Positions 1 to 64,000 of a stretch of DNA of 64,000 nucleotides are shown here, piece after piece. This DNA comes from Methylobacterium aquaticum (GTDB taxonomy: Bacteria; Pseudomonadota; Alphaproteobacteria; Rhizobiales; Beijerinckiaceae). The stretch lies in assembly GCF_016804325.1 (NCBI RefSeq), contig NZ_CP043627.1, positions 3,857,001 through 3,921,000 on the forward strand. Reading direction: 5' to 3'. Within the stretch, counting starts at the first letter, position 1. Every line of letters starts with the position of its first letter. Position numbers and translations under genes: made by a program. The notes below the pieces were generated by a model, which was not told the DNA's origin, ran no database searches, and was given only the letters and a program-made list of their open reading frames with translations.

Positions 1-273
1 TGGGCCGGGGTGCGCAAGAAGACGAGCTCCATCAGGACGCAGTTCCAGCGTCTGCGCAGCCGGCGTGGCCCCAAGAAGGCGATCTGCGCGGTCGCCGCCT
101 CCTTGCTGACGGCGATCTACCACATGCTCAAAACCGGCACGGCATACATCGATCCCGGGCCTGACCACGGCCGCAAGGGTGCCCCGACTATCCGCGCCAA
201 GGCGCTCGCCCGGCAAATCGAGCGCCTTGGATTTGCGTGCGAAATCAAGGCCGTAGAGACAGTTTCTATTTAG
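1..273 (+). CDS. IS110-family transposase, C-terminal part (5' end outside window)
   Basis: The reading frame is open from the first base of the window, so the gene starts upstream. The visible 90 residues match the end of IS110/IS1111 transposases: a conserved RGPKKA segment, an AVAASLLTAIYHML helix, a GTAY turn and a final RQIERLGF helix. In this family the C-terminal domain carries the serine-containing motif that works with the N-terminal DEDD domain; the catalytic DEDD part is not visible here. The stop codon TAG coincides with the first bases of a family A palindromic repeat, suggesting the element ends at or inside that repeat. Integrity of the transposase cannot be judged from this window. 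Confidence 0.8.
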   Translation, partial: WAGVRKKTSSIRTQFQRLRSRRGPKKAICAVAASLLTAIYHMLKTGTAYIDPGPDHGRKGAPTIRAKALARQIERLGFACEIKAVETVSI

Positions 274-375
274 TCGATCAACGATCGACTGACCTCGAAG
301 GAGGGCTCCAGAGATCGCAGCGACATCTGGAGCCCTCCTTCGAGGCTCAGCGATCTTCGATCGCCCGCACCTCAG
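271..375. repeat. Family A palindromic repeat, copy A1 (left arm truncated)
   Basis: The core reads CCTCGAAGGAGGGCTCCAGA, a short spacer, then TCTGGAGCCCTCCTTCGAGG, ending with CACCTCAGGATGAGG. Other copies begin with CCTCATCCTGAGG; that outer left arm is missing and is replaced by the IS110 gene, the join being near base 271. From about 386 to 683 I see no gene and no further repeat; this stretch is the upstream region of the small exported protein at 684. Confidence 0.85.
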
Positions 376-683
376 GATGAGGTTCGCGGGTGGGAAACGC
401 TGGAGCAGCAGACGTGCCGTCACGGCCGCATCCAGCGCGCACCATCGCACCTGCCGCTGTGACGATCCGCAGCCCGCAGCGCATGCCGGAGAGGCAGCGT
501 GACCGAAGCGGCCGGCGAACGGCCCCGCTCCCCATCCGCCCGCCCAGTTCTGCCGATTTTTATTCCATCATCCCGCGTGCGCGGGGACACATCGCAGCGG
601 TGACCGGCCAACTATATTCAAATCATCGAAAGGCACAGGGACAACAAGCCCCGGCCACCTCAGTAACCGGAGATTGAATTCAC

Positions 684-950
684 ATGAAGACCCGTATCGC
701 CGCCGCCGTCACCGCCCTCGCCCTCGTGGCCGCCCCGCTCTCCTCGGCCATGGCCTTCGGCCCGAACGGCCCCGCCAATGTGTTCTGGCCCCGCGACGTC
801 GAGACCACCGGCTCGATCGGCGGGCGCGCCAACACCAGCGTGCCGTTCTACGGCGCCTGCCCGATGAGCTCGGCCGCCGAGGGCAACGCCAAGCAGCAGA
901 ACTTCCCGGTCAAGCAGTACGGCCAGACCACGGGCGGCTACCGGTGCTGA
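684..950 (+). CDS. Small exported protein, unknown function
   Basis: An 88-residue protein begins with a typical Sec signal peptide: MKTR, a hydrophobic alanine/valine/leucine stretch, and a probable cleavage site after SSAMA (about residue 24). The mature part is about 64 residues, glycine/asparagine rich, with two cysteines (in YGACP and at the C-terminus YRC) that could form a disulphide in the periplasm. The ATG at 684 is preceded by GGAG about 10 bases upstream. It is followed closely by a 36-residue ORF and then a strong terminator, so the two probably share a transcript. I do not recognise the family. Confidence 0.7.
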   Translation: MKTRIAAAVTALALVAAPLSSAMAFGPNGPANVFWPRDVETTGSIGGRANTSVPFYGACPMSSAAEGNAKQQNFPVKQYGQTTGGYRC

Positions 951-961
951 CGGGAGCGACG

Positions 962-1072
962 ATGAGCGAGATGACGCTCCTGCGCGCCGTGTCCTACGGC
1001 ATGATCGGAGTGCTCGCCGGCGGCCTCGCCATGACGGTCGCCGGCACCGCGAGCGCCCTGATGAACCTGTAA
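962..1072 (+). CDS. Very small single-pass membrane protein (36 aa)
   Basis: A 36-codon ORF starts with ATG at 962, with GGGAG seven to nine bases upstream, 11 bases after the preceding stop codon. It is predicted to be one hydrophobic helix (roughly residues 7-30: AVSYGMIGVLAGGLAMTVAG and following), so it is probably an inner-membrane peptide or an uncleaved exported peptide. A strong intrinsic terminator follows eight bases after its stop, supporting translation as the last gene of a short transcript. No family is recognised. Confidence 0.5.
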   Translation: MSEMTLLRAVSYGMIGVLAGGLAMTVAGTASALMNL

Positions 1073-1080
1073 TCCGACCG

Positions 1081-1105
1081 AAGGGCCGCCCCAGGGCGGC
1101 CCTTT
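1081..1105 (+). terminator. Rho-independent terminator
   Basis: A near-perfect GC stem, AGGGCCGCC / GGCGGCCCT, with a short loop is followed by TTTT. It lies directly downstream of the two small genes at 684 and 962. Confidence 0.8.
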
Positions 1106-1332
1106 TCGCGTCGGCCTGAGCCCGGCGCCACCGTGACCCGGAATACACACCCCCTGTGGAAGCTCGGGCATACCCGGAAATCGCCGCAAACCGCCCTCAT
1201 CTCTCGGGGCCGACGGCGCGAGGCTTTCGTCGGCCCCGGGCCGTGCCCGACCTCCCGGTCGGGCGGCAAGCTTGGCACTTCGTTAAGCAGTTCCTCGCAT
1301 TCTCGCGCCAACACCTTCGGGAGACCCTCAGC

Positions 1333-1695
1333 GTGCGCGCTCCGACCTCTTACGGCCTTCCGCGCCTCGGCGCGGGCGCGGCGCTCGTCGCCGCCCTCAT
1401 CGTCACCGCCGCCCCCCAGGCCCAGGCCCGCGACAATGTCGGCGCGGCGATCATCGGCGGCGCGGCCGCCGGCGTGCTGGGCGGCGTCGCGGCCGGCGCC
1501 CTCATGAACGGCATGCAGCCGCCGCCCCCGCCGCCGCCGATGTATGCCGCGCCGCCGCCGCGCCGGGTCTATGTCGAGGAGCCCGAGACCGTGTACGTGC
1601 GCCCGCGCCGCGGCCCGATCTGCCATTTCGAGCGCCGCAAGGTGTGGCTCGACGACGAGTCCTTCACCTACAAGCGCGTCGAGGTCTGCGAGTAA
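1333..1695 (+). CDS. Proline-rich exported protein, unknown function
   Basis: The GTG at 1333 is chosen because GGGAG lies about 10 bases upstream and the protein then begins with a signal peptide (hydrophobic LGAGAALVAALIVTAA, cleavage near AQA, about residue 27). A longer reading from 1156 has no such support. The mature protein has a glycine/alanine segment (AAIIGGAAAGVLGGVAAGAL) that could be a glycine-zipper-like membrane helix. It then has a run of eight prolines and a small C-terminal domain with two cysteines (ICHFERRKVW and EVCE). This resembles the many short periplasmic or outer-membrane associated proteins of Methylobacterium. Function unknown. Confidence 0.65.
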   Translation: MRAPTSYGLPRLGAGAALVAALIVTAAPQAQARDNVGAAIIGGAAAGVLGGVAAGALMNGMQPPPPPPPMYAAPPPRRVYVEEPETVYVRPRRGPICHFERRKVWLDDESFTYKRVEVCE

Positions 1696-1720
1696 ATCTC
1701 GCAGCCTCTCCGGGAGTTCA

Positions 1721-1754
1721 GGGGCCGGCACCCGGGGGCGGGGCCGGCCCTTCT
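1721..1754 (+). terminator. Probable Rho-independent terminator
   Basis: GGGCCGGC pairs with GCCGGCCC across a GC-rich loop and is followed by TTCT. It lies between the gene ending at 1695 and the convergent carbamoyltransferase ending at 1754. Confidence 0.45.
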
Positions 1755-3535
1755 CATGTCTTCACCCCGTCCTTCACCAGGATCCAGTCCTCGATCACCA
1801 CGGCATCGAGCCCGGTGGTGGAGAACATCAGGATCGCGTCCTCGGCGGTGTGGAGGATCGGCTTGCCCATTACGTTGAAGCTGGTGTTGAGCAGGATCGG
1901 CACGCCGGTCCGCTCGGCGAAGGCGCGGATCAGGGCGGCATAGGCCGGGTTGCGGTCCTCGGTCACGCTCTGGAGCCGGCCGGTGCCGTCCTCGTGCACC
2001 ACCGCCGGCACCCTCTCCCGCATCTCCGGGCGCCAGACCAGGGTGCGCTCCATGTAGGGGCTGTCCTGGTAATCCTCGAACCAGTCCGGCCCGGCCTCGG
2101 CCAGGATCGAGGGCGCGAAGGGCCGGAACGCCTCGCGGTACTTCACCTTGGCGTTCAGGATCGCCTTGGCGTCGGCGGGGCGCGGATCGGCCAGGATCGA
2201 GCGGTTGCCGAGCGCGCGGGGCCCGAACTCCGCCCGCCCCTGCACCCAGCCGACGAGCCCGCCCGCCGCCAGGATGCCGGAAGCGGCCTGCGTCACCCCG
2301 TCATGGCCGAGCCGGCGCAGGCGCGGCTCCCAATCGACCATGCGCTCCAGCGGCCCGGTCGAGACCCGCGAGCCGAGATAGGGCGTGGCGAGCGCGCCCG
2401 GCCCGGTCCAGCCCGGATTGTCCTCCTGGAAGGCGAGCCAGGCCGCCCCCAGCGCGTTGCCGTCGTCGGCCGGCGCCGAGGGGACGTGGAGGCGCCGGAA
2501 GTCGCTGCGCCCAAACAGCTTTCCGTTACCAAGCAGCTTTCCGTTATAGGACGAGTTCAACGCGCAGCCGCCGGTGACGACGAGGTTCTCGTGGGGGCTG
2601 AGCCGCCACGCCTCGGCGACCAGCACGTCCATCATCTCCGAAAAGATCGCCTGGCCGCAGGCCGAGAGGTCCGCCCAGCCGTCCTCGTCGGCTTGCGGAG
2701 GGCGGCGGGCGCGGATCGCCTCGGCCACCGCCTGCACGGTGGCGGCGTCCGAGAAGCGCAGGCGGCCGGTCTCGATTCTGTAGAGCCGGCGCAGGAGCGC
2801 CATCAGCTCCGGGTCCTGACGGCCATAGGGGGCGAGCCCCATGATCTTCCATTCCTCGCCCTTGGCCTGGTCGAAGCCGGCGAGGTCGGTGACGAAGCCG
2901 AAGAAGAAGCCGACCGATTCGCGCCCGCGATGGCGCTTCACCTCGATCAGGCGCCCCGCCTCCATGCGGTAGATCGCCGAGGCGCCGGTCTCGCCCATCC
3001 CGTCGACGACGAGGCAGGTGGCGTCCCGGAACGGCGAGCCCCACAGGCCGTAGGCCGCATGGGTCAGGTGGTGGGGATAGCGCTTGAGGCCCGCGATGCT
3101 GGAACGGCCGCCGGAACCCCGGTTTCCATGGGCCCGGTCGAGCCCGAGCAGCGTGCCGTAGCCGGCCCTCCCCTGCGCCAGCGCCAGCTCGGCGATGAAG
3201 GTGCGCTCGGAACGCTCCGGCACCAGCGAGCGGTTCAGGGCCGGCGAATGGGCGTTGAGCGCCTCGAGCCCGAAGGCCCCGGCCCCGGCCTGGTCGGCGA
3301 GGTAGCGGCTGAATTCCGGCCCCCAGGTGGTGGCGATCACCAGTTCGGCGCCGGGCGGCAGGTGGGCCTTGAGCAGGCCGGCCATGCGCGGCGCCGAATC
3401 CGGCTCGCAGTTCGGGGCGCGCTTGTATTGCAGGTAGCGCTCGGTCGCCTCGGCGAAGAGCACCGTGCCGTCCGGCCCGACCAGGGCGAGGGCCGGGTCG
3501 TGGAAGGTGGTGGCGAGGCCGAGATAGTAGCGCAT
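1754..3535 (-). CDS. NodU/CmcH-type carbamoyltransferase
   Basis: About 593 residues. Members of this family transfer a carbamoyl group from carbamoyl phosphate, through a carbamoyl-adenylate, to a hydroxyl of an antibiotic, Nod factor or sugar. The N-terminal Kae1-like domain starts with YYLGLATTFHDPALAL, and its metal-site motif HHLTHAAYG is near residue 150. LVVTGGCALN follows, and the C-terminal domain carries FGPRALGNRSILADPR near residue 435. Both domains look complete, giving the family's usual length. The start is uncertain: in-frame ATGs at 3550, 3544 and 3535 and a TTG at 3556 all exist; 3535 gives the family-typical MRYYLG start. It stands alone, with no Nod, biosynthetic or sugar genes nearby, so the substrate is unknown. 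Confidence 0.85.
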   Translation of the reverse strand: MRYYLGLATTFHDPALALVGPDGTVLFAEATERYLQYKRAPNCEPDSAPRMAGLLKAHLPPGAELVIATTWGPEFSRYLADQAGAGAFGLEALNAHSPALNRSLVPERSERTFIAELALAQGRAGYGTLLGLDRAHGNRGSGGRSSIAGLKRYPHHLTHAAYGLWGSPFRDATCLVVDGMGETGASAIYRMEAGRLIEVKRHRGRESVGFFFGFVTDLAGFDQAKGEEWKIMGLAPYGRQDPELMALLRRLYRIETGRLRFSDAATVQAVAEAIRARRPPQADEDGWADLSACGQAIFSEMMDVLVAEAWRLSPHENLVVTGGCALNSSYNGKLLGNGKLFGRSDFRRLHVPSAPADDGNALGAAWLAFQEDNPGWTGPGALATPYLGSRVSTGPLERMVDWEPRLRRLGHDGVTQAASGILAAGGLVGWVQGRAEFGPRALGNRSILADPRPADAKAILNAKVKYREAFRPFAPSILAEAGPDWFEDYQDSPYMERTLVWRPEMRERVPAVVHEDGTGRLQSVTEDRNPAYAALIRAFAERTGVPILLNTSFNVMGKPILHTAEDAILMFSTTGLDAVVIEDWILVKDGVKT

Positions 3536-3767
3536 CGGGTCCATCTGCATTCTCAAGCCGCCGCTCTAACAGCCCCGGCGCCGGGTGTCAGGCCGGGTGG
3601 GAGCGTTGCGCGGGCGCATCGGCGGGCGGGTCTCGCTGCGTGGTCGTGCCGGATTTCGGCCGCGTTTCCGATGCCGATATGCTAGCGCGGTCATCGGGGT
3701 ACGGCCCGCCGGGTCGTCGACGGAAGGGGCGGCGCTCCCCTCGCGGGGCGGCACGGATGGCTTCACG

Positions 3768-6700
3768 GTGCGCGACATCCTGACCGCCCTGGCGGGCCTC
3801 GTCATCCTGATCCTCGCCGCGGCCCTGATCGCGCCGCCCTTCATCCCGTGGGAAGCCTACCGCTCGACCTTCGACGCGGCGCTCGGCCGCTCGCTCGGGG
3901 TCGAGGCGCAGAGCGACGGCCGGCTCGAGGTGCGCCTCCTGCCCTCGCCGCGCCTGCGGATCGACCACCTGCGGCTCGCGGCCGGGCGGGACAAGCCCTC
4001 CCTCGATGCCCGCTTCGTCAAGGCCGAGATCGCCCTCACCCCGCTCCTCTCCGGCGAGATCCGCTTCACCGAGACCCGGATCGGCCGCGGCGAGGTCACC
4101 CTGCCGATGACCGAGGCCGGCAGCTTCCTGCCGCTGCCCTCCCTCGCCGAGGGCCGGGATCTCGCCGTCGAGGACCTGCGGGTGTCGCAGCTCCTCGTCA
4201 CCACCCGGGTGGCGGCGACCGGGCGCACCGACCAGGTCTATGCCGAGACCGTCCGGCTCTCGGCCCCGAGCCTCGCCGGCCCGTGGCGGGCCGAGGGCAC
4301 CGTGGAGACGGTGCCGTTCCGCCTCACCACCGGGGCAGCCGGGCCCGACGGGGCGGTGCCGGTGAAGCTCGGCGCCGGCGGCGACACGGTGCCCCGGCTC
4401 GACCTCGACGCCCGCGTGAGCGTCGCCGCCGGCCCGGAGGGCGGCGGGGTGCCGGAGGCGAGCGGCACCGCCCGCCTGGTGGTGGGACCGCCGGCGCAGG
4501 TCGCCGGAGCCGCCCTGCCGTTCTCGCTCCAGGGCGCGTTCAAGGCCAAGGGCCGGCTCGCCACCTTCGATAGCCTGACCGTCGAGGTGCCGGGCGAATC
4601 GCCCCTGCGCCTTGCCGGCCGCGGCAGCCTCGATCTCGCCACCGCCCGGGCGACGATGAGCCTGGACGCCCGCCGCCTCGACCTCGACGGCTTCCTGATG
4701 AGCGCCACCGGCCAGGCGGTGCTCGGACACGCCCTGGCGCCCGCCTCCCTGCCCGGCACCCTGGCGCTGGACGTCGCGGTCGACAGCCTGACGCTCGCCC
4801 GCGAGGAGTGGAGCGGGGCGTCCCTGAGCGCCGTGCTGCGCCCCTCCGGCGCCGTCACCCTGCGGCGCCTCGCCGGCACGGCCGCCGGGGGCCTGAAGCT
4901 GGCGCTGGACGGCGAGGTGACGCCGAGCGGCGGCTTCTCGGGCCACGCGGCGGTCGACGCCCCCGCCTCGGACCGGCTCGCCCGCCTCCTCGACCGTCTC
5001 GGGATCAGCGGCCCGCTCGCCGGGCTCCTCGACGGCCGGCCGTTCTCGGCGGCGGCCGACGTGGCGGCGGCCCTGCCGGTGCTGTCGCTGCGCAATGCCC
5101 GGGTGGCCCTGGGGACCGCGAAGATCACCGGCAGCGCCCGCTACAGCCCGGCCGGGCCGGACCAGGCCCGCCCGCGCTTCGACGCCCAGATCATCGCCGA
5201 CGGGCTCGACATCGCCGAGCTGCCGCCGATGCGCGGCGCCATCGCGGCCCTTCAGGATCACGATGTCGGCCTGACCCTGCTCGCCCGCGACCTGCGCTAC
5301 GGCCCGACCGGCACCCGCACCGGCGAGATCGCCGCCAGCCTGCAATCTGAGGGCGCGGCGCTCCGCCTCGACAGCCTGGAGGTGCGCGACCTCGCCGGAG
5401 CCAGGGCCAGCCTCTCGGGCCGGATCGGCGCCGACGGGGCCGGGCGCATCACCGGGCGGGTGAGCGCCCCGGTCGCCGCCCCGCTGATCGATCTCGTCTC
5501 GCGCACCTTCGTCGACGAGGCGCGGCTCCTTCCGGGATTCCTGCGCGACGGCCCGGTCGCCCTCGACGTGACGCTGGAGCGGGATTCCGGGTCGGATGCG
5601 GAGCGCCTGCGCGGCCAGGCCCGCGGCAGCGCCGCCGGCGGCCGCCTCGCCCTGTCGCTCGCCGCCCGGACCGGGCGGCTCGACGAGCTCGATGCCCGCC
5701 TCGACGGCGTCTCCTCCGGCCGCTGGCTCGGCCGGCCGGCCGATGCGGCGCTGTCGATGCCGGCGACCCTGCATCTCGTCGGGCGCCGGTCCGCAACGGA
5801 CGGGCCCGACGCGACCCGCCCCTTGAGCCTCACCCTCGAGGCCGAGATCGCCGGGGCCGCCATCGCCACCGCCCGGCCTCTGCTGCTGCCGGCCTCGGGC
5901 CCGCCCCGGGACGGGGCGCTCACCCTCGCGGCGCCCGACCTGCGGCCGCTGGCCGGGCTCCTCGGCGGCGGCCCCGCCCTGCCGGATCCGGTGCCGGCGC
6001 GGCTGAGCCTCGGCCTTGGCCGCACCGGCGAGGTCCCGCGCCTCGTCGTCACCGGCACGGTCGCCGGCTCGGCGATCGACGCGACGCTGACCCGGCCGGC
6101 CGGCGGCGAGATCGCCGGCAGCGTGTCGCTGGAGCGGCTCTCCCTGCCCTGGCTGGCCGGGGCGCTGGTGCTGAATCCCGGGGCGGCGCCGAGCCAGGAT
6201 TCCTGGTCCGCCGCCCGCTTCGGCGCGGTTCCCGCCCTGCCGGTAGCCGGGCAGGTCGCCATGACGGTGCGACGGCTCGATCTCGGCCGCGGCCTTGCGG
6301 CGGACTGGGCGCGGTTCGACCTCGGGCTCGGGTCCGACGGCCTCTCCTTGCGCGATTTCGCCGCCGGCCTCGCCCGCGGGCGTCTGACCGGCAGCGCCAC
6401 CCTGGCCCGCCAGGGCACCCAGGCGACCGTATCCGCCGAGGGCAGCCTGACGGCAGCCGCCCTTCACGCCCTCACCGGGGGCGACGCCCTGCGCGGCCAG
6501 GTCTCCTTGCGCCTGCGCCTCGGCGCGGCGGGCGACAGCCCGGCGGCCCTCGTCGGCAACCTCGCCGGCAGCGGGGCGCTCGAACTCGCCGGGCTGACGC
6601 TCCAGGATCTCGACCCGGCGGCTTTATCCCGCGCCCTGACCCGGCTGCTCGCCGAGGAGGATCCGCTGCGGGCCGGCCGGGTCGAGCGGGTGGTGTCGGA

Positions 6701-7394
6701 GGAACTCGACCGCGGGCCGCTGGTGCTGGCGGGCCCCGTCTCGGTGCCGGCCTCGATGGTCGGGGGGGTTCTCCGCACCGGAAGCCTGACCCTCGATCTG
6801 GGTCCCGCCACCTGGACCGGCCTAGTGCAGGTCGACGCCAAGAGCTGGCGCCTCGACGCCCGCGGCACGCTCGCCGCCACCACGACGCCCCGGGCCTGGA
6901 CCGCCCCGGCGCCGACGCTGGGCCTCGCCCTCGCCGGCCCGCTCGCCCGGCCGCAGCGCGAGCTCGACGTCGTCCCGCTCGGCAACCTGCTGGCGGCGGT
7001 GGTGCTTCAGCGCGAGCTGGACAAGATCGAGACCGTCGAGGCCGACCGCAACGAACTCGCCCGCCGCCGCAGCCGCCTGGAGATCGACCGCGCCCGGGCG
7101 GTCGAGGAGGCCCGGCAGGCGAGACAGCGGGCGGAGGAGGCGGCCAGGGCCGCGGAGGCGGCGCGTGCGGCGGAAGCCGCGAGGGCGGCCGAAGCGGCGA
7201 AAGCGGCCGAAGCAGCCCGCCGCAAGGCCGAGGACGAGGCGCGCGCGGCCGAAGGCGCGAGAGTGGCCGAAGAGGCCCGGCAAGCCAGGCAGCGGGCGGA
7301 AGAGGCGGCTCGTGCGGCAGAAGAGGCCCGCCACAAGGCCGAGGACGAGGCGCGCCGCCAGGGCCCCAGGGCGCCGGAGGCGAACGGGCCGTAA
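3768..7394 (+). CDS. AsmA-family protein with long alanine-rich C-terminal coiled coil
   Basis: About 1208 residues from the GTG at 3768, where the protein starts with a single N-terminal membrane helix ([19 protein letters not shown]). It continues as an AsmA N-terminal domain (PFIPWEAYRSTFDAALGRSLG...GRLEVRLLPSPRLRIDHL). The rest is a repetitive beta-rich body typical of AsmA/TamB-like bridge proteins thought to move or shape phospholipid and outer-membrane material across the periplasm. The last 110 residues are unusual: EAARAAEAARAAE repeats form a predicted charged coiled coil. An upstream start at 3585 is in frame but lacks a signal or membrane start. Downstream lies only repeat DNA. 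Confidence 0.85.
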   Translation: MRDILTALAGLVILILAAALIAPPFIPWEAYRSTFDAALGRSLGVEAQSDGRLEVRLLPSPRLRIDHLRLAAGRDKPSLDARFVKAEIALTPLLSGEIRFTETRIGRGEVTLPMTEAGSFLPLPSLAEGRDLAVEDLRVSQLLVTTRVAATGRTDQVYAETVRLSAPSLAGPWRAEGTVETVPFRLTTGAAGPDGAVPVKLGAGGDTVPRLDLDARVSVAAGPEGGGVPEASGTARLVVGPPAQVAGAALPFSLQGAFKAKGRLATFDSLTVEVPGESPLRLAGRGSLDLATARATMSLDARRLDLDGFLMSATGQAVLGHALAPASLPGTLALDVAVDSLTLAREEWSGASLSAVLRPSGAVTLRRLAGTAAGGLKLALDGEVTPSGGFSGHAAVDAPASDRLARLLDRLGISGPLAGLLDGRPFSAAADVAAALPVLSLRNARVALGTAKITGSARYSPAGPDQARPRFDAQIIADGLDIAELPPMRGAIAALQDHDVGLTLLARDLRYGPTGTRTGEIAASLQSEGAALRLDSLEVRDLAGARASLSGRIGADGAGRITGRVSAPVAAPLIDLVSRTFVDEARLLPGFLRDGPVALDVTLERDSGSDAERLRGQARGSAAGGRLALSLAARTGRLDELDARLDGVSSGRWLGRPADAALSMPATLHLVGRRSATDGPDATRPLSLTLEAEIAGAAIATARPLLLPASGPPRDGALTLAAPDLRPLAGLLGGGPALPDPVPARLSLGLGRTGEVPRLVVTGTVAGSAIDATLTRPAGGEIAGSVSLERLSLPWLAGALVLNPGAAPSQDSWSAARFGAVPALPVAGQVAMTVRRLDLGRGLAADWARFDLGLGSDGLSLRDFAAGLARGRLTGSATLARQGTQATVSAEGSLTAAALHALTGGDALRGQVSLRLRLGAAGDSPAALVGNLAGSGALELAGLTLQDLDPAALSRALTRLLAEEDPLRAGRVERVVSEELDRGPLVLAGPVSVPASMVGGVLRTGSLTLDLGPATWTGLVQVDAKSWRLDARGTLAATTTPRAWTAPAPTLGLALAGPLARPQRELDVVPLGNLLAAVVLQRELDKIETVEADRNELARRRSRLEIDRARAVEEARQARQRAEEAARAAEAARAAEAARAAEAAKAAEAARRKAEDEARAAEGARVAEEARQARQRAEEAARAAEEARHKAEDEARRQGPRAPEANGP

Positions 7395-7456
7395 CCGGAG
7401 CGTGGTGAGCGCGGCTCGCCGCCCCCGCTCCCTGCCTCCGGCTTGTCCCACCCACG

Positions 7457-7579
7457 ACCTCATCCTGAGGTGTCAGTCGATCGGAGATCGACTGACCTCG
7501 AAGGAGGGCTTCAGAAGTATCAAGCCTCTCTGGAGCTCTCCTTCGAAGCATCCATCACGCAGTAGCACCTGAGGATGAT
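7457..7579. repeat. Family A palindromic repeat, copy A2 (degenerate right arm)
   Basis: It begins CCTCATCCTGAGGTGTCAGTC, contains the CTCGAAGGAGGGC half of the core and an eroded right half (GGAGCTCTCCTTCGAAG), and ends CACCTGAGGATGA. It lies just downstream of the AsmA gene. Confidence 0.8.
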
Positions 7580-7640
7580 ACTTGAAGCAGAATTAATTAA
7601 TTGGCCTCAAGTCTTGCTTGGAAAATTGTGCTCAAGCATG
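7580..7640. repeat. Fragment of family D element
   Basis: CCTCAAGTCTTG followed 15-20 bases later by TGCTCAAGCA matches, with mismatches, the end segment of the family D element at 28334-28578 (CCTCAAGTCTTGGG...CTGCTCAAACAGG). It is a decayed piece between repeats A2 and A3. No gene is seen between 7395 and 7885. Confidence 0.45.
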
Positions 7641-7661
7641 CCCCAGGTTAACACGCAAAAG

Positions 7662-7753
7662 CCTCGAAGTAGGCTTCCAGTGATCGCGGCAACACCTGGA
7701 TCCCTCCTTCGAGGTCAGTCGATCTTCGATCGACTGACACCTCAGGATGAGGT
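7662..7753. repeat. Family A palindromic repeat, copy A3 (left arm eroded)
   Basis: A degenerate CCTCGAAGTAGGCTTCCAG half is followed by an intact right half: CCTCCTTCGAGGTCAGTCG, then CACCTCAGGATGAGG. Confidence 0.75.
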
Positions 7754-7885
7754 TGCGGGTGGGAGAGCCCATGCCGACAGGCTTCGCGCCACTGTCGTGT
7801 AGCGTGCTGCCCGCGATCGAGTCGATGCATCAGCCTCTTGGGCCGCTGGCATGAAGCGGCGAGCCAACCCCAGGCCCATCCCGCC

Positions 7886-8317
7886 TCACCCCGCCGGCGC
7901 CTCGATCACCAGCCGCGCCGCCGCCTCGCCGGCCGCGCCGAGCGGCGCCGGCCGCCGGGTATCCTTGGCCATCAGCACGCAGATCGATTCCGCCTCGCCC
8001 GCCACGACGTCGCCGGTGAGGATCCGATGGCGGAAGCCCAGCGAGGTGCGGCCGGTGCGGGACAGCCAGGTCGCGGTGCGGACCCGGCCCGGATAATGCA
8101 GCTCCGCCCGGTAATCGATGACGAAGCGGGCGATGACGAAGAAGGTGTCGGGCGTGAGCAGCGGCGTCAGGTGCTGGGCGAAGAACTGCACCCGCCCGCT
8201 CTCGCAGAAGGCGGCGAAGACCGCGTTGTTGACGTGGCCGTTGGCATCGGTGTCGCGGTAGCGCAGGACGTCCTCGCTCCACAGCACCCGCGGATCGGCC
8301 TCGAACCCCTCGGTCAT
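7886..8317 (-). CDS. Acyl-CoA thioesterase, 4HBT hotdog family
   Basis: 143 residues, the usual size of a single hotdog-fold thioesterase. The signature YRDTDANGHVNNAVFAAFCESGR (residues about 20-42) holds the family's catalytic Asp and the following helix. Later FRHRILTGDVVAGEAES matches the central beta strands. The enzyme would hydrolyse an acyl-CoA in the cytoplasm; the substrate cannot be told from sequence. The start at 8317 is 14 bases after the truB stop codon and the gene is last in the rimP-truB transcription direction, so it is probably cotranscribed. Confidence 0.85.
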   Translation of the reverse strand: MTEGFEADPRVLWSEDVLRYRDTDANGHVNNAVFAAFCESGRVQFFAQHLTPLLTPDTFFVIARFVIDYRAELHYPGRVRTATWLSRTGRTSLGFRHRILTGDVVAGEAESICVLMAKDTRRPAPLGAAGEAAARLVIEAPAG

Positions 8318-8331
8318 CGCCCTGCCCTCTC

Positions 8332-9420
8332 TCAGCCGTTGCGCGGGGCGGTGCCGCCGAGGTGGAAGACGCGATGCGGCACCAGTTCGCCGCGCTCGAC
8401 GTCGCCGACCGCCACCAGCACGCCGCCGCAGGTCGCGTAGGCCTTGCCCTCGGTCGGGGCGTCGCGGCCGCGCAGGATCACCGGCTGGCCGCGCATCAGC
8501 CGCATCGCCATGTCGCGGGAGACCGGCACGTGCGGCACGGCGTCGAGCGCCGTCTCGACCGGGCGGAGCACGGCGGCATTGGCCTCGGCCTCGGCGGCCT
8601 CCAGAGCCCCGATGGTGCAGGACTGGTCCTCGGCGAAGGGGCCGACCCGGGTGCGGCGCAGGGCCGAGACGTGGCCGTAGCAGCCGAGCGCCCGGCCGAG
8701 GTCGCGGGCGATGGCCCGCACATAGGTGCCCTTGCCGCACTCGGCCTCGATCACCGTGCGCTCAGGCGTGTGCGCCACGATCGCCAACCGGTCGATCTGC
8801 ACCGGGCGCGCGACCAGCTCGACCACCTCGCCGTCGCGGGCGAGGTCGTAGGCGCGCTCGCCCTGGATCTTGATCGCCGAGTAGCGCGGCGGCACCTGCT
8901 CGATCGCGCCGACGAAGCGCGGCAGCATCGCCTCGACCTGCTCCTGGGTGGGGCGGTCGTCGGAGGTCGCGACCGGACGGCCTTCGGCGTCGTCGGTGTC
9001 GGTCTCGACGCCCCAGGTCACCGAGAAGACGTAGGCCTTGCGGCCGTCCATCACGAACGGCACGGTCTTCGTCGCCTCGCCGAGCGCGATCGGCAGGATG
9101 CCGGAGGCGAGCGGGTCGAGGGTGCCGGCATGGCCCGCCTTCTTGGCGTTGAGCGCGCGCTTGACCGCCGCGACCGCATGGGTCGAGGTCATGCCGACGC
9201 CCTTGTCGAGGATTACCCAGCCGCTGATCTCGCGGCGCTTGGGCCGGTCGCCCGGCGGACGGCCGCGGCCGCGCGGCCGGTCGTAGCGCGGACGCTCCGG
9301 GCGCTGGCCGTCGGGACGCTGCCCCTCCTGACGCTGACCATCCTGGCGCGGGGCGTCCTCGCGGGCGGGGCGGGTCGCCTGCGGCGCGGGCTCGGCGGGC
9401 TGATCCTCGTGCATCGTCAT
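8332..9420 (-). CDS. truB: tRNA pseudouridine(55) synthase TruB
   Basis: 362 residues. TruB converts U55 of the T-arm to pseudouridine in nearly all tRNAs. The catalytic motif [13 protein letters not shown] (Asp nucleophile) follows [22 protein letters not shown], and [14 protein letters not shown] is also present. Unlike the compact E. coli enzyme, about 70 residues precede the catalytic domain: a basic, low-complexity arm of repeated [17 protein letters not shown] units rich in Arg, Gln and Pro, probably an RNA-binding tail. It lies downstream of rbfA after about 200 bases. Confidence 0.95.
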
Positions 9421-9626
9421 CCGTGTGTCCGTTCTCGAACGGCGGCCACCGCGGGACGTGCCGCCCGCTTGTCGACCCTGCCGATCCTGTGGTGTCTCAA
9501 GTCCTCGCCCGTCCGCCGGTTCAGCGGCCCGGGCGCCTGCAGGCGAATGCCGGGTCGCGGGTCTCCGACCGGCCGGCGTCGCCTCGCCCTCGTCGCCGAA
9601 CCGGTGACCGATTCGGCGGGGAATGC

Positions 9627-10037
9627 CTAGTCTTCGGATTCCTCGTCGGCCCCGAGGTCGCGCTGGACCTTGTCGCTGCGCAGGAGCGCGTCGATCCGCG
9701 CCGCCTCGTCGAAGGTCTCGTCGCGGCGGAAGCGCAGGTCGGGGGCGAATTTCAGCGCCACCCGGCGGGCCACCTCCTGGCGCAGGACCTTCTTGTTGCG
9801 CTCCAGCGCCTCGATCACCGGGCGCTCGTCGTAGCCGCCGAGCGGCATGACGTAGGCGGTGGCGAGCTTGAGGTCCGGCGACATCCGGACCTCCGGCACC
9901 GTGATCACGTGCTGGCTCAGCACCGGGTCCTGGACGTCGCCGCGGCTCAGAACCTCGGCCAGGGCGTGCCGCACGAGTTCGGCCACGCGCTGCTGGCGCT
10001 GCGAGGGGCCTGTGGATTCCTGGGGTTTGCGCACCAT
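9627..10037 (-). CDS. rbfA: Ribosome-binding factor A
   Basis: 136 residues, normal length. The N-terminal helix [19 protein letters not shown] and the KH-fold segments [19 protein letters not shown] and [21 protein letters not shown] are typical. RbfA binds the 30S subunit and assists late maturation of 16S rRNA helix 1. The C-terminus is acidic (GADEESED). It sits between infB and truB in the conserved order; a hairpin lies between infB and this gene. Confidence 0.95.
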
Positions 10038-10142
10038 CGTCTCTCCGGGCTCGGACCGGGCCGCGGGGCGGTCGTTCCCGACCTTCTCGCTTAGGCCTTC
10101 TCGGCCGGTCGGGCCCTCGCGGCTGTCGTCTTATGAATTGAA

Positions 10143-10170
10143 GAGCCCGGGACGCTGGCGTCCCGGGCTC
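10143..10170 (-). terminator. Hairpin between infB and rbfA, likely partial terminator
   Basis: GAGCCCGGGACG / CGTCCCGGGCTC form a 12-bp perfect stem with a 4-base loop. On the minus strand it is followed by TTCAATTC, a weak U-tract, so it may attenuate rather than end transcription from infB into rbfA. Confidence 0.55.
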
Positions 10171-10231
10171 GCGGTGTCTCTGGTTTGGCCGCCGCCATGA
10201 CGGCGGACGGCCGATGGCAGCGGGATGCCCG

Positions 10232-13200
10232 TCAGAGCGAGCGGCGCTCCTCGTGGACGATGTAGCACTCGATCACGTCGCGCGGACGCATGTCCTGGTA
10301 GTTCTCGAAGGCCATGCCGCATTCCTGGCCGGCCGAGACGTCCTTGGCATCGTCCTTGAAGCGCTTGAGCTGCGAGAGCTTGCCCTCGTGGACGACCACG
10401 TTGTCGCGGATGAGGCGGACATGGGCGCCGCGCTCGACGCGACCGTCCTCGACCCGGCAACCGGCGATCTTGCCCACCTTCGAGACGTTGAAGATCTCGA
10501 GGATGCGCGCCTCGCCCAGGCGCTCCTCGCGGAGCGTCGGCGGCAGCAGGCCCGACATCGCTGCCTTCACGTCATCCACGAGGTCGTAGATGATGTTGTA
10601 GTAGCGGATCTCGACGCCCGCCCGCTCGGCGGCCTCGCGGGCCTCCTTGTGGGCGCGGACGTTGAAGCCGAACACGACCGCACCGGAGGCCTGGGCCAGG
10701 GTGATGTCCGACTCGGTGATGCCGCCGACACCCGTGTGCAGGATGCGGGCCATGACCTCGTCGTTGCCGAGCTTCTCGAGCGAGCCGGCGATGGCCTCGA
10801 CGGAGCCCTGCACGTCGCCCTTGATGACGAGCGGGAACTCCTTGCGGCCGGCGCCCTCCTTGAGGTCGCGCATCATGTCCATGAGCGTCCGGCCGGCACC
10901 GCTGCCGGTGGCCGCCGCGCGCTCGCGCTTCATGCGCGCCCGGTACTCGGTGACCTCGCGGGCCCGGGCCTCGTTCTCGACCACCGCGACGCGGTCGCCC
11001 GCCTCCGGCGTGCCGTTGAAGCCCAGGACCTCGACCGGCACCGACGGCGCCGCTTCCTTGGCGTTGCGGCCGGCATCGTCGACCAGGGCGCGCACGCGGC
11101 CCCACTCGGCGCCCGCCACGATGATGTCGCCGGTGCGCAGGGTGCCGCGCTCGACGAGGACCGTCGCCACCGGGCCGCGGCCGCGGTCGAGCTTGGCCTC
11201 GATCACGGTGCCTTCCGCCGAACGGTCGGGGTTGGCGCGCAGGTCCAGGATCTCGGCCTGGAGGGCGAGGCCTTCCAGCAGCTCGTCGAGGCCGTCCCTG
11301 GTCTTGGCCGAGACCTCGAATTCGAGGGTCTCGCCGCCCATCGACTCGACCTGGATGTCGTGCTGCAGCAGCTCGGTGCGGACCCGTTGCGGGTTCGCGT
11401 CGGGCTTGTCGATCTTGTTGATCGCCACGATCAGCGGCACCTCGGCCGCCTTGGCGTGGGAGATCGCCTCGATCGTCTGCGGCATGACGCCGTCATCGGC
11501 CGCCACCACCAGCACCACGATGTCCGTCACCCGGGCGCCGCGGGCGCGCATCGAGGTGAAGGCCGCGTGGCCGGGCGTGTCGATGAAGGTGATCTTGCCG
11601 CCGGAGGGCGAGGTCACCTGGTAGGCACCGATATGCTGCGTGATGCCGCCCGCCTCGCCGGACACGACGTTGGCGTTGCGGATCGCGTCGAGCAGCGAGG
11701 TCTTGCCGTGGTCGACGTGGCCCATGATGGTCACGACCGGCGGACGCGGCTGGGTGTCCTCGTCGGTATCGGCCTCGTCGAACAGGCCTTCCTCGACGTC
11801 CGACTCCGCGACGCGGCGCACGGTGTGGCCGAGCTCCTCGGCGATGAGCTGCGCCGAATCCGAGTCGATCACGTCGGTGATCTTGTGGATCTGGCCCTGC
11901 TTCATCAGCATGCGGATGACGTCGACCGCCCGCTCGCTCATCCGGTTGGCGAGCTCCTGGATGGTAATCGTCTCCGGGATGACCACCTCGCGGGCCAGCT
12001 TCTCCTTCTGCTCCACCTGGCGGTGGCCGGTCAGGCGCTGGTTGCGGCGGCGGAACGAGGCGAGCGAACGGGTGCGCTCATCCTCGCCGGACGTCGCGGT
12101 CGCGATGGTCAGGCGGCCGCGGTTGCGGTCGCCGCCCGGCGACTTCGGCGTCTTGGGCGGGGTGATGACCTTGAGCGGCATGCCGGGACGGCGGATGACC
12201 CGCTTGGTCTCGGCCTCCTCCTCCGCCGCAGCCGGACGGCCGGTGGCGGGGCGCGCCGCGCCGGCGGCACCCGTGGCGGTCTTGGCGGCCGTCGCGGGCT
12301 TCGCCGCGGTCGGCTCGGGCTTGGCGGGCTCGGGCTCCGGCTTCGGCGCCGGGCGGGCCATGAAGTTCAGGTCGCGCGGCTTGCGGGCATCGGCCGTCAG
12401 CGTGCGGCGCGGCTCGGCCGGGGCGCTCGGACGGGTGATCCCGGTGCTCGGGGTCGCCGGACGGGTGCCGGCAGGCGCCGCGGGACGCGGGGCAGCCGGA
12501 CGGGCACCGGCGGCCGGACGCGCGGCGGCGCCGGCGGCGGGGCGGGCGCCGGCCGGGGCGGCCGGACGGGCCGTTCCCGCGGCAGCGGCGGGACGGGCGG
12601 CAGCGGGAGCAGCCGGACGCGTGGCGGCCGCGGCAGGCGCAGCCGCCACGGGAGCGGCCGGAGCCGGAGCCGGAGCCGGGGCGGCGGCGGCCGCATTGCG
12701 GGCGGCCTCGTCCTGGGCGCGGCGCTCGGCCTCCTCGGCGGCGCGGCGCTTGCGCGCGTCCTCCTGGCGGCGGCGCTCCTCCTCCTCGAGCTTGCGGGCC
12801 TCGGCGGCCTCGCGCTCACGGATCTCGGCGGCCTCGCGCTCGACGCGGCGCTGGGCCTCCTCGGCGGCGCGGCGGCGCTCCTCCTCCTCGCGACGCTTGG
12901 CGTCGACGAGGGCGGCCATGCGGGCGCTCTGCTCCTGATCGCTCAGGGTGCGCAGCACGACGCCGGACCGCGAGGCGGCCGGGCGATCCTGGCGCGACCC
13001 ACCCGGGCGGCCCTGCCCTTGCGGGGCGGAGCGCGACTGGCTCGGGGCGGCATCCTTCGGCGCGGCCGGAGCCGGCGCGCCGCCGGGGCGACGTTTCACC
13101 GTCTCGACCACGACCGACTTGGAGCGGCCATGGGAGAAGCTCTGGCGCACCGTGCCCTGCTCGACCGGACGCTTCATCGAGAGCGTCTTGGAGGGACCGG

Positions 13201-13240
13201 GTTGCAACGTCTTGTCGCCCGGATTCTTCGTCTCACTCAT
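10232..13240 (-). CDS. infB: Translation initiation factor IF-2
   Basis: 1002 residues. IF-2 is the GTPase that brings fMet-tRNA to the 30S subunit and promotes subunit joining. Domains in order: a basic N-terminus ([23 protein letters not shown]); a charged coiled coil (about 115-195); a long Ala/Pro/Arg linker of repeated [15 protein letters not shown] units (about 195-290); an IF2_N domain ([17 protein letters not shown]); the GTPase domain from about residue 500 with [16 protein letters not shown] and NKID; then domains II, III and the tRNA-binding C2 domain. The length and linker are typical for Rhizobiales IF-2. The gene lies between ylxR and rbfA. Confidence 0.97.
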
Positions 13241-13354
13241 TCAGTTCAGACCCTGGGGGTTCTCGTCCGTCCCGGGACCCGGCCTCCCGGCGGCCGCCTC
13301 CCATCGTGTTCCCGGGAGCGCACCCGCCAATCGGGCCGATCCCATTCGATTCAT

Positions 13355-14146
13355 TCAACCACCGGCCTCCGGGGGGCCGGTCCGCAGCGATGTTCCACCA
13401 TCCTGGACAGCGTCCGGGAGCGCTGCGTCGGAGTCTGGAGGCTCCGTTCCGGCACGTCCCGACGTCGCCATCCCGCCGCGGAAGACGTGGAGCCGACGCC
13501 AACGCGCGAGCAAGCCGGCAGTGCCGGCTCCCGCGACGAGGGCAGCGTGTATCACATGATCCCGGCCCAAGGCCATGTCCAATTCTTCACCGGACAGGTC
13601 ATCGACGACCGGAACCCGCGATATGGCATCGCCATAGCGCCGGCGCAATGCCTGGGCGAGCTTGCGGCGCCCGTCCGGGGCCGCATCGCTGGCATGCACC
13701 AGGGCCTTGACCCCGGTCTCGCTGTCCACCGCGCTCTCCACCTTGGTGAAGCCGGTGACGACGCAGCCCGCCTTGTTGGCCAGGGAGAAACCCTGTCTCA
13801 GGTCGTCGCGCAACCCCGCCTCGATCACATCGGCGAGATCGGGGGCGACGCGGGCGTCCTTCTGCCGGAAGGCGCGCTGGAACAGACGCTTCTTCATCGC
13901 CTCCTGCACCGCCGCCCGGGTCGCCGTGACCCAGGCGCCCCGGCCGGGAAGCCGGGCGCGCAGGTCGGCCACCACCTGGTTGTCGGGGCCGAGCACGAAG
14001 CGGATCATCCGGTCCGGATGGCCCGCCTGCCGCGTGACCAGGCAGGTGCGCTCCGCATGGGCGCGGCCGCGCCCGGCGCCGGCGTCGAGGACGTCCGGCG
14101 GCAGCGCATCCCCGTCGTGAGCGTCATCCTGCATGGTCGGGTCCAT
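13355..14146 (-). CDS. ylxR: YlxR-family RNA-binding protein with L7Ae-like second domain
   Basis: 263 residues. Residues about 30-95 form the YlxR/DUF448 domain (RTCLVTRQAGHPDRMIRFVLGPDNQVVADL, then GRGAWV). The following part (ADVIEAGLRDDLRQGFSLANKAGCVVTGFTKVE) matches an L7Ae/L30e-like RNA-binding fold found fused to YlxR in alphaproteobacteria. YlxR proteins bind RNA and, in some bacteria, modulate RNase P. The tail (from about residue 200) is low complexity. It lies between nusA and infB, as is usual, 14 bases after nusA. Confidence 0.9.
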   Translation of the reverse strand: MDPTMQDDAHDGDALPPDVLDAGAGRGRAHAERTCLVTRQAGHPDRMIRFVLGPDNQVVADLRARLPGRGAWVTATRAAVQEAMKKRLFQRAFRQKDARVAPDLADVIEAGLRDDLRQGFSLANKAGCVVTGFTKVESAVDSETGVKALVHASDAAPDGRRKLAQALRRRYGDAISRVPVVDDLSGEELDMALGRDHVIHAALVAGAGTAGLLARWRRLHVFRGGMATSGRAGTEPPDSDAALPDAVQDGGTSLRTGPPEAGG

Positions 14147-14160
14147 CGTTGCGTCGAGAC

Positions 14161-15885
14161 TCAGGTCGGCTGCCGCTCGGCGGTCGCGGCGGCATCCTCC
14201 TCGACCGGCACGGTCTCGGCCTCGTCACCCTCGGCGTGCTCCGCCGTGGTGTCCTCGCCGTCCGCATCCTGGTCCTGGTCGGCCTGCTCCTCTTCGCCCT
14301 GCTCCTCTTCGCCCTCCTGCACCTCCTCCGGCGGGGGCGCCTCGACCCAGCCGGCATGGATGCGGGCGGCCATGATCATCGCCTCGGCCTCGGTGCGGGA
14401 GACCTCGAACCCGTCGAGATAGCCGGCATGGCGCACCGCCTCGGGGCCGCGGCCCTCGGTGTAGCCGACGAGGTCGTCGGTGGCGCAGCCGGCGAGATCC
14501 TCGACGGTCTTCACCTCGTTCTCGCCCAGCGCCACCATCATCGGGGTGGTGATGCCGTCGATGTCGCGCAGCTCGTCGGCGACGCCGAGCTCGATGCGGC
14601 GGGCGTCGTTCTCGGCCTCGATGCGGTTGAGGTAATCGAGGGCGCGGGCCTGGATCTCGGCGCCGGTCTCCTCGTCGAGGCCCTGGATGTTGGCCAGTTC
14701 CGTCGGCTCGACATAGGCGATCTCCTCGACCGAGCGGAAGCCTTCCGCCGCGAGGAGCTGGCCGACGGTCTCGTCGACGTCGAGGGCCTGCATGAAGGTG
14801 TTGGTGCGCTCGACGAATTCCTTCTGCCGGCGCTCGGATTCCTCGGCCTCGGTCAGGATGTCGATGTCCCAGCCGGTGAGCTGGGAGGCGAGCCGGACGT
14901 TCTGGCCGCGCCGGCCGATGGCGAGCGACAGCTGGTCGTCGGGCACCACCACCTCGATGCGGTCGGCCTCCTCGTCGAGCACCACCTTGACGACTTCCGC
15001 CGGCTGGAGCGCGTTGACGATGAAGGTCGCCTGGTCCTGCGACCACGGGATGATGTCGATCTTCTCGCCCTGCAGCTCGCCGACCACCGCCTGGACGCGC
15101 GAGCCGCGCATGCCCACGCAGGCGCCGACCGGGTCGATCGAGGAATCGCGCGAGATCACCGCGATCTTGGCGCGCGAGCCCGGATCGCGGGCGACCGCCT
15201 TCACCTCGACGATGCCGTCGTAGATCTCCGGCACTTCCTGGCCGAAGAGCTTGGCCATGAATTGCGGGTGCGAGCGCGAGAGGAAGATCTGCGGCCCGCG
15301 CACCTCGTGGCGGACGTCGAACAGGTAGGCGCGGATGCGGTCGCCGGGGCGGAAGGTCTCGCGCGGGATCGACTCGTCGCGGCGCACGATGCCCTCGCCG
15401 CGGCCGAGATCGACGATGACGTTGCCGTACTCGACGCGCTTGACCAGGCCGTTGACGACCTCGCCGATGCGGTCCTTGTACTCGTCGTACTGGCGCTCGC
15501 GCTCGGCCTCGCGGACCTTCTGGACGATCACCTGCTTGGCCGACTGGGCGGCGACGCGGCCGAAATCGAACGGCGGCAGGGTGTCGGAGATCACGTCGCC
15601 GACCTGGGCGGCCGGGTTGTGGCGCCGCGCCGACGGCAGGTCGATCTCGCGGGCGTCGTTCTCGACCTCGTCCACCACCAGGAGGTGGCGCGACAGGCGC
15701 AGCGCGCCCGTGCGGGGATCGATCTCGGCATGCACGTCGGTCTCGGCGCCGTAGCGCGAGCGGGCGGCCTTGGCGATCGCCTCTTCCATGGCGCCGATCA
15801 CGATGGAGCGGTCGATCACCTTCTCGCGGGCGACCGCCTCGGCGATCTGGAGGAGTTCGAGCCTGTTGGCGCTGACGACGGCCAT
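14161..15885 (-). CDS. nusA: Transcription termination/antitermination factor NusA
   Basis: 574 residues. NusA binds RNA polymerase and nascent RNA, controlling pausing, termination and antitermination. The start at 15885 gives [22 protein letters not shown], the standard NusA N-terminus; a longer in-frame extension is not plausible. Then come the N-terminal domain, S1 ([21 protein letters not shown]), KH1/KH2 ([19 protein letters not shown] and [18 protein letters not shown]) and two C-terminal helix-hairpin-helix modules. The end is an extra acidic Glu/Asp/Gln/Ala tail of about 55 residues. Order rimP-nusA-ylxR-infB is conserved. Confidence 0.97.
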
Positions 15886-15934
15886 CGGATCAGTCCTTCC
15901 TGGTTCTTGGTTCGTTGAGAGGTCTGGGGCGGTC

Positions 15935-16552
15935 TTAGTGGGTGACGGAGGGGCTCGCGCCCTCGTCCTCGTCATCCTCCTCGTCGTCCTGCGGCGGGGC
16001 CGAGCCGCGCCGCAGGGATTCGCGCACCAGGGCATCGGTGAGGACGAGGTGGGCCTCGCCGATGTCGCGCAGCGGGATGTCGTAGGAGGAGGGCAGGCCC
16101 TCCTTCACGTCGGGCAGGTCGATGCGGACCGTGTCGCCCTCGGGTGCCCGGATGATGCCGCGGAAGCGCTTGCGGCCGTCGAGCGGCATCGCCAGCTCGA
16201 CCTTGGCCTCGTAGCCGGCCCAGCGGGCGAAGTCGCCGGCCCGGACCAGCGGCCGGTCGATGCCCGGCGAGGAGATCTCGAGGTAGTAGGCGCCGCCGAT
16301 CGGATCGTCGACGTCGAGGATCGGCGAGATCGTGCGGCTGACGGTCTCGCACTCGTCGACCGACATGGTGCCGTCCGGCCGCTCGACCATGATCTGCACC
16401 GTGCAGCCGTTCTGGCTCGACACCTTCACCCGCACGAGGCGGAAGCCGAGGCCCTCGATCGCGGGCTCGATGATCTGCGCGACGCGCGCGGCGACACCGG
16501 TCTCGGTGATGAGGCGCTTCTCGGCCGGGTTGTGGTCTGGGGCGTCGGTCAT
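15935..16552 (-). CDS. rimP: Ribosome maturation factor RimP
   Basis: 205 residues. RimP binds the 30S subunit and assists its assembly. Recognised from [56 protein letters not shown] and the C-terminal SH3-like part. The C-terminus is strongly acidic ([10 protein letters not shown]). The start at 16552 is the first ATG consistent with family alignment; the frame stays open upstream through a hairpin and is not coding there. It is the first gene of the rimP-nusA operon, about 160 bases downstream of a possible promoter with a terminator-like hairpin between. Confidence 0.95.
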
Positions 16553-16644
16553 GAGGTCGGTGCCGCGGCGCGGTCCCCGCGAAGGGGGCCCTGGAGGGGA
16601 GGCAATCTGGCGTTCGGCTCGCGCCCGGGGAGGCTTGCGGCAAT

Positions 16645-16674
16645 AAAAAAGAGCGGGCCCCGGGGGACCCACTC
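16645..16674 (-). terminator. Terminator-like hairpin in the rimP leader (candidate attenuator)
   Basis: On the minus strand GAGTGGGTCC pairs with GGCCCGCTC and is followed by TTTTTT. It stands about 93 bases upstream of the rimP start with no minus-strand gene before it, so it is inside a leader rather than at a gene end. Flanking segments 16680-16689 and 16630-16640 (GAGGCTGCGG and CCGCAAGCCTC) can pair around it. Confidence 0.55.
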
Positions 16675-16719
16675 CCGCACCGCAGCCTCATCGGCCACGA
16701 ACAGAACTGATGAAGAGGG

Positions 16720-16747
16720 AGATAATCCGGGTGGGGGCGGAATGCAA
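16720..16747 (-). promoter_or_regulatory. Possible sigma-70 promoter of the rimP-nusA-infB operon
   Basis: On the minus strand TTGCAT and TTATCT are separated by 16 bases, upstream of the leader hairpin. The match to consensus is moderate and no other good match is visible in the 317-base gap to the divergent gene. Confidence 0.35.
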
Positions 16748-16869
16748 GGTGGTGGGGGCCTGTCACGGCCGAGGAGATCGGCGGACGAGCGGGTGCCGCG
16801 CCTTCGGCGGTGCTCCCAGATGACGAGACTCAGAGCCCTTGCTATCCTGACGGACCAAAGGATCGCATC

Positions 16870-17226
16870 ATGACGACGCCGGCATCCGTAGCAGAAATCG
16901 TGCCCGCCACAGGCGAGTATCCCGCGCTGAAGACGCTCTTGGACCGGATCGAGGCTGTCTACGCCCCAGAGGATGTGCTGCTGTTCGGCAGCCGCGCGAA
17001 GGGCACGGCGGGACCGGACAGCGACTGGGACCTTCTGTTGGTTCTGCCCGACGATGCCGATGAGCGCCTGCTCGATCCGCTGCTCGGGTATGAGACGCAA
17101 CGGGGGTCTGGAGTCTACGCGGACGTGCTCTGCTCCCTGAGAAGCGAGTTCCTGTCGGATTTGGCTGTCGCCAATTCGCGGACGCGGGACATTGCCGGGC
17201 ATGCGGTCCGTGTCTTCAAGCGATAA
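16870..17226 (+). CDS. Minimal nucleotidyltransferase (MNT/NTP_transf_2)
   Basis: 118 residues. The nucleotidyltransferase signature is LLFGSRAKG (residues 38-45) followed by DSDWDLLLVL, giving the GS and paired Asp (D52, D54) metal ligands. Proteins of this size are usually the antitoxin half (MntA) of MNT-HEPN pairs and AMPylate the HEPN partner. Here no HEPN gene lies on either side: upstream is the divergent rimP leader, downstream a repeat at 17344. A start at 16810 in the same frame would add 20 residues without family support. It may be a solitary enzyme or the survivor of a broken pair. Confidence 0.8.
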   Translation: MTTPASVAEIVPATGEYPALKTLLDRIEAVYAPEDVLLFGSRAKGTAGPDSDWDLLLVLPDDADERLLDPLLGYETQRGSGVYADVLCSLRSEFLSDLAVANSRTRDIAGHAVRVFKR

Positions 17227-17343
17227 TCTTCATATCGCCATCGTCGTCGTTAAGATTTTTGTGGAAAATGGATTTCGAATCTCTCGGCCACGTTGCGCGC
17301 CAATGGCGTGAAATTCGTCAGCATCGGGCTTTCCCATGCGCAA

Positions 17344-17462
17344 CCTCATCCTGAGGTGTTAGTCGATCGGAGATCGACTGACCTCGAAGGAGGGCTCCAG
17401 AAGTCTCTGCGGTTTCTGGAGCCCTCCTTCGAGGCTCCCTGCGGTCGCACCTCAGGATGAGG
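17344..17462. repeat. Family A palindromic repeat, copy A4
   Basis: A nearly complete copy: CCTCATCCTGAGGTGTTAG, TCGATCGGAGATCGA, CCTCGAAGGAGGGCTCCAGA, loop, TCTGGAGCCCTCCTTCGAGG, then GCACCTCAGGATGAGG. It has no family D flanks. Confidence 0.9.
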
Positions 17463-17496
17463 TCGCGGGTGGGAGAAGGGATCGACACGCGGAGGG

Positions 17497-17583
17497 TCAC
17501 GACGAAGCAGGCAGCGTTCTGGTCTTTCCTGAACGTCCTGCGGCTCTGAATTCCAGGCTCCGCTGACGCGGCCCCGGAATGAC
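17497..17583. repeat. Family B imperfect palindrome, right part (B1)
   Basis: GCAGCGTTCTGGTCTTTCCTGAACG, then GGCTCCGCTGACGCGGCCCCGG and AATGAC, match the right half of complete B copies at 25304 and 28242. The left GTCATTCCGGGGC arm is missing. With A4 this fills the gap 17227-17625; no gene is seen. Confidence 0.75.
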
Positions 17584-17625
17584 AAACAGGGTGTCAAATT
17601 TGTCGCGACATAACGGAAGCCGCCC

Positions 17626-18321
17626 TCACACCGACAACCACCGCCGCACCTGCGCCTCGACCATGCCCGAGCGCGGCCCGGCCTCGACCACCTGGCCGCG
17701 ATCCATCACCGCGTAGGTGTCGCACAAATCGCGGGCCCATTCGAAATACTGCTCGACCAGAACGATCGCCATGTCGCCCTTGCCCCGCAGGTAGTCGATC
17801 GCCCGGCCGATATCCTTGATGATCGAGGGCTGGATGCCTTCCGTCGGCTCGTCGAGGACGAGGACGCGGGGGCGCGTCACCAGGGCGCGGCCGATGGCGA
17901 GCTGCTGCTGCTGGCCGCCCGAGAGGTCGCCGCCGCGCCGCCCGAGCATGTCCTTGAGGACGGGGAAGAGGTCGTAGATCTCGGCCGGCACGTAGCGGTC
18001 GGCGCGCTTGCACGGCGCAAAGCCGGTTTCCAGGTTCTCCTTCACGGTGAGGAGCGGGAAGATCTCGCGCCCTTGCGGCACGAAGGCGATGCCCTGGCGG
18101 GCGCGGTCGTAGGGGGCGAGGCGGCTGATGTCGCGGCCGTCGAGCCTGACCGCGCCCTTCGACACCGGCTGCTGGCCGACGATGGCGCGCATCAGCGAGG
18201 TCTTGCCGACGCCGTTGCGGCCGAGCACGGCCGTCACCTTGCCGGGCTCGGCGCTCAGCGAGACGCCGCGCAGGGCCTGCGCCGCGCCGTAATGGAGATC
18301 GATGGTCTCGACGGAGAGCAT
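17626..18321 (-). CDS. urtE: Urea ABC transporter ATP-binding protein UrtE
   Basis: 231 residues, standard length. It is an ABC ATPase of the LivF type: Walker A GRNGVGKTS, Q-loop FVPQGREIFP, signature LSGGQQQQLAIGRAL, Walker B VLVLDEPTEGIQP, and a switch histidine replaced by VEQYFEWA as is normal in LivF/UrtE proteins. TEGIQPSII and LDGRDISRLAPYDRARQGIAFVPQG are typical of UrtE. It powers high-affinity urea import with UrtD at the cytoplasmic face of UrtBC. It is the last gene of urtABCDE, 15 bases after urtD. Confidence 0.93.
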   Translation of the reverse strand: MLSVETIDLHYGAAQALRGVSLSAEPGKVTAVLGRNGVGKTSLMRAIVGQQPVSKGAVRLDGRDISRLAPYDRARQGIAFVPQGREIFPLLTVKENLETGFAPCKRADRYVPAEIYDLFPVLKDMLGRRGGDLSGGQQQQLAIGRALVTRPRVLVLDEPTEGIQPSIIKDIGRAIDYLRGKGDMAIVLVEQYFEWARDLCDTYAVMDRGQVVEAGPRSGMVEAQVRRWLSV

Positions 18322-18336
18322 GTCTGAAAAAGATCC

Positions 18337-19127
18337 TCAGCGGCCGAGATAGACCTCGACCACCCGCGGGTCGGCCGAGACGGAATCGATCGAGCCTTCG
18401 GCGAGCACCGCACCCTCGTGCAGGCAGGTGACGCGGCATTGCAGCGCCCGCACGAAATGCATGTCGTGCTCGACCACGATGACCGCGTGGTCTTCAGCGA
18501 TGCGGCGGAGCAGCGTCGCGGTCGCCTCGGTCTCGGCGTCGGTCATGCCGGCCACCGGCTCGTCGACGAGGAGGAGCTTGGGTCCTGCGCCAGGAGCATC
18601 CCGATCTCCAGCCACTGCTTCTGGCCGTGCGAGAGGTCGGCCGCCGGCCGGGCCCGGTGGGCGATAAGCCCCACCGTCTCCAGGATCGCGTCGATCTGCG
18701 CCCGCTCGACCCGGTTGCGCCAGCCGAACAGGGAGGCGGTCGCGGTCCGCGGCCCTTTGAGTGCCAGCAGGATGTTGTCGGCGACCGACTGGCTCTCGAA
18801 CACCGTCGGCTTCTGGAACTTGCGGCCGATGCCGAGCTCGGCGATGGCCGCCTCGTCCATCCGGGTGAGGTCGTGCCGGCCGTCATAGATCACCTGGCCG
18901 GTATCGGGCCGGGTCTTGCCGGTGATGCAATCCATCATCGTGGTCTTGCCGGCGCCGTTCGGACCGATGATCGCCCGCATCTCGCCGGGCATCAGGGTCA
19001 GGGACAGGCCGCGCAGGGCCCGGTAGCCGTCGAACGTGACCTTGATGTCGTCGACGTAGAGCAGGGCCTGGGTGAGGCGCTTCTCGTGGACCGGGTCGGA
19101 AACGGGCAGAGCCATCGCGGCGCTCAT
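18337..19127 (-). pseudogene. urtD: Urea ABC transporter ATP-binding protein UrtD, frameshifted
   Basis: The first frame (start 19127) carries Walker A GPNGAGKTT, FQKPTVFESQSVADN and the signature LSHGQKQWLEIGMLLAQDP. It then shifts into nonsense. The other frame continues exactly where UrtD should, with KLLLVDEPVAGM, EHDMHFVRALQ and VVEVYLGR, to a stop at 18337. Adding one base to the three-G run at 18580-18582 (a C run on the coding strand, GACCC-AAG) restores one protein of about 263 residues, the family length. The gene is otherwise undecayed, so a sequencing error in a homopolymer is at least as likely as a real mutation. The start overlaps the urtC stop (ATGA). Confidence 0.9.
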
Positions 19128-20260
19128 GATCCGCGGCCCTCCTCGGCGAGAGCGGGGGGACTATCGGTGCGAACCCTGGCCCGGCGGGCGCCGAGGCGCT
19201 CGTTGATCGTGCCGAGGATGCCCTTGGGCAGGTACAGGGTGACGACGACGAAGAGGGCGCCCAGCGCGAACAGCCAGGCATCCGGCATCGCCCCGGTCAG
19301 CAGCGTCTTGGCGTAGTTGACCAAAACCGCCCCGAGCGCCGCGCCGACCAGCGTGCCGCGCCCGCCGACCGCGACCCAGATCACCGCCTCGATCGAGTTG
19401 GCGGGGGCGAATTCGGACGGGTTGATGATGCCGACCTGCGGCACGTAGAGGGCGCCGGCCACCCCCGCCATCATCGCCGAGACGGTGAAGGCCAGGACCT
19501 TGAAGTGGGCCGTGCGGTAGCCGAGGAACCGGGTGCGGGACTCGGCGTCCCGGATCGCGATCAGCACCTTGCCGAAGGCCGAGGTCGTCATGAAGCGGGC
19601 GACGAGATAGGCGAGACCGAGCGCCACGGCGGTCAGGACGAACAGGACGACGCGCGTCCCTTGCGCCTGCACGTTGAAGCCGAGGATGTCCTTGAAGTCG
19701 GTGAGGCCGTTGTTGCCGCCCAGCCCCATGTCGTTGCGGAAGAAGGCGAGCATCAGCGCGAAGGTCATCGCCTGGGTGATGATCGACAGGTAGACGCCGG
19801 TCACCCGCGAGCGGAAGGCGAGCCAGCCGAACACGAAGGCGAGGATGCCCGGCACCAGCAGCACCATCACGGCCGCGAAGGGAAAGAGATCGAAGCCGTG
19901 CCAGTACCAGGGCAAGGACTTGTAGTTCAGGAAGACCATGAAGTCGGGCAGGACCGGGTTGCCGTAGACGCCGCGCGGGCCGATCTGGCGCATCAGGTAC
20001 ATGCCCATCGCGTAGCCGCCGAGCGCGAAGAACGCGCCGTGGCCGAGCGAGAGGATGCCGCAATAGCCCCAGACGAGGTCGAGGCTGAGCGCCAGGATCG
20101 CGTAGGCGAGGTACTTGCCCATCAGCGAGACGGCGTAGGTCGGCACGTGGAACGCCGAGCCGGGCGCGGTGAGCAGGTTGAGGGCCGGCACCACGATGCA
20201 GGCCAAGGCGAGGACGCCGAGGAAGATCCAGCCCGGCTTGTCGATGCGGGAGAGCAGCAT
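19124..20260 (-). CDS. urtC: Urea ABC transporter permease UrtC
   Basis: 378 residues. It is a LivM-type permease with about 9-10 membrane helices; characteristic stretches are LDLVWGYCGILSLGHGAFFALGGYAMGMYLM, FRNDMGLGGNNGLTDFKD (typical of UrtC), RFLGYRTAHFKVLAFTVSAMMAGVAGALY and EAVIWVAVGGRGTL. The start at 20260 (MLLSRIDKPGW) is two bases after the urtB stop. It overlaps urtD by four bases, indicating translational coupling. With UrtB it forms the membrane channel for urea. Confidence 0.93.
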   Translation of the reverse strand: MLLSRIDKPGWIFLGVLALACIVVPALNLLTAPGSAFHVPTYAVSLMGKYLAYAILALSLDLVWGYCGILSLGHGAFFALGGYAMGMYLMRQIGPRGVYGNPVLPDFMVFLNYKSLPWYWHGFDLFPFAAVMVLLVPGILAFVFGWLAFRSRVTGVYLSIITQAMTFALMLAFFRNDMGLGGNNGLTDFKDILGFNVQAQGTRVVLFVLTAVALGLAYLVARFMTTSAFGKVLIAIRDAESRTRFLGYRTAHFKVLAFTVSAMMAGVAGALYVPQVGIINPSEFAPANSIEAVIWVAVGGRGTLVGAALGAVLVNYAKTLLTGAMPDAWLFALGALFVVVTLYLPKGILGTINERLGARRARVRTDSPPALAEEGRGS

Positions 20261-20262
20261 GG

Positions 20263-21852
20263 TCAGGCCTCCACCGCCCGGCCCTTGAGCGCGAACAGGC
20301 CGCGCGGCCGCTTCTGGATGAACAGGATGATGAACACGAGGAGCAGGATCTTTCCGAGCACCGCGCCCGCATAGGGCTCGAGGAACTTGTTGGCGACGCC
20401 GAGGGTGAGGGCCGCGACCAGCGTGCCCCACAGGTTGCCGACGCCGCCGAAGACCACGACCAGGAACGAATCGATGATGTAGCCCTGGCCGAGATTCGGC
20501 GAGACGTTGTCGATCTGCGAGAGCGCCACCCCGGCCACCCCGGCGATGCCGGAGCCGAGGCCGAAGGTGAAGGCGTCGATCCAGGGCGTGCGGATGCCCA
20601 TGGCGGCGGCCATGCGGCGGTTCTGGGTGACGGCGCGGGTCTTCAGGCCGAACGAGGTCGCCTTGAGGATCAGGTTGAGGGCGACGAAGACGGCCATGGC
20701 GAAGACCACGATCCACAGCCGGCTCCAGGTGATCGAGAGGCCGAACAGGTCGAAGGCGCCGGACATGTAGGAGGGTGCGCCGACCTCGCGGTTGGTCGGG
20801 CCGAAGACCGAGCGCACCGCCTGCTGCAGGATCAGGCTGATGCCCCAGGTGGCGAGCAGGGTCTCGAGCGGCCGGCCGTAGAGGTGGCGGATGACGGTCC
20901 GCTCGATCAGGATGCCGACGGCGCCGGCCGCCAGGAAGGCGAGCGGGATCGCGATCGGCAGCGACCAGTCGAACAGGCCGGGGGCCTTCTGGCGGATCAG
21001 CTCCTGCACCAGGTAGGTGGTGTAGGCGCCGAGCATCACCATCTCGCCGTGCGCCATGTTGATGATGCCCATCACCCCGAAGGTGATGGCAAGGCCGATG
21101 GCAGCGAGCAGCAGCACCGAGCCGAGCGAAATTCCGTACCAGGCGTTCTGGACGTTCGCCATCAGCGCCTGGCGGGTTTCGATCGACGAGACGCCGCGGG
21201 CGGCGGCGTCGCGCACGCTCTGGGCCGGATCGGTCGCGAGGCCGCGCAGGATGCCGAGCGCCTCCGAATCGCCGCGGGCCTGGATCGTGTCGACGGCGGC
21301 GAGCCGGTCGATCTCGGGCGCGCCGGGCTTGGCGAGGAGCGCCGCGGCGCGGGCCTCCTGCATGCTGCGCTTCACGCCCGCGTCGGTCTCGCGGGCGAGC
21401 GCCGCATCGAGGGCCGGAAGTGCTGCGGCGTCGCGGGCCTTGAACACCGCGTCGGCGGCGATGCGGCGGGTGGCGGCGTCGGGGGCGAGCAGGTTCAGGG
21501 TGCCGAGTGCGGCGTCGATCGTGCGCCGGAGCCGGTTGTTGACCCGCACGGGCTTGAAGCCCTCGGGGTTCACCGCCGCGCCGGTGCGGGCGTCGGTGGC
21601 CGTCGCGCCGTCCTTGACGGCGAGCGCCTTGTCGTCCGGGCGGTAGAGCAGGCGGCCGTCGGTGAGCGCGCGCAAGACCACTCCGGCCTTGGGATCGCCG
21701 CTGGTGGCGAGGCCCGCAATGCCGGCCTCGATGTCGGAATAATTGTCGCTGGCGAGCCGGCCATAGGCGGCGTCAGCCCCGGTCTGCGCGGCGGCCGCGA
21801 AGGCCCAGCCGGCGCACCAGGCGGCGAGGAGAAGGACGAGGCAGCGGCGCAT
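20263..21852 (-). CDS. urtB: Urea ABC transporter permease UrtB
   Basis: 529 residues from the ATG at 21852, which begins a signal peptide (MRRCLVLLLAAWCAGWAFAAAAQ). UrtB proteins are longer than LivH because of a periplasmic N-terminal region of about 220 residues; here it includes HEAT-like alpha repeats (ALDAALARETDAGVKRSM, LATDPAQSVRDAAARGV). The LivH-like permease follows, with VMGIINMAHGEMVMLGAYTTY and GQGYIIDSFLVVVFGGVGNLWGT. The gap to urtA holds a family C repeat, which might form a strong intergenic hairpin in the mRNA. Confidence 0.92.
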   Translation of the reverse strand: MRRCLVLLLAAWCAGWAFAAAAQTGADAAYGRLASDNYSDIEAGIAGLATSGDPKAGVVLRALTDGRLLYRPDDKALAVKDGATATDARTGAAVNPEGFKPVRVNNRLRRTIDAALGTLNLLAPDAATRRIAADAVFKARDAAALPALDAALARETDAGVKRSMQEARAAALLAKPGAPEIDRLAAVDTIQARGDSEALGILRGLATDPAQSVRDAAARGVSSIETRQALMANVQNAWYGISLGSVLLLAAIGLAITFGVMGIINMAHGEMVMLGAYTTYLVQELIRQKAPGLFDWSLPIAIPLAFLAAGAVGILIERTVIRHLYGRPLETLLATWGISLILQQAVRSVFGPTNREVGAPSYMSGAFDLFGLSITWSRLWIVVFAMAVFVALNLILKATSFGLKTRAVTQNRRMAAAMGIRTPWIDAFTFGLGSGIAGVAGVALSQIDNVSPNLGQGYIIDSFLVVVFGGVGNLWGTLVAALTLGVANKFLEPYAGAVLGKILLLVFIILFIQKRPRGLFALKGRAVEA

Positions 21853-21886
21853 GCAGGGGGTGTCCGGGGCAAAGGTGCCAAACATT

Positions 21887-22036
21887 CCCCTCTCCCGTGT
21901 GGGAGAGGGGTTAGGGGTGAGGGTGCTACGGTTCCACAGAAGGCGCCGAGCGTTGAGCTGCCAGCACGACCGTCCGAGCTTCGATCAGAACCGTAGCACC
22001 CTCACCCCCGGCCCCTCTCCCACACGGGAGAGGGGG
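21887..22036. repeat. Family C composite inverted repeat, copy C1
   Basis: Left arm CCCCTCTCCCGTGTGGGAG, then GAGGGTGCTACGGTT; right arm AACCGTAGCACCCTC, then CCCACACGGGAGAGGGG. It is an outer inverted repeat of about 45 bases per arm, with smaller hairpins in each arm. It lies between urtA and urtB. Confidence 0.85.
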
Positions 22037-22051
22037 GATTCAGCTAGGAAC

Positions 22052-23350
22052 TTACGCGCCGCCGCACTTCTTCGTCTTGGTGTTGTAGTTGCCGCACTTG
22101 AGCTGCACCCAGTCGGCCTCAAGGTCCTTCGAGCCGTCGAGCTGCTTCGACCACGCCTCGCCGGGGATCAGTTCCTTGGTCTTCCACACCACGTCGAACT
22201 GGCCGTTGGCCTCGATCTCGCCGATGAAGACCGGCTTGGAGATGTGGTGGTTGGGCAGCATCTTGGCGGTGCCGCCGGTGAGGTTCGCCTGCTCGATGCC
22301 GGGCAGCGCGTCGATCACCTTGTCGGGGTTGGTGGTGCCGGCCTTCTCGACCGCCTTCACCCACATGTTGAAGCCGATGTAGCTGGCTTCCATCGGGTCG
22401 TTGGTGACGGCCTTGGGGTTCTTCTTGTACGCCTGCCACTGCTTGATGAACGCCTCGTTCTCCGGCGTCTTGATCGACTCGAAGTAGTTCCAGGCGGCGA
22501 GGTGGCCGACGAGCGGCTTGGTGTCGATGCCGGCCAGCTCCTCCTCGCCGACCGAGAAGGCCATCACCGGGATGTCGGTGGCCTTGATGCCCTGGTTGCC
22601 GAGTTCCTTGTAGAACGGCACGTTGGCGTCGCCGTTGACGGTCGAGACCACCGCGGCCTTCTTGCCGGCCGAGCCGAACGCCTTGATCTTCGACACCTCC
22701 GTCTGCCAGTCCGAGAAGCCGAACGGGGTGTAGTTGATCATGATGTCCTCGTCCTTCACCCCCTTGGACTTGAGGTAGGCTTCGAGGATCTTGTTGGTGG
22801 TGCGCGGGTAGACGTAATCCGTCCCCTCCAGCACCCAGCGCTTCACGCCGCCGCCATCCTCCGACATCAGGTAGTCGACCGCCGGGATCGCCTGCTGGTT
22901 CGGCGCCGCACCGGTATAGAACACGTTGCGCTCGCTCTCCTCGCCCTCGTACTGGACGGGGTAGAACAGGATGTTGTTGAGCTCCTTGAAGACCGGCAGC
23001 ACCGACTTGCGCGACACGCTGGTCCAGCAGCCGAACACCGCCGCGACCTTGTCCTTGGCGATCAGCTCGCGCGCCTTCTCGGCGAAGAGCGGCCAGTTCG
23101 AGGCCGGGTCGACGACCACTGCCTCGAGCTTCTTGCCGAGCACGCCGCCCTTCTTGTTCTGCTCGTCGATGAGCATCAGCATGACGTCTTTGAGCGTCGT
23201 CTCGGAGATCGCCATCGTGCCCGAGAGCGAGTGCAGGATGCCGACCTTGATGGTCTCCTGCGCCGAGGCGACCGTGCTCGCCAGCGTGCCGAGCGCCAAC
23301 CCGCCCGCGACCGTGGCGCGCGAGAGCCAACCCTTCCACGTCATCGTCAT
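22052..23350 (-). CDS. urtA: Urea ABC transporter substrate-binding protein UrtA
   Basis: 432 residues. The ATG at 23350 follows GGGAG by four bases; the product starts with a Sec signal (LSRATVAGGLALGTLASTVASA, cleaved before QETIKVGILHSLSGTMAISE). The mature periplasmic binding protein has the UrtA hallmarks GTMAISETTLKDVMLM, VFGCWTSVSRKSVLPVFKE, LFYPVQYEGEE, and NHHISKPVFIGEI near the C-terminus. It captures urea and short amides for UrtBCDE. A sigma-54 promoter lies 34-51 bases upstream, indicating nitrogen-limitation control. Confidence 0.95.
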   Translation of the reverse strand: MTMTWKGWLSRATVAGGLALGTLASTVASAQETIKVGILHSLSGTMAISETTLKDVMLMLIDEQNKKGGVLGKKLEAVVVDPASNWPLFAEKARELIAKDKVAAVFGCWTSVSRKSVLPVFKELNNILFYPVQYEGEESERNVFYTGAAPNQQAIPAVDYLMSEDGGGVKRWVLEGTDYVYPRTTNKILEAYLKSKGVKDEDIMINYTPFGFSDWQTEVSKIKAFGSAGKKAAVVSTVNGDANVPFYKELGNQGIKATDIPVMAFSVGEEELAGIDTKPLVGHLAAWNYFESIKTPENEAFIKQWQAYKKNPKAVTNDPMEASYIGFNMWVKAVEKAGTTNPDKVIDALPGIEQANLTGGTAKMLPNHHISKPVFIGEIEANGQFDVVWKTKELIPGEAWSKQLDGSKDLEADWVQLKCGNYNTKTKKCGGA

Positions 23351-23383
23351 CGTCTCCCTGGGCCGATGCGGCCGAACCCCGTT

Positions 23384-23401
23384 CCGCAAGGCGCGTGCCA
23401 A
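23384..23401 (-). promoter_or_regulatory. Sigma-54 (RpoN) promoter of urtABCDE
   Basis: On the minus strand the sequence TTGGCACGCGCCTTGCGG matches the sigma-54 consensus TGGCACG-N4-TTGC, with exact GG-N10-GC spacing for the -24/-12 elements. Transcription would start near 23374, leaving a 24-base leader that contains the urtA ribosome site. Confidence 0.85.
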
Positions 23402-23415
23402 GGCAGATCGCGAAA

Positions 23416-23429
23416 GGTTCCCGGGAACC
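23416..23429. promoter_or_regulatory. Perfect 14-bp palindrome upstream of the urt promoter
   Basis: GGTTCCCGGGAACC is centred about 50 bases upstream of the predicted urtA transcription start. It does not resemble the NtrC site consensus. It could be an operator or a chance GC palindrome. Confidence 0.3.
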
Positions 23430-23603
23430 GGGGCTCAAATTCTGGGCATGAGGCGGATTTGGGGGCCGTCTGCCCGTTTTCCGACAGCCTCCCTGCGCAG
23501 CTGAGCGCCATCCTGCCTAAGCCTGCGCCAAGGCTACGCTCGGCTCGGGGCTGCCCTAGTTGTGATCACTCGCCGGCATCGTCGAGATCGAGGGAGAACC
23601 GGG

Positions 23604-25268
23604 GTGATCGAGGACCTCTGGTACAAGAACGCGGTGATCTACTGCCTCTCGGTCGGCTCCTTCATGGATGCCAACGGCGACGGCATCGGCGATTTCGAAG
23701 GGCTGGAGCGGCGCCTCGATTATCTGCTCGGGCTCGGCGTGACGGCGATCTGGCTGCATCCGTTCCAGCCCTCGCCGGGGCGCGACCACGGCTACGACGT
23801 GGCCGATTACTACGGCGTCGATCCGCGCTACGGCACGCTCGGCGATTTCGTCGCCTTCACCCACGCCGCCAAGCAGCGCGGGATGCGGGTGCTGATCGAC
23901 CTCGTGGTCAACCATACCTCCGACCAGCATCCGTGGTTCAAGGCCGCCCGCTCCGACCCGAATGCCCGCACCCGCGACTGGTACGTCTGGTCGAAGACGA
24001 AACCGGCGAACGCCCACGAGGGCATGGTCTTTCCCGGCGTGCAGAAGAGCACCTGGACCTACGACAAGGAAGCCAAGGCCTGGTACTTCCACCGCTTCTA
24101 CGACTTCCAGCCCGATCTCAACACCGCCAATCCCCATGTCCAGGCCGAGATCCTGAAGATCATGGGGTTCTGGATCCAGCTCGGCGTGTCGGGCTTCCGC
24201 ATGGATGCGGTGCCGTTCGTGATCGCCGAGAAGGGGCCGGAGGTCTCAGGGGAACCGCGCGAGCAGTTCGAGTTGCTGCGGCTCTTCCGCGAGTTCCTGC
24301 AATGGCGCCAGGGCGACGCGATCATCCTGGCCGAGGCCAACGTGCTGCCGCGCCAGGACCTCGACTATTTCGGCGACGATGCCGACCGCATGCACATGAT
24401 GTTCAACTTCCAGGTCAACCAGGCATTGTTCTACGCGCTCGCCTCGGCGGATGCGCGCCCGCTGGTGAAGGCGCTCCAGAAGACCTGGAACCGGCCGCCC
24501 TCCGCGCAATGGGCGATCTTCCTGCGCAACCACGACGAACTCGATCTCGGGCGGCTCACCGAGAAGCAGCGCCAGACCGTGTTCCAGGAATTCGGGCCCG
24601 ACCCGGACATGCAGCTCTACGACCGCGGCATCCGCCGGCGGCTGGCGCCGATGCTCGGCGGCGACCGGCGCCGGATCGAGCTCGCCTACAGCCTGATGTT
24701 CACCCTGCCGGGCACGCCGGTATTGCGCTACGGCGACGAGATCGGCATGGGCGACGACCTCTCGCTGCCCGAGCGCGACTGCGCTCGCACGCCGATGCAG
24801 TGGTCGGACGAGCCGCAGGGCGGCTTCACGCTCTCCGATCACCCGGAATCGCCGCCGATCCACGAAGGGCCCTACGCCTTCGCCCACGTCAACGCGGCGG
24901 CGCAGCGCTGCGCGCCGGAATCGCTCCTCAACTGGATGGAGCGGGTCATCCGCATGCGCAAGGAGGTGCCGGAGATCGGCTGGGGCGACTTCACCGCCCT
25001 TGAGACCGGCGATACCGGCATCCTCGCCCTGCGCTACGACTGGCGCAACAATTCGGTCCTGTGCCTGCACAACCTTTCGCCTGAGCCGAAGGAGATCACC
25101 TTCGCCACCGGCCTCGACGGCGACGGCCGCAACCTGATCGACCTCCTCACCGGCCAGCGCAGCCTCGCCAACGCGGATGGCTGCCACCGGGTGCTGATGG
25201 AGGGCTACGGGTACCGGTGGTTCCGGGTCGGGGGGCTGGACTACCTGTTGCGGCGGACGGAGATCTGA
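23604..25268 (+). CDS. GH13 alpha-amylase family protein, trehalose-synthase-like
   Basis: About 554 residues from the GTG at 23604, preceded by AGGGAG; an earlier GTG at 23562 is in frame but less well placed. It starts WYKNAVIYCLSVGSFMDANGDGIGDFEGL, the TreS/maltosyltransferase pattern. GH13 catalytic residues are visible: nucleophile Asp in GFRMDAVPFV, acid/base Glu in ILAEANVLP, and the third Asp in FLRNHDEL. A short C-terminal beta domain follows (LCLHNLSPEPKEITF). TreS interconverts maltose and trehalose; the closely related family members have other alpha-glucan activities, so substrate is inferred. No maltokinase, GlgE or OtsAB gene is adjacent. Confidence 0.85.
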   Translation: MIEDLWYKNAVIYCLSVGSFMDANGDGIGDFEGLERRLDYLLGLGVTAIWLHPFQPSPGRDHGYDVADYYGVDPRYGTLGDFVAFTHAAKQRGMRVLIDLVVNHTSDQHPWFKAARSDPNARTRDWYVWSKTKPANAHEGMVFPGVQKSTWTYDKEAKAWYFHRFYDFQPDLNTANPHVQAEILKIMGFWIQLGVSGFRMDAVPFVIAEKGPEVSGEPREQFELLRLFREFLQWRQGDAIILAEANVLPRQDLDYFGDDADRMHMMFNFQVNQALFYALASADARPLVKALQKTWNRPPSAQWAIFLRNHDELDLGRLTEKQRQTVFQEFGPDPDMQLYDRGIRRRLAPMLGGDRRRIELAYSLMFTLPGTPVLRYGDEIGMGDDLSLPERDCARTPMQWSDEPQGGFTLSDHPESPPIHEGPYAFAHVNAAAQRCAPESLLNWMERVIRMRKEVPEIGWGDFTALETGDTGILALRYDWRNNSVLCLHNLSPEPKEITFATGLDGDGRNLIDLLTGQRSLANADGCHRVLMEGYGYRWFRVGGLDYLLRRTEI

Positions 25269-25303
25269 CCCGCGGCTTCACTCGCCGGTTTTGCCACTAT
25301 CCG

Positions 25304-25440
25304 GTCATTCCGGGGCCGCGCAGCGGAGCCCGGAATCCAGAGCCGCGGATGGTTGAGGATAGAGCGGCCAGTGTCCCGCTTTATTCTGTCCCAACCGAGT
25401 GTCTGGATTCCGGGCTCCGCTTTCGCGGCCCCGGAATGAC
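25304..25440. repeat. Family B imperfect palindrome, complete copy (B2)
   Basis: Arms GTCATTCCGGGGCCGCGCAG, GCGGAGCCCGGAATCCAGA and TCTGGATTCCGGGCTCCGC, GCGGCCCCGGAATGAC surround about 55 bases of unique loop. Confidence 0.9.
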
Positions 25441-25545
25441 GCGGAGGGTTCGAGGACGGATATTTGACAGTCAGGCTTCAAGTCCTTGCAGGCTCCGAGT
25501 CTGTTCAGGCTCCAAGCCTTTGTGCGGGCAAGGCGGAAGCCCCCC

Positions 25546-25797
25546 TCAAACCGCCCCCACCGCCAGCATCTCGGCCTCCTCCGGCGAGACCACCCCGTCC
25601 GGCCAGTCGGACCAGACGACGTCGCGGTAGATCGGCAGGCAGACGCCGATCCTCCTGTATTCCGCGATCCGGTTGCGCACCGTGCGGACCGAGATGCCGA
25701 GCATCCTGGCGGCGTGGGTGCGGTTGCCGCGGCAACGGATGAGCGTCTCGATGACGAGCTTGCGCTCGGCCTCCGCGAGAGTGGTCGCTGGCGCCAT
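25546..25797 (-). CDS. Small Fis-type helix-turn-helix DNA-binding protein
   Basis: 83 residues. Residues about 8-48 form a Fis-type HTH_8 (AERKLVIETLIRCRGNRTHAARMLGISVRTVRNRIAEYRRIG), like the DNA-binding end of NtrC-family regulators and of FlbD. It lacks the receiver and AAA+ domains. The C-terminal 30 residues (DVVWSDWPDGVVSPEEAEMLAVG) match no domain I know. ATG at 25797 with AGGAGG nine bases upstream. No target is evident; it lies between repeat B2 and a non-coding region with AT-rich sequence (GGTTAATAAGTCGTTAACG) likely to hold its promoter. Confidence 0.75.
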   Translation of the reverse strand: MAPATTLAEAERKLVIETLIRCRGNRTHAARMLGISVRTVRNRIAEYRRIGVCLPIYRDVVWSDWPDGVVSPEEAEMLAVGAV

Positions 25798-26330
25798 GCT
25801 GTGTTCCTCCTGGTGACGAAGGCCCTCGGATTTATTCGTTCTTGCGACCCGTCAAAGCTGCGCAATTATGGTTAATAAGTCGTTAACGTCACTATCCGGC
25901 ACATCTACGCCTTTCTGTGCTTGCAAAGGCCAGAGCAGAACATAGACAATACGGCCGGTCATCGATCGATGAAGCCCGGTCGGTGCCAGGTGGAGGGCTG
26001 CCGGGTTCCGGCATTCGACGGCGTCCGGGCGAGTCCGGCGAGATCTGGCCGGGCGGCGGCGCAAGACGGGCCGTGACGAGGGCCGACGATATCGAACCCG
26101 GGCCGCCGCCTGATCCGGGCCGCGACCGTCGGCCGGATCGGCCGGGCGCGCCGGGAATGGGGCGCCGGCGGATTGGAGGCGGCGTCACCTCGGTCAGGTC
26201 GCCCGCTGATCTTGATCGACGCCCCCCGTCCCCGCCCGGCGCCGGTGCGGTCGATTGCAGCGCAAGGAACGGGATGCCGTCGGGTCCGCTCATGCGGCAG
26301 GGTGCGGCCTCACCCACCGGAGAGCCCGCG
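25798..26330. other. Intergenic region without recognisable gene
   Basis: About 530 bases between the Fis-type gene and the divergent EamA gene. The first 100 bases are AT-rich for this genome (GCGCAATTATGGTTAATAAG) and probably hold the Fis gene promoter. The rest is GC-rich; its open frames lack ribosome sites and family features. Confidence 0.5.
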
Positions 26331-27260
26331 ATGCCGCCTGCCGCCAACCGTCCCATGACCCCGTCGGAATGGGGCCTGCTCCTCGGCCTGTCGGTCCTGT
26401 GGGGCGGCTCGTTCTTCTTCGTCGGGGTCGCCCTGCGGGCGCTGCCGCCGCTCACCCTGGTCAGCCTGCGCGTCGGCCTCGCGGCGATCATCCTCGCCCT
26501 GGTCTTGCGGGTGCGGGGCTTGCCCCTGCCGCGGGGCGCCCGGGTCTGGCTCGCCTTCCTGGGGGCGGCCTTCCTCAACAACGCGGTGCCGTTCTGCCTC
26601 ATCGCCTGGGGGCAGACCCATATCGCCTCCGGCCTCGCGGCGATCCTCAACGCCACCACGCCGCTCTTCGGCGTCTTGGTCGCCCACTGGCTCACCGACG
26701 ACGAGCGCCTGACGGGGAACCGTCTCGCCGGCGTGCTGGCCGGGCTTGCGGGCGTCGCCGTGATGGTCGGGCCGTCGGTGCTGGCCGGGCTCGGGGGCGA
26801 GGCGCTGGCCCAGGGCGCGGTGCTGCTCGCCGCCCTCTCCTACGCCTTTGCCGGGATCTATGGCCGTCGGTTCAAGCGGATGGGCATCCCGCCGCTCCCG
26901 GCGGCCGCCGGCCAGGTCACCGCCGCGACCGTGCTGCTCCTGCCGGTGGCCCTCGCGGTCGACCGGCCCTGGACCCTGGCGATGCCCCCGGCCACCGCCA
27001 TCGCGGCGGTGCTCGGCCTCGCGGCGCTCTCGACGGCGTTCGCCTACGTGATCTTCTTCCGCCTGCTGGCGAGCGCCGGGGCGACCAACCTGATGCTCGT
27101 CACCTTCCTGATCCCGGTCTCGGCACTCCTGCTCGGCGCCCTGGTGCTCGGCGAGCCGGTGGTCCCGCGCCAGCTCCTCGGCATGGCGCTGATCGGGGCC
27201 GGGCTGGTGGCGATCGACGGGCGGTTGCTGCGGCGCAGGAGGCCCGCGGCGGCCGAGTAG
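26331..27260 (+). CDS. EamA/DMT-family exporter
   Basis: 309 residues from the ATG at 26331, with GGAGAG about 7 bases upstream. Ten predicted membrane helices in two EamA repeats: first WGLLLGLSVLWGGSFFFVGVALRALPP, ending with the conserved SGLAAILNATTPLF; second from GAVLLAALSYAFAGIYGRRF to NLMLVTFLIPVSALLLGALVLGEP. Members export metabolites or amino acids from the cytoplasm; the substrate here is unknown. It converges with the YcaC-like gene (20 bases between stops). Confidence 0.85.
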   Translation: MPPAANRPMTPSEWGLLLGLSVLWGGSFFFVGVALRALPPLTLVSLRVGLAAIILALVLRVRGLPLPRGARVWLAFLGAAFLNNAVPFCLIAWGQTHIASGLAAILNATTPLFGVLVAHWLTDDERLTGNRLAGVLAGLAGVAVMVGPSVLAGLGGEALAQGAVLLAALSYAFAGIYGRRFKRMGIPPLPAAAGQVTAATVLLLPVALAVDRPWTLAMPPATAIAAVLGLAALSTAFAYVIFFRLLASAGATNLMLVTFLIPVSALLLGALVLGEPVVPRQLLGMALIGAGLVAIDGRLLRRRRPAAAE

Positions 27261-27279
27261 CCGCCGCGGGCGGGGGCGG

Positions 27280-27912
27280 TCAGGCGCCGTGCCTGCCCTG
27301 GAGCGCGGTGTAGCTCGTCATCAAGTTGCGGTAATCCGGGATGTGGTCGCCGAGCAGCGTCGCCAGACCTTCGACGTCCCGGCGCCAGTCGCGGTGCAGC
27401 TCGCAGGCGACCGCGAACCAGTTGACCAGCTGCACGCCGGCCGCCGACATCCGGTTCCAGGCCCCGTCGCGCACCACCGGGTTGAAGGTGCCCGACGCGT
27501 CCGTGACGGCGAAGACCTCGTAGCCCTCCGCGATCGCCGACAGGGCGACGAAGGCGACGCAGACCTCGGTGACGACGCCGGCGATGACGAGCTGCTTGCG
27601 CCCCGTCGCCTTCACGGCGGCGACGAAATCGGGATTGTCCCAGGCGTTGATCTGGCCGGGCCGGGCGATGAACGGCGCGTCCGGGAACTTGGCCTTCAGC
27701 TCGGGCATGATCGGCCCGTTCGGCCCGTCCTCGAAGCTGGTGGTCAGGATGGTCGGCAGCTTGAAGTAGGCGGCGAGGTCGGCGACCGCCAGCACGTTGT
27801 TCTTGAAGCGATCGGGATCGAAGTCGCGCACCAGCGACATCAGGCCGGCCTGGTGATCGACCAGGAGGACGACGGCCTGGTCGAGGTCGAGGCGGTTGTA
27901 GGGCTTCGTCAT
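27280..27912 (-). CDS. YcaC-like isochorismatase-family hydrolase
   Basis: 210 residues. The start at 27912 gives MTKPYNRLD, as in YcaC, with GGAG just upstream; 27924 is an alternative ATG. The cysteine-hydrolase fold is clear: D19 in VVLLVDHQAGL and nucleophile C118 in GVVTEVCVAF. At the position usually taken by the third triad residue there is R84 (FIARPGQINAW). The end HIPDYRNLMTSY is highly conserved in YcaC proteins, whose physiological substrate remains unknown. A palindrome about 90 bases upstream may be an operator. Confidence 0.88.
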   Translation of the reverse strand: MTKPYNRLDLDQAVVLLVDHQAGLMSLVRDFDPDRFKNNVLAVADLAAYFKLPTILTTSFEDGPNGPIMPELKAKFPDAPFIARPGQINAWDNPDFVAAVKATGRKQLVIAGVVTEVCVAFVALSAIAEGYEVFAVTDASGTFNPVVRDGAWNRMSAAGVQLVNWFAVACELHRDWRRDVEGLATLLGDHIPDYRNLMTSYTALQGRHGA

Positions 27913-28001
27913 CGTCGTCTCCATCGTGGCGGCCGGTGCGGCGCGGTGTCGATGGGGGGAGTATGTCCGGGAGGTTTCTGACTGAATAGAGAAACGATGG
28001 A

Positions 28002-28013
28002 AAACGATCGTTT
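28002..28013. promoter_or_regulatory. Palindromic candidate operator upstream of the YcaC-like gene
   Basis: AAACGATCGTTT is a perfect 12-bp palindrome within GGAAAACGATCGTTTCCGG, with a half-site GAAACGATGG ten bases away. The ACGATCGT core also occurs upstream of liuA at 47176. It lies 90-101 bases before the YcaC-like start codon. No gene is seen between here and repeat B3 at 28242. Confidence 0.4.
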
Positions 28014-28241
28014 CCGGAAGCGCGACAATCCGGACGGATGATCGCGCTCCCTCGGATATCGGGGCTCACACCGCGACGGGCACGTGCAGGTCGATGACGG
28101 TGCCCGGCCGGTCGGGGGCGGGCGGTCGATCCATGCCGTCATCATGACGGATGGAGAGCGGGGGCGTCCTGACCGGTCTTGCTGTGGAGGAATAACGGTT
28201 GGAGGACGGCTCGTTTCTCTCAACGGTCCTGACACCCTCCG

Positions 28242-28618
28242 CGTCATTCCGGGGCCGCGCAGCGGAGCCCGGAATCCAGAACCGCGGAAGGTCCAGAAAA
28301 AAGCGGAACGCTGCCCTAAATCTCCTGAATCACCTCAGAGCCTGTTTGAGCAGAGTGATTTGACAAAAACTGAGAAGAATTAGGAGATATCCTACCCCTC
28401 CACCTCATCCTGAGGTGCGACCGCAGGGAGCCTCGAAGGAGGGCTCCAGAAGCCTCTGCGATCCCTGGAGCCCTCCTTCGAGGCTCCCTGCGGTCGCACC
28501 TCAGGATGAGGTTAGAGGGTAGGATGATCCCGCTCGCCTCAAGTCTTGGGTAGAAGTCCTGCTCAAACAGGCTCTGAGCGTCTGGATTCCGGGCTCCGCT
28601 GCGCGGCCCCGGAATGAC
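28242..28618. repeat. Family B palindrome (B3), interrupted by a family D element
   Basis: It starts GTCATTCCGGGGCCGCGCAG and ends GCGGCCCCGGAATGAC, like B2, but its right half is separated by 245 extra bases (28334-28578), which are a family D element. Confidence 0.88.
28334..28578 (+). mobile_element. MITE-like family D element, copy D1, with family A core
   Basis: Terminal inverted repeats are perfect over 20 bases: CTCAGAGCCTGTTTGAGCAG at the left and its complement at the right end. Inside are unique flanks (GATTTGACAAAAACTGAG at left; GCCTCAAGTCTTGGG at right) and a complete family A palindrome at 28403-28511. It encodes no protein. Interruption of repeat B3 shows that it moved as a unit. 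Confidence 0.8.
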
Positions 28619-28651
28619 ATGGAGGATGTCAGAACCGAAGGATGAGAACGG

Positions 28652-29488
<837 letters not shown>

Positions 29489-29524
29489 CGGATGGCTTTC
29501 ATTCAGCGAGATGCGACGTCGAAC

Positions 29525-29709
29525 CCTCCCCCTCTGCGGGGGAGGGTGCCCGGCTGCGAGTGCGAAGCACTCGTGCGCCGGGCGGGAGAGGGGAACCACG
29601 ATTCAGGATGAGGCGGAGCCGTTCTGACAGGCGCCATACTTGGCACCGTCGCGCTGCCCCTCTCCCGCCCCGCATCCGCGGGGCACCCTCCCCCGCAGAG
29701 GGGGGAGGG
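29525..29709. repeat. Family C composite inverted repeat, copy C2
   Basis: Left CCCTCCCCCTCTGCGGGGGAG and right CCCCGCAGAGGGGGGAGGG arms, with a CGGGCGGGAGAGGGG / CCCCTCTCCCGCCCCG inner pair and several small hairpins. It is nearly identical in its right half to C3 at 49956. Confidence 0.85.
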
Positions 29710-29741
29710 TTCAGGGGCGGGTCATCCTTCGAGGATGGTTC

Positions 29742-31013
29742 TCACCACCCCTGCCACTCGCTCTTGCGCGGCAGCGTCACGGTCTTGACCGGCTCGAGCT
29801 TGATCGTGCCGGCCTTCATCAGGTCGGGCAGCGCTCCGTCGGTCGGTCCCGACACCTTGGCGCGGTAGATGTTCACCTCCATCATCCCGCGGTGGTCGGT
29901 GGGCGACCAGGTCGAGGGGACGCAGACGCCCTCCATGCCGGCCGGCACCCAGTCCTTCTTCTGGTAGAAGCCCTTGCGGACGTTGGGGCCGGCAAGCCCG
30001 CCATTGTCCTTGGCCCAGGCCAGCGCTTCGGTCATGTAGAGGGCAGCGCAGATGCCGGTATAGTAATGCACCGGCCGGTAGGCGGTGCCGGCGGGGTCCG
30101 ACACCTTCGAGATCTCGGCCGCCATCGCCATGCCGGGCGCCGTGCTGCCGCTCACCGCCGCGGTGCGGACCGGGAAGACGACGCCGTTCGCCGCCTCGCC
30201 CGCCGCCTTGGCGGCGTTCTCGTCCATGCCCCAGACGTTGCCCATGAACTGGATGTCGGTGCCGACCGCCTTGCAGGACTTGAGCAGCGAGATGTTCGAG
30301 CCGCCGGTATTGCCGAGATAGGCGTAGTTCGCGCCCGCATTCTTGGCGGTGAGGCATTGCGCGGTGTAATCGCCGGGCGCGAGCGCGAAGACGATCGGCG
30401 GCAGCACCTCGAATCCGAGGTCCTTCGCCATCGCCTCGCCGGCTTCCTTGGGCGAGTTCGGGTAGGGGTGGTTGCCGCCCATATGGACGTATTTCGGCTT
30501 GCCGGTCTTGCCCTTGGCCTTCCAGTCGTCGGCGGCCCACATCAGCATGGCGCGCAGCGCATCCGAGTAGGACGGGCCGTAGAAGAAGTTGTAGGGCGCG
30601 GCCTTCGCCTTGCCGCTGGCGCCGGTCGGGTCGCTGACCTGCGCGGCGTAGGAACCGGAGATGTACGGGATCTCGTCCTTGGTGACGAAGGCCGACAGGG
30701 CCTCGGTGTCGGCGGTACCCCAGCCCTGGATCGCCGCGACCTTGTCGCGCCCGCCGGTCCACTTCTTGTAGAGTGCGACGGCACGCGGCACCTGGTAGCC
30801 GTAATCGACGGTCTCGACGTTCATCTTCTCGCCCTTGATGCCGCCCTTGCGGTTCACGTAGGCGAGGGCATCGGCCACCCCTTGGGCGTAGGGCACGCCG
30901 ACGTCGGAGGTGGCGCCGCTCTGGTCGGCGAGGTGGCCGATCGGGATCTCGGCGGCGAGAGCGGGGACAGCACAAGCGAGGACAGTGGCCGAGGCCAGGG
31001 ACAGGCGAAGCAT
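29742..31013 (-). CDS. HAAT-type ABC transporter substrate-binding protein (LivJ-like)
   Basis: 423 residues. ATG 31013 with GGAGGAAACCC before it. Sec signal peptide MLRLSLASATVLACAVPALAA, then a type I periplasmic binding protein (Peripla_BP_6): IPIGHLADQSGATSDVGVPYAQGVADALAYVN, YISGSYAAQ, YNFFYGPSYSDALRAM. Binding proteins of this subgroup, found with an acyl-CoA synthetase, often take aromatic or other carboxylic acids rather than leucine; ligand is inferred only. A family A repeat lies between it and livM. Confidence 0.88.
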   Translation of the reverse strand: MLRLSLASATVLACAVPALAAEIPIGHLADQSGATSDVGVPYAQGVADALAYVNRKGGIKGEKMNVETVDYGYQVPRAVALYKKWTGGRDKVAAIQGWGTADTEALSAFVTKDEIPYISGSYAAQVSDPTGASGKAKAAPYNFFYGPSYSDALRAMLMWAADDWKAKGKTGKPKYVHMGGNHPYPNSPKEAGEAMAKDLGFEVLPPIVFALAPGDYTAQCLTAKNAGANYAYLGNTGGSNISLLKSCKAVGTDIQFMGNVWGMDENAAKAAGEAANGVVFPVRTAAVSGSTAPGMAMAAEISKVSDPAGTAYRPVHYYTGICAALYMTEALAWAKDNGGLAGPNVRKGFYQKKDWVPAGMEGVCVPSTWSPTDHRGMMEVNIYRAKVSGPTDGALPDLMKAGTIKLEPVKTVTLPRKSEWQGW

Positions 31014-31105
31014 GGGTTTCCTCCGGTGGGTGGGCTGGTTTTCCAGCCTCGTCGGTGAATTCAGAATTTGCGGGACGGGTTTGATCCGCCTGCCCCACCC
31101 GCAAC

Positions 31106-31212
31106 CTCATCCTGAGGTGTGAGCGAAGCGAGCCTCGAAGGAGGGCTCCAGAAGTCTCGGAGCTTGCTGGAGCCCTCCTTCGAGGCCGCTACGCGGGCAC
31201 CTCAGGATGAGG
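31106..31212. repeat. Family A palindromic repeat, copy A6
   Basis: CCTCATCCTGAGGTGTGAGC, CCTCGAAGGAGGGCTCCAGA, loop, CTGGAGCCCTCCTTCGAGG, CACCTCAGGATGAGG. It is in the livM-livJ gap of a probable operon. Confidence 0.9.
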
Positions 31213-31268
31213 TCGCGGGTGGGATGAGAGGGATGCTCACGGCGCTGCCGCCCCAGGTCAAGACGGGT

Positions 31269-32342
31269 CTAGTGCGAGAACGGGTAGAGCTTCCAGTACG
31301 CCTTGATCTGGCGCCAGCGATGGGCGAGCCCGTCGGGCTCGAACATCAGGAAGAGCACGATCACGAGCCCGATCGCCATCTCGCGCAGGAAGGACAGATT
31401 GTCCTTGAGCGACAGCGCCCGGTCGAGGGCCGAGCCGCGGACCGCGTCGGTGATCCAGCCCATGGCTTCGGGCACCAGCACCATGAAGGCGGTGCCCATC
31501 AGCGTGCCCATGATCGTGCCGAGGCCCCCGATGATGATCATGCCGAGGAACTGGATCGAGAGCAGGATGCCGAACCCCTCGACCGAGACGAATTGCAGGT
31601 AATGCGCGTAGAGCGCCCCGCCGATGCCGGCGAAGAAGGCCGAGAGGCCGAAGGACAGGGTGCGGTAGCGGGTGAGGTTGATCCCCATCATCTCCGCCGA
31701 GAGGTAGTGGTCGCGCACCGCCACCAGGGCCCGGCCGTCGCGGGAGCGCATCAGGTTGGTGGCGAGCACGAAGGTCAGCACCAGGTAGGCCAGCACCACG
31801 TAGAAGTAGCGGTGGTCGGTGTCGAAGGCGAAGCCGAAGATCGAGAACGCCTCGGCATGGGTGCCGGCCACGCCGCCGGTGAACCAGTTCGCCCGGGCGA
31901 AGAAATCCTGGAGGATGTATTGCGCGGCGAGCGTCGCGATGGCGAGGTAGAGCCCCTTCAGCCGGGCCGCCGGCAGGCCGAAGATCAGGCCGACCGCCGT
32001 CGTCATCACGCCGGCGAGCGGGATCGCGAAGAAGACCGGAATCCCGTAATTGTTCGACAGCCAGGCCGACGCGAAGGCGCCGAAGCCGAAGAAGGCGGCG
32101 TGCCCGATCGAGATCTGGCCGGTGAAGCCGACCAGGATGTTCAAGCCCAGAGCCGCCACCGCGAAGTAGCCGATCTGGATCAGGAGGCTCAGCCAGTAGC
32201 GGTCGAGCACCAGGGGCGCGCAGCACAGCAAGGCCAGCCCCGCCCACACCGCGTAGCGGCTGCCGGCGGTCGGGAAGATGGTGGTGTCGGCGGCATACGT
32301 GGTGCGGTAGTCGCCGGCGGGGATCAGGCTCTGGGTCGCCAT
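31269..32342 (-). CDS. HAAT-type ABC transporter permease (LivM-like)
   Basis: 357 residues; ATG 32342 overlaps the livH stop by one base. About 9-10 membrane helices; conserved LGLNILVGFTGQISIGHAAFFGFGAFASAWL, GLYLAIATLAAQYILQDFF, RDHYLSAEMMGINLTRYRTLSFGLSAFFAGIGGALYAHY and IIIGGLGTIMGT. It forms the channel with LivH. Confidence 0.92.
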   Translation of the reverse strand: MATQSLIPAGDYRTTYAADTTIFPTAGSRYAVWAGLALLCCAPLVLDRYWLSLLIQIGYFAVAALGLNILVGFTGQISIGHAAFFGFGAFASAWLSNNYGIPVFFAIPLAGVMTTAVGLIFGLPAARLKGLYLAIATLAAQYILQDFFARANWFTGGVAGTHAEAFSIFGFAFDTDHRYFYVVLAYLVLTFVLATNLMRSRDGRALVAVRDHYLSAEMMGINLTRYRTLSFGLSAFFAGIGGALYAHYLQFVSVEGFGILLSIQFLGMIIIGGLGTIMGTLMGTAFMVLVPEAMGWITDAVRGSALDRALSLKDNLSFLREMAIGLVIVLFLMFEPDGLAHRWRQIKAYWKLYPFSH

Positions 32343-33235
32343 CAGACGCGCTCGATGTCGCGGGTGCCGAACAGGCCGTAGGGCTTGATCATCAGGATCA
32401 CCACCAGGACGTAGAAGGGAACGATCTCGTAGAGGTTGCCCCAGTGCAGGTACTGGCCGTCGACATATTGCGCGACGTTCTCCAGCACCCCGATGACGAG
32501 GCCGCCGATGACCGCGCCGACGACAGAGTCGAGCCCGCCGAGGATGACGGCCGGGAACACCTTGATGCCGTAGAGCGACAGGGCCGACGACACGCCGTTG
32601 ACGATGCCGACCACGATGCCGGCGACCGACGACACCACCGCCGAGATCGCCCAGGCCATCGCGAACACGTTGCGCACCGAGATGCCGAGCGACTGCGCGA
32701 CCTGCTGGTTGAAGGCGGTGGCCCGCATGGCGAGGCCGTGCTTCGAATACTGGAAGAACCAGGCGAAGCCCGCCATCATGGCGACCGAGATGCCGAGGCT
32801 CATCAGATAGACGGTCTGGATCTCGAGCCCGAGGAACGACACCGACTGGGTCTGGAAGATCGGCGGGAAGGGCTGGGCGAAGACGCCGAACAGCCACTTG
32901 CACAGCGCCTGGAAGAAGATCGACAGGCCGATCGTCACCATGATGACCGAGATGATCGGCTCGCCGATCAGCGGCCGCAGCACCACGACCTGCAGCGCGA
33001 TACCGAAGACCAGCATGAACGCGAAGGTGATGCCCATGCCGACGAGGAACGGCAGCTGGTAGGTGGTGAGCAGCCACCAGCACACCCAGGCGCCGATCAG
33101 CAGGAACTCGCCCTGCGCGAAGTTCACGACCTGGCTCGCCTTGTAGATCAGGACGAAGCTCATCGCCACGACCCCGTAGAGGGCGCCGACGATCAGCCCG
33201 TTGACGACGAGCTGGAGCAGGAGATGGGTGTTCAT
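32342..33235 (-). CDS. HAAT-type ABC transporter permease (LivH-like)
   Basis: 297 residues, the normal LivH size, with eight or so membrane helices. Motifs: LIVGALYGVVAMSFVLIYKASQVVNFAQGEFLLIGAW and FPAVILGGLDSVVGAVIGGLVIGVLENVA. It starts 13 bases after the acyl-CoA synthetase stop. It partners LivM. Confidence 0.92.
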   Translation of the reverse strand: MNTHLLLQLVVNGLIVGALYGVVAMSFVLIYKASQVVNFAQGEFLLIGAWVCWWLLTTYQLPFLVGMGITFAFMLVFGIALQVVVLRPLIGEPIISVIMVTIGLSIFFQALCKWLFGVFAQPFPPIFQTQSVSFLGLEIQTVYLMSLGISVAMMAGFAWFFQYSKHGLAMRATAFNQQVAQSLGISVRNVFAMAWAISAVVSSVAGIVVGIVNGVSSALSLYGIKVFPAVILGGLDSVVGAVIGGLVIGVLENVAQYVDGQYLHWGNLYEIVPFYVLVVILMIKPYGLFGTRDIERV

Positions 33236-33248
33236 GGCCTCAGGGCCC

Positions 33249-35183
33249 CTATTCGGCGGCGGCGAGGGTGGCGGGGGCCGCCGTGAGGTCGATCACCGGC
33301 AGGGTGGTGCGGATGCGCTGCGTCGTGCCGTCCTGGAACCGGATCACCGTATCGACCCGGTAGCTCGGCGCGCCGGCATAGATCGTGTCGATCAAATCGC
33401 CGTATTTCTCGTTGATGACGCCGCGGCGGACCTTGCGGGTGCGGGTCAATTCGCCGTCATCGGCATCGAGCTCCTTGTAGAGGAGCACGAACTTGGCGAC
33501 CCGCTGCACGTCGGTGAGGCCCTGGTTGACCTTCTCGACCTCGCGGCGGATCAGCTCGATCACCGCCGGCTTCGAGGCCAGGTCCGAGTAGGTCGTGAAG
33601 GCGATGCGGTTCTTCTCGGCCCATTTGGCCACCACCGCGTAGCGGATGCAGATCAAGGCCGCCAGGTACTCGCGCCCGGCGCCGAGGATCACGGCCTCGG
33701 CGACATAGGGCGAGAACTTCAGCTTGTTCTCGATATATTGCGGCGAGAAGCGCTCGCCATGGACGTTGACGGCAAGGTCCTTGATCCGGTCGATGACGAC
33801 CAATTCGCCCTTCTTGTCGACGTAGCCGGCGTCGCCGGTGTGCATCCAGCCGTCGCGCACGTCGCTCGGCGTGTTGGCATCGGCCTTGTAGTAGCCATGG
33901 AACATGTTGGCGTGGCGCGCCAGCACCTCGCCGATGCCGTTGCGGTCGGGGTCCAGCACCCGGATCTCGATGCTGTCGTCGAACGGCACGCCGACCGTGT
34001 CGAAATCGACCGTCTCGCCGCGATGCAGGGTGTAGGCGCCGAGCGTCTCGGTCTGGCCGTAGAGCTGGCGCAACGGTACGCCCATGGCGCGGAAGAACCG
34101 GAACGTGTCGGGACCCAACGCCGCGCCGCCGGTCGCCGCGGAGGTCAGCCGCGTGAAGCCGAGGCGATCGCGGAGCGCCCGGAACAGCAGGGCCTCGGCG
34201 GCGCCCGAGCGGGTGCCCTTGTCGAGGGCATCGAGCCCCATCTTCATGCCGCGCTCGTAGAGGGCGCGCTTGAACGGCGAGGCGTCCATCATCCGGGCGC
34301 GCACGTCGGCGGCGACCGCCTCCCAGACGCGGGGGGCGAACAGCACGAAGGTCGGGGCGATCTCCCGGAAGTCGTGCATCAGCGTGTCGGCATCCTCGAC
34401 GAAGTTGACCTTCATGCGAGAGAGAAGCGCCTGGCCGAGCGCGTAGACCTGCTCCATGATCCAGGGCAGCGGCAGCACCGAGACGTAATCGTCCTGCGGC
34501 CCCTTCGGGTCGGCGGCGAGGTAGCGGGCGCAGTGGCGCAGGACCCGGCCGCCGCTCAGCATGGCGAGCTTCGGCCGCGCCGTGGTGCCGGACGTGGTGC
34601 AGAGGATCGCCACCGCCTCGGCGTCGGTCGCATCGACCAGCCGGTCGTAGAGGCCGGGATCGGCCGCGTGCAAGGCTTCGCCCTTCGCCGCGAGCGCATC
34701 GGCCGAGATCAGCCGCGGATCGTCGTATTTGCGCATCCCGCGGGGATCGCAATAGACGATGTGGCGTAACGTCGGCACGCCGTCGGCGAGGTTGAGGAGC
34801 TTGTCGACCTGCTCCTCGTCCTCGGCGATCACCGCCTTCACCCCGGCAAAGGCCAGGAGATACTGGACCTCGTCCTCGAGCGCATCGCGGTAGAGGCCGA
34901 GCGACAGGGCGCCGAGGGCATGGGCGGCGATCTCGCCGGCGACCCAGTCGGGCCGGTTGTCGCCGATCAGCCCGACCACGTCGCCGGCGCCGATTCCGAG
35001 ACCGGAGAGGCCGAGCGCGAAGGCGCGGGTGCGGGCGTGGTACTCGGCCCAGGTCGTCGGGCGCCACAACCCGAAGATCTTTTCCCGCAAAGCCACCTCG
35101 CCCGCATGCGCGGCGGCGTTGCGGCGCAGGAGCTTCGGGAAGGTGTCGGCCTCGCGGGCGATGGCAGAGAAATCGCTCGTCAC
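33249..35183 (-). CDS. AMP-binding acyl-CoA synthetase embedded in the transporter operon
   Basis: 644 residues from GTG 35183, which overlaps the livG stop as GTGA. It is a long-chain-acyl-CoA-synthetase-like adenylating enzyme: phosphate loop CTTSGTTARPKLAML (the usual Gly after TSGTT is Ala), YGQTE, GWMHTGDAGYVDKKGELVVIDRIKD and the C-terminal lysine region LTRTRKVRRGVI. It would convert the imported acid to its CoA thioester. Its location between the ATPase and permease genes argues for coupled uptake and activation of one carboxylic acid; chain length or aromaticity cannot be decided from sequence. Confidence 0.88.
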   Translation of the reverse strand: MTSDFSAIAREADTFPKLLRRNAAAHAGEVALREKIFGLWRPTTWAEYHARTRAFALGLSGLGIGAGDVVGLIGDNRPDWVAGEIAAHALGALSLGLYRDALEDEVQYLLAFAGVKAVIAEDEEQVDKLLNLADGVPTLRHIVYCDPRGMRKYDDPRLISADALAAKGEALHAADPGLYDRLVDATDAEAVAILCTTSGTTARPKLAMLSGGRVLRHCARYLAADPKGPQDDYVSVLPLPWIMEQVYALGQALLSRMKVNFVEDADTLMHDFREIAPTFVLFAPRVWEAVAADVRARMMDASPFKRALYERGMKMGLDALDKGTRSGAAEALLFRALRDRLGFTRLTSAATGGAALGPDTFRFFRAMGVPLRQLYGQTETLGAYTLHRGETVDFDTVGVPFDDSIEIRVLDPDRNGIGEVLARHANMFHGYYKADANTPSDVRDGWMHTGDAGYVDKKGELVVIDRIKDLAVNVHGERFSPQYIENKLKFSPYVAEAVILGAGREYLAALICIRYAVVAKWAEKNRIAFTTYSDLASKPAVIELIRREVEKVNQGLTDVQRVAKFVLLYKELDADDGELTRTRKVRRGVINEKYGDLIDTIYAGAPSYRVDTVIRFQDGTTQRIRTTLPVIDLTAAPATLAAAE

Positions 35184-35989
35184 GACGCGGCCCTCGCCGG
35201 TTCGGGAGCGGCCGGCTCCTCGTCTTCCTCGCCGAGATAGGCTTTTCGCACATGCGGATCGGCGAGCACCGCCTCGGGGCGGCCGAGCGCGATGCGGCGG
35301 CCGAAATCGAGCACCATGACGCGATGCGAGATGTCCATGACCACGCCCATGTCGTGCTCGATCATCACGACGGTCATGCCGAACTCCTCGTTGAGGTCGA
35401 CGATGTAGCGGGCCATGTCCTCCTTCTCCTCGAGGTTCATGCCGGCCATCGGCTCGTCGAGGAGGATCAGCTTGGGCTCCAGCGCCATGGCGCGGGCGAG
35501 TTCGACGCGCTTGCGCAAGCCGTAGGAGAGGGTGCCGGCGGGCGCCTTGCGGTAGGCCTGGAGGTCGAGGAAATCGATGATCTCCTCCACCCGGCGGCGA
35601 TGCGCCAGTTCCTCGCTCCGTACCCCCGGCAGCCAGTAGAGCGACCCGGTGACGAAGTTGTTGCGCATCAGGTGGTGGCGCCCGACTAGGATGTTGTCGA
35701 GCACGGTCATGTGGTGGAACAGCGCGAGGTTCTGGAAGGTCCGGCCGATGCCGAGCTTCGGGCGCTGGTTCGGCGTCGCCTTGGTGATGTCGCGGCCGTC
35801 GAGCAGGATCTGGCCCTCGGACGGCTTGTAGCGGCCCGAGATGCAGTTGATCATCGAGGTCTTGCCGGCGCCGTTGGGGCCGATGATCGAGAACAGCTCG
35901 CCCTTCTCGACCGCGAAGCTGACATCCGTCAGCGCCTTGACGCCGCCGAAGCGCAACGAGATCTGGCGAACCGCAAGGGTTTCCGCCAC
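35180..35989 (-). CDS. HAAT-type ABC transporter ATP-binding protein (LivG-like)
   Basis: 269 residues. GTG 35989 is chosen because AGGGAGGA precedes it by about 7 bases and it gives AETLAVRQISLRFGGVKAL, the LivG start. Walker A GPNGAGKTS, FQNLALFHHMTVLDN, signature LSYGLRKRVELARAM, Walker B LILLDEPMAGM, and IEHDMGVVMDISHRV. It is the first gene of the operon, divergent from the TetR gene at 36202. The C-terminus is acidic/alanine rich. Confidence 0.92.
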   Translation of the reverse strand: MAETLAVRQISLRFGGVKALTDVSFAVEKGELFSIIGPNGAGKTSMINCISGRYKPSEGQILLDGRDITKATPNQRPKLGIGRTFQNLALFHHMTVLDNILVGRHHLMRNNFVTGSLYWLPGVRSEELAHRRRVEEIIDFLDLQAYRKAPAGTLSYGLRKRVELARAMALEPKLILLDEPMAGMNLEEKEDMARYIVDLNEEFGMTVVMIEHDMGVVMDISHRVMVLDFGRRIALGRPEAVLADPHVRKAYLGEEDEEPAAPEPARAAS

Positions 35990-36201
35990 GCCTGATCCTC
36001 CCTGGGATGGCGGCCGCGCTCGTATCCGGCGCCGCTCTGCCTCTGGCGGATGCCCGGTATGTGTCCGGATCATTCGCCTTGGAAATACGTTCGACTGTTT
36101 TTTTCCGAGCGTCAAGTGCTACACTGGCGCGACGAAAGTCGTGGGGTCGGGGGACCCCGGGAGGGGTCGCTGGACCCCGTGAGGGCGGGGTTAGAGGCAG
36201 C

Positions 36202-36855
36202 ATGGCGCGTATCGCAGGCTCGTCGGGACCGCGGACCGAGGAGGCCATCCGGCGGGCGGGGCTCAAGCTCATCGCCACCCACGGCTATGCCGCGATGAGC
36301 CTGCGCCAGCTCGCGGCCGAGGTCGGCATCCAGCAGGGCTCGCTCTACAACTACTTCCGCAACAAGCAGGAATTCCTGTTCGACCTCATCCGCGGCCACA
36401 TGCTCGACCTGCACGCGGCCCTCGACGCGGCGCTTCTGCCGGAGGGCAGCGCCGAGGCGCGGCTGACCCGGTTCACCGAGTTCCACGTCGCCTACCACGT
36501 CGAGCGGGCGCAGGAGGTGTTCATCTGCTACTCGGAGCTGCGCAGCCTCGAGCCGGACAACCTCGCCGCCGTGGTGGCGATGCGGCGCGATTACGAGCGC
36601 AAGCTCGGCGACATCCTCGACCACGGCTGCGCCACCGGCGAGTTCCGCCTGAGCGACACCCGGATGGCGACGCTCGCCATCCTCGCCATGCTGTCGGGCA
36701 TCTGCACCTGGTACAAGCCGGGGGGGCGCCTCTCGACGGACGGGTTGCAGGCCATCTTCACCGGGATGGTGCTGGCGCTCGCCCGCGGGGGCGAGACGCA
36801 GGCCGTTCCCGTGCCGGCCCGGCGGCGCGGCGTGTTGAGGGCCGGGATCGGCTAG
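36202..36855 (+). CDS. TetR-family regulator of the adjacent transporter/acyl-CoA synthetase operon
   Basis: 217 residues from ATG 36202 (GAGG upstream). The N-terminal TetR HTH (AGLKLIATHGYAAMSLRQLAAEVGIQQGSLYNYFRNKQEFLFDLI) is followed by an all-helical ligand domain of the type found in acyl-CoA/CoA-ester responsive regulators. It is divergent from livG, with 212 bases between, so local control of that operon is likely. A ligand such as the CoA thioester made by the synthetase is an inference. I could not identify a convincing operator in the gap. Confidence 0.88.
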   Translation: MARIAGSSGPRTEEAIRRAGLKLIATHGYAAMSLRQLAAEVGIQQGSLYNYFRNKQEFLFDLIRGHMLDLHAALDAALLPEGSAEARLTRFTEFHVAYHVERAQEVFICYSELRSLEPDNLAAVVAMRRDYERKLGDILDHGCATGEFRLSDTRMATLAILAMLSGICTWYKPGGRLSTDGLQAIFTGMVLALARGGETQAVPVPARRRGVLRAGIG

Positions 36856-37006
36856 GGGCTCGCCCCCTCATGCTGCCGCATGGGCAAGCATTCGCCGCCG
36901 GCGAATAAATTGCCACAAGAGCTAACAATGTATACCGGCCGTTCACGACCGCAGATCTAGGTCCGGGGGACATCCGGCGCAGGACCGGATCCGGAGTGGC
37001 GGCCTG

Positions 37007-38683
37007 ATGTTCGTGCTCACCCTTCCCCGCAAGTTCGCCTTGCTGATCGCGCTCGCGGCCTTAAGTCTGGTCGCGCTGGGCGGGATCGCGCTGACTTATC
37101 AGTACGAGGCGATGCTGGCACAGCGCATGGAGCGCATGGCGCTCATCACCGAGGCGGCCGCCAACATCGTCGAGCGCTACCGCCAGAAGGCGGCGAAGGG
37201 CGAGATGGGCGAATCGGCCGCCCGCGAGGCGGCGCTCGCCGACATCGCGGCGATGCGGCACGGCCGCGACAACTACCTGTTCGTCAACGACGGCACCGGC
37301 ACCGTGGTCGCCCACCCCGCCGCGAAGGTGGTCGGCCGCAACCTGATGGGCGTGACCGACACAACCGGATTCCGCTACGTCGCCGACGTCATGCCCCGGG
37401 CCAAGCGCGACGGCGCGGCGACCTTCCGCTATACCTGGGTGCCGGAGGGCGAGACTGCGACCGTGCCGAAGATCGGCCTGTTCCGCTACTACGCGCCGTT
37501 CGACATCTATATCGGCGTCAGCGAATACGTCAGCGACCTGCGGGCGATGATCGTCGAGCAGGTCCAGCGCCTCGCCCTCGCCGGCCTCGTCATCCTGCTG
37601 GTGCTCGGCGGCGTCTCGCTGCTGATCGTCCGCTCGGTCGTGCGGCCGATGGCGCGCCTGCGCGCCACGATGGCGGCCCTCGCCGAGGGACGCACCGATC
37701 TCGCGGTGCCGGAGGCGGAACGCCGCGACGAGGTCGGGGCGATGGCCCGCACCGTGCTGGTCTTCCGCGACAACGCCGTCGAGCGCGAGCGCCTGCGCGG
37801 CGAGAGCGAAGCCGAGGAGTTGCGCCGGATGCGCCGTGCCGCGTCGCTGAACGACCTGATCCTGGGTTTCGAGGTCTCGATCACCGGCGTGGTGGCCGGG
37901 GTCGCCGCCGCCTCGGGCGAGCTGCGCGGCACCGCCCAGGCGATGACCGCGACGGCCACCCAGACCGCGAGCCAGTCCACCACCGTGGCGGCGGCGGCCG
38001 AGCAGGCTTCCTCCAACGTCGAGACCGTCGCGGTCGCGGCGGAGGAACTCGGCGCCTCGGTCCAGGAGATCGGCCGCCAGGTCGACGGCTCGGCCCGGCT
38101 CGCCCAGGCCGCCGTGGCCGAGGCCGGGCAGACCGCCCGCCAGGTCCAGGCTCTCACCGAGGCCACCGCCCGGATCGGCGACGTGGTCGGGCTGATCTCG
38201 TCGATCGCCGCCCAGACCAACCTCCTGGCGCTGAATGCCACGATCGAGGCGGCCCGCGCGGGCGCCGCCGGCCGCGGCTTCGCGGTGGTGGCCGCCGAGG
38301 TGAAGGAACTCGCCGGCCAGACGGCACGAGCCACCGAGGAGATCACGGGCCAGATCGCCACGATCCAGGCCTCCACGGGACAGGCGGCGGGCGCCATCGG
38401 CCAGATCACCGCGCGGATCGAGGAGATCTCGACGGTGGCGACCTCGATCGCCGCGGCGGTCGAGGAGCAGGGTGCGGCGACCCAGGAGATCGTCCGCAAC
38501 GTCGCGCAGGCCGCCGCCGGCACCGGCGAGGTGACGGGCAACATCGCCGGCGTGGCGGGCGCGGCGGAGGAGACCGGGGCGGCGGCGAGCCAGGTCCTGG
38601 TCTCGGCCTCCGACCTGTCGCGCCAGTCCGAGCGCCTCGCGGCCGAGGTCGAGCGGTTCCTGGCCCAGGTCCGGGCGGCCTGA
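37007..38683 (+). CDS. Methyl-accepting chemotaxis protein with periplasmic sCache_2 domain
   Basis: 558 residues. First membrane helix about 10-32; periplasmic sCache_2 domain about 33-185 ([66 protein letters not shown]); second helix about 188-208; HAMP about 209-262; signalling domain about 300-556 with the hairpin tip [20 protein letters not shown]. No CheB/CheR-binding pentapeptide is seen at the C-terminus (FLAQVRAA). Single-Cache receptors of this type commonly sense small organic acids, which would fit neighbouring acid uptake genes; this is inference. Confidence 0.93.
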
Positions 38684-38714
38684 ATGCCGCAGAGGGCTGG
38701 CGGCCTCGCTTCCG

Positions 38715-39905
38715 TCAGCCCACCGGCCGCTCGTCCGCGATCACCTTGCCGTCGTTCGGCAGGCTGCCGGGGGCGACGAGTTCGACCGCCCCGCGCAGCT
38801 TCGTCACCGCCCGCAGGGTCTCGGCGACGGACTCCGCGAGAGCGGCCTCCGTCGTTGCGGATTCCGCCCGCAGGGTCATGACGTCGGCCTCGTCGGCCCG
38901 GCTCACCACCAGGCGCAGGCGGCCGAGATCGGGGTGGCGGCGGGCGATCTCGGCGACCTGCTCGGGGCGCACGAACATGCCCTTCACCTTGGCGGCCTGG
39001 TCGGCGCGGCCCATCCAGCCGCGGATGCGGCCGTGGGGCAAGGCCGCCGTGAGGTCGCCGAGCGCGTAGCGGATCAGCGGCCGGTCGAGATCGGGCACCG
39101 TGACGACGATCTCGCCGACCTCGCCCTCCGGCACCGGATCGCCGGTGCCCGGCCGCACGATCTCGAGGATCAGCCCGTCGGCGACGCGCAGCCCCTCCCC
39201 CTTCGGCGTCTCGTAGGCGATGAAGCCGACATCGGCGGTGGCGTAGGCCTGGGCGGCGGCGATGCCGCGCTCCTTGAACTCGGCCTGGAGCGAGGCCGGG
39301 AAGGCCGCCCCGGAGACGAGCGCCTTCACGAGCGACGACACGTCCCGCCCGGCCTTCCGGCCCGCATCGAGCAGCACCTTGAGGAAGTCCGGCGTGCCGA
39401 CATAGCCAGCCGGCCGGTAGGCCTCGATCAGGTCGAGCTGCTGCTCGGTATTGCCGGGCCCGGCCGGGATCACCGCGCAGCCGAGCGCGCGGGCGGCGGT
39501 GTCGAAGATGAAGCCGCCCGGCGTCAGGTGATAGCCGAAGGTGTTGAGCACCACCTCGCCGGCCTTGAAGCCCGCGGCGGCGAGCGCCGGGGCCCCGCCC
39601 CACGGATCCTCGCCCGCCCGCTGCGGCTCGAAGATCGGCCCCGGCGAGGTGAACAGGCGGGGAAACGCCCCGGCCGCTCCGGGCACGAAGCCGCCGAAGG
39701 GCAAAGCCTCGCGCTGGCGCGCCGGCATCTCGCCCTTGCGCAGGACCGGCAACCGGGCGAGCGCCGCCCGGTCGGTCACGGCGGCGGGGTCGATGCCCGC
39801 GAGGTGGGTGGCGTAGGCCGGGGCCTGGAGGGCGGCGGCGAGGGCGGCGGGCAGGCGGGTGAAGAGGGTGGATTCTGCAGTCTGGGGGGCTTCGTGGTGT
39901 GGCAT
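38715..39905 (-). CDS. Phenylacetate-CoA ligase-like (PaaK-family) adenylating enzyme
   Basis: 396 residues from ATG 39905, preceded by GGGAGGACG; ATG 39953 is a weaker alternative. It aligns with the PaaK/AMP-binding family: GFKAGEVVLNTFGYHLTPGGFIFD, YATADVGFIAYE in place of YGLSE, RYALGDLT, and GRADQAAKVKGMFVRPEQV with the C-terminal lid. The length is shorter than PaaK (about 430). It may activate an aromatic or other acid. It is convergent with the chemoreceptor and not in an operon with paa genes. Confidence 0.8.
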   Translation of the reverse strand: MPHHEAPQTAESTLFTRLPAALAAALQAPAYATHLAGIDPAAVTDRAALARLPVLRKGEMPARQREALPFGGFVPGAAGAFPRLFTSPGPIFEPQRAGEDPWGGAPALAAAGFKAGEVVLNTFGYHLTPGGFIFDTAARALGCAVIPAGPGNTEQQLDLIEAYRPAGYVGTPDFLKVLLDAGRKAGRDVSSLVKALVSGAAFPASLQAEFKERGIAAAQAYATADVGFIAYETPKGEGLRVADGLILEIVRPGTGDPVPEGEVGEIVVTVPDLDRPLIRYALGDLTAALPHGRIRGWMGRADQAAKVKGMFVRPEQVAEIARRHPDLGRLRLVVSRADEADVMTLRAESATTEAALAESVAETLRAVTKLRGAVELVAPGSLPNDGKVIADERPVG

Positions 39906-39973
39906 ATGCGGCGTCCTCCCTAAAGCCCGCGTGTTGGTCGCGCGCTGCGTCACGATTGAAACGAAGGATTTGT

Positions 39974-40042
39974 GATCGCGGCGACAAGTCCTCTCAGTCG
40001 CGCGATATCCGCCGAGCGAAGGCCTTGGCAGCTTCTCTCTGA
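39974..40042 (+). pseudogene. 3' remnant of a HigB/RelE-type toxin gene
   Basis: In frame with a stop at 40040-40042, the translation DRGDKSSQSRDIRRAKALAASL matches the C-terminal end of the RelE/HigB-like toxins (GGDKxxQxRDIxxAKxLA) that are encoded immediately before this class of antitoxin. Nothing toxin-like precedes it; the upstream part runs into the 5' region of the PaaK-like gene. The stop is joined directly to the antitoxin start (TGAATG), the usual arrangement. Confidence 0.6.
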
Positions 40043-40315
40043 ATGTCGGTGGTGACGCCCATGACCGATGCCCTGCTCACCCCCTACGATACGGCGGACT
40101 ACCTCGACAGCCCGGAACGGATTGCCGCCTATCTCGACGCCGCGCTCACTGAGGACGATCCAGCCCTGGTCGCTCACGCGCTCGACATCGTTGCACGGGC
40201 CCGCGGCCTCGCTCGCGGCGAGGTGCAGGCGGGAGCGCCGCATTTGACCGCCGTGATCGATCTGCTGGACCGTCTCGGCCTCAGGATGAGTGTCGCCCCG
40301 CTCGAAGCCCCGTGA
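40043..40315 (+). CDS. HigA-like addiction-module antidote, internally deleted
   Basis: 90 residues (or 84 from ATG 40061). The N-terminus YDTADYLDSPERIAAYLDAALTEDDPALVAHALDIVARARGLAR matches the family of putative addiction-module antidote proteins that follow RelE-like toxins. In those proteins a helix-turn-helix of about 25 residues comes next; here it is missing and the chain jumps to AVIDLLDRLGLRMSVAPLE, the family C-terminus. The protein probably cannot bind DNA normally. It follows a toxin remnant. Confidence 0.65.
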   Translation: MSVVTPMTDALLTPYDTADYLDSPERIAAYLDAALTEDDPALVAHALDIVARARGLARGEVQAGAPHLTAVIDLLDRLGLRMSVAPLEAP

Positions 40316-40337
40316 GAGGGCCAGCACCGCCACGGAG

Positions 40338-40559
40338 TCACAGGCCGAGGCGGTCGAGATCACGCAGATCCTGCATCAGGTCTGCATGATCGTCATCAGT
40401 GTAGACGCCTCGCTCCTTCAGAAAGGCGTCGAGCGCAGTGCGCGTGCCGAAACCGAGGAGGCGGCGCAATTCGGGTTGGGTCAGCCGCCCGGCCCGGAAC
40501 TGCTCAAGCGCATGTCCTTCCAGGGCGCGCCGAGCGCAGGCATTTCCACCGACTGCCAT
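40338..40559 (-). CDS. UPF0175-like small antitoxin candidate
   Basis: 73 residues. RALEGHALEQFRAGRLTQPELRRLLGFGTRTALDAFLKERGVYTDDDHADL resembles the C-terminal part of UPF0175-type antitoxins, which pair with PIN-domain toxins. The usual N-terminal strand segment (a VTLELP-like start) is absent, so this may be a truncated copy. No PIN toxin gene is next to it: upstream on the same strand is the HpcH/CitE gene 9 bases away, downstream the HigA-like remnant. Confidence 0.5.
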   Translation of the reverse strand: MAVGGNACARRALEGHALEQFRAGRLTQPELRRLLGFGTRTALDAFLKERGVYTDDDHADLMQDLRDLDRLGL

Positions 40560-40567
40560 GCGCTGTG

Positions 40568-41433
40568 TCACCCCACCCGCGCCAGCAGCCGTTCCGCCCG
40601 GCGCAGATGCGGCCGGTCGAACATCTCGCCGTCGATCCCGACCACGCCGACCCCCGGCGATTGCGCGAAGGCGGCCACGACCCTGCGGGCCTGGGCGAGC
40701 GCGGCGTCGGTCGGCGTGAAGGCCTCGTTGATGACCGCCACTTGCGCCGGGTGGATCGCCATCTTGCCGACGAAGCCGTCGCGGCGCGCGGCGCGGCACT
40801 CGCGGGCGAGGCCGTCGAGATCGCGGAAATGGGCGTTGATGGTGTCGATGGCATCGACCTCGGAGGCCGCCGCCGCCATCAGGGTCAGGTTGCGGGCGAG
40901 CGCGAACGGGGCGGTCCAGGCGCCGTCCTCGGCCCGATTGGTCTCCGCGCCGAGATCGGCGGACAGGTCCTCCGCCCCCCAGGTGACGCCCGACAGCCGC
41001 GGGCTCGATCCCGGCAGGCTCTGGAGCGCGAAGACCGCCCGGGCCGTCTCGGTGGCGATCGGCAGGATGCGGGTGGCGCCGTCCTCCAACCCGTATTCGG
41101 CCTCGTGGACCGCCAGGCGCGCGCCGAGATGCGCCACGCTCGAGCCTCCCTCGGCCTTCGGCAGCATGATCCCGTCTGGGGCGTGCGGCATCACCGCGGC
41201 GAGGTCGTCCTCGGTCAGCCCGGTATCGAGGGCGTTGACGCGGACGTAGAGCCTGGGCCGGCCGGCGACGGCACGCATCCGCGCCAGGAAGCCCGCGGCG
41301 ACCTCGCGGGCCTTCCCCTTCTCGGGCAACGCGACGGAATCCTCCAGGTCGAGGATCAGGGCGTCGGCCCCGACCTCCAGGCCCTTCTCCTGCTTGCGGG
41401 GGAATCACCGGGAACGAACAGCAGCGAGCGCAT
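40568..41433 (-). pseudogene. HpcH/HpaI (CitE-like) CoA-ester lyase, frameshifted near the start
   Basis: From ATG 41433 the product begins MRSLLFVPGDSP, the family start, then shifts. The other frame continues GLEVGADALILDLEDSVALPEKGKAREVAAGFLAR to the stop at 40568, with RVNALDTGL, GIMLPKAEG, TRILPIATETARAV, GAEDLSADLGA and GFVGKMAIHPAQV. One added base in the five-G run 41398-41402 (a C run on the coding strand) restores about 288 residues, full family length. These enzymes cleave or form C-C bonds in malyl-, citramalyl- or methylmalyl-CoA-type esters. It would be the last gene of the liu operon but a repeat lies upstream. The frameshift may be a sequencing error. Confidence 0.88.
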
Positions 41434-41451
41434 CTTTCACAAAGCCTATTC

Positions 41452-41694
41452 GAGCGTGTTTTATCAGGAATGGTTTCGTGTTGTGGGCTGCGTCCCATCC
41501 ATCGACCTCATCCTGATGTGTCGGTTCATCGCAGATGGACTGACCTCGAAGGAGGTCTCCAGGGATCGCCGAGACGTCTGGAGCCCTCCTTCGAGGTCAG
41601 CCGATTTTCAATCGGCCAACACCTCAGGATGAGGTGAGTGGGTAGGAGGCAGGGGGCGATTTCTTCTGCAGGACGATGCCCCCTGAACACGCTC
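41452..41694. mobile_element. MITE-like family D element, divergent copy D5, with family A core
   Basis: GAGCGTGTT at the left and AACACGCTC at the right form short terminal inverted repeats, variants of the family D ends. Between them lies a family A palindrome (41506-41634). It separates the MaoC gene (stop at its right edge) from the HpcH/CitE gene. Confidence 0.6.
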
Positions 41695-42189
41695 TCAAGC
41701 CTCCGCCACGGGTCGCTTGCGCATCATCGCCTGACGGCGGCACTCCGCCACCAGCGTGCCGTCCTGATTGTAGGCGCGGTGGACGAAGTCGACGATGCCG
41801 GCGGTCGGCCGCGAGCGCGATTCGCGCTTGGCGACGACCTCCGTCGTCACGCTCACCGTATCGCCCTCGAAGAGCGGGGCGGGAAAGCGGGTCTCGGTCA
41901 TGCCGAGATTGCCGATGGTGGTGCCGACCGTGGTGTCGTTGACCGAGATGCCGATCATCAGCCCGAGCGTGAACAGCGAGTTCATCAGCGGTTTGCCCCA
42001 CTCGGTCTCGGTGGCGCAGAAATGCGCGTCGATGTGGAGCGGCTGCGGGTTCAGCGTCATGTTGGAGAACAGCATGTTGTCCATCTGCGTCACCGTGCGG
42101 GTGAGGCGATGGCGGAGCGTCGCGCCGACCTCGAAATCCTCGAAGTACAACCCGCCGCGCGGGTGGGTCGAAGCGGGAAGCGTGCTCAC
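41695..42189 (-). CDS. MaoC-family enoyl-CoA hydratase
   Basis: 164 residues, GTG start overlapping the liuD stop (GTGA). Hotdog fold with YFEDFEVGATLRHRLTRTVTQMDNMLFS, NPQPLHIDAHFCATETEWGKPLMNSLFTLGLM (the hydratase-2 catalytic Asp/His region is PLHIDAHF) and GNLGMTETRFPAPLFEGDTV. In the operon its likely role is hydrating an unsaturated intermediate such as 3-methylglutaconyl-CoA, normally done by LiuC; this is inferred from position only. Confidence 0.88.
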   Translation of the reverse strand: MSTLPASTHPRGGLYFEDFEVGATLRHRLTRTVTQMDNMLFSNMTLNPQPLHIDAHFCATETEWGKPLMNSLFTLGLMIGISVNDTTVGTTIGNLGMTETRFPAPLFEGDTVSVTTEVVAKRESRSRPTAGIVDFVHRAYNQDGTLVAECRRQAMMRKRPVAEA

Positions 42190-44132
42190 GCGGCGTCCTC
42201 CGTCGTCAGGGTGATCAGGCGGGCGCCCTCGGCGACCTGCTGGCCGGCCTCAGCCGCGACCTCGGCCACGATGCCGTCGGAGGGGGCGGTGAGCGCGTGC
42301 TCCATCTTCATCGCCTCGACCACCGCGAGGCGCTGGCCGCGCACCACCGTGTCGCCGGGGGCGACCAGCACCGAGACGAGGCGGCCGTGCATCGGCGCCT
42401 TGATGGTGCCGCCCTGGTCGATGTGGTCGAGATCGACCGCGAAGGGGTCGGGCGGAGCGAGGGCGATCTGGCGACCCTCGGCCAGCACCAGCACGCCGGG
42501 CGGCGCGTCGACCACCGTGAGCGCAGCGGGTTCGGGGCCGGCTTCGCCGTATTCGACCGCGAGGCCGGACGGGCCCCAATGCAGCACCGCCTCGGCCGGT
42601 TCGCCCTCGAGCACGAACGGAAGGCTCTGGCGCCGGGCCTCGCCGAGCTGGAACCCGTCCGCCGCGTCCCAGGGCGAGCCGGTGCGGGCCGGCATCGCTT
42701 GCGCCACCAGCGCCCGGATCCCGGCCCGGATCGCGGCGTCGCGGTGCGGGCTCGGCGCCGTCAGGGCCGCGAGGTCGCGGTCGATGAAGCCGGTATCGAA
42801 GCGGCCCGCGCGAAAATCGTCCGCCTCGGCGAGCGCCTTCAGGAAGGCGACGTTGGTCTTCGGGCCCGCCACCAGGGTGCGGCCGAGCGCCCCCGCCAGC
42901 CGGTCCAGGGCCTCGTCCCGGGTGGCGCCGTGGGCGATCACCTTGGCGATCATCGGGTCGTAGAACGGGGTCACCCGGTCGCCTTCCCGCACGCCGGTAT
43001 CGACCCGAATTCCCTCCCCTTCCGGCAAGGTCAGCGCCCGCAAGGGGCCGGTCGAGGGCAGGAAGCCGTGATCCGGGTCCTCGGCATAGAGCCGCGCCTC
43101 GACGGCGTGGCCGTGGATCGCGAGCCCCGCCTGGTCGACCGGCAGGGGCTCGCCGGAGGCGACCCGGAACTGCCACTCGACGAGGTCGTGGCTGGTGATC
43201 GCCTCGGTCACCGGATGCTCGACCTGGAGCCGGGTGTTCATCTCCATGAACCAGAAGCCGTCGGGGCGCAGCCCCTCGCGGCCGTCGGCGATGAACTCGA
43301 CCGTGCCGGCGCCGACATAGCCCACCGCCTTCGCCGCCTCGACGGCGGCCCGGCCCATCGCCGTTCGGACCTCGTCGGGCATGCCGGGGGCCGGCGCCTC
43401 CTCGATCACCTTCTGGTGCCGGCGCTGGAGCGAGCAATCGCGCTCGAACAGGTGCACGGCATTGCCGTGGCCATCGCAAAACACCTGGATCTCGACGTGG
43501 CGCGGCGAGAGGATGTACTTCTCGACCAGCACCCGCGGATCGCCGAACGCGTTCTGGGCTTCGCGCTGCGCGGAAGCCAGCGCGTCCGCGAAGCCCTCCG
43601 GCCCCTCGACCCGTCGCATGCCCTTGCCGCCGCCGCCGGCCACCGCCTTGATCAGGACGGGGTAGCCGATCGCGGCCGCTTCCGCGGCGAGGAAATCCGG
43701 GTCCTGGCGGGCGCCGTGATAGCCCGGCACCACCGGCACGCCGGCTTGCGCCACCAGCGCCTTCGCCGCATCCTTGAGGCCCATGGCGCGGATGGCCGAG
43801 GCGGGCGGGCCGACGAAGACGATGCCGGCCTCCGCGCAGGCCTCCGCGAAATCCGGCCGTTCCGACAGGAAGCCGTAGCCCGGATGGATGCACGCGGCCC
43901 CGCTCGCGCGGGCGGCCTCCAGGATGCGGTCGATGCGCAGATACGAGTCGGAGGCCTGGGCCGGGCCGATGCAGTGGGCTTCGTCGGCGAGCGCGACGTG
44001 GAGCGCGTCGCGGTCGGCCTCGGAATGGACCGCGATGGTGCGCATCCCGAGGCGCCTGGCGGTGCGGATCACCCGGCAGGCGATCTCGCCGCGATTGGCG
44101 ATCAGGACGGAGGCGAGGCGGCGTGTGGTCAT
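42186..44132 (-). CDS. liuD: Methylcrotonyl-CoA carboxylase biotin-carrying subunit
   Basis: 648 residues. ATG 44132 is nine bases after the liuB stop. Biotin carboxylase domain (LASVLIANRGEIACRVIRTARRLG, ATP-grasp GGGGKGMRRV, EMNTRLQVEHPVTE), central linker, and a biotinyl domain with EAMKMEH near residue 608. With LiuB it carboxylates 3-methylcrotonyl-CoA, the third step of leucine and isovalerate breakdown. Propionyl- or geranyl-CoA carboxylases are alternatives, but the isovaleryl-CoA dehydrogenase neighbour favours MCC. Confidence 0.93.
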   Translation of the reverse strand: MTTRRLASVLIANRGEIACRVIRTARRLGMRTIAVHSEADRDALHVALADEAHCIGPAQASDSYLRIDRILEAARASGAACIHPGYGFLSERPDFAEACAEAGIVFVGPPASAIRAMGLKDAAKALVAQAGVPVVPGYHGARQDPDFLAAEAAAIGYPVLIKAVAGGGGKGMRRVEGPEGFADALASAQREAQNAFGDPRVLVEKYILSPRHVEIQVFCDGHGNAVHLFERDCSLQRRHQKVIEEAPAPGMPDEVRTAMGRAAVEAAKAVGYVGAGTVEFIADGREGLRPDGFWFMEMNTRLQVEHPVTEAITSHDLVEWQFRVASGEPLPVDQAGLAIHGHAVEARLYAEDPDHGFLPSTGPLRALTLPEGEGIRVDTGVREGDRVTPFYDPMIAKVIAHGATRDEALDRLAGALGRTLVAGPKTNVAFLKALAEADDFRAGRFDTGFIDRDLAALTAPSPHRDAAIRAGIRALVAQAMPARTGSPWDAADGFQLGEARRQSLPFVLEGEPAEAVLHWGPSGLAVEYGEAGPEPAALTVVDAPPGVLVLAEGRQIALAPPDPFAVDLDHIDQGGTIKAPMHGRLVSVLVAPGDTVVRGQRLAVVEAMKMEHALTAPSDGIVAEVAAEAGQQVAEGARLITLTTEDAA

Positions 44133-44140
44133 GACGGTCC

Positions 44141-45748
44141 TCACATCCGGAACAGGCCGAACCGGGTCTCCGGCACCGGCGCGTTGAGGCAGGCCGAGAG
44201 CGACAGGCCTAGCACCCGGCGCGTCTCCTCCGGCAGGATGATGCCGTCGTCCCACAGCCGCGCCGTGGCGTAGTAGGGCGAGCCCTCCTCCTCGAACCCG
44301 GCGCGGATCGGCGCCTTGAACGCCTCCTCCTCCTCCGGGCTCCAGGCGCCGCCCCCGGCCTCGATGTTGTCGCGCTTGACGGTGGCGAGCACGCTCGCCG
44401 CCTGCTCGGCGCCCATCACCGAGATGCGCGAATTCGGCCAGGCGAACAGGAAGCGGGGCGAATAGGCCCGGCCGCACATGCCGTAATTGCCCGCCCCATA
44501 CGAGCCGCCGACGATCACCGTGAGCTTCGGGACGGCGGCGGTCGCCACCGCCGTGACGAGCTTGGCGCCGTTCTTGGCGATGCCGCCGGCCTCGACCTCG
44601 CGCCCGACCATGAAGCCGGAGATGTTCTGGAGGAAGATCAGCGGGATGCGGCGCTGGCAGCACAATTCGATGAAGTGCGCGCCCTTCAGCGCGCTCTCCG
44701 AGTACAGGATGCCGTTATTGGCGATGATGCCCACCGGCATGCCGTGCAGCCGCGCGAATCCGGTGACCAGCGTGGTGCCGTAGAGCCGCTTGAACTCGTC
44801 GAATTCCGAGCCGTCGACGAGACGGGCGATCAGCTCGCGGGCATCGTACTGCTTGCGCAGGTCGGTCGGCACCAGGGCATCGAGGTCGGCCGCGTCGTAG
44901 GCCGGATCGACGGAGGCCGCGATGTCGAGGTCGGGCCGCTTGACGGTGTTGAGCCCCCCGACGATGCGGCGCAGGATGGCGAGCGCATGGGCATCGTCGG
45001 TGGCGTAATGGTCGGCGACGCCCGACAGCCGCGCATGGACGTCGGCGCCGCCGAGGTCTTCCGCGCTCACCACCTCGCCGGTCGCGGCCTTCACGAGCGG
45101 CGGTCCGCCGAGGAAGATCGTGCCCTGGCGGCGCACGATCACGCTCTCGTCCGACATCGCCGGCACATAGGCGCCGCCGGCCGTGCAGGAACCCATCACG
45201 CAGGCGATCTGCGGGATGCCGGCGGCCGACATCTGCGCCTGGTTGTAGAAGATGCGGCCGAAATGCTCGCGGTCGGGAAAGACTTCCGTCTGCTGCGGCA
45301 GGTTGGCGCCGCCGGAATCGACGAGGTAGAGGCAGGGCAGCCGGTTCTGGAGCGCGATTTCCTGCGCCCGCAGGTGCTTCTTCACCGTCAGCGGGTAGTA
45401 GGTGCCGCCCTTGATGGTGGCGTCGTTGCAGACCACCATCACCTCGCGGCCGGCGACCCGGCCGATGCCGGTGATGATCCCGGCGGCATGGATCTCCTCG
45501 CCGTACAGGCCGTGGGCGGCCAGTCCCCCGACCTCCAGGAAGGGCGAGCCCGGATCGAGCAGGCGCAACACCCGGTCGCGCGGCAGGAGCTTGCCGCGGG
45601 CGACGTGGCGCTCGCGGGCCCGCGCCGGGCCGCCGGCGGCGGCCTTGGCGCGGTGGCTCTTGAGGGCCTGGCGTAGTTCGCCCCAGGCGACGCGGTTCTG
45701 CTCCGCCGCCCCGGAGGTGAGGTCGGCGCTGGTGGGGATGACCGGCAT
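44141..45748 (-). CDS. liuB: Methylcrotonyl-CoA carboxylase carboxyltransferase subunit
   Basis: 535 residues from ATG 45748, exactly the family length; an upstream extension runs through a repeat and is not coding. Carboxyltransferase motifs [57 protein letters not shown] (typical of MCC beta), [34 protein letters not shown]. It transfers the carboxyl group from biotin to 3-methylcrotonyl-CoA. Confidence 0.94.
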
Positions 45749-45760
45749 CGGCTTCAGAAC

Positions 45761-45969
45761 CTCGGAGCCTGTGTGAGCGGCTTGATCTGACGAGAGCTGA
45801 ACATCATTCGGCGCCTCCCACTCTCTCACCTCATCCCGAGGTGCCCGCGAAGCGGGCCTCGAAGGAGGCCTCCAGAGATCGTCGCGTCTTCTGGAGGCCT
45901 CCTTCGAGGCTCACTGCGTTCGCACCTCAGGATGAGGTCGATTACTGGAAAAATAGCTCAGACAGGCCT
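45761..45969. mobile_element. MITE-like family D element, degenerate copy D4, with family A core
   Basis: Left end CTCGGAGCCTGTGTGAGCGG and flank TTGATCTGACGAGAGCTGA match D1 with several mismatches; the right end AGCTCAGACAGGCCT is also eroded. A family A palindrome (45829-45937) is the core. It fills the liuA-liuB gap and abuts the liuA stop codon. Confidence 0.7.
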
Positions 45970-47142
45970 TCAGGCGGACTTGGCGAAGAGCTCGCGGCCG
46001 ATCAGCATCCGGCGGATCTCGCTGGTGCCGGCGCCGATCTCGTAGAGCTTGGCGTCGCGGAGCAGGCGCCCGGTCGGGTAGTCGTTGATGTAGCCGTTGC
46101 CGCCCAGAAGCTGGATCGCGTCGAGGGCGCATTGCGTCGCCCGCTCGGCGGCGTAGAGGATCGCGCCGGCCGCGTCCTCGCGGGTCGTCTCGCCGCGGTC
46201 GCAGGCCTGCGCCACCGCGTAGACATAGGCCTTGGCGGCGTTGGTCGAGACGTACATGTCGGCGAGCTTGCCCTGGACGAGCTGGAACTCGCCGATCGCC
46301 TGGCCGAACTGCTTGCGCTCGTGGACGTAGGGAATCACCACGTCGAGGCAGGCCTGCATGATGCCGAGCGGCCCCGCCGCCAGCACCGCCCGCTCGTAGT
46401 CGAGGCCCGACATCAGCACGTTGACGCCGCGCCCGACCGCCCCGAGCACGTTCTCCTCGGGGATCTCGCACTCCTCGAAGACCAGCTCGCAGGTATCCGA
46501 GCCGCGCATCCCGAGCTTGTCGAGCTTCTGGGCGGTGGAAAAGCCCTTCATGCCCTTCTCGACCAGGAAGGCGGTGATGCCGCGGGGTCCCGCCGCCGGA
46601 TCGGTCTTGGCGTAGACCACCAGGGTCTCGGCGACCGGGCCGTTGGTGATCCACATCTTCGAGCCGGTCAGCACGTAGCGGTCGCCCCGCTTCTCGGCGC
46701 GGGTCTTCATCGACACCACGTCCGAGCCGGCGCCCGGCTCCGACATGGCGAGCGCCCCCACATGCTCGCCGGAGATGAGCTTGGGGAGATACTTGCGCTT
46801 CTGCGCGTCCGAGCCGTTGCGGGTGATCTGGTTGACGCACAGGTTGGAATGCGCGCCGTAGGACAGGCCGACCGAGGCCGAGGCGCGCGACACCTCCTCC
46901 ATCGCCACGCAATGGGCGAGGTAGCCCAGGCCCAAGCCGCCATACTCCTCCTCGACCGTGATGCCGTGGAGGCCGAGCGCCCCCATCTCGGGCCAGAGGT
47001 CGCGCGGGAAGGTGTTGGTGCGGTCGATCTCCTCGGCCCGCGGCGCGATTTTATCTTGCGCGAAGCCGCGCACGCTGTCGCGGATCGCCTCGGCGGTCTC
47101 GCCCAGGCCGAAATTGAATGCACGCGCGGCGTTCGGGATCAT
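45970..47142 (-). CDS. liuA: Isovaleryl-CoA dehydrogenase
   Basis: 390 residues. ATG 47142 is chosen for its AGGGAGG ribosome site seven bases upstream and normal family start. Acyl-CoA dehydrogenase domains: N-terminal helical ([17 protein letters not shown]), middle ([38 protein letters not shown]) and C-terminal with the catalytic-Glu region and [42 protein letters not shown]. The [31 protein letters not shown] stretch is typical of isovaleryl-CoA dehydrogenases. First gene of the liu operon, with a palindromic operator 34 bases upstream. Confidence 0.94.
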
Positions 47143-47170
47143 CGGCGCCCTCCCTGGATTTTCCCCATTC

Positions 47171-47190
47171 ATACGAACGATCGTTTTTTA
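47171..47190. promoter_or_regulatory. Palindromic candidate operator of the liu operon
   Basis: AACGATCGTT (47176-47185) is a perfect palindrome in ATACGAACGATCGTTTTTTA, 34-43 bases before the liuA start, where it would overlap the start of transcription. TetR- or MerR-type regulators usually control liu operons; none is adjacent here. Confidence 0.5.
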
Positions 47191-47311
47191 AGACAAGCGG
47201 GGAGAGGGCAGAGGGCGCGTCGCCGAACGGACATTCCGGCACGGCGGCCGAGTGATGGCGCCGTGTCGGTCGAGCAGATCCGAGCGTGAATTCGACTTCT
47301 CCGCCTCACAG

Positions 47312-47452
47312 GGTCACCCCGGGGCTCGCCACAGTCGGGAGCCTGGGATCCAGAAACTCAAGTGCCTACAGAAGCGAGCGGAACGCCATTCGCCTTTTCC
47401 TGAACGATCCGCGGTTCGGGATTCCGGGCTCCGCTGGGCGGCTCCGGATGAC
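47312..47452. repeat. Family B imperfect palindrome, eroded copy (B4)
   Basis: GTCACCCCGGGGCTCGCC, GGGATCCAGA and later GCGGTTCGGGATTCCGGGCT, CCGGATGAC follow the B2 layout with many mismatches; the loop (AAGCGAGCGGAACGCCATTC) matches that of B3. Confidence 0.75.
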
Positions 47453-47510
47453 GTGAAGGGCTTCAGGTCGCTTGATCGCCTCTGGTCGATTGCTCTTGCC
47501 GGCCTTAACC

Positions 47511-48068
47511 TCACCCCCGCGCCGCCGCCCGGGCGATCCGCGCCGCGCCCGGCCCCGCCGCCGCGGCATGGGTCGCGGCGCGCATCCGCGCCGCCCGGTG
47601 GCTGGCATGGGTGATGGCGATGGCGAGCGCGTCCGCCGCGTCGGCGGTGTCGGCGGTGGCCTTGGGCAGCAGGAAGCGCACCATGGCGCCGACCTGGTCC
47701 TTCTCGGCATGGCCGGCGCCGACCACGGTCTTCTTTACCAGGTTGGCGGCGTATTCCGCCACCGGCAGGCCGGCGAGCGCCGGCACCAGCAGGGCCACGG
47801 CGCGGGCGTGGCCGAGCTTCAGGGTCGCCTGCGCGTCCTTGTTGACGAAGGTCTCCTCCACCGCCGCCTCGTCGGGCAGGAACGTGGAAACCACCTTGGT
47901 CAGGCCCTCGTGCAGGGTCCGCAGGCGGGTGGCGAGGTCGTCGTCGCCGTTCGACGTCACGGTGCCGCTCGCCACGAAGGCGAGGCGGGTGCCCGTGACG
48001 GTGATCAGGCCCCAGCCGGTGCGGCGCAGGCCCGGATCGATGCCGAGGATGCGGATCGGTTCGCTCAT
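47511..48068 (-). CDS. ruvC: Holliday junction endonuclease RuvC
   Basis: 185 residues from ATG 48068. RuvC resolves Holliday junctions moved by RuvAB. The RNase H fold with its acidic residues is visible: Asp in [14 protein letters not shown], Glu in [19 protein letters not shown], and the Asp pair in [11 protein letters not shown] and [11 protein letters not shown]. The C-terminus has an extra alanine-rich tail. Unusually, no ruvA or ruvB gene follows within the window on this side. Confidence 0.95.
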
Positions 48069-48263
48069 CGCCGCTCGAAGTTCCTTGTCAACCGGTGCAG
48101 GCGGCGCCCGCATCATGCCGAAAAACCGTCCCGGCGCGAAGAGCGCCGCGTCTTAGCCGGAAACCGGCTGCGCCGCCACCACGGGACGTTCCGTGAACAC
48201 GCCTGGACGACTCATGGGGCGAGACCCTTGACGAATCGTAGCCGTGGCGCGCGTGGTGACGTG

Positions 48264-49019
48264 ATGTCGCTCGATCCTGCCACCCTGCTGCCGCTCGATG
48301 CCCGGGCCGCCACCCTGTTCCTCGCCGCCCTCGTCGGCGGGCTGGTGCGCGGCTTCACCGGCTTCGGCTTCGCGATGGTGTTCGTGCCGGTCGCGGCGGC
48401 CGCCGTCGGGCCGGCGGCGGCGGTGGGGCTGATCTGGGTCGTCGATGCGCCGTTCTCGCTGTGGTTCGGCGCCCGGTCCGCCCCGCGGGCGGTCTGGCGC
48501 GAGGTGGTGCCGCTGCTTGCCGGCTCCACCCTCCTGCTGCCGCTCGGCGTCCAGCTCCTCACCCATCTCGATCCGACCCTGACCCGCTGGATCACCGCCG
48601 GCGCCATCCTGCTGGCGCTCGCGGCGCTCGTCTCGGGCTGGCGCTACAAGGCCGATCCCTCGCTGCCGCTCTCGCTCGCGACGGGGGGCGCCTCGGGGCT
48701 GGCGAGCGGATTCGCCGCGCTCGGCGGCATGCCGCTCGCCGTGTTCTGGCTCGCCAGCCAGCGCGCTTCGGCGCGTCAGGTGCGCGACAACCTGATGGCC
48801 TATTTCGGCCTCTCGACCCTGATCTCGGGCGTCGTCTTCACGGCGACCGGGGTGCTCACCGGCCCGCGCTTCGCGGAAGCCGTGCCGCTGCTCCTGCCCT
48901 ACGGGTTCGGCCTCTGGATCGGATCGCACGGCTTTGCCCGCGCCTCCGACCGGATGTTCCGGGTGGTCGCCTATGCGGTGATCCTGGTGGCGGTCTGCCT
49001 GGCCTTGCCGCTTCGTTAA
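48264..49019 (+). CDS. TauE/SafE-family (sulfite exporter-like) permease
   Basis: 251 residues with seven or eight membrane helices in two homologous halves: ALVGGLVRGFTGFGFAMVFVPVAAAAVGP and ATGGASGLASGFAALGGMPLAVFWLA. Family members move sulfite, sulfoacetate or other organic anions; some act in taurine metabolism. ATG 48264 is used (GTG 48261 also possible). It converges with the DUF1989 gene, overlapping by four bases, so no operon partner hints at substrate. Confidence 0.85.
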   Translation: MSLDPATLLPLDARAATLFLAALVGGLVRGFTGFGFAMVFVPVAAAAVGPAAAVGLIWVVDAPFSLWFGARSAPRAVWREVVPLLAGSTLLLPLGVQLLTHLDPTLTRWITAGAILLALAALVSGWRYKADPSLPLSLATGGASGLASGFAALGGMPLAVFWLASQRASARQVRDNLMAYFGLSTLISGVVFTATGVLTGPRFAEAVPLLLPYGFGLWIGSHGFARASDRMFRVVAYAVILVAVCLALPLR

Positions 49020-49867
49020 CTCTTATCCCACCAGCCCTTTTCCGGGTGCAGCCCATGCTGGCCGCGATACGGCGCCACGGCCGGGCTCTGCCACCCCTCG
49101 GTCAGTTCCGGGTCCAGCCGGTAGACCTCGACGGCGAGGGGTCGGCAGACGTCGATCGGGTCGCGGGCGTCCGGCCCCCAGAGCGGCACCGAGAGGTCGC
49201 CGCCCGGGCAGGTCGAGAGCGCGCAGAGCAGGTCGATCTCGGCGAAGAATTCCAGGTAGTCGCCGGCTTTCGCCGGGCAGTCGCGCATGAAGTACAGGTC
49301 GTCGTGATTGAGGCCGGTGACCTGGAACACGTTGAGCACGTCATGGACGTCGAACTCGGTCAGGCCGAACGGCATCACCGCCCGGGTGAGGTTCGAGTGG
49401 CAGTGGAAGTGGAAGTCCTGGCCGGTCAGCAGCTTGTTGACATAGGGGTCGCAGCGGGTGCCGAGCAGGTCGTGGACCCGGCCGCCATATTCGTCGGTGC
49501 CGTAATGGCTCAGGCTGTCGGCCGTGATGGTGACGAGCGGGCGCAGGAACGGCAGGGTCGACCACAGCCGGTCGAAGGTCGTGACATGGGCGCCCTGGAG
49601 CTGGCGGGTCCGCGCCGCCCAGAGCCGCTCGCGCGGGTCGTGCCGGTTCCAGATGTTGAGGTCTCCGACCTGCGGCCCCTCCGGCGCGACGATGCGAAAG
49701 ACATGCCCCGCCGGCACGCTCCAGGCCCGGCCGAAGCGGATCGGGATGGTGAACGCATCGACCAGGGTGCGCCCGCCGGTCTCGGCGGCGATCCGCTCGT
49801 AGAACGGCCGGTCGACCGACAGGGCCGAGCCCTCGCTGACCTGATAGGCGGCGGGAAAGTCCTTCAT
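49016..49867 (-). CDS. DUF1989 (urea carboxylase-associated family) protein
   Basis: 283 residues from ATG 49867 with GGAG upstream. It matches the DUF1989 family: FRIVAPEGPQVGDLNIWNRHDPRERLWAARTRQLQGAHVTTFDRLWSTLPFLRPLVTITADSL, then HFHCHSNLTRAVMPFGL and FNVFQVTGLN-like segments with several Cys/His that could hold a metal. Some family members sit beside urea carboxylase and were shown to form carboxyguanidine deiminase in guanidine degradation. This copy stands alone, without urea carboxylase, allophanate hydrolase or transporter genes, so the function is open. Confidence 0.8.
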   Translation of the reverse strand: MKDFPAAYQVSEGSALSVDRPFYERIAAETGGRTLVDAFTIPIRFGRAWSVPAGHVFRIVAPEGPQVGDLNIWNRHDPRERLWAARTRQLQGAHVTTFDRLWSTLPFLRPLVTITADSLSHYGTDEYGGRVHDLLGTRCDPYVNKLLTGQDFHFHCHSNLTRAVMPFGLTEFDVHDVLNVFQVTGLNHDDLYFMRDCPAKAGDYLEFFAEIDLLCALSTCPGGDLSVPLWGPDARDPIDVCRPLAVEVYRLDPELTEGWQSPAVAPYRGQHGLHPEKGWWDKS

Positions 49868-49955
49868 GCCGGGGGCTCCGGGTGGGGTAGCGTGCGCCAG
49901 GAGTGGCAGAAGCGGGGGAGTGGGGCAAACGAATGAAAGAAGGGCGTGGGTTTCT

Positions 49956-50123
49956 CCCTCCCCCTCTGCGGGGGAGGGTGGCCCCCGGAGGGGGCCGGGA
50001 GAGGGGACGCCGCTTCCGGACAAGACTGAACCGTTCTGACGGGCACCCTCTGGATCAGCGTCGCGCTGCCCCTCTCCCGCCCCGCATTCGCGGGGCACCC
50101 TCCCCCGCAGAGGGGGGAGGGGG
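49956..50123. repeat. Family C composite inverted repeat, copy C3
   Basis: CCCTCCCCCTCTGCGGGGGAG at left and CCCCGCAGAGGGGGGAGGG at right. The right half (CCCCTCTCCCGCCCCGCATT, CGCGGGGCACCC) is almost identical to C2. Confidence 0.85.
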
Positions 50124-50182
50124 AAGTCCGTGCTATTTCTTCGCTCGGACAGATTTGCCGCAAGGGAGACGAGGAAGGCGCC

Positions 50183-53100
50183 CTACTCCGCCGCCGTCGC
50201 GAGCGGGGCGTCCTTGCTGCGGAACTGCGCCAGCAACGCCGCCTCCTCGGCCTTCACCGCCTCCAGGTTCCTCGCCTTCACCGGCCCGTAGCCGCGGATG
50301 CGCTGGGGCAGGGCGGCGAGGCCGACCGCCGCGGCGTGGTTGGCGGGCGTGAGGTCGCGGGCGATCTCGGCGAGCCGCGCCTCGAAATCCTGCACCAGCC
50401 GCCGCTCCTCGCGCCGTTCCTGCGTGTAGCCGAACGGATCGAAGGCGGTGCCGCGCAGGCGCTTCATCCGGGCCAGCATCCCGAACGCGGTCATCATCCA
50501 CGGCCCGAAGGTCATCTTGCGCGGCCGGCCGGTGGCGGGGTCGCGGCGGGCGAGCAAGGGCGGGGCGAGGTGGAACTCGTAGCGCAAGGCCTCGCCCTCG
50601 AAAGTGCGCTGGACTTGCGCCTGGAAGCTGCCGTCGGTGTAGAGCCGCGCGACCTCGTACTCGTCCTTGTAGGCCATCAGCCGGAACAGCGAGCGGGCGG
50701 CAGCCTCCGTGAGCGCCGACTGGCCGGGCACGATCGCGGCCTCCCGCGCCCGGAGCGCCGCCAGGCTCTTCGCGTAGCGCTCGGCATAAGCCGCATCCTG
50801 GTAGGCGGTGAGGAAGGCGACGCGCCGGGTGACGACGCCGTCGAGATCCGGCGCCTGCTCCGGGGCGGGGGCCTCGACCGCCCGCATCGTCTCAGGGTGG
50901 GCCGCGGCACGCCGTCCCCAGGCGAAGGCGGCGCGGTTCATCGCCACCGCCTCGCGGTTGAGCTCGATCGCCTTGAGGAGCGCGTCTCGCGACAGCGGCA
51001 CCCGCCCGCGCTGCCAGGCGAAGCCCAGCATGAACATGTTGGCGGCGAGCGCATTGCCGAGCATCGAGACGGCGAGGCTCGTCGCATCGGTGAAGTCGGC
51101 ACGATCCGTGCCCGCCGCCTCGCGGATCGCCCGCTTGATCCGCTCGGCCGGCAGGGAGAAATCGGGCCGGCGGGTGAACTCGCCCGGCATCACCTCGGCG
51201 GTGTTGACGACGAGGTGGGTGCGGCCTTTCGCGATCGCAGACAGCACCTTGCGGTTGCCGCTGACCACGAGGTCGCAGCCGAGCACGAGGTCGGCCGCGC
51301 CCGCCCCGACCCGGATGGCGTGAATGTCCTCCTGGCGGTTCGCCAGCCGCACGTGGCTGAACACCGCCCCGCCCTTCTGGGCGAGGCCGGCCATGTCGAT
51401 CATGCCGAGGCCCTTGCCCTCGAGATGGGCCGCCATGCCGAGGATCGCCCCGATCGTCACCACGCCGGTGCCGCCGACGCCGGTGACGATCAGGTTGTAG
51501 GTGCCGGCGATCTCCGGGATCGTCGGCTCGGGGAGTCCCGCATCCGGCGCCTCGTTGCTCGCCGCCGGGACGTTGACCGGTTTGCTCCGCGGCTTGGCTC
51601 CATGCACCGTCACGAAGGACGGGCAGAACCCCTTCACGCAGGAAAAGTCCTTGTTGCAGCCGGACTGGTCGATGCGGCGCTTGCGGCCGAACTCGGTCTC
51701 GACCGGCTGCACCGCGACGCAGTTCGACTGCACCGAGCAATCGCCGCAGCCCTCGCAGACGAGTTCGTTGATGATCACCCGCTTGTCGGGATCGGGGAAC
51801 GCGTTGCGCTTGCGCCGGCGGCGCTTCTCGGAGGCGCAGGTCTGGTCGTAGATCATCACCGAGACGCCCGGCACCTCGGCCAGTTCCCGCTGGACCGCGT
51901 CCAGCTCGTCGCGATGATGGATGGTGAGCCCGTGCGGCCACGCGATCGTCGCGGGGTACTTGTCCGGCTCGTCGGTGACCAGCGCGATGCGTTCCACGCC
52001 CTCCGCCCGCACCTGCGCGGCGATGCGGTCGACGGTGAGCCCGCCCTCGTGCGGCTGGCCGCCGGTCATCGCGACGGCGTCGTTGAACAGGATCTTGTAG
52101 GTGATGGTGGTGCCGGTATCGACCGCCCAGCGGAGCGCCAGCGACCCCGAATGGTTGTAGGTGCCGTCGCCGAGATTCTGGAAGACGTGGCCGCGCTTGG
52201 AAAAAGCGTTCTCGCCGATCCAGTTCGCGCCCTCGCCGCCCATCTGGGTGAAGCCGTCGGTGCTGCGGTCCATCCACTGCGCCATGTAGTGGCAGCCGAT
52301 GCCGGCATAGGCCCGCATGCCGTCGGGCACCTTGGTCGAGGAATTGTGCGGGCAGCCGGCGCAGAAATGCGGGATGCGCGCCGCGATGTCGGCGGTCGCG
52401 GCCAGCCGCTCCTGCGCGCCCTTGAGGCGGGCGACGCGGCCCGCGAGGTCGTCGTTGCGGTGGTAGCGCAGCAGGCGCTCACCGAGCGCCACCGCGATGT
52501 CGTTGGGATCGAGGGCGCCCTTCACGGGGAAGAGCGAATTCCCGTCCTCGTCGCGCTTGCCGATGCAGACCGGCTGATGGCGCGACCCGTACAGCTCCTC
52601 GCGCAGCTGGACCTCGATCAGGGATCGCTTCTCCTCGACCACCATCACGAGGTCGAGGCCGTCCGCGAACTCCGCCAGCTCCCGCCGCGACAAAGGCCAG
52701 GGGCAGGCGACCTTGTAGAGGCGCAACCCCATGTCGCTGGCCTTGACCTCGTCGAGGCCGAGGTCGTCCATCGCCTGGCGCACGTCGAGATACGACTTCC
52801 CGACCGTGATGACCCCGATCTTCGGCTGGCGGCCCCCTGAGAGCACGATCCGGTTGAGGGTGTTGGCCCGCACGAAGGCCATCATGGCGTCGCGCTTGAA
52901 GTCCTGGAGGCGGGCCTCCTGCTCGAGGATGCCGTCCGGCGTGCGGATGTTGAGCCCGCCCGGCGGCATCAGGAAGTCGTCGGGCAGGTGAATCTTCACC
53001 CGGTCGAGGCGCGCATCCACGCTCGCGGTCGATTCGATGTTCTCCTTCACGCACTTGAAGGCGACCCAGGTGCCGCAATAGCGGCTCATCGCGTAGCCGT

Positions 53101-53673
53101 AGAGGCCGTAATCCAGGATCTCCTGCACGCCGGCCGGGTTCAGGATCGGCGACATCACGTCGACGAAGTGGAACTCCGACTGGTGCGCGACGGTGGAGGA
53201 TTCCGCCGTGTGGTCGTCGCCCATCAGCGCCAGCACGCCGCCATGGCGCGCGGTGCCGGCCATGTTGGCGTGGCGGAACACGTCGCCGGAGCGGTCGACG
53301 CCCGGGCCCTTGCCGTACCAGAGGCCGAACACGCCGTCGTAGCGGCCCTCGCCCCGCATCTCGGCCTGCTGCGCCCCCAGATCGCGGTCGCGGCCAGTTC
53401 CTCGTTGAGGCCGGGCTGGAACACGATGTTGGCCCGATCGAGCACCGTCTTGGCCCGTACCAGGTTCTGGTCGAGGCCGCCGATCGGCGAGCCGCGATAG
53501 CCTGAGACGAAGCCCGCGGTGTTGAGCCCCGCCGCCCGGTCGCGGGCCTGCTGCATCAGCAGCATCCGGATCACGGCCTGCGTGCCGGTGACGAAGACCT
53601 GGTCGCGGGAGAGATCGTACTTGTCGTCGAGGCTGACCGGCCGAAGGGACGGGGTGGTCGCGGGCGAACCCAT
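50183..53673 (-). pseudogene. Fused indolepyruvate:ferredoxin oxidoreductase, frameshifted
   Basis: From ATG 53673 (AGGAGAGG upstream) the frame reads DKYDLSRDQVFVTGTQAVIRMLL, GYRGSPIGGLDQNL, LNEELAATAIWG, then is lost. A second frame continues AQQAEMRGEGRYDGVFGLWYGKGPGVDRSGDVFRHAN to the stop at 50183. One extra base in the five-C run 53374-53378 joins them into about 1163 residues, normal for the single-chain enzyme. Also visible: TPP-binding GDGTYNHS, 2[4Fe-4S] cysteines (CEGCGDCSVQSNC, CNKDFSCVKGFC), and a gamma-type domain VTGVGGTGVVTIGAIL. It oxidatively decarboxylates arylpyruvates. Absence of other damage suggests a sequencing error. Confidence 0.9.
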
Positions 53674-53886
53674 CGCGTGTTCCTCTCCTCCTCGCGCGGT
53701 GCGGGCCGGTTTCACCAGCCTCTCGGGACCACGCCGATATGGCAGGAAGGCTGACATTCGCGGCCGGCCCCGTCAACGCGCTCTGGAGGCATTCCAGGCA
53801 GGCGCGCCTTGCCGCCCGCCCGCTTTCGCGGCATCACCGCTGACCCGCGGGCGCGTTCGCCCGCTCGAGCCCGGACGACCTTCGCG

Positions 53887-54918
53887 ATGATCCGCCCCGA
53901 CATCCTCGCCGCGATCGGCGGCACGCCCTTGATCCGCCTCAAGCGCGCCTCGGAGGAGACCGGCTGCACCATCCTGGGCAAGGCCGAGTTCATGAATCCC
54001 GGCCAGTCGGTGAAGGACCGCGCCGCCCTGTCGATGGTCGAGGCGGCCGAGCGCGCCGGCACCTTGCGGCCGGGCGGCACCATCGTCGAGGGCACGGCGG
54101 GCAATACCGGCATCGGGCTCGCGCTGGTCGGCGCGGCCCGCGGCTACCGCACGGTGATCGTGATCCCGGAGACCCAGTCGGCGGAGAAGAAGCAGGCGCT
54201 CAGGCTGGCCGGGGCCGACCTCGTCGAGGTGCCGGCGGTGCCGTTTGCCAACCCCAACAACTACGTGAAGGTGGCCGGCCGCCTGGCCGCGCGCCTGGCC
54301 GAGACCGAGCCCGGCGGCGCCTTCTTCGCCGACCAGTTCGACAACCTCGCCAACCGCGAGGCCCACATCGCCACGACGGGTCCGGAGATCTGGGAGGCGA
54401 CGGGCGGCAAGGTGGACGGCTTCATCTGCGCGGCCGGCACCGGCGGCACGCTCGCCGGCACCGCGGCGGCCTTGCGCGCCCGCAACCCCGGGGTGACGAT
54501 CGGGCTCGCCGATCCCGACGGCTCGGCGCTCCACCCCTACTACGCCACCGGCGAACTCAAGGCGTCCGGCACCTCGATCACCGAGGGCATCGGCCAGGGC
54601 CGCATCACCGGCAACCTGGAGGGTTTCCGGCCGGACGTGTCCTTCGGCATTCCCGACGCGGAAGCCCTGCCGCTGGTCTTCGGCCTCCTGGAGGAGGAGG
54701 GGCTTTGCCTCGGCGGCTCGTCGGGGATCAACGTGGCGGGCGCGATCCGGCTCGCCCGCCATCTCGGCCCGGGGCATACCATCGTGACGATCCTGTGCGA
54801 TTACGGCACCCGCTACGCCTCGAAGCTGTTCGACCCCGAGTTCCTGCGCGCCCGCGACCTGCCGGTGCCGCATTGGCTGGCGCGCCCGCGGGCGATCGAT
54901 CCGGGGCTGGTGGCGTAA
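53887..54918 (+). CDS. Cysteine synthase A-type PLP enzyme
   Basis: 343 residues from ATG 53887. Fold type II PLP enzyme: GGTPLIRL, PLP lysine K43 in NPGQSVKDRAA, substrate loop EGTAGNTGIGLALV, and phosphate-binding glycine loop CAAGTGGTLAGTAAAL. It would make cysteine from O-acetylserine and sulfide in the cytoplasm. It differs from E. coli CysK in GQSVKDR (Gln for Gly/Ser) and in a C-terminal extension (RYASKLFDPEFLRARDLPVPHW), a pattern of the second cysteine synthase group in Rhizobiales; cystathionine beta-synthase-like activity is possible. Confidence 0.88.
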   Translation: MIRPDILAAIGGTPLIRLKRASEETGCTILGKAEFMNPGQSVKDRAALSMVEAAERAGTLRPGGTIVEGTAGNTGIGLALVGAARGYRTVIVIPETQSAEKKQALRLAGADLVEVPAVPFANPNNYVKVAGRLAARLAETEPGGAFFADQFDNLANREAHIATTGPEIWEATGGKVDGFICAAGTGGTLAGTAAALRARNPGVTIGLADPDGSALHPYYATGELKASGTSITEGIGQGRITGNLEGFRPDVSFGIPDAEALPLVFGLLEEEGLCLGGSSGINVAGAIRLARHLGPGHTIVTILCDYGTRYASKLFDPEFLRARDLPVPHWLARPRAIDPGLVA

Positions 54919-54987
54919 GGGGGCGGTTGGGGCGTTTCGCTCGACCGCAGAACCGGCTTGGTGAGCCTACGGATCTCGAACCCACCG

Positions 54988-55025
54988 ATTCATTCCGTGG
55001 CCGCGCAAGCGGAGCCCGGAATGAC
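54988..55025. repeat. Short family B remnant (B5)
   Basis: CATTCCGTGGCCGCGCAAGCG then GAGCCCGGAATGAC: the outer ends of a B element joined without the loop and inner arms. Confidence 0.6.
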
Positions 55026-55037
55026 ATGCAGGGCGTC

Positions 55038-55162
55038 ATACCAACGGTCGTTGAAAACGACCTTTGGTTCCGTTCTCGAATTTTCGTCAAGCCTCTGGCT
55101 TGGCATAGAAAATTCGAGATGGCTCAATGGCCCGATGCGTCAGCATCTTGGGCCATTGGTAT
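55038..55162. repeat. Inverted-repeat element E (ATACCAA...TTGGTAT)
   Basis: The 7-bp ends ATACCAA and TTGGTAT bracket 125 bases with an internal hairpin CAATGGCCC-GATGC / GCATC-TTGGGCCATTG (55125-55158) and a smaller one CGGTCGTTGAAAACGACC. It is directly followed by family D element D3. No gene is seen from 54919 to 55661. Confidence 0.5.
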
Positions 55163-55163
55163 C

Positions 55164-55632
55164 AGAGCCTGTTTGATTGACTCAAGCACTTGCTCCCACA
55201 CACGACCTCACCCTGAGGTGTCAATCGATTGAAAATCGACTGACCTCGAAGGAGGGCTCCAGGGATCGCGAAGACTTCTGGAACCCTCCTTCGAGGCTCC
55301 TTTCAGTCGCACCTCAGAGCCTGTTTGAGCAGGATTCCCACCCAAGACTTGAGGCGAGCGGGATCATCCTACCCGCTAACCTCATCCTGAGGTGCGAACG
55401 AAGTGAGCCTCGAAGGAGGGCTCCAGGGATCGCAGAGGCTTCTGGAGCCCTCCTTCGAGGTCAGTCGATCTGCGATCGACTAACACCTCAGGATGAGGTG
55501 GAAGGGTAGAATATCTCCTGATTTTTCTCAGTTTTTGTCAAATCACTCTACTCAAACAGGCTCACAGGATGAGGTCGGGAGAGGGATGGAAAAGGTCGTT
55601 GCAGCTAAATTTTCGCAAGTCAAACAGGCTCT
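55164..55632. mobile_element. Outer MITE-like family D element (D3), split by a second D element
   Basis: Ends AGAGCCTGTTTGATTGACT (left) and AAGTCAAACAGGCTCT (right) are inverted repeats. Its family A core starts at 55206 (CCTCACCCTGAGG) and breaks off at 55316 (CACCTCA); the missing AGGATGAGG resumes at 55566, after the inserted inner element. Confidence 0.75.
55314..55563 (-). mobile_element. Inner MITE-like family D element (D2), inverted relative to D1
   Basis: Left end CTCAGAGCCTGTTTGAGCAG is identical to D1. Right end CTACTCAAACAGGCTC differs from the D1 end at one position. Internal flanks are those of D1 in opposite orientation (ACCCAAGACTTGAGGC at left; CTCAGTTTTTGTCAAATC at right). 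A complete family A palindrome (55380-55498) is the core. Confidence 0.8.
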
Positions 55633-55661
55633 CGATTCTGTCGAGCAGATCGACCAGATTT

Positions 55662-55892
55662 CTACTCGATCCAGAACGGCTTCCCCGCCTCACGCGCCGC
55701 GTCGGCCCGCGACAGGCCAACATCCTTCAGCAACCCCTCGGGACAGGCCATCAGGGCGCGGCGCTCGCGCCGGCGGTCGGCCCATAATTCGAGCCGCTGG
55801 AGGAGCGAGCCGGCGGAGCGCCGGCGTGGCGGACTGACACGGATGGTGGGAACGAGGCGCAGGTTTCCTCGGCCAGCGACGAGGCTCGTCAT
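55662..55892 (-). CDS. DUF1127 small protein
   Basis: 76 residues from ATG 55892 with GGAGAG six bases upstream. The C-terminal half, LELWADRRRERRALMACPEGLLKDVGLSRADAAREAGKPFW, is the arginine-rich DUF1127 domain found in many short alphaproteobacterial proteins; some bind RNA or affect phosphate and growth-phase responses in Agrobacterium. The N-terminal 25 residues are basic and unstructured. It is divergent from a GcvA-like LysR gene, a recurrent arrangement that suggests control by that regulator. Confidence 0.85.
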   Translation of the reverse strand: MTSLVAGRGNLRLVPTIRVSPPRRRSAGSLLQRLELWADRRRERRALMACPEGLLKDVGLSRADAAREAGKPFWIE

Positions 55893-56019
55893 GGCTCTCT
55901 CCGGATCGGCAAGTGGCGTGGTCGGTGAGGAGAGATTGCCTTTCGCGGGCCCACCGATCAAACCAGATCGACTCGTCCGCCGCCCCAGGAAATCTGGGTC
56001 ACGCCATCGGGACTGCCTC

Positions 56020-56946
56020 ATGGCCCTCGACCGGACTTCCCGCCGCCGCCTGCCGCCGCTCAATGCCGTGCGGGCCTTCGAGGCCGCCTCGCGCCACGCC
56101 ACCTTCCACGAGGCGGGGGACGAGCTCGGGGTCAGCGCCGGCGCGGTGGCGCAGCAGGTGAAGATCCTGGAGGGCTGGTTCGGCCTCGCCCTGTTCCGCC
56201 GCCTGCCGAGCCGGGGCGTCGCCCTGACCCCGGCGGGCCAGCGTTTCGCGGCCGCCGCCGGCGAGGTGCTGGACGGGCTCGCCGAGGCGAGCGCCCGGCT
56301 GCGGCGCCAGGGCCAGGACCACGTGCTGACGGTGAGCACCACCCATTCCTTCGCCAGCCTGTGGCTGATCCCGCGCATCGGCAGCTTCCGCGCGCAGCAT
56401 CCCGACCTCGACGTGCGGGTGGTCGCCAACAACCGCCTGGTGGACTTTGCCCGCGACGACGCGGACGTGGCGATTCGGCACGGGCGCGGCCGCTATCCGG
56501 GCCTGCGCTCCGACCTCCTGATGCACGACGTCGTCTTCCCGGTCTGCAGCCCGGCCCTGCGCGACGGCGAGCCGCCGCTGCGCTCACCTCGGGATCTCGC
56601 CCGCCACACGCTCCTGCACGACGACGACCCGATCGACGTGGAGGCGGTGGGCTGGCCGCAATGGCTCGCGGCGGTCGGCGTCACCGGGGTCGATGCCTCG
56701 CGCGGGCCGCGCTTCACCCACACCTTCATGATCCTGCAGGTCGCCACCGCCGGGGGCGGGGTCGGCCTCGCCACGAAGGTGCTGGGCGGCGATCTCGTCA
56801 CCGGCACCGGCCTGGTGCGGCCCTTCCCCGACGAGGTGGCGAGCCCCTACAGCTTCTTCCTCGTCACCCCGACCGAGGACGACGCCCCGAAGGTGGCGCG
56901 CTTCCGCGAGTGGATCACCGCGCAGGTGGCGGCGTCGGACCGCTGA
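56020..56946 (+). CDS. LysR-family regulator, GcvA type
   Basis: 308 residues from ATG 56020. N-terminal winged HTH (PPLNAVRAFEAASRHATFHEAGDELGVSAGAVAQQVKILEGWFGLALFRRLPSRGVALTPAGQR) with the GcvA-like SAGAVAQQVK recognition helix. The C-terminal substrate-binding domain has STTHSFASLWLIPRIGSF and DADVAIRHGRGRYPGL, also typical of GcvA relatives. E. coli GcvA controls glycine cleavage genes, but this branch is broad. It is divergent from the DUF1127 gene, 127 bases between starts. Confidence 0.88.
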   Translation: MALDRTSRRRLPPLNAVRAFEAASRHATFHEAGDELGVSAGAVAQQVKILEGWFGLALFRRLPSRGVALTPAGQRFAAAAGEVLDGLAEASARLRRQGQDHVLTVSTTHSFASLWLIPRIGSFRAQHPDLDVRVVANNRLVDFARDDADVAIRHGRGRYPGLRSDLLMHDVVFPVCSPALRDGEPPLRSPRDLARHTLLHDDDPIDVEAVGWPQWLAAVGVTGVDASRGPRFTHTFMILQVATAGGGVGLATKVLGGDLVTGTGLVRPFPDEVASPYSFFLVTPTEDDAPKVARFREWITAQVAASDR

Positions 56947-57255
56947 GCGCCGGGCCGGGCGCCTCGCCGGTCCCGGACCACGAGACGCCGCGCCCGTCGC
57001 CGAGCAGGATCCAGGCGCCGGAATCGGAGGAAGCACGCCCCGGCAGCTTGCCGAGGAGGGCGGCGACGAGCCGCGAGAACCAGGACGACATGACGACAAG
57101 CAGACTCCGCCGCATTCGGGCGCGGTCGGTACGCGCTCCGGTAACCTCTGCAGTGTGCCGGAGCCTCGCCACGTCCTCCATGCTCGTCCGTCTCTATTTG
57201 TAGACCCCGTGTCCAAACGATCGCGGACGGACCGCCCCGGTTCGCTGAAGCGGCC
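56947..57255. other. Gap between two LysR genes; possible 58-codon ORF only
   Basis: The only candidate is a minus-strand ORF from ATG 57091 to 56915 (MSSWFSRLVAALLGKLPGR...), which overlaps the end of the LysR gene and has a poorly placed ribosome site. No repeat is visible. Confidence 0.35.
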
Positions 57256-58152
57256 TCACCCCCGGACCACCGCGTGCGCGGCCAGAAAGTCCACGAAGCA
57301 GCGGATGCGCAAGGACAGCCGCTCGTGCCCGGCATAGAGGGCGTGGATGTCCTCCGCATCGCCCGGGCTGAACTCTTCGAGCACCGGCACGAGGCGGCCG
57401 GCCGCAATGTCCTCGTCGACGTGGAAGCGGGCGAGCCGGGCGAGCCCGGCACCGCCGAGCGCCATCAGCCGCACCACCTCGCCGGAATTGCCGAAGAAGC
57501 GGCCGTGGACCGGTCGCTGCACCACCATTCCGTCGACCAGGAACGGCCAGGTGTCCAGCGAGCGGCGGAAGCTGAAGTTGAGGCAATCGTGATGGGTGAG
57601 CGCGTCCGGATGGGCGGGCGTGCCGCAGCGTTCGAGATAAGCGGGAGCCGCCACCACCGCGAGGCGGCTGCGCCCCAGGAGCTTCGCCCGCAGGCTCGTG
57701 TCGCGCAGAGGACCGATGCGGATCGCCACGTCGGCCCGCGCCTCGACGAGATCGACCACGTCGTCGGTGAGCGCGAGATCGACCCGCATCCGCGGCTGCT
57801 CGAGGAGAAAGCGCGGCAGCACCGGCAGGATCACCCTGGTGCCGAACGGCACCGAGGCGTTGACCCGGAGAAGCCCGCTCGGCTGGGCGGCGTCGCGGCC
57901 GAACCCGTCCTCGATCGCGTCGAACTCGGCGATCAGCTCGCCCGCACGCGCGAGATACGTCTCGCCCTCCGGCGTCAGGGTCATCGCCCGGGTGGTCCGC
58001 CGGATCAGGCCGACGCCGAGCCGCGCCTCCAGCCGCGCCACCGCCCGGCTCACCGCCGAGGGCGTGCAGCGCAGGGCCTTGGCGGCGGCCGCGAAGCTGC
58101 CGCGGCGGGCCACCTGCACGAAGGCTTCCATCTCGCCGAGGCGGTTGTCCAT
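57256..58152 (-). CDS. LysR-family regulator divergent from an SDR gene
   Basis: 298 residues. HTH MEAFVQVARRGSFAAAAKALRCTPSAVSRAVARLEARLGVGLIRRTTRAMTLTPEGETYL, then effector domain SVPFGTRVILPVLPRFLLEQPRMRVDLALTDDVVDLVEARADVAIRIGPL, the CrgA/AaeR-type subgroup often paired with an oxidoreductase gene. The 106-base gap to the divergent SDR gene at 58259 likely holds a shared operator; self- and SDR control are inferred from arrangement. Confidence 0.9.
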   Translation of the reverse strand: MDNRLGEMEAFVQVARRGSFAAAAKALRCTPSAVSRAVARLEARLGVGLIRRTTRAMTLTPEGETYLARAGELIAEFDAIEDGFGRDAAQPSGLLRVNASVPFGTRVILPVLPRFLLEQPRMRVDLALTDDVVDLVEARADVAIRIGPLRDTSLRAKLLGRSRLAVVAAPAYLERCGTPAHPDALTHHDCLNFSFRRSLDTWPFLVDGMVVQRPVHGRFFGNSGEVVRLMALGGAGLARLARFHVDEDIAAGRLVPVLEEFSPGDAEDIHALYAGHERLSLRIRCFVDFLAAHAVVRG

Positions 58153-58258
58153 CGCGGGCTCATTGTTGCGTCCGATGCACGATCATCGTGCCGGCCCGCG
58201 CGCTGGTCATCAATCCCCGGCATCGTCATCTCGGGGCTTCCAGAGACGGAGACCGACC

Positions 58259-59053
58259 ATGGACCTCAAGATCGGCGGCAAGACCGCCCTCGTCACCGGC
58301 GCCACCGCGGGCATCGGGCTCGCCATCGCCCGCCGCCTCGCCGCGGAAGGCGCCGAGGTGGTGCTGCCCGGGCGCAGCCAGGGGAAGCTCGATGCGGCGG
58401 CGCAGGCCGTCGCCGCCGAGCCCGGGGCGCGGGCGCCCCGCACGGTGCTGGCCGACCCGGCCACGGCGGAGGGCGCGGCGGCTTTGGTCGCGGCCGTGCC
58501 GGCGGTCGACATCCTGGTCAACAACCTCGGCATCTACGAAGCCAAGGCGTTCGAGGCGATCACCGACGCCGACTGGCACCGCCTGTTCGAGGTCAACGTC
58601 GTCTCGGGCGCGCGGCTGGCCCAGGCCTACTTCCCCGGCATGCTCGAACGGAACTCCGGGCGGATCGTGTTCGTGTCGAGCGAATCCGGCCTCGTGCCGC
58701 CGCCCGACATGCTGCACTACGCGGTGTCGAAGACCGCGCAGCTCACCATCACCCGGGGCCTGGCGCAACGCACCCGCGGCACCGGCGTGACGGTGAACGC
58801 GGTGATGCCGGGCCCGACCCGCTCGGAGGGCATCGTCGACTTCCTGAAGAGCGTCGCCTCCGATCCGGACGCCCCGGCGGACGAGCTGGAGGCGGAGTTC
58901 TTCCGGGTCCACCGCCCGCTCTCGCTGCTCGCCCGGATGATCGAGCCGGAGGAGATCGCGGGTCTCGTCGCCTATCTGGCCAGCCCCCTCGCGGCGGCGA
59001 CCAACGGGGCGAGCCTGCGGGTGGAAGGCGGGATCGTGCCGACCATCGCCTGA
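58259..59053 (+). CDS. Short-chain dehydrogenase/reductase
   Basis: 264 residues. Classical SDR: TGATAGIG cofactor loop (residues 14-21), NNLG, catalytic Ser in VSSESG, and Tyr/Lys in HYAVSKTAQ near residue 155. The end LVAYLASPLAAATNGASLRVEGGIVPTIA is standard. VVLPGRSQGKLDAA after the second strand has Arg, which suggests NADP(H) preference. Substrate unknown. It is divergent from the LysR gene, its probable regulator. Confidence 0.9.
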   Translation: MDLKIGGKTALVTGATAGIGLAIARRLAAEGAEVVLPGRSQGKLDAAAQAVAAEPGARAPRTVLADPATAEGAAALVAAVPAVDILVNNLGIYEAKAFEAITDADWHRLFEVNVVSGARLAQAYFPGMLERNSGRIVFVSSESGLVPPPDMLHYAVSKTAQLTITRGLAQRTRGTGVTVNAVMPGPTRSEGIVDFLKSVASDPDAPADELEAEFFRVHRPLSLLARMIEPEEIAGLVAYLASPLAAATNGASLRVEGGIVPTIA

Positions 59054-59207
59054 CCTCCCTGGCGCCGCCCTGAGCCGCCGCGCGAAGGCCGCCGCCCGGC
59101 ATCCTGGGCGGCTCAGGATCTAACATTCCGGTGGCCGTGGAGGCCCCCGAACCACAGCCAGGCTCGGCCGTTGAGGGACGTTCGTCCCCTCGCGAGAAGG
59201 TCTCCGG

Positions 59208-59969
59208 TTGCTCCGCGTCCTCACCTACAACGTGCGCCGCTGCCTCGGTGCCGACGGCCGGCTCGACCCTGGGCGCATCGCCGCGGTGATCGCCGGCTGC
59301 CGGGCGGACGTGGTGGCGTTGCAGGAACTCGATGTCGGGCGCGCCCGCAGCGGCGGGATCGACCAGGCGGAGGTCATCGCCGGCCATCTCGGGATGCGCT
59401 CCCACTTCCACCCGGCGATGCGGGTGGAGGAGGAGCTCTACGGCGACGCGATCCTGACCGCCCTCCCCTCCCGGCTGGTGCGGGCCGCCGCCCTGCCGGG
59501 CCGGGACGGCTGCGAGCCGCGCGGCGCGCTCTGGGTCGCCGTCACCGCCGGCGATGCCGAGGTGCAGGTCGTGACTACCCATTTCGGCCTCGGCCGGCAC
59601 GAGCGGCGGGCGCAGGCCGAGGCGCTGCTCGGGCCCGCCTTCCTCGGCGATCCGGCCTGCCGCGACCCGGTGGTGCTGCTCGGCGACTTCAACGCGCTGC
59701 CGGGATCGCACGTCCACCGCCGCCTCGCCGCCCGGCTGCCGGACGCGCAAGGCAAGAGCGCCTGGATGCGGCCGACCTTCCCGGCGCGGCTGCCGCTCCT
59801 GCGCATCGACCACGTCTTCGTCAGCCGCGGCATCGCGGTGCGGTCGGTGCGAACGATGGGCGGCCGGCTCGCCCGGGTCGCCTCCGACCACCTGGCCCTC
59901 GTCGCCGACCTCGACCTCGCGCCGGCCCTCGGCCCCCGCATCTCCGTGCCCCGGGAGGAACCCGCGTGA
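59208..59969 (+). CDS. Endonuclease/exonuclease/phosphatase-family protein (YbhP-like)
   Basis: 253 residues from TTG 59208, which has AGAAGG about 8 bases upstream and gives LRVLTYNVRRCLGADGRLDPGRIAAVI. EEP fold with metal and catalytic residues in TYNV, VVALQELD, LGDFNALPGS, IDHVFVS and ASDHLALVADL. In E. coli ybhP lies with the cardiolipin synthase gene clsB and with ybhN. Here the next gene is ybhN-like, overlapping by four bases (GTGA), and a phospholipase-D protein follows after an insertion, so a role in phospholipid turnover is plausible. Confidence 0.88.
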   Translation: MLRVLTYNVRRCLGADGRLDPGRIAAVIAGCRADVVALQELDVGRARSGGIDQAEVIAGHLGMRSHFHPAMRVEEELYGDAILTALPSRLVRAAALPGRDGCEPRGALWVAVTAGDAEVQVVTTHFGLGRHERRAQAEALLGPAFLGDPACRDPVVLLGDFNALPGSHVHRRLAARLPDAQGKSAWMRPTFPARLPLLRIDHVFVSRGIAVRSVRTMGGRLARVASDHLALVADLDLAPALGPRISVPREEPA

Positions 59970-60964
59970 CGCAGGCCCACGAACAGACCGAAGCCAAGCA
60001 GGAGAAGACCGCGCGCCGCCGGTTCTGGACCATCCTCCTCACCGTGCTCAGCGTCGCCCTCGGCGGCTACCTGCTGTACCGGACGCTCGCCGGCTACAGC
60101 ATGGGCCAGCTCGTCGAGTCGGTCCGCGCGCTCCCGGCGGGCCGGCTCGCCGCCGCCGGGGGATTTGCCGCCGCGAGCTATCTCTGCCTGACCGGGATCG
60201 ACTGGCTGGCGCTCCGCGCCGCCGGCAAGCCCCTGCCCTATCCCCGGGTCGCGCTGGCGGCCTTCATCAGCCTGTCGCTCGGCCACAGCATCGGATTCGC
60301 GGGCCTGAGCAGCGGGGCGATCCGCTACCGCTTCTACACCCGCTGGGGTCTGCACACCGCGGACGTCGCCAAGGCGGTCCTGTTCTGCGGCGTCACCGTC
60401 GCGGTCGGCCTGATGGCGCTCGGCGCCGTCGCGGTGCTGGTCCATCCCGGCCTCGCCCGGGAGGTGACCGGCCTGAGCGAGGGCGCGGTGCTGGCGGCGG
60501 GCCTCGCCTGCGCGGGCGGTGTGGCGGCCTATCTCGGCCTCGCCGCCTGGTGGCGCAAGCCGCTGACCTTCCGGCGCTGGTCGATCGAGATGCCGCCGTT
60601 GCCCCTCGCGGCGGCGCAGGTGGGCCTGGGCGCGGTCAACTTCGCCCTGGTCTCGGCCTGCCTGCACCAGGTGCTGGCGGCGGTCTCCGATGTCGGCTTC
60701 CTCGCCGTCGCCTCGGTCTTCGTCATCGCCAACGCGGCGGTGCTCATCACCCACGTGCCCGGCGGCGTCGGGGTGATCGAGAGCGTGGTCGTCCACCTCC
60801 TGCCGAAGACCGACGTGATCGGTCCGCTGATCGCCTTCCGGTGCCTGTACTTCCTGGGGCCCCTGGCGCTCGGCCTCGTCGTCTTCGCGGTGACGGAAGC
60901 GGTGTTCCGGTGGCGGGATGCGGGCGGGGAGGCGCGGGAGGTCGCGCCCGCGCGGTCGTCATGA
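59966..60964 (+). CDS. YbhN/UPF0104-family membrane protein (flippase-like domain)
   Basis: 332 residues from GTG 59966 with GGGAGGA six bases upstream. About eight membrane helices; family motifs SLSLGHSIGFAGLSSGAIRYRFYTRWG, VFVIANAAVLITHVPGGVGVIESVVV and FRCLYFLGPLALGLVVFAVTEAV. It belongs to the lysylphosphatidylglycerol synthase transmembrane-type family. Translationally coupled to the YbhP-like gene. It probably acts on lipids in the inner membrane together with the YbhP- and ClsB-like proteins. Confidence 0.88.
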   Translation: MTQAHEQTEAKQEKTARRRFWTILLTVLSVALGGYLLYRTLAGYSMGQLVESVRALPAGRLAAAGGFAAASYLCLTGIDWLALRAAGKPLPYPRVALAAFISLSLGHSIGFAGLSSGAIRYRFYTRWGLHTADVAKAVLFCGVTVAVGLMALGAVAVLVHPGLAREVTGLSEGAVLAAGLACAGGVAAYLGLAAWWRKPLTFRRWSIEMPPLPLAAAQVGLGAVNFALVSACLHQVLAAVSDVGFLAVASVFVIANAAVLITHVPGGVGVIESVVVHLLPKTDVIGPLIAFRCLYFLGPLALGLVVFAVTEAVFRWRDAGGEAREVAPARSS

Positions 60965-61018
60965 GCCGGGCGTGGCGCTCGTCGGGGGAATGCGGTAGTT
61001 TGAAAGGAGGTGGTTCCG

Positions 61019-61237
61019 ATGAAGAAGCGCGCTCCGATCCGGCAATATGCTCGCAAGCTCTCCGGGGACGGAGTGAGGCTGCGTGCTACCCTCGAGGAAA
61101 CTCGCCAAGCCGGCGACGATCCCGGACTGACCATCGTGTCGGACCAGCAGTTCGACGCACTCCTCGCCCTGCTGGACGATCCGCCCGCCGTGTCGGACGA
61201 GCTCCGACGCGAGATCGCGAACCGTCGCTGGAGATGA
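61019..61237 (+). CDS. Small protein of unknown family (72 aa)
   Basis: ATG 61019 follows a near-perfect ribosome site AAAGGAGGT. The protein starts basic (KKRAPIRQYARKLSG) and ends FDALLALLDDPPAVSDELRREIANRRWR. That tail faintly resembles the end of DUF1778 (TacA-type) antitoxins (ALLDNPPxPxxxL), but the ribbon-helix-helix N-terminus is not recognisable. It converges with a TacT-like GNAT gene, stops 10 bases apart, which is not the usual TacA-TacT arrangement. Confidence 0.6.
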   Translation: MKKRAPIRQYARKLSGDGVRLRATLEETRQAGDDPGLTIVSDQQFDALLALLDDPPAVSDELRREIANRRWR

Positions 61238-61247
61238 TGCGGGCGAC

Positions 61248-61775
61248 CTATGGCCGCTTCAGCAGTTCGGCCGCCACGGGCATTGGCAGCACCATCCGGG
61301 TCGTCCGGCCACCGATGTCGGTGATGCCCGTGAACCGATAGTGGGTGTAGAAGCGCCGTGCTTTCTCGCCCGCGGCATCCACGATGATGAGCGCTCCGCC
61401 CGCATGCTCGTGCGCACTGAGCGCCCGGCCGATGGCGGCGAGCACCAGGTCTCGGCCGACCCCCTGGCCTTGCAGCGTCCGGTCTACCGCCAAGCGGGCG
61501 ATGAGGAGGCCGGGTATGATGAGCGGCGTGCCATGCGGCCGGAGACGCCGCGGAAGCGTATCCCGCGCGATGGTGCCCGGCGCCAACCCGACGAAGGCGA
61601 CGACCCGAGCCGCGCCTTGGATCGTCGCAACGAAGACACGCGTGAGGCCGCGCTGATCGTTGGTGAGGGCGTGGTCCCGCAGCCAGGCGCTCTGCCCCTC
61701 GACATCGGTCGTCCCGGTATCGAAGGCGCTCAGGTCATGGCTCTCGTTCAGGCGAGCGAGATTCGAGAGTTCCAC
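61248..61775 (-). CDS. GNAT acetyltransferase, TacT-toxin-like
   Basis: 175 residues from GTG 61775, preceded by GGAGGT. The layout resembles tRNA-acetylating toxins of the TacT/AtaT group: FDTGTTDVEGQSAWLRDHALTNDQRGLTRVFVAT, PLIIPGLLIARLAVDRTLQGQGVG (acetyl-CoA loop QGQGVG, residues 102-107) and RRFYTHYRF with the Tyr (Y144) used by these enzymes. TacT genes normally follow a DUF1778 antitoxin gene; none precedes this one. It could be a harmless GNAT enzyme or a toxin that has lost its partner. Confidence 0.78.
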   Translation of the reverse strand: MELSNLARLNESHDLSAFDTGTTDVEGQSAWLRDHALTNDQRGLTRVFVATIQGAARVVAFVGLAPGTIARDTLPRRLRPHGTPLIIPGLLIARLAVDRTLQGQGVGRDLVLAAIGRALSAHEHAGGALIIVDAAGEKARRFYTHYRFTGITDIGGRTTRMVLPMPVAAELLKRP

Positions 61776-61847
61776 GCAGACCTCCAGGACGAGGAATCCC
61801 GGTTACTTCAGCGCTCCATAATGACGCAAGGGCACTTCCTTGCTTCC

Positions 61848-63269
61848 CTACGCCGTCCCGAACGGCCGCTCCGGGTCCAGCAGCTCGGAGCTGACGAGGG
61901 GGTCGAGCAGGCCCTCCTCCTCGGGCACCTCGCACACCCGTAAGCTGCGCGGCCCGCCCATGTGCCGGCGGATCGCCGCGACGAGGCCGTCCTGCGCGAT
62001 CTCCGCCTCCATCACCTCCGGCGCCACGCCCAGATGCTCGGCGACCAGGCGGGCGCGTAGATGACGGAGCGCGGCGCGCTCCTCCGGGGTCCGGGCCTCG
62101 ACGGCGAGGTCGCATTCGGTGTCGAGGGCGACCGAGCGGTTGTTGAGGTTCGAGGAGCCGATGCGCAGGAAAACATCGTCGATCAGGACGAGCTTGGCGT
62201 GGACCTCGATCTCGCGATCCCCCTCCGGCCCCGGCACGACAGGGTAGGCCACGAAGAGACGGCCGAAGCGGTCGACCTCGCGCAGGCGCCGCAGCACCCG
62301 GTCGCGCGGCGTGCCCATGGCGACGCGCTCGGTGAAGTTGTGCGAGCGGCGCGTCAGCACCACCACGATCTCAGGCCCCGCCTCCGCCGCGAGATGGGCG
62401 GCCAGCGCATCGGCGACGAAATTGGCCGTGAGGTACTGCGCCTCGAGGTAGATCGTCTCCTTCGCCGCCGCCAGCGACGCGGCGGTGAGCGCCGCCGCCT
62501 CCTCGACCGAGGGCTCGTCGCCCTGGAGCGGCATGGTGCGGGCGATGGCGACGGGGGCGTCGGTGAAGAGGGGCGCCAGCCCCTGCGGCCAGACCGGGAC
62601 GGCGGCCGTCACCGGCGCCAGACCCTCGCCGGTGGCGGCGCGCCAGCGCTCGCGGGCGATGTCGCCGAGGCGCACCGCCGCCTCGCCATCCACCGCCATC
62701 TGCAGGTCGTGGACCGGCGGGTAGAGATCGCCGTCGGGATTGGTGCGCAAGGGGTCGCCGGCCGTATGGGCGGGGGTGTCCCAGCGCCCGACCGTGAGAT
62801 CGATCCCGCCGCAGAAGGCGATCCGGTCGTCGATGCAGACGAGCTTCTGGTGATGGGCGGCGTAGAGCGGGTGGTGGGTATCGAGGCGCACCTCGACCCG
62901 CGGATGCGCCTCCCACTCCGCCCCGAACAGCAGCGGCAAAGCCGCGCCCGGCCCGTGCACCGTCGCGACGCTCCAGACCAGCACCCGCACGTGAAGATCG
63001 GGCCGCTGCGCCGCGAGGTCGCGCAGGAACGGCCCCAAGGGCGGCGACTCCTCCGGGCTGGCATCGTGGCGCAGGCGGATGCGCCCGTCGAAGTCCCAGC
63101 CGACGATCAGGATCGAGTGCTGCGCCTGGCGCAACGCATCCTCCAGCCGGGCGAAATACTCGGCGGAATCGATCATCACCGCGACCCGCTCGGCCCGGGC
63201 CACGCACCGGCAGGTGCGGCCGGGGTGGAACAGGGTGTCGGTCTCGGCGCGCGCGGGATCGATGGTCAT
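61848..63269 (-). CDS. Phospholipase D-family protein, cardiolipin-synthase (ClsB)-like
   Basis: 473 residues from ATG 63269. Two HKD motifs: HHQKLVCIDDRIAFCGGIDL near residue 137 and HAKLVLIDDVFLRIGSSNLNNRSVALDTE near 356. No N-terminal membrane helices, as in ClsB rather than ClsA. It likely makes or exchanges phosphatidyl groups (cardiolipin from phosphatidylglycerol and a second donor) at the membrane surface. In E. coli the related gene lies between ybhP and ybhN; here those two are at 59208-60964 and this gene is on the other strand. Confidence 0.88.
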   Translation of the reverse strand: MTIDPARAETDTLFHPGRTCRCVARAERVAVMIDSAEYFARLEDALRQAQHSILIVGWDFDGRIRLRHDASPEESPPLGPFLRDLAAQRPDLHVRVLVWSVATVHGPGAALPLLFGAEWEAHPRVEVRLDTHHPLYAAHHQKLVCIDDRIAFCGGIDLTVGRWDTPAHTAGDPLRTNPDGDLYPPVHDLQMAVDGEAAVRLGDIARERWRAATGEGLAPVTAAVPVWPQGLAPLFTDAPVAIARTMPLQGDEPSVEEAAALTAASLAAAKETIYLEAQYLTANFVADALAAHLAAEAGPEIVVVLTRRSHNFTERVAMGTPRDRVLRRLREVDRFGRLFVAYPVVPGPEGDREIEVHAKLVLIDDVFLRIGSSNLNNRSVALDTECDLAVEARTPEERAALRHLRARLVAEHLGVAPEVMEAEIAQDGLVAAIRRHMGGPRSLRVCEVPEEEGLLDPLVSSELLDPERPFGTA

Positions 63270-63442
63270 GAGCGCTGGTGGACTCCTCGCATTCCTTTGG
63301 TCCCGGAACGGCAGGCGGGGCCGTCCGTTCCGGAGCGACGGGAAACGCACAGGCGATTTGCCCGGAGGCTGCCGCAACGGTTCCCTTGACCGGCCCGGCT
63401 TCCTACCTTGGCCCGCAGAGCCCGGAGGTGGATCCCGTTTCG

Positions 63443-64000
63443 ATGCGCAGGAAGAAGTCCTTCACCGAACGCGACATCCTGCGCAACTGCGGCCACGCCT
63501 CCTTCCACGACGGCGCGCGCGACCTGGCGCAGGGCCGGGTGATCGAGATCGAGGCCGACGGGGACGAGTACGTCGAGGGCGACGTCGAGAGCGGCAGCGG
63601 ACGGACGGTGTACAGCGTCTCGATCGAGGTGGGTCAGGATCCCGGCGGCGTCGGCATCAGCGGGATCTGCACCTGCCGGGACCGCTTCAATTGCCGGCAC
63701 GTGGCGGCGGTGCTGCTCGCGGCGCTGAACGGCACCGCCGTCCGGCCCCCGCCGCCTGCGCCGCCGACCCCCGAGGAGCGGGCGGCCCGCCTGCTCCGGC
63801 TCCAGGATTCGACGACCGACGACACCCTGTCGCCCGAGCTGACGACCTGGGTGGCGCGCCTCGACCAGGTCCGCAAGACCGGCAGCGAGGAGTTTCCGCC
63901 CGATATCGACCGGCGCCTGATCTACGTCGTCCTGGCCCTGCCCGGCCGCGGCGGCACCGCGCCCCGGCTCGCCGTCGCGCCGATGCAGGCCCGGATCCTG
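63443..64000 (+). CDS. SWIM zinc-finger protein, N-terminal part (gene runs off the window)
   Basis: ATG 63443 opens a frame that stays open to the last base (186 codons). RKKSFTERDILRNCGHASFHDGARDLAQGRV is followed by a SWIM zinc finger, CTCRDRFNCRHVAAVLLA (C76, C78, C84, H86), then a proline linker and a charged region. This N-terminal arrangement is common in bacterial SNF2-type helicases, where a SWIM domain precedes a long linker and the helicase core; the helicase part is not in the window, so that identity is an inference. Confidence 0.75.
   Translation, partial: MRRKKSFTERDILRNCGHASFHDGARDLAQGRVIEIEADGDEYVEGDVESGSGRTVYSVSIEVGQDPGGVGISGICTCRDRFNCRHVAAVLLAALNGTAVRPPPPAPPTPEERAARLLRLQDSTTDDTLSPELTTWVARLDQVRKTGSEEFPPDIDRRLIYVVLALPGRGGTAPRLAVAPMQARIL

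Follow-up and report, generated by a model that had tools for sequence, protein, structure and literature searches.

Nested miniature elements with IS5-family-type ends in a Methylobacterium genome

Duplication of a TNA target triplet belongs to the IS427 and IS1031 groups within the IS5 family of insertion sequences (IS). Members of IS427 have been listed with 2- and 4-bp repeats (PMC3281130). Within Methylobacterium, MiniMdi3 of Methylobacterium extorquens is described as a MITE of ~400 bp related to ISMdi3, and Table 1 of that description gives 4 and 8 MITEs in two genomes (PMC2680597). Other IS are described as targeting REP palindromes, namely ISRm22, ISPpu9, ISPpu10, ISPa11, ISRm19, and ISPsy8, and the same account puts the IS5-family element ISNm1106 near REPs only (PMC1525189).

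The locus considered here lies in a stretch of 64,000 nucleotides (C1:3857001-3921000, hereafter the window) of a 7.28-Mb Methylobacterium genome. We put at about 0.9 the probability that it holds two MITEs with IS5-family-type ends, a 247-bp element inside a 217-bp element, which would have been moved in trans by an IS5-family transposase whose choice of target leads to nesting.

Architecture of the nested locus

The sequence and repeats of the locus are as the initial annotation described them, and the nesting is real: a complete 247-bp unit splits a 217-bp unit (Table 1). That annotation spoke of one family D copy inside another. The nesting stands, but the copies are of different subfamilies, the outer of the 217-bp type and the inner of the 247/263-bp type. 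The breakpoint of the inner element falls within the palindromic A core, which is shared by both. The triplets around the window copies are unequal for the inner element (TCA/ACA) and for the outer one (TCA/TCG). Divergence from the respective consensus is 3.6% for the inner copy and 2.3% for the outer copy, where the medians are 3.6% (28 inner copies) and 3.3% (15 outer copies). Rfam at gathering thresholds gave no match in the whole window. The window also holds a further inner-type element of 237 bp (28338-28574), with exact 12-bp ends and flanks TCA/TGA.

Table 1. Coordinates of the nested locus (window positions), of the nested loci genome-wide, and of transposase pieces in the same genome
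Feature	Coordinates	Strand	Remarks
Third small element (family E here)	55039..55161	.	123 bp, TACCAA...TTGGTA, TCA both sides; abuts outer element
Left TNA flank of outer element	55162..55164	.	TCA; doubles as right triplet of adjoining 123-bp element
Outer element, whole	55165-55631		217-bp unit, interrupted; TIRs 55165-55176 / 55620-55631
Outer element, left part	55165..55316	+	TIR GAGCCTGTTTGA, left flank, most of palindromic A core, to CACCTCA
Left target triplet of inner element	55314..55316	.	TCA
Inner element, 247-bp type, complete	55317..55563	+	TIRs 55317-55328 / 55552-55563, each exact across its 12 bp; A core of its own at ~55379-55499
Right target triplet of inner element	55564..55566	.	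ACA; 1 base off TCA
Outer element, right part	55567..55631	+	from GGATGAGG to TIR TCAAACAGGCTC
Right flank of outer element	55632..55634	.	TCG; 1 base off TCA
Nested locus	window		
Nested locus	C1:3482-4076		
Nested locus	C1:4640317-4640781		
Nested locus	C1:900617-901129		host of another subtype
921-bp-type transposase piece	C1:458148-458693		71% identity, residues 81-265
921-bp-type transposase piece	C1:1363989-1364219		56% identity, residues 185-268
921-bp-type transposase piece	C1:4318815-4319135		48% identity, residues 1-107; 88 bp from perfect end

If the inner element is excised together with one triplet, CACCTCA meets GGATGAGG and a 217-bp unit is restored that is collinear with uninterrupted siblings. 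Of 17 further 217-bp-type copies aligned with the restored unit, 14 are collinear apart from small gaps; the remaining three deviate by a larger deletion, an insertion, or a foreign end. The order of insertion and the place of the 247-bp MITE in the 217-bp MITE can be read directly from the locus.

When 66 elements (two mismatches or fewer) were checked for an enclosing terminus pair, clear nesting of element in element was found at four distinct loci genome-wide, window included. In three of these (the window, C1:3482-4076, and C1:4640317-4640781) the inner element has entered a 217-type host at one and the same position. Relative to the host, the inner element in the window lies in the other orientation from those at the two other loci, which means that at least two independent insertions hit that site. 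That the target was the palindromic core of another copy, as first proposed, agrees both with the restored host and with these further loci. The nested loci at C1:3482 and C1:6974729 are counted once, as probably one locus at both contig ends; the ends of C1 (~3 kb and 6.974 Mb) appear to overlap, as they agree fully for 1204 bp and, with one-base shifts, stay similar further out. Nested matches at 212287, 3018279, and 4227198 are doubtful, with weak host ends, and were left out of the count.

The C1:3482 locus also holds a 123-bp element of another family. This family (TACCAA...TTGGTA, with TNA triplets) occurs beside or inside D-type elements, and the copies listed are the one in the window, L001 1530-1652, L023, L080, and L046. 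Triplets are equal in four of these five, one of the four being a contig-end duplicate.

Termini, target duplications, and empty sites

The terminus 13-mer gives nine matches in the window with up to two mismatches, against 0.53 expected on shuffling. In the genome it has 123 exact copies (60 forward, 63 reverse), and its reversed control has 0. DNA was taken around 100 of the 123 exact sites, 37 further sites, and the 40 strongest element matches, and termini 130-330 bp apart with no more than four mismatches in total were paired. This gave 75 pairs, a set without some copies past 5.13 Mb and without degenerate copies such as C1:3392796; one pair is a contig-end duplicate and some are probably chance. 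Flanking triplets are identical in 47 of the 75, and all 47 are TNA (26 TCA, 19 TGA, 2 TAA). With shuffled right flanks, identical triplets number 24.9 +/- 3.6, with a maximum of 38 in 10,000. Some of the 28 pairs without identical triplets are probably chance pairings.

The initial annotation gave both elements the same termini. Both do end in GAGCCTGTTTGA, the 12-bp terminal inverted repeat (TIR) common to the outer and inner elements, but the leading A assigned to the terminus is part of the flanking TNA triplet and not of the element, so the inner right end reads TGAGCC. The leading A lies outside the TIR, and the elements make a 3-bp TNA target duplication. With lengths of 217 and 247/263 bp, which exclude a full transposase gene, 12-bp TIRs, a TNA duplication, dispersed copies, and one empty site, the elements are MITEs. 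An element of 238 bp (C1:863332-863569) is chimeric, pairing an outer-type end with an inner-type end, and TCA flanks it on either side. In the plasmid collection, matches were found in four Methylobacterium plasmids, in none of which (0/4) did one place cover 80% of the query.

The empty site belongs to a 217-bp-type copy with TCA on both sides (C1:3779611-3779827). In 11/11 congeners searched, from a set of one genome per species, its flanks are joined by a single TCA and the element is absent; this copy's site is the one verified by alignment out of 11 joined sites put to the search. The junction is nearly base-precise in the closer congeners, and in six of the 11 congeners a few bases before the TCA vary in length. 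By eye, this copy sits at a triplet resembling the stop codon of a neighboring gene, and the duplication would keep the stop. At the locus of the window, both flanks were seen in two of 29 congener loci (G071 and G004), and neither has the elements; a base-precise empty site was not obtained there, as the intergenic DNA of these two is too diverged to align. A constant joint occurrence of the two nested copies, which would have told against mobility, was not seen: their own genome has uninterrupted siblings, and the cluster is missing from these two congeners. The initial annotation had taken the elements to be mobile, and the TNA duplications, the restored host, the sibling absent from congeners, and the additional nested loci all uphold this.

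Partner transposase and target choice

A search for transposases with matching ends covered 95 IS5-type loci, 25 from the same genome and 70 from 15 congeners, some of them overlapping. One congener (G063) has two intact 921-bp IS (L212 and L221) with GAGCCTGTTTGAGG at both ends, identical over 14 bp, and with TCA duplications; an autonomous IS5-family element with the ends and duplication of the MITEs thus exists. In a relative of 890 bp from G023, one end carries a single mismatch and the other none. Against NCBIfam NF033580 (IS5 family transposase; cut-off 110), the L212 and L168 proteins reach 154.5 and 166.6 bits, respectively, and they also exceed the cut-offs of DUF4096 and DDE_Tnp_1. 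Among GTDB representatives, a scan turned up 31 loci with a transposase related to the 921-bp type (56-96% identity), of which 27 are in records titled Methylobacterium. At least one such end (one mismatch at most) is present at 28 of the 31, and both ends with equal triplets at five. The likeness between MITEs and IS ends after ~13 bp, so the MITEs are not simple deletion derivatives. The proposal that the elements would be moved in trans gains support from such a transposase in congeners, which may well have moved the copies. The RAYT or IS110 partners suggested alongside it are unneeded, since an IS5-family transposase has the matching ends, in keeping with the TIRs and TNA duplications.

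In the genome of the window, a protein search with the 921-bp type found only pieces and no intact partner transposase. It gave 12 matches and no close full-length copy; apart from the pieces in Table 1, the matches are short (<=53%) or at most 36% identical. The protein of the 890-bp IS has nine matches there, none above 43% identity. Of the IS5-type transposases in this genome (10 DUF4096 and 15 DDE_Tnp_1 matches), none is bounded by GAGCCTGTTTGA on both sides. The complete homologue closest to the 921-bp-type transposase (C1:6588102) is 36% identical, with GAGTCCGTT as its ends. Because an intact partner was not found in this genome, the MITE families are probably immobile or quiescent in it now. 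Among the 28 inner and 15 outer copies, the highest pairwise identity is 98.9%, with medians of 93.1 and 92.6%. At C1:457718-458693 lies a remnant of a matching IS, its left end split by a 263-bp MITE with TGA on both sides; by eye, the remnant near C1:458000 contains a 123-bp-type element with a changed end.

The target analysis used 65 elements, which are the 75 pairs minus nine with more than two mismatches and minus the duplicate. Inner-type elements were defined by GAGCCTGTTTGAGCA at either end and outer-type elements by length. Within the A palindrome, the CACC-TCA-GGATGAGG site (up to 3/15 mismatches) is the target of 25/41 inner-type copies, 0/17 outer-type copies, and 0/7 others (Fisher p = 6e-6 for inner versus outer and p = 1.7e-7 for inner versus all others); with up to 2/15 mismatches, it is the target of 21/41 inner-type copies. 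A strict CCTNAGG stands at the target of 21/41 inner-type copies (17 in A, and four of the 16 outside A) versus 0/17 outer-type copies, while TCT on at least one side marks 14/17 outer-type versus 7/41 inner-type copies. A full TCTNAGA as the outer target fails, as it is strictly present in 2/17. In the window, A sites make up 1.6% of TCA/TGA triplets, 24% of CT[CG]AG, and 16/17 of CCT[CG]AGG. The simplest reading is that the inner subfamily prefers CCTNAGG, which in this window is almost equal to the A palindrome; the palindrome or a cruciform could still be what it recognizes. As the A palindrome is the core of both elements, both carry a landing site, and this core together with the target choice results in nesting.

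The palindrome itself is abundant, its 15-mer CACCTCAGGATGAGG having 460 exact copies in the genome. With the 217-bp element as query, 88 of 111 genomes of the genus (own included) match. Among the matches listed, most cover just the core, at about positions 42-190 of the 217-bp element, and the full-length ones outside its own genome are in G030, G023, and G063. From this distribution, the palindrome is widespread on its own and appears to have been captured by the MITEs. A more tentative idea, well short of even odds, is that a miniature transposon captured an abundant palindrome that was its own preferred target, so that each new copy would add targets and the family would grow by repeated self-nesting.

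Order of events, alternatives, and comparison with known systems

The 217-bp MITE landed first, in an intergenic-looking stretch, and the TNA duplication seen for its family has decayed at this copy. Later, the 247-bp MITE of the sister subfamily entered the TCA of the CACC-TCA-GGATGAGG site in the right arm of the outer palindromic core. The 123-bp MITE of the third family stands at the left TCA of the outer element and probably arrived after it. The D-type elements were very probably moved by an IS5-family DDE transposase whose recognition sequence would be GAGCCTGTTTGA and whose target would be TNA, in most cases preceded by C and followed by G. An IS5 transposase is named as the mover because of the identical ends and the duplications of the intact 921-bp IS, and of the 890-bp relative, in congeners.

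Whether one such transposase serves both subfamilies is a separate matter. The inner elements (GAGCCTGTTTGAGCAG) may depend on an enzyme of the 921-bp IS type and the outer ones (GAGCCTGTTTGATTG / ...CTTG) on a relative like the 890-bp IS of G023, a division that we consider slightly less probable than a coin toss. Base 13 fits it: the inner MITE has a G there, as does the 921-bp IS, whereas the outer MITE and the 890-bp IS have C or T. The differing preferences for A sites, CCTNAGG, and TCT fit it too. Yet only one intact copy of the 890-bp type was seen among the 95 loci, with unequal flanks (TGA/TCA). The 921-bp IS, moreover, does not clearly share the inner target: in seven copies of its type with both flanks and equal triplets, C precedes in 7/7 and G follows in 6/7, but CC..GG is present in only 1/7.

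The inner copy could have arrived without transposition, through an exchange between A palindromes (homologous recombination or gene conversion), as the core is common to both elements and the breakpoint lies within it. The junction, however, coincides exactly with the TIR ends and has TNA triplets, insertions in both relative orientations fill the same site at different loci, and many copies lie off A sites (16/41 inner and 17/17 outer), which makes this very unlikely. Unlikelier still are static conserved hairpins of the REP kind, or REP-type elements that owe their movement to RAYT or to an IS110 recombinase. The abundance of the core palindrome is what such repeats would show; a REP/RAYT element, though, would be a palindrome without TIRs and target duplications, and here both features are present, along with a sibling absent from every congener searched. 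To our knowledge, RAYT and IS110 elements make no such TIRs and 3-bp duplications.

A hunch from reading the sequence has become a resolved MITE family with a likely transposase, a target preference, and an order of insertion. The locus is a natural setting for testing how nesting and the spread of palindromic repeats through Methylobacterium DNA are driven by a small target motif that an element contains. A literature search, with most subscription papers and ISfinder outside its reach, gave no match for the letters of the palindrome or for "nested MITE" with added terms. The letters of the terminus occur in PMC3477587, in what that text presents as an IncF plasmid primer.

The elements are of a known kind, here well resolved. 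Like IS5-family MITEs, they are short, without room for a transposase gene, and have IS5-type TIRs, a 3-bp TNA duplication, and many copies; they differ in an interior that is a REP-like palindrome, matched in most congeners, and that shows no transposase-gene remnant so far as could be seen. MiniMdi3 is likewise an IS-related MITE of the same genus and, going by its description, is set apart by its length and few copies (PMC2680597). With the REP-targeting IS, as those are described, they share recurrent insertion at a single site within a palindrome of high copy number (PMC1525189). In contrast to those IS, the element here is a MITE with IS5-type ends, its preference is partial (25/41), and it carries the target palindrome within itself.
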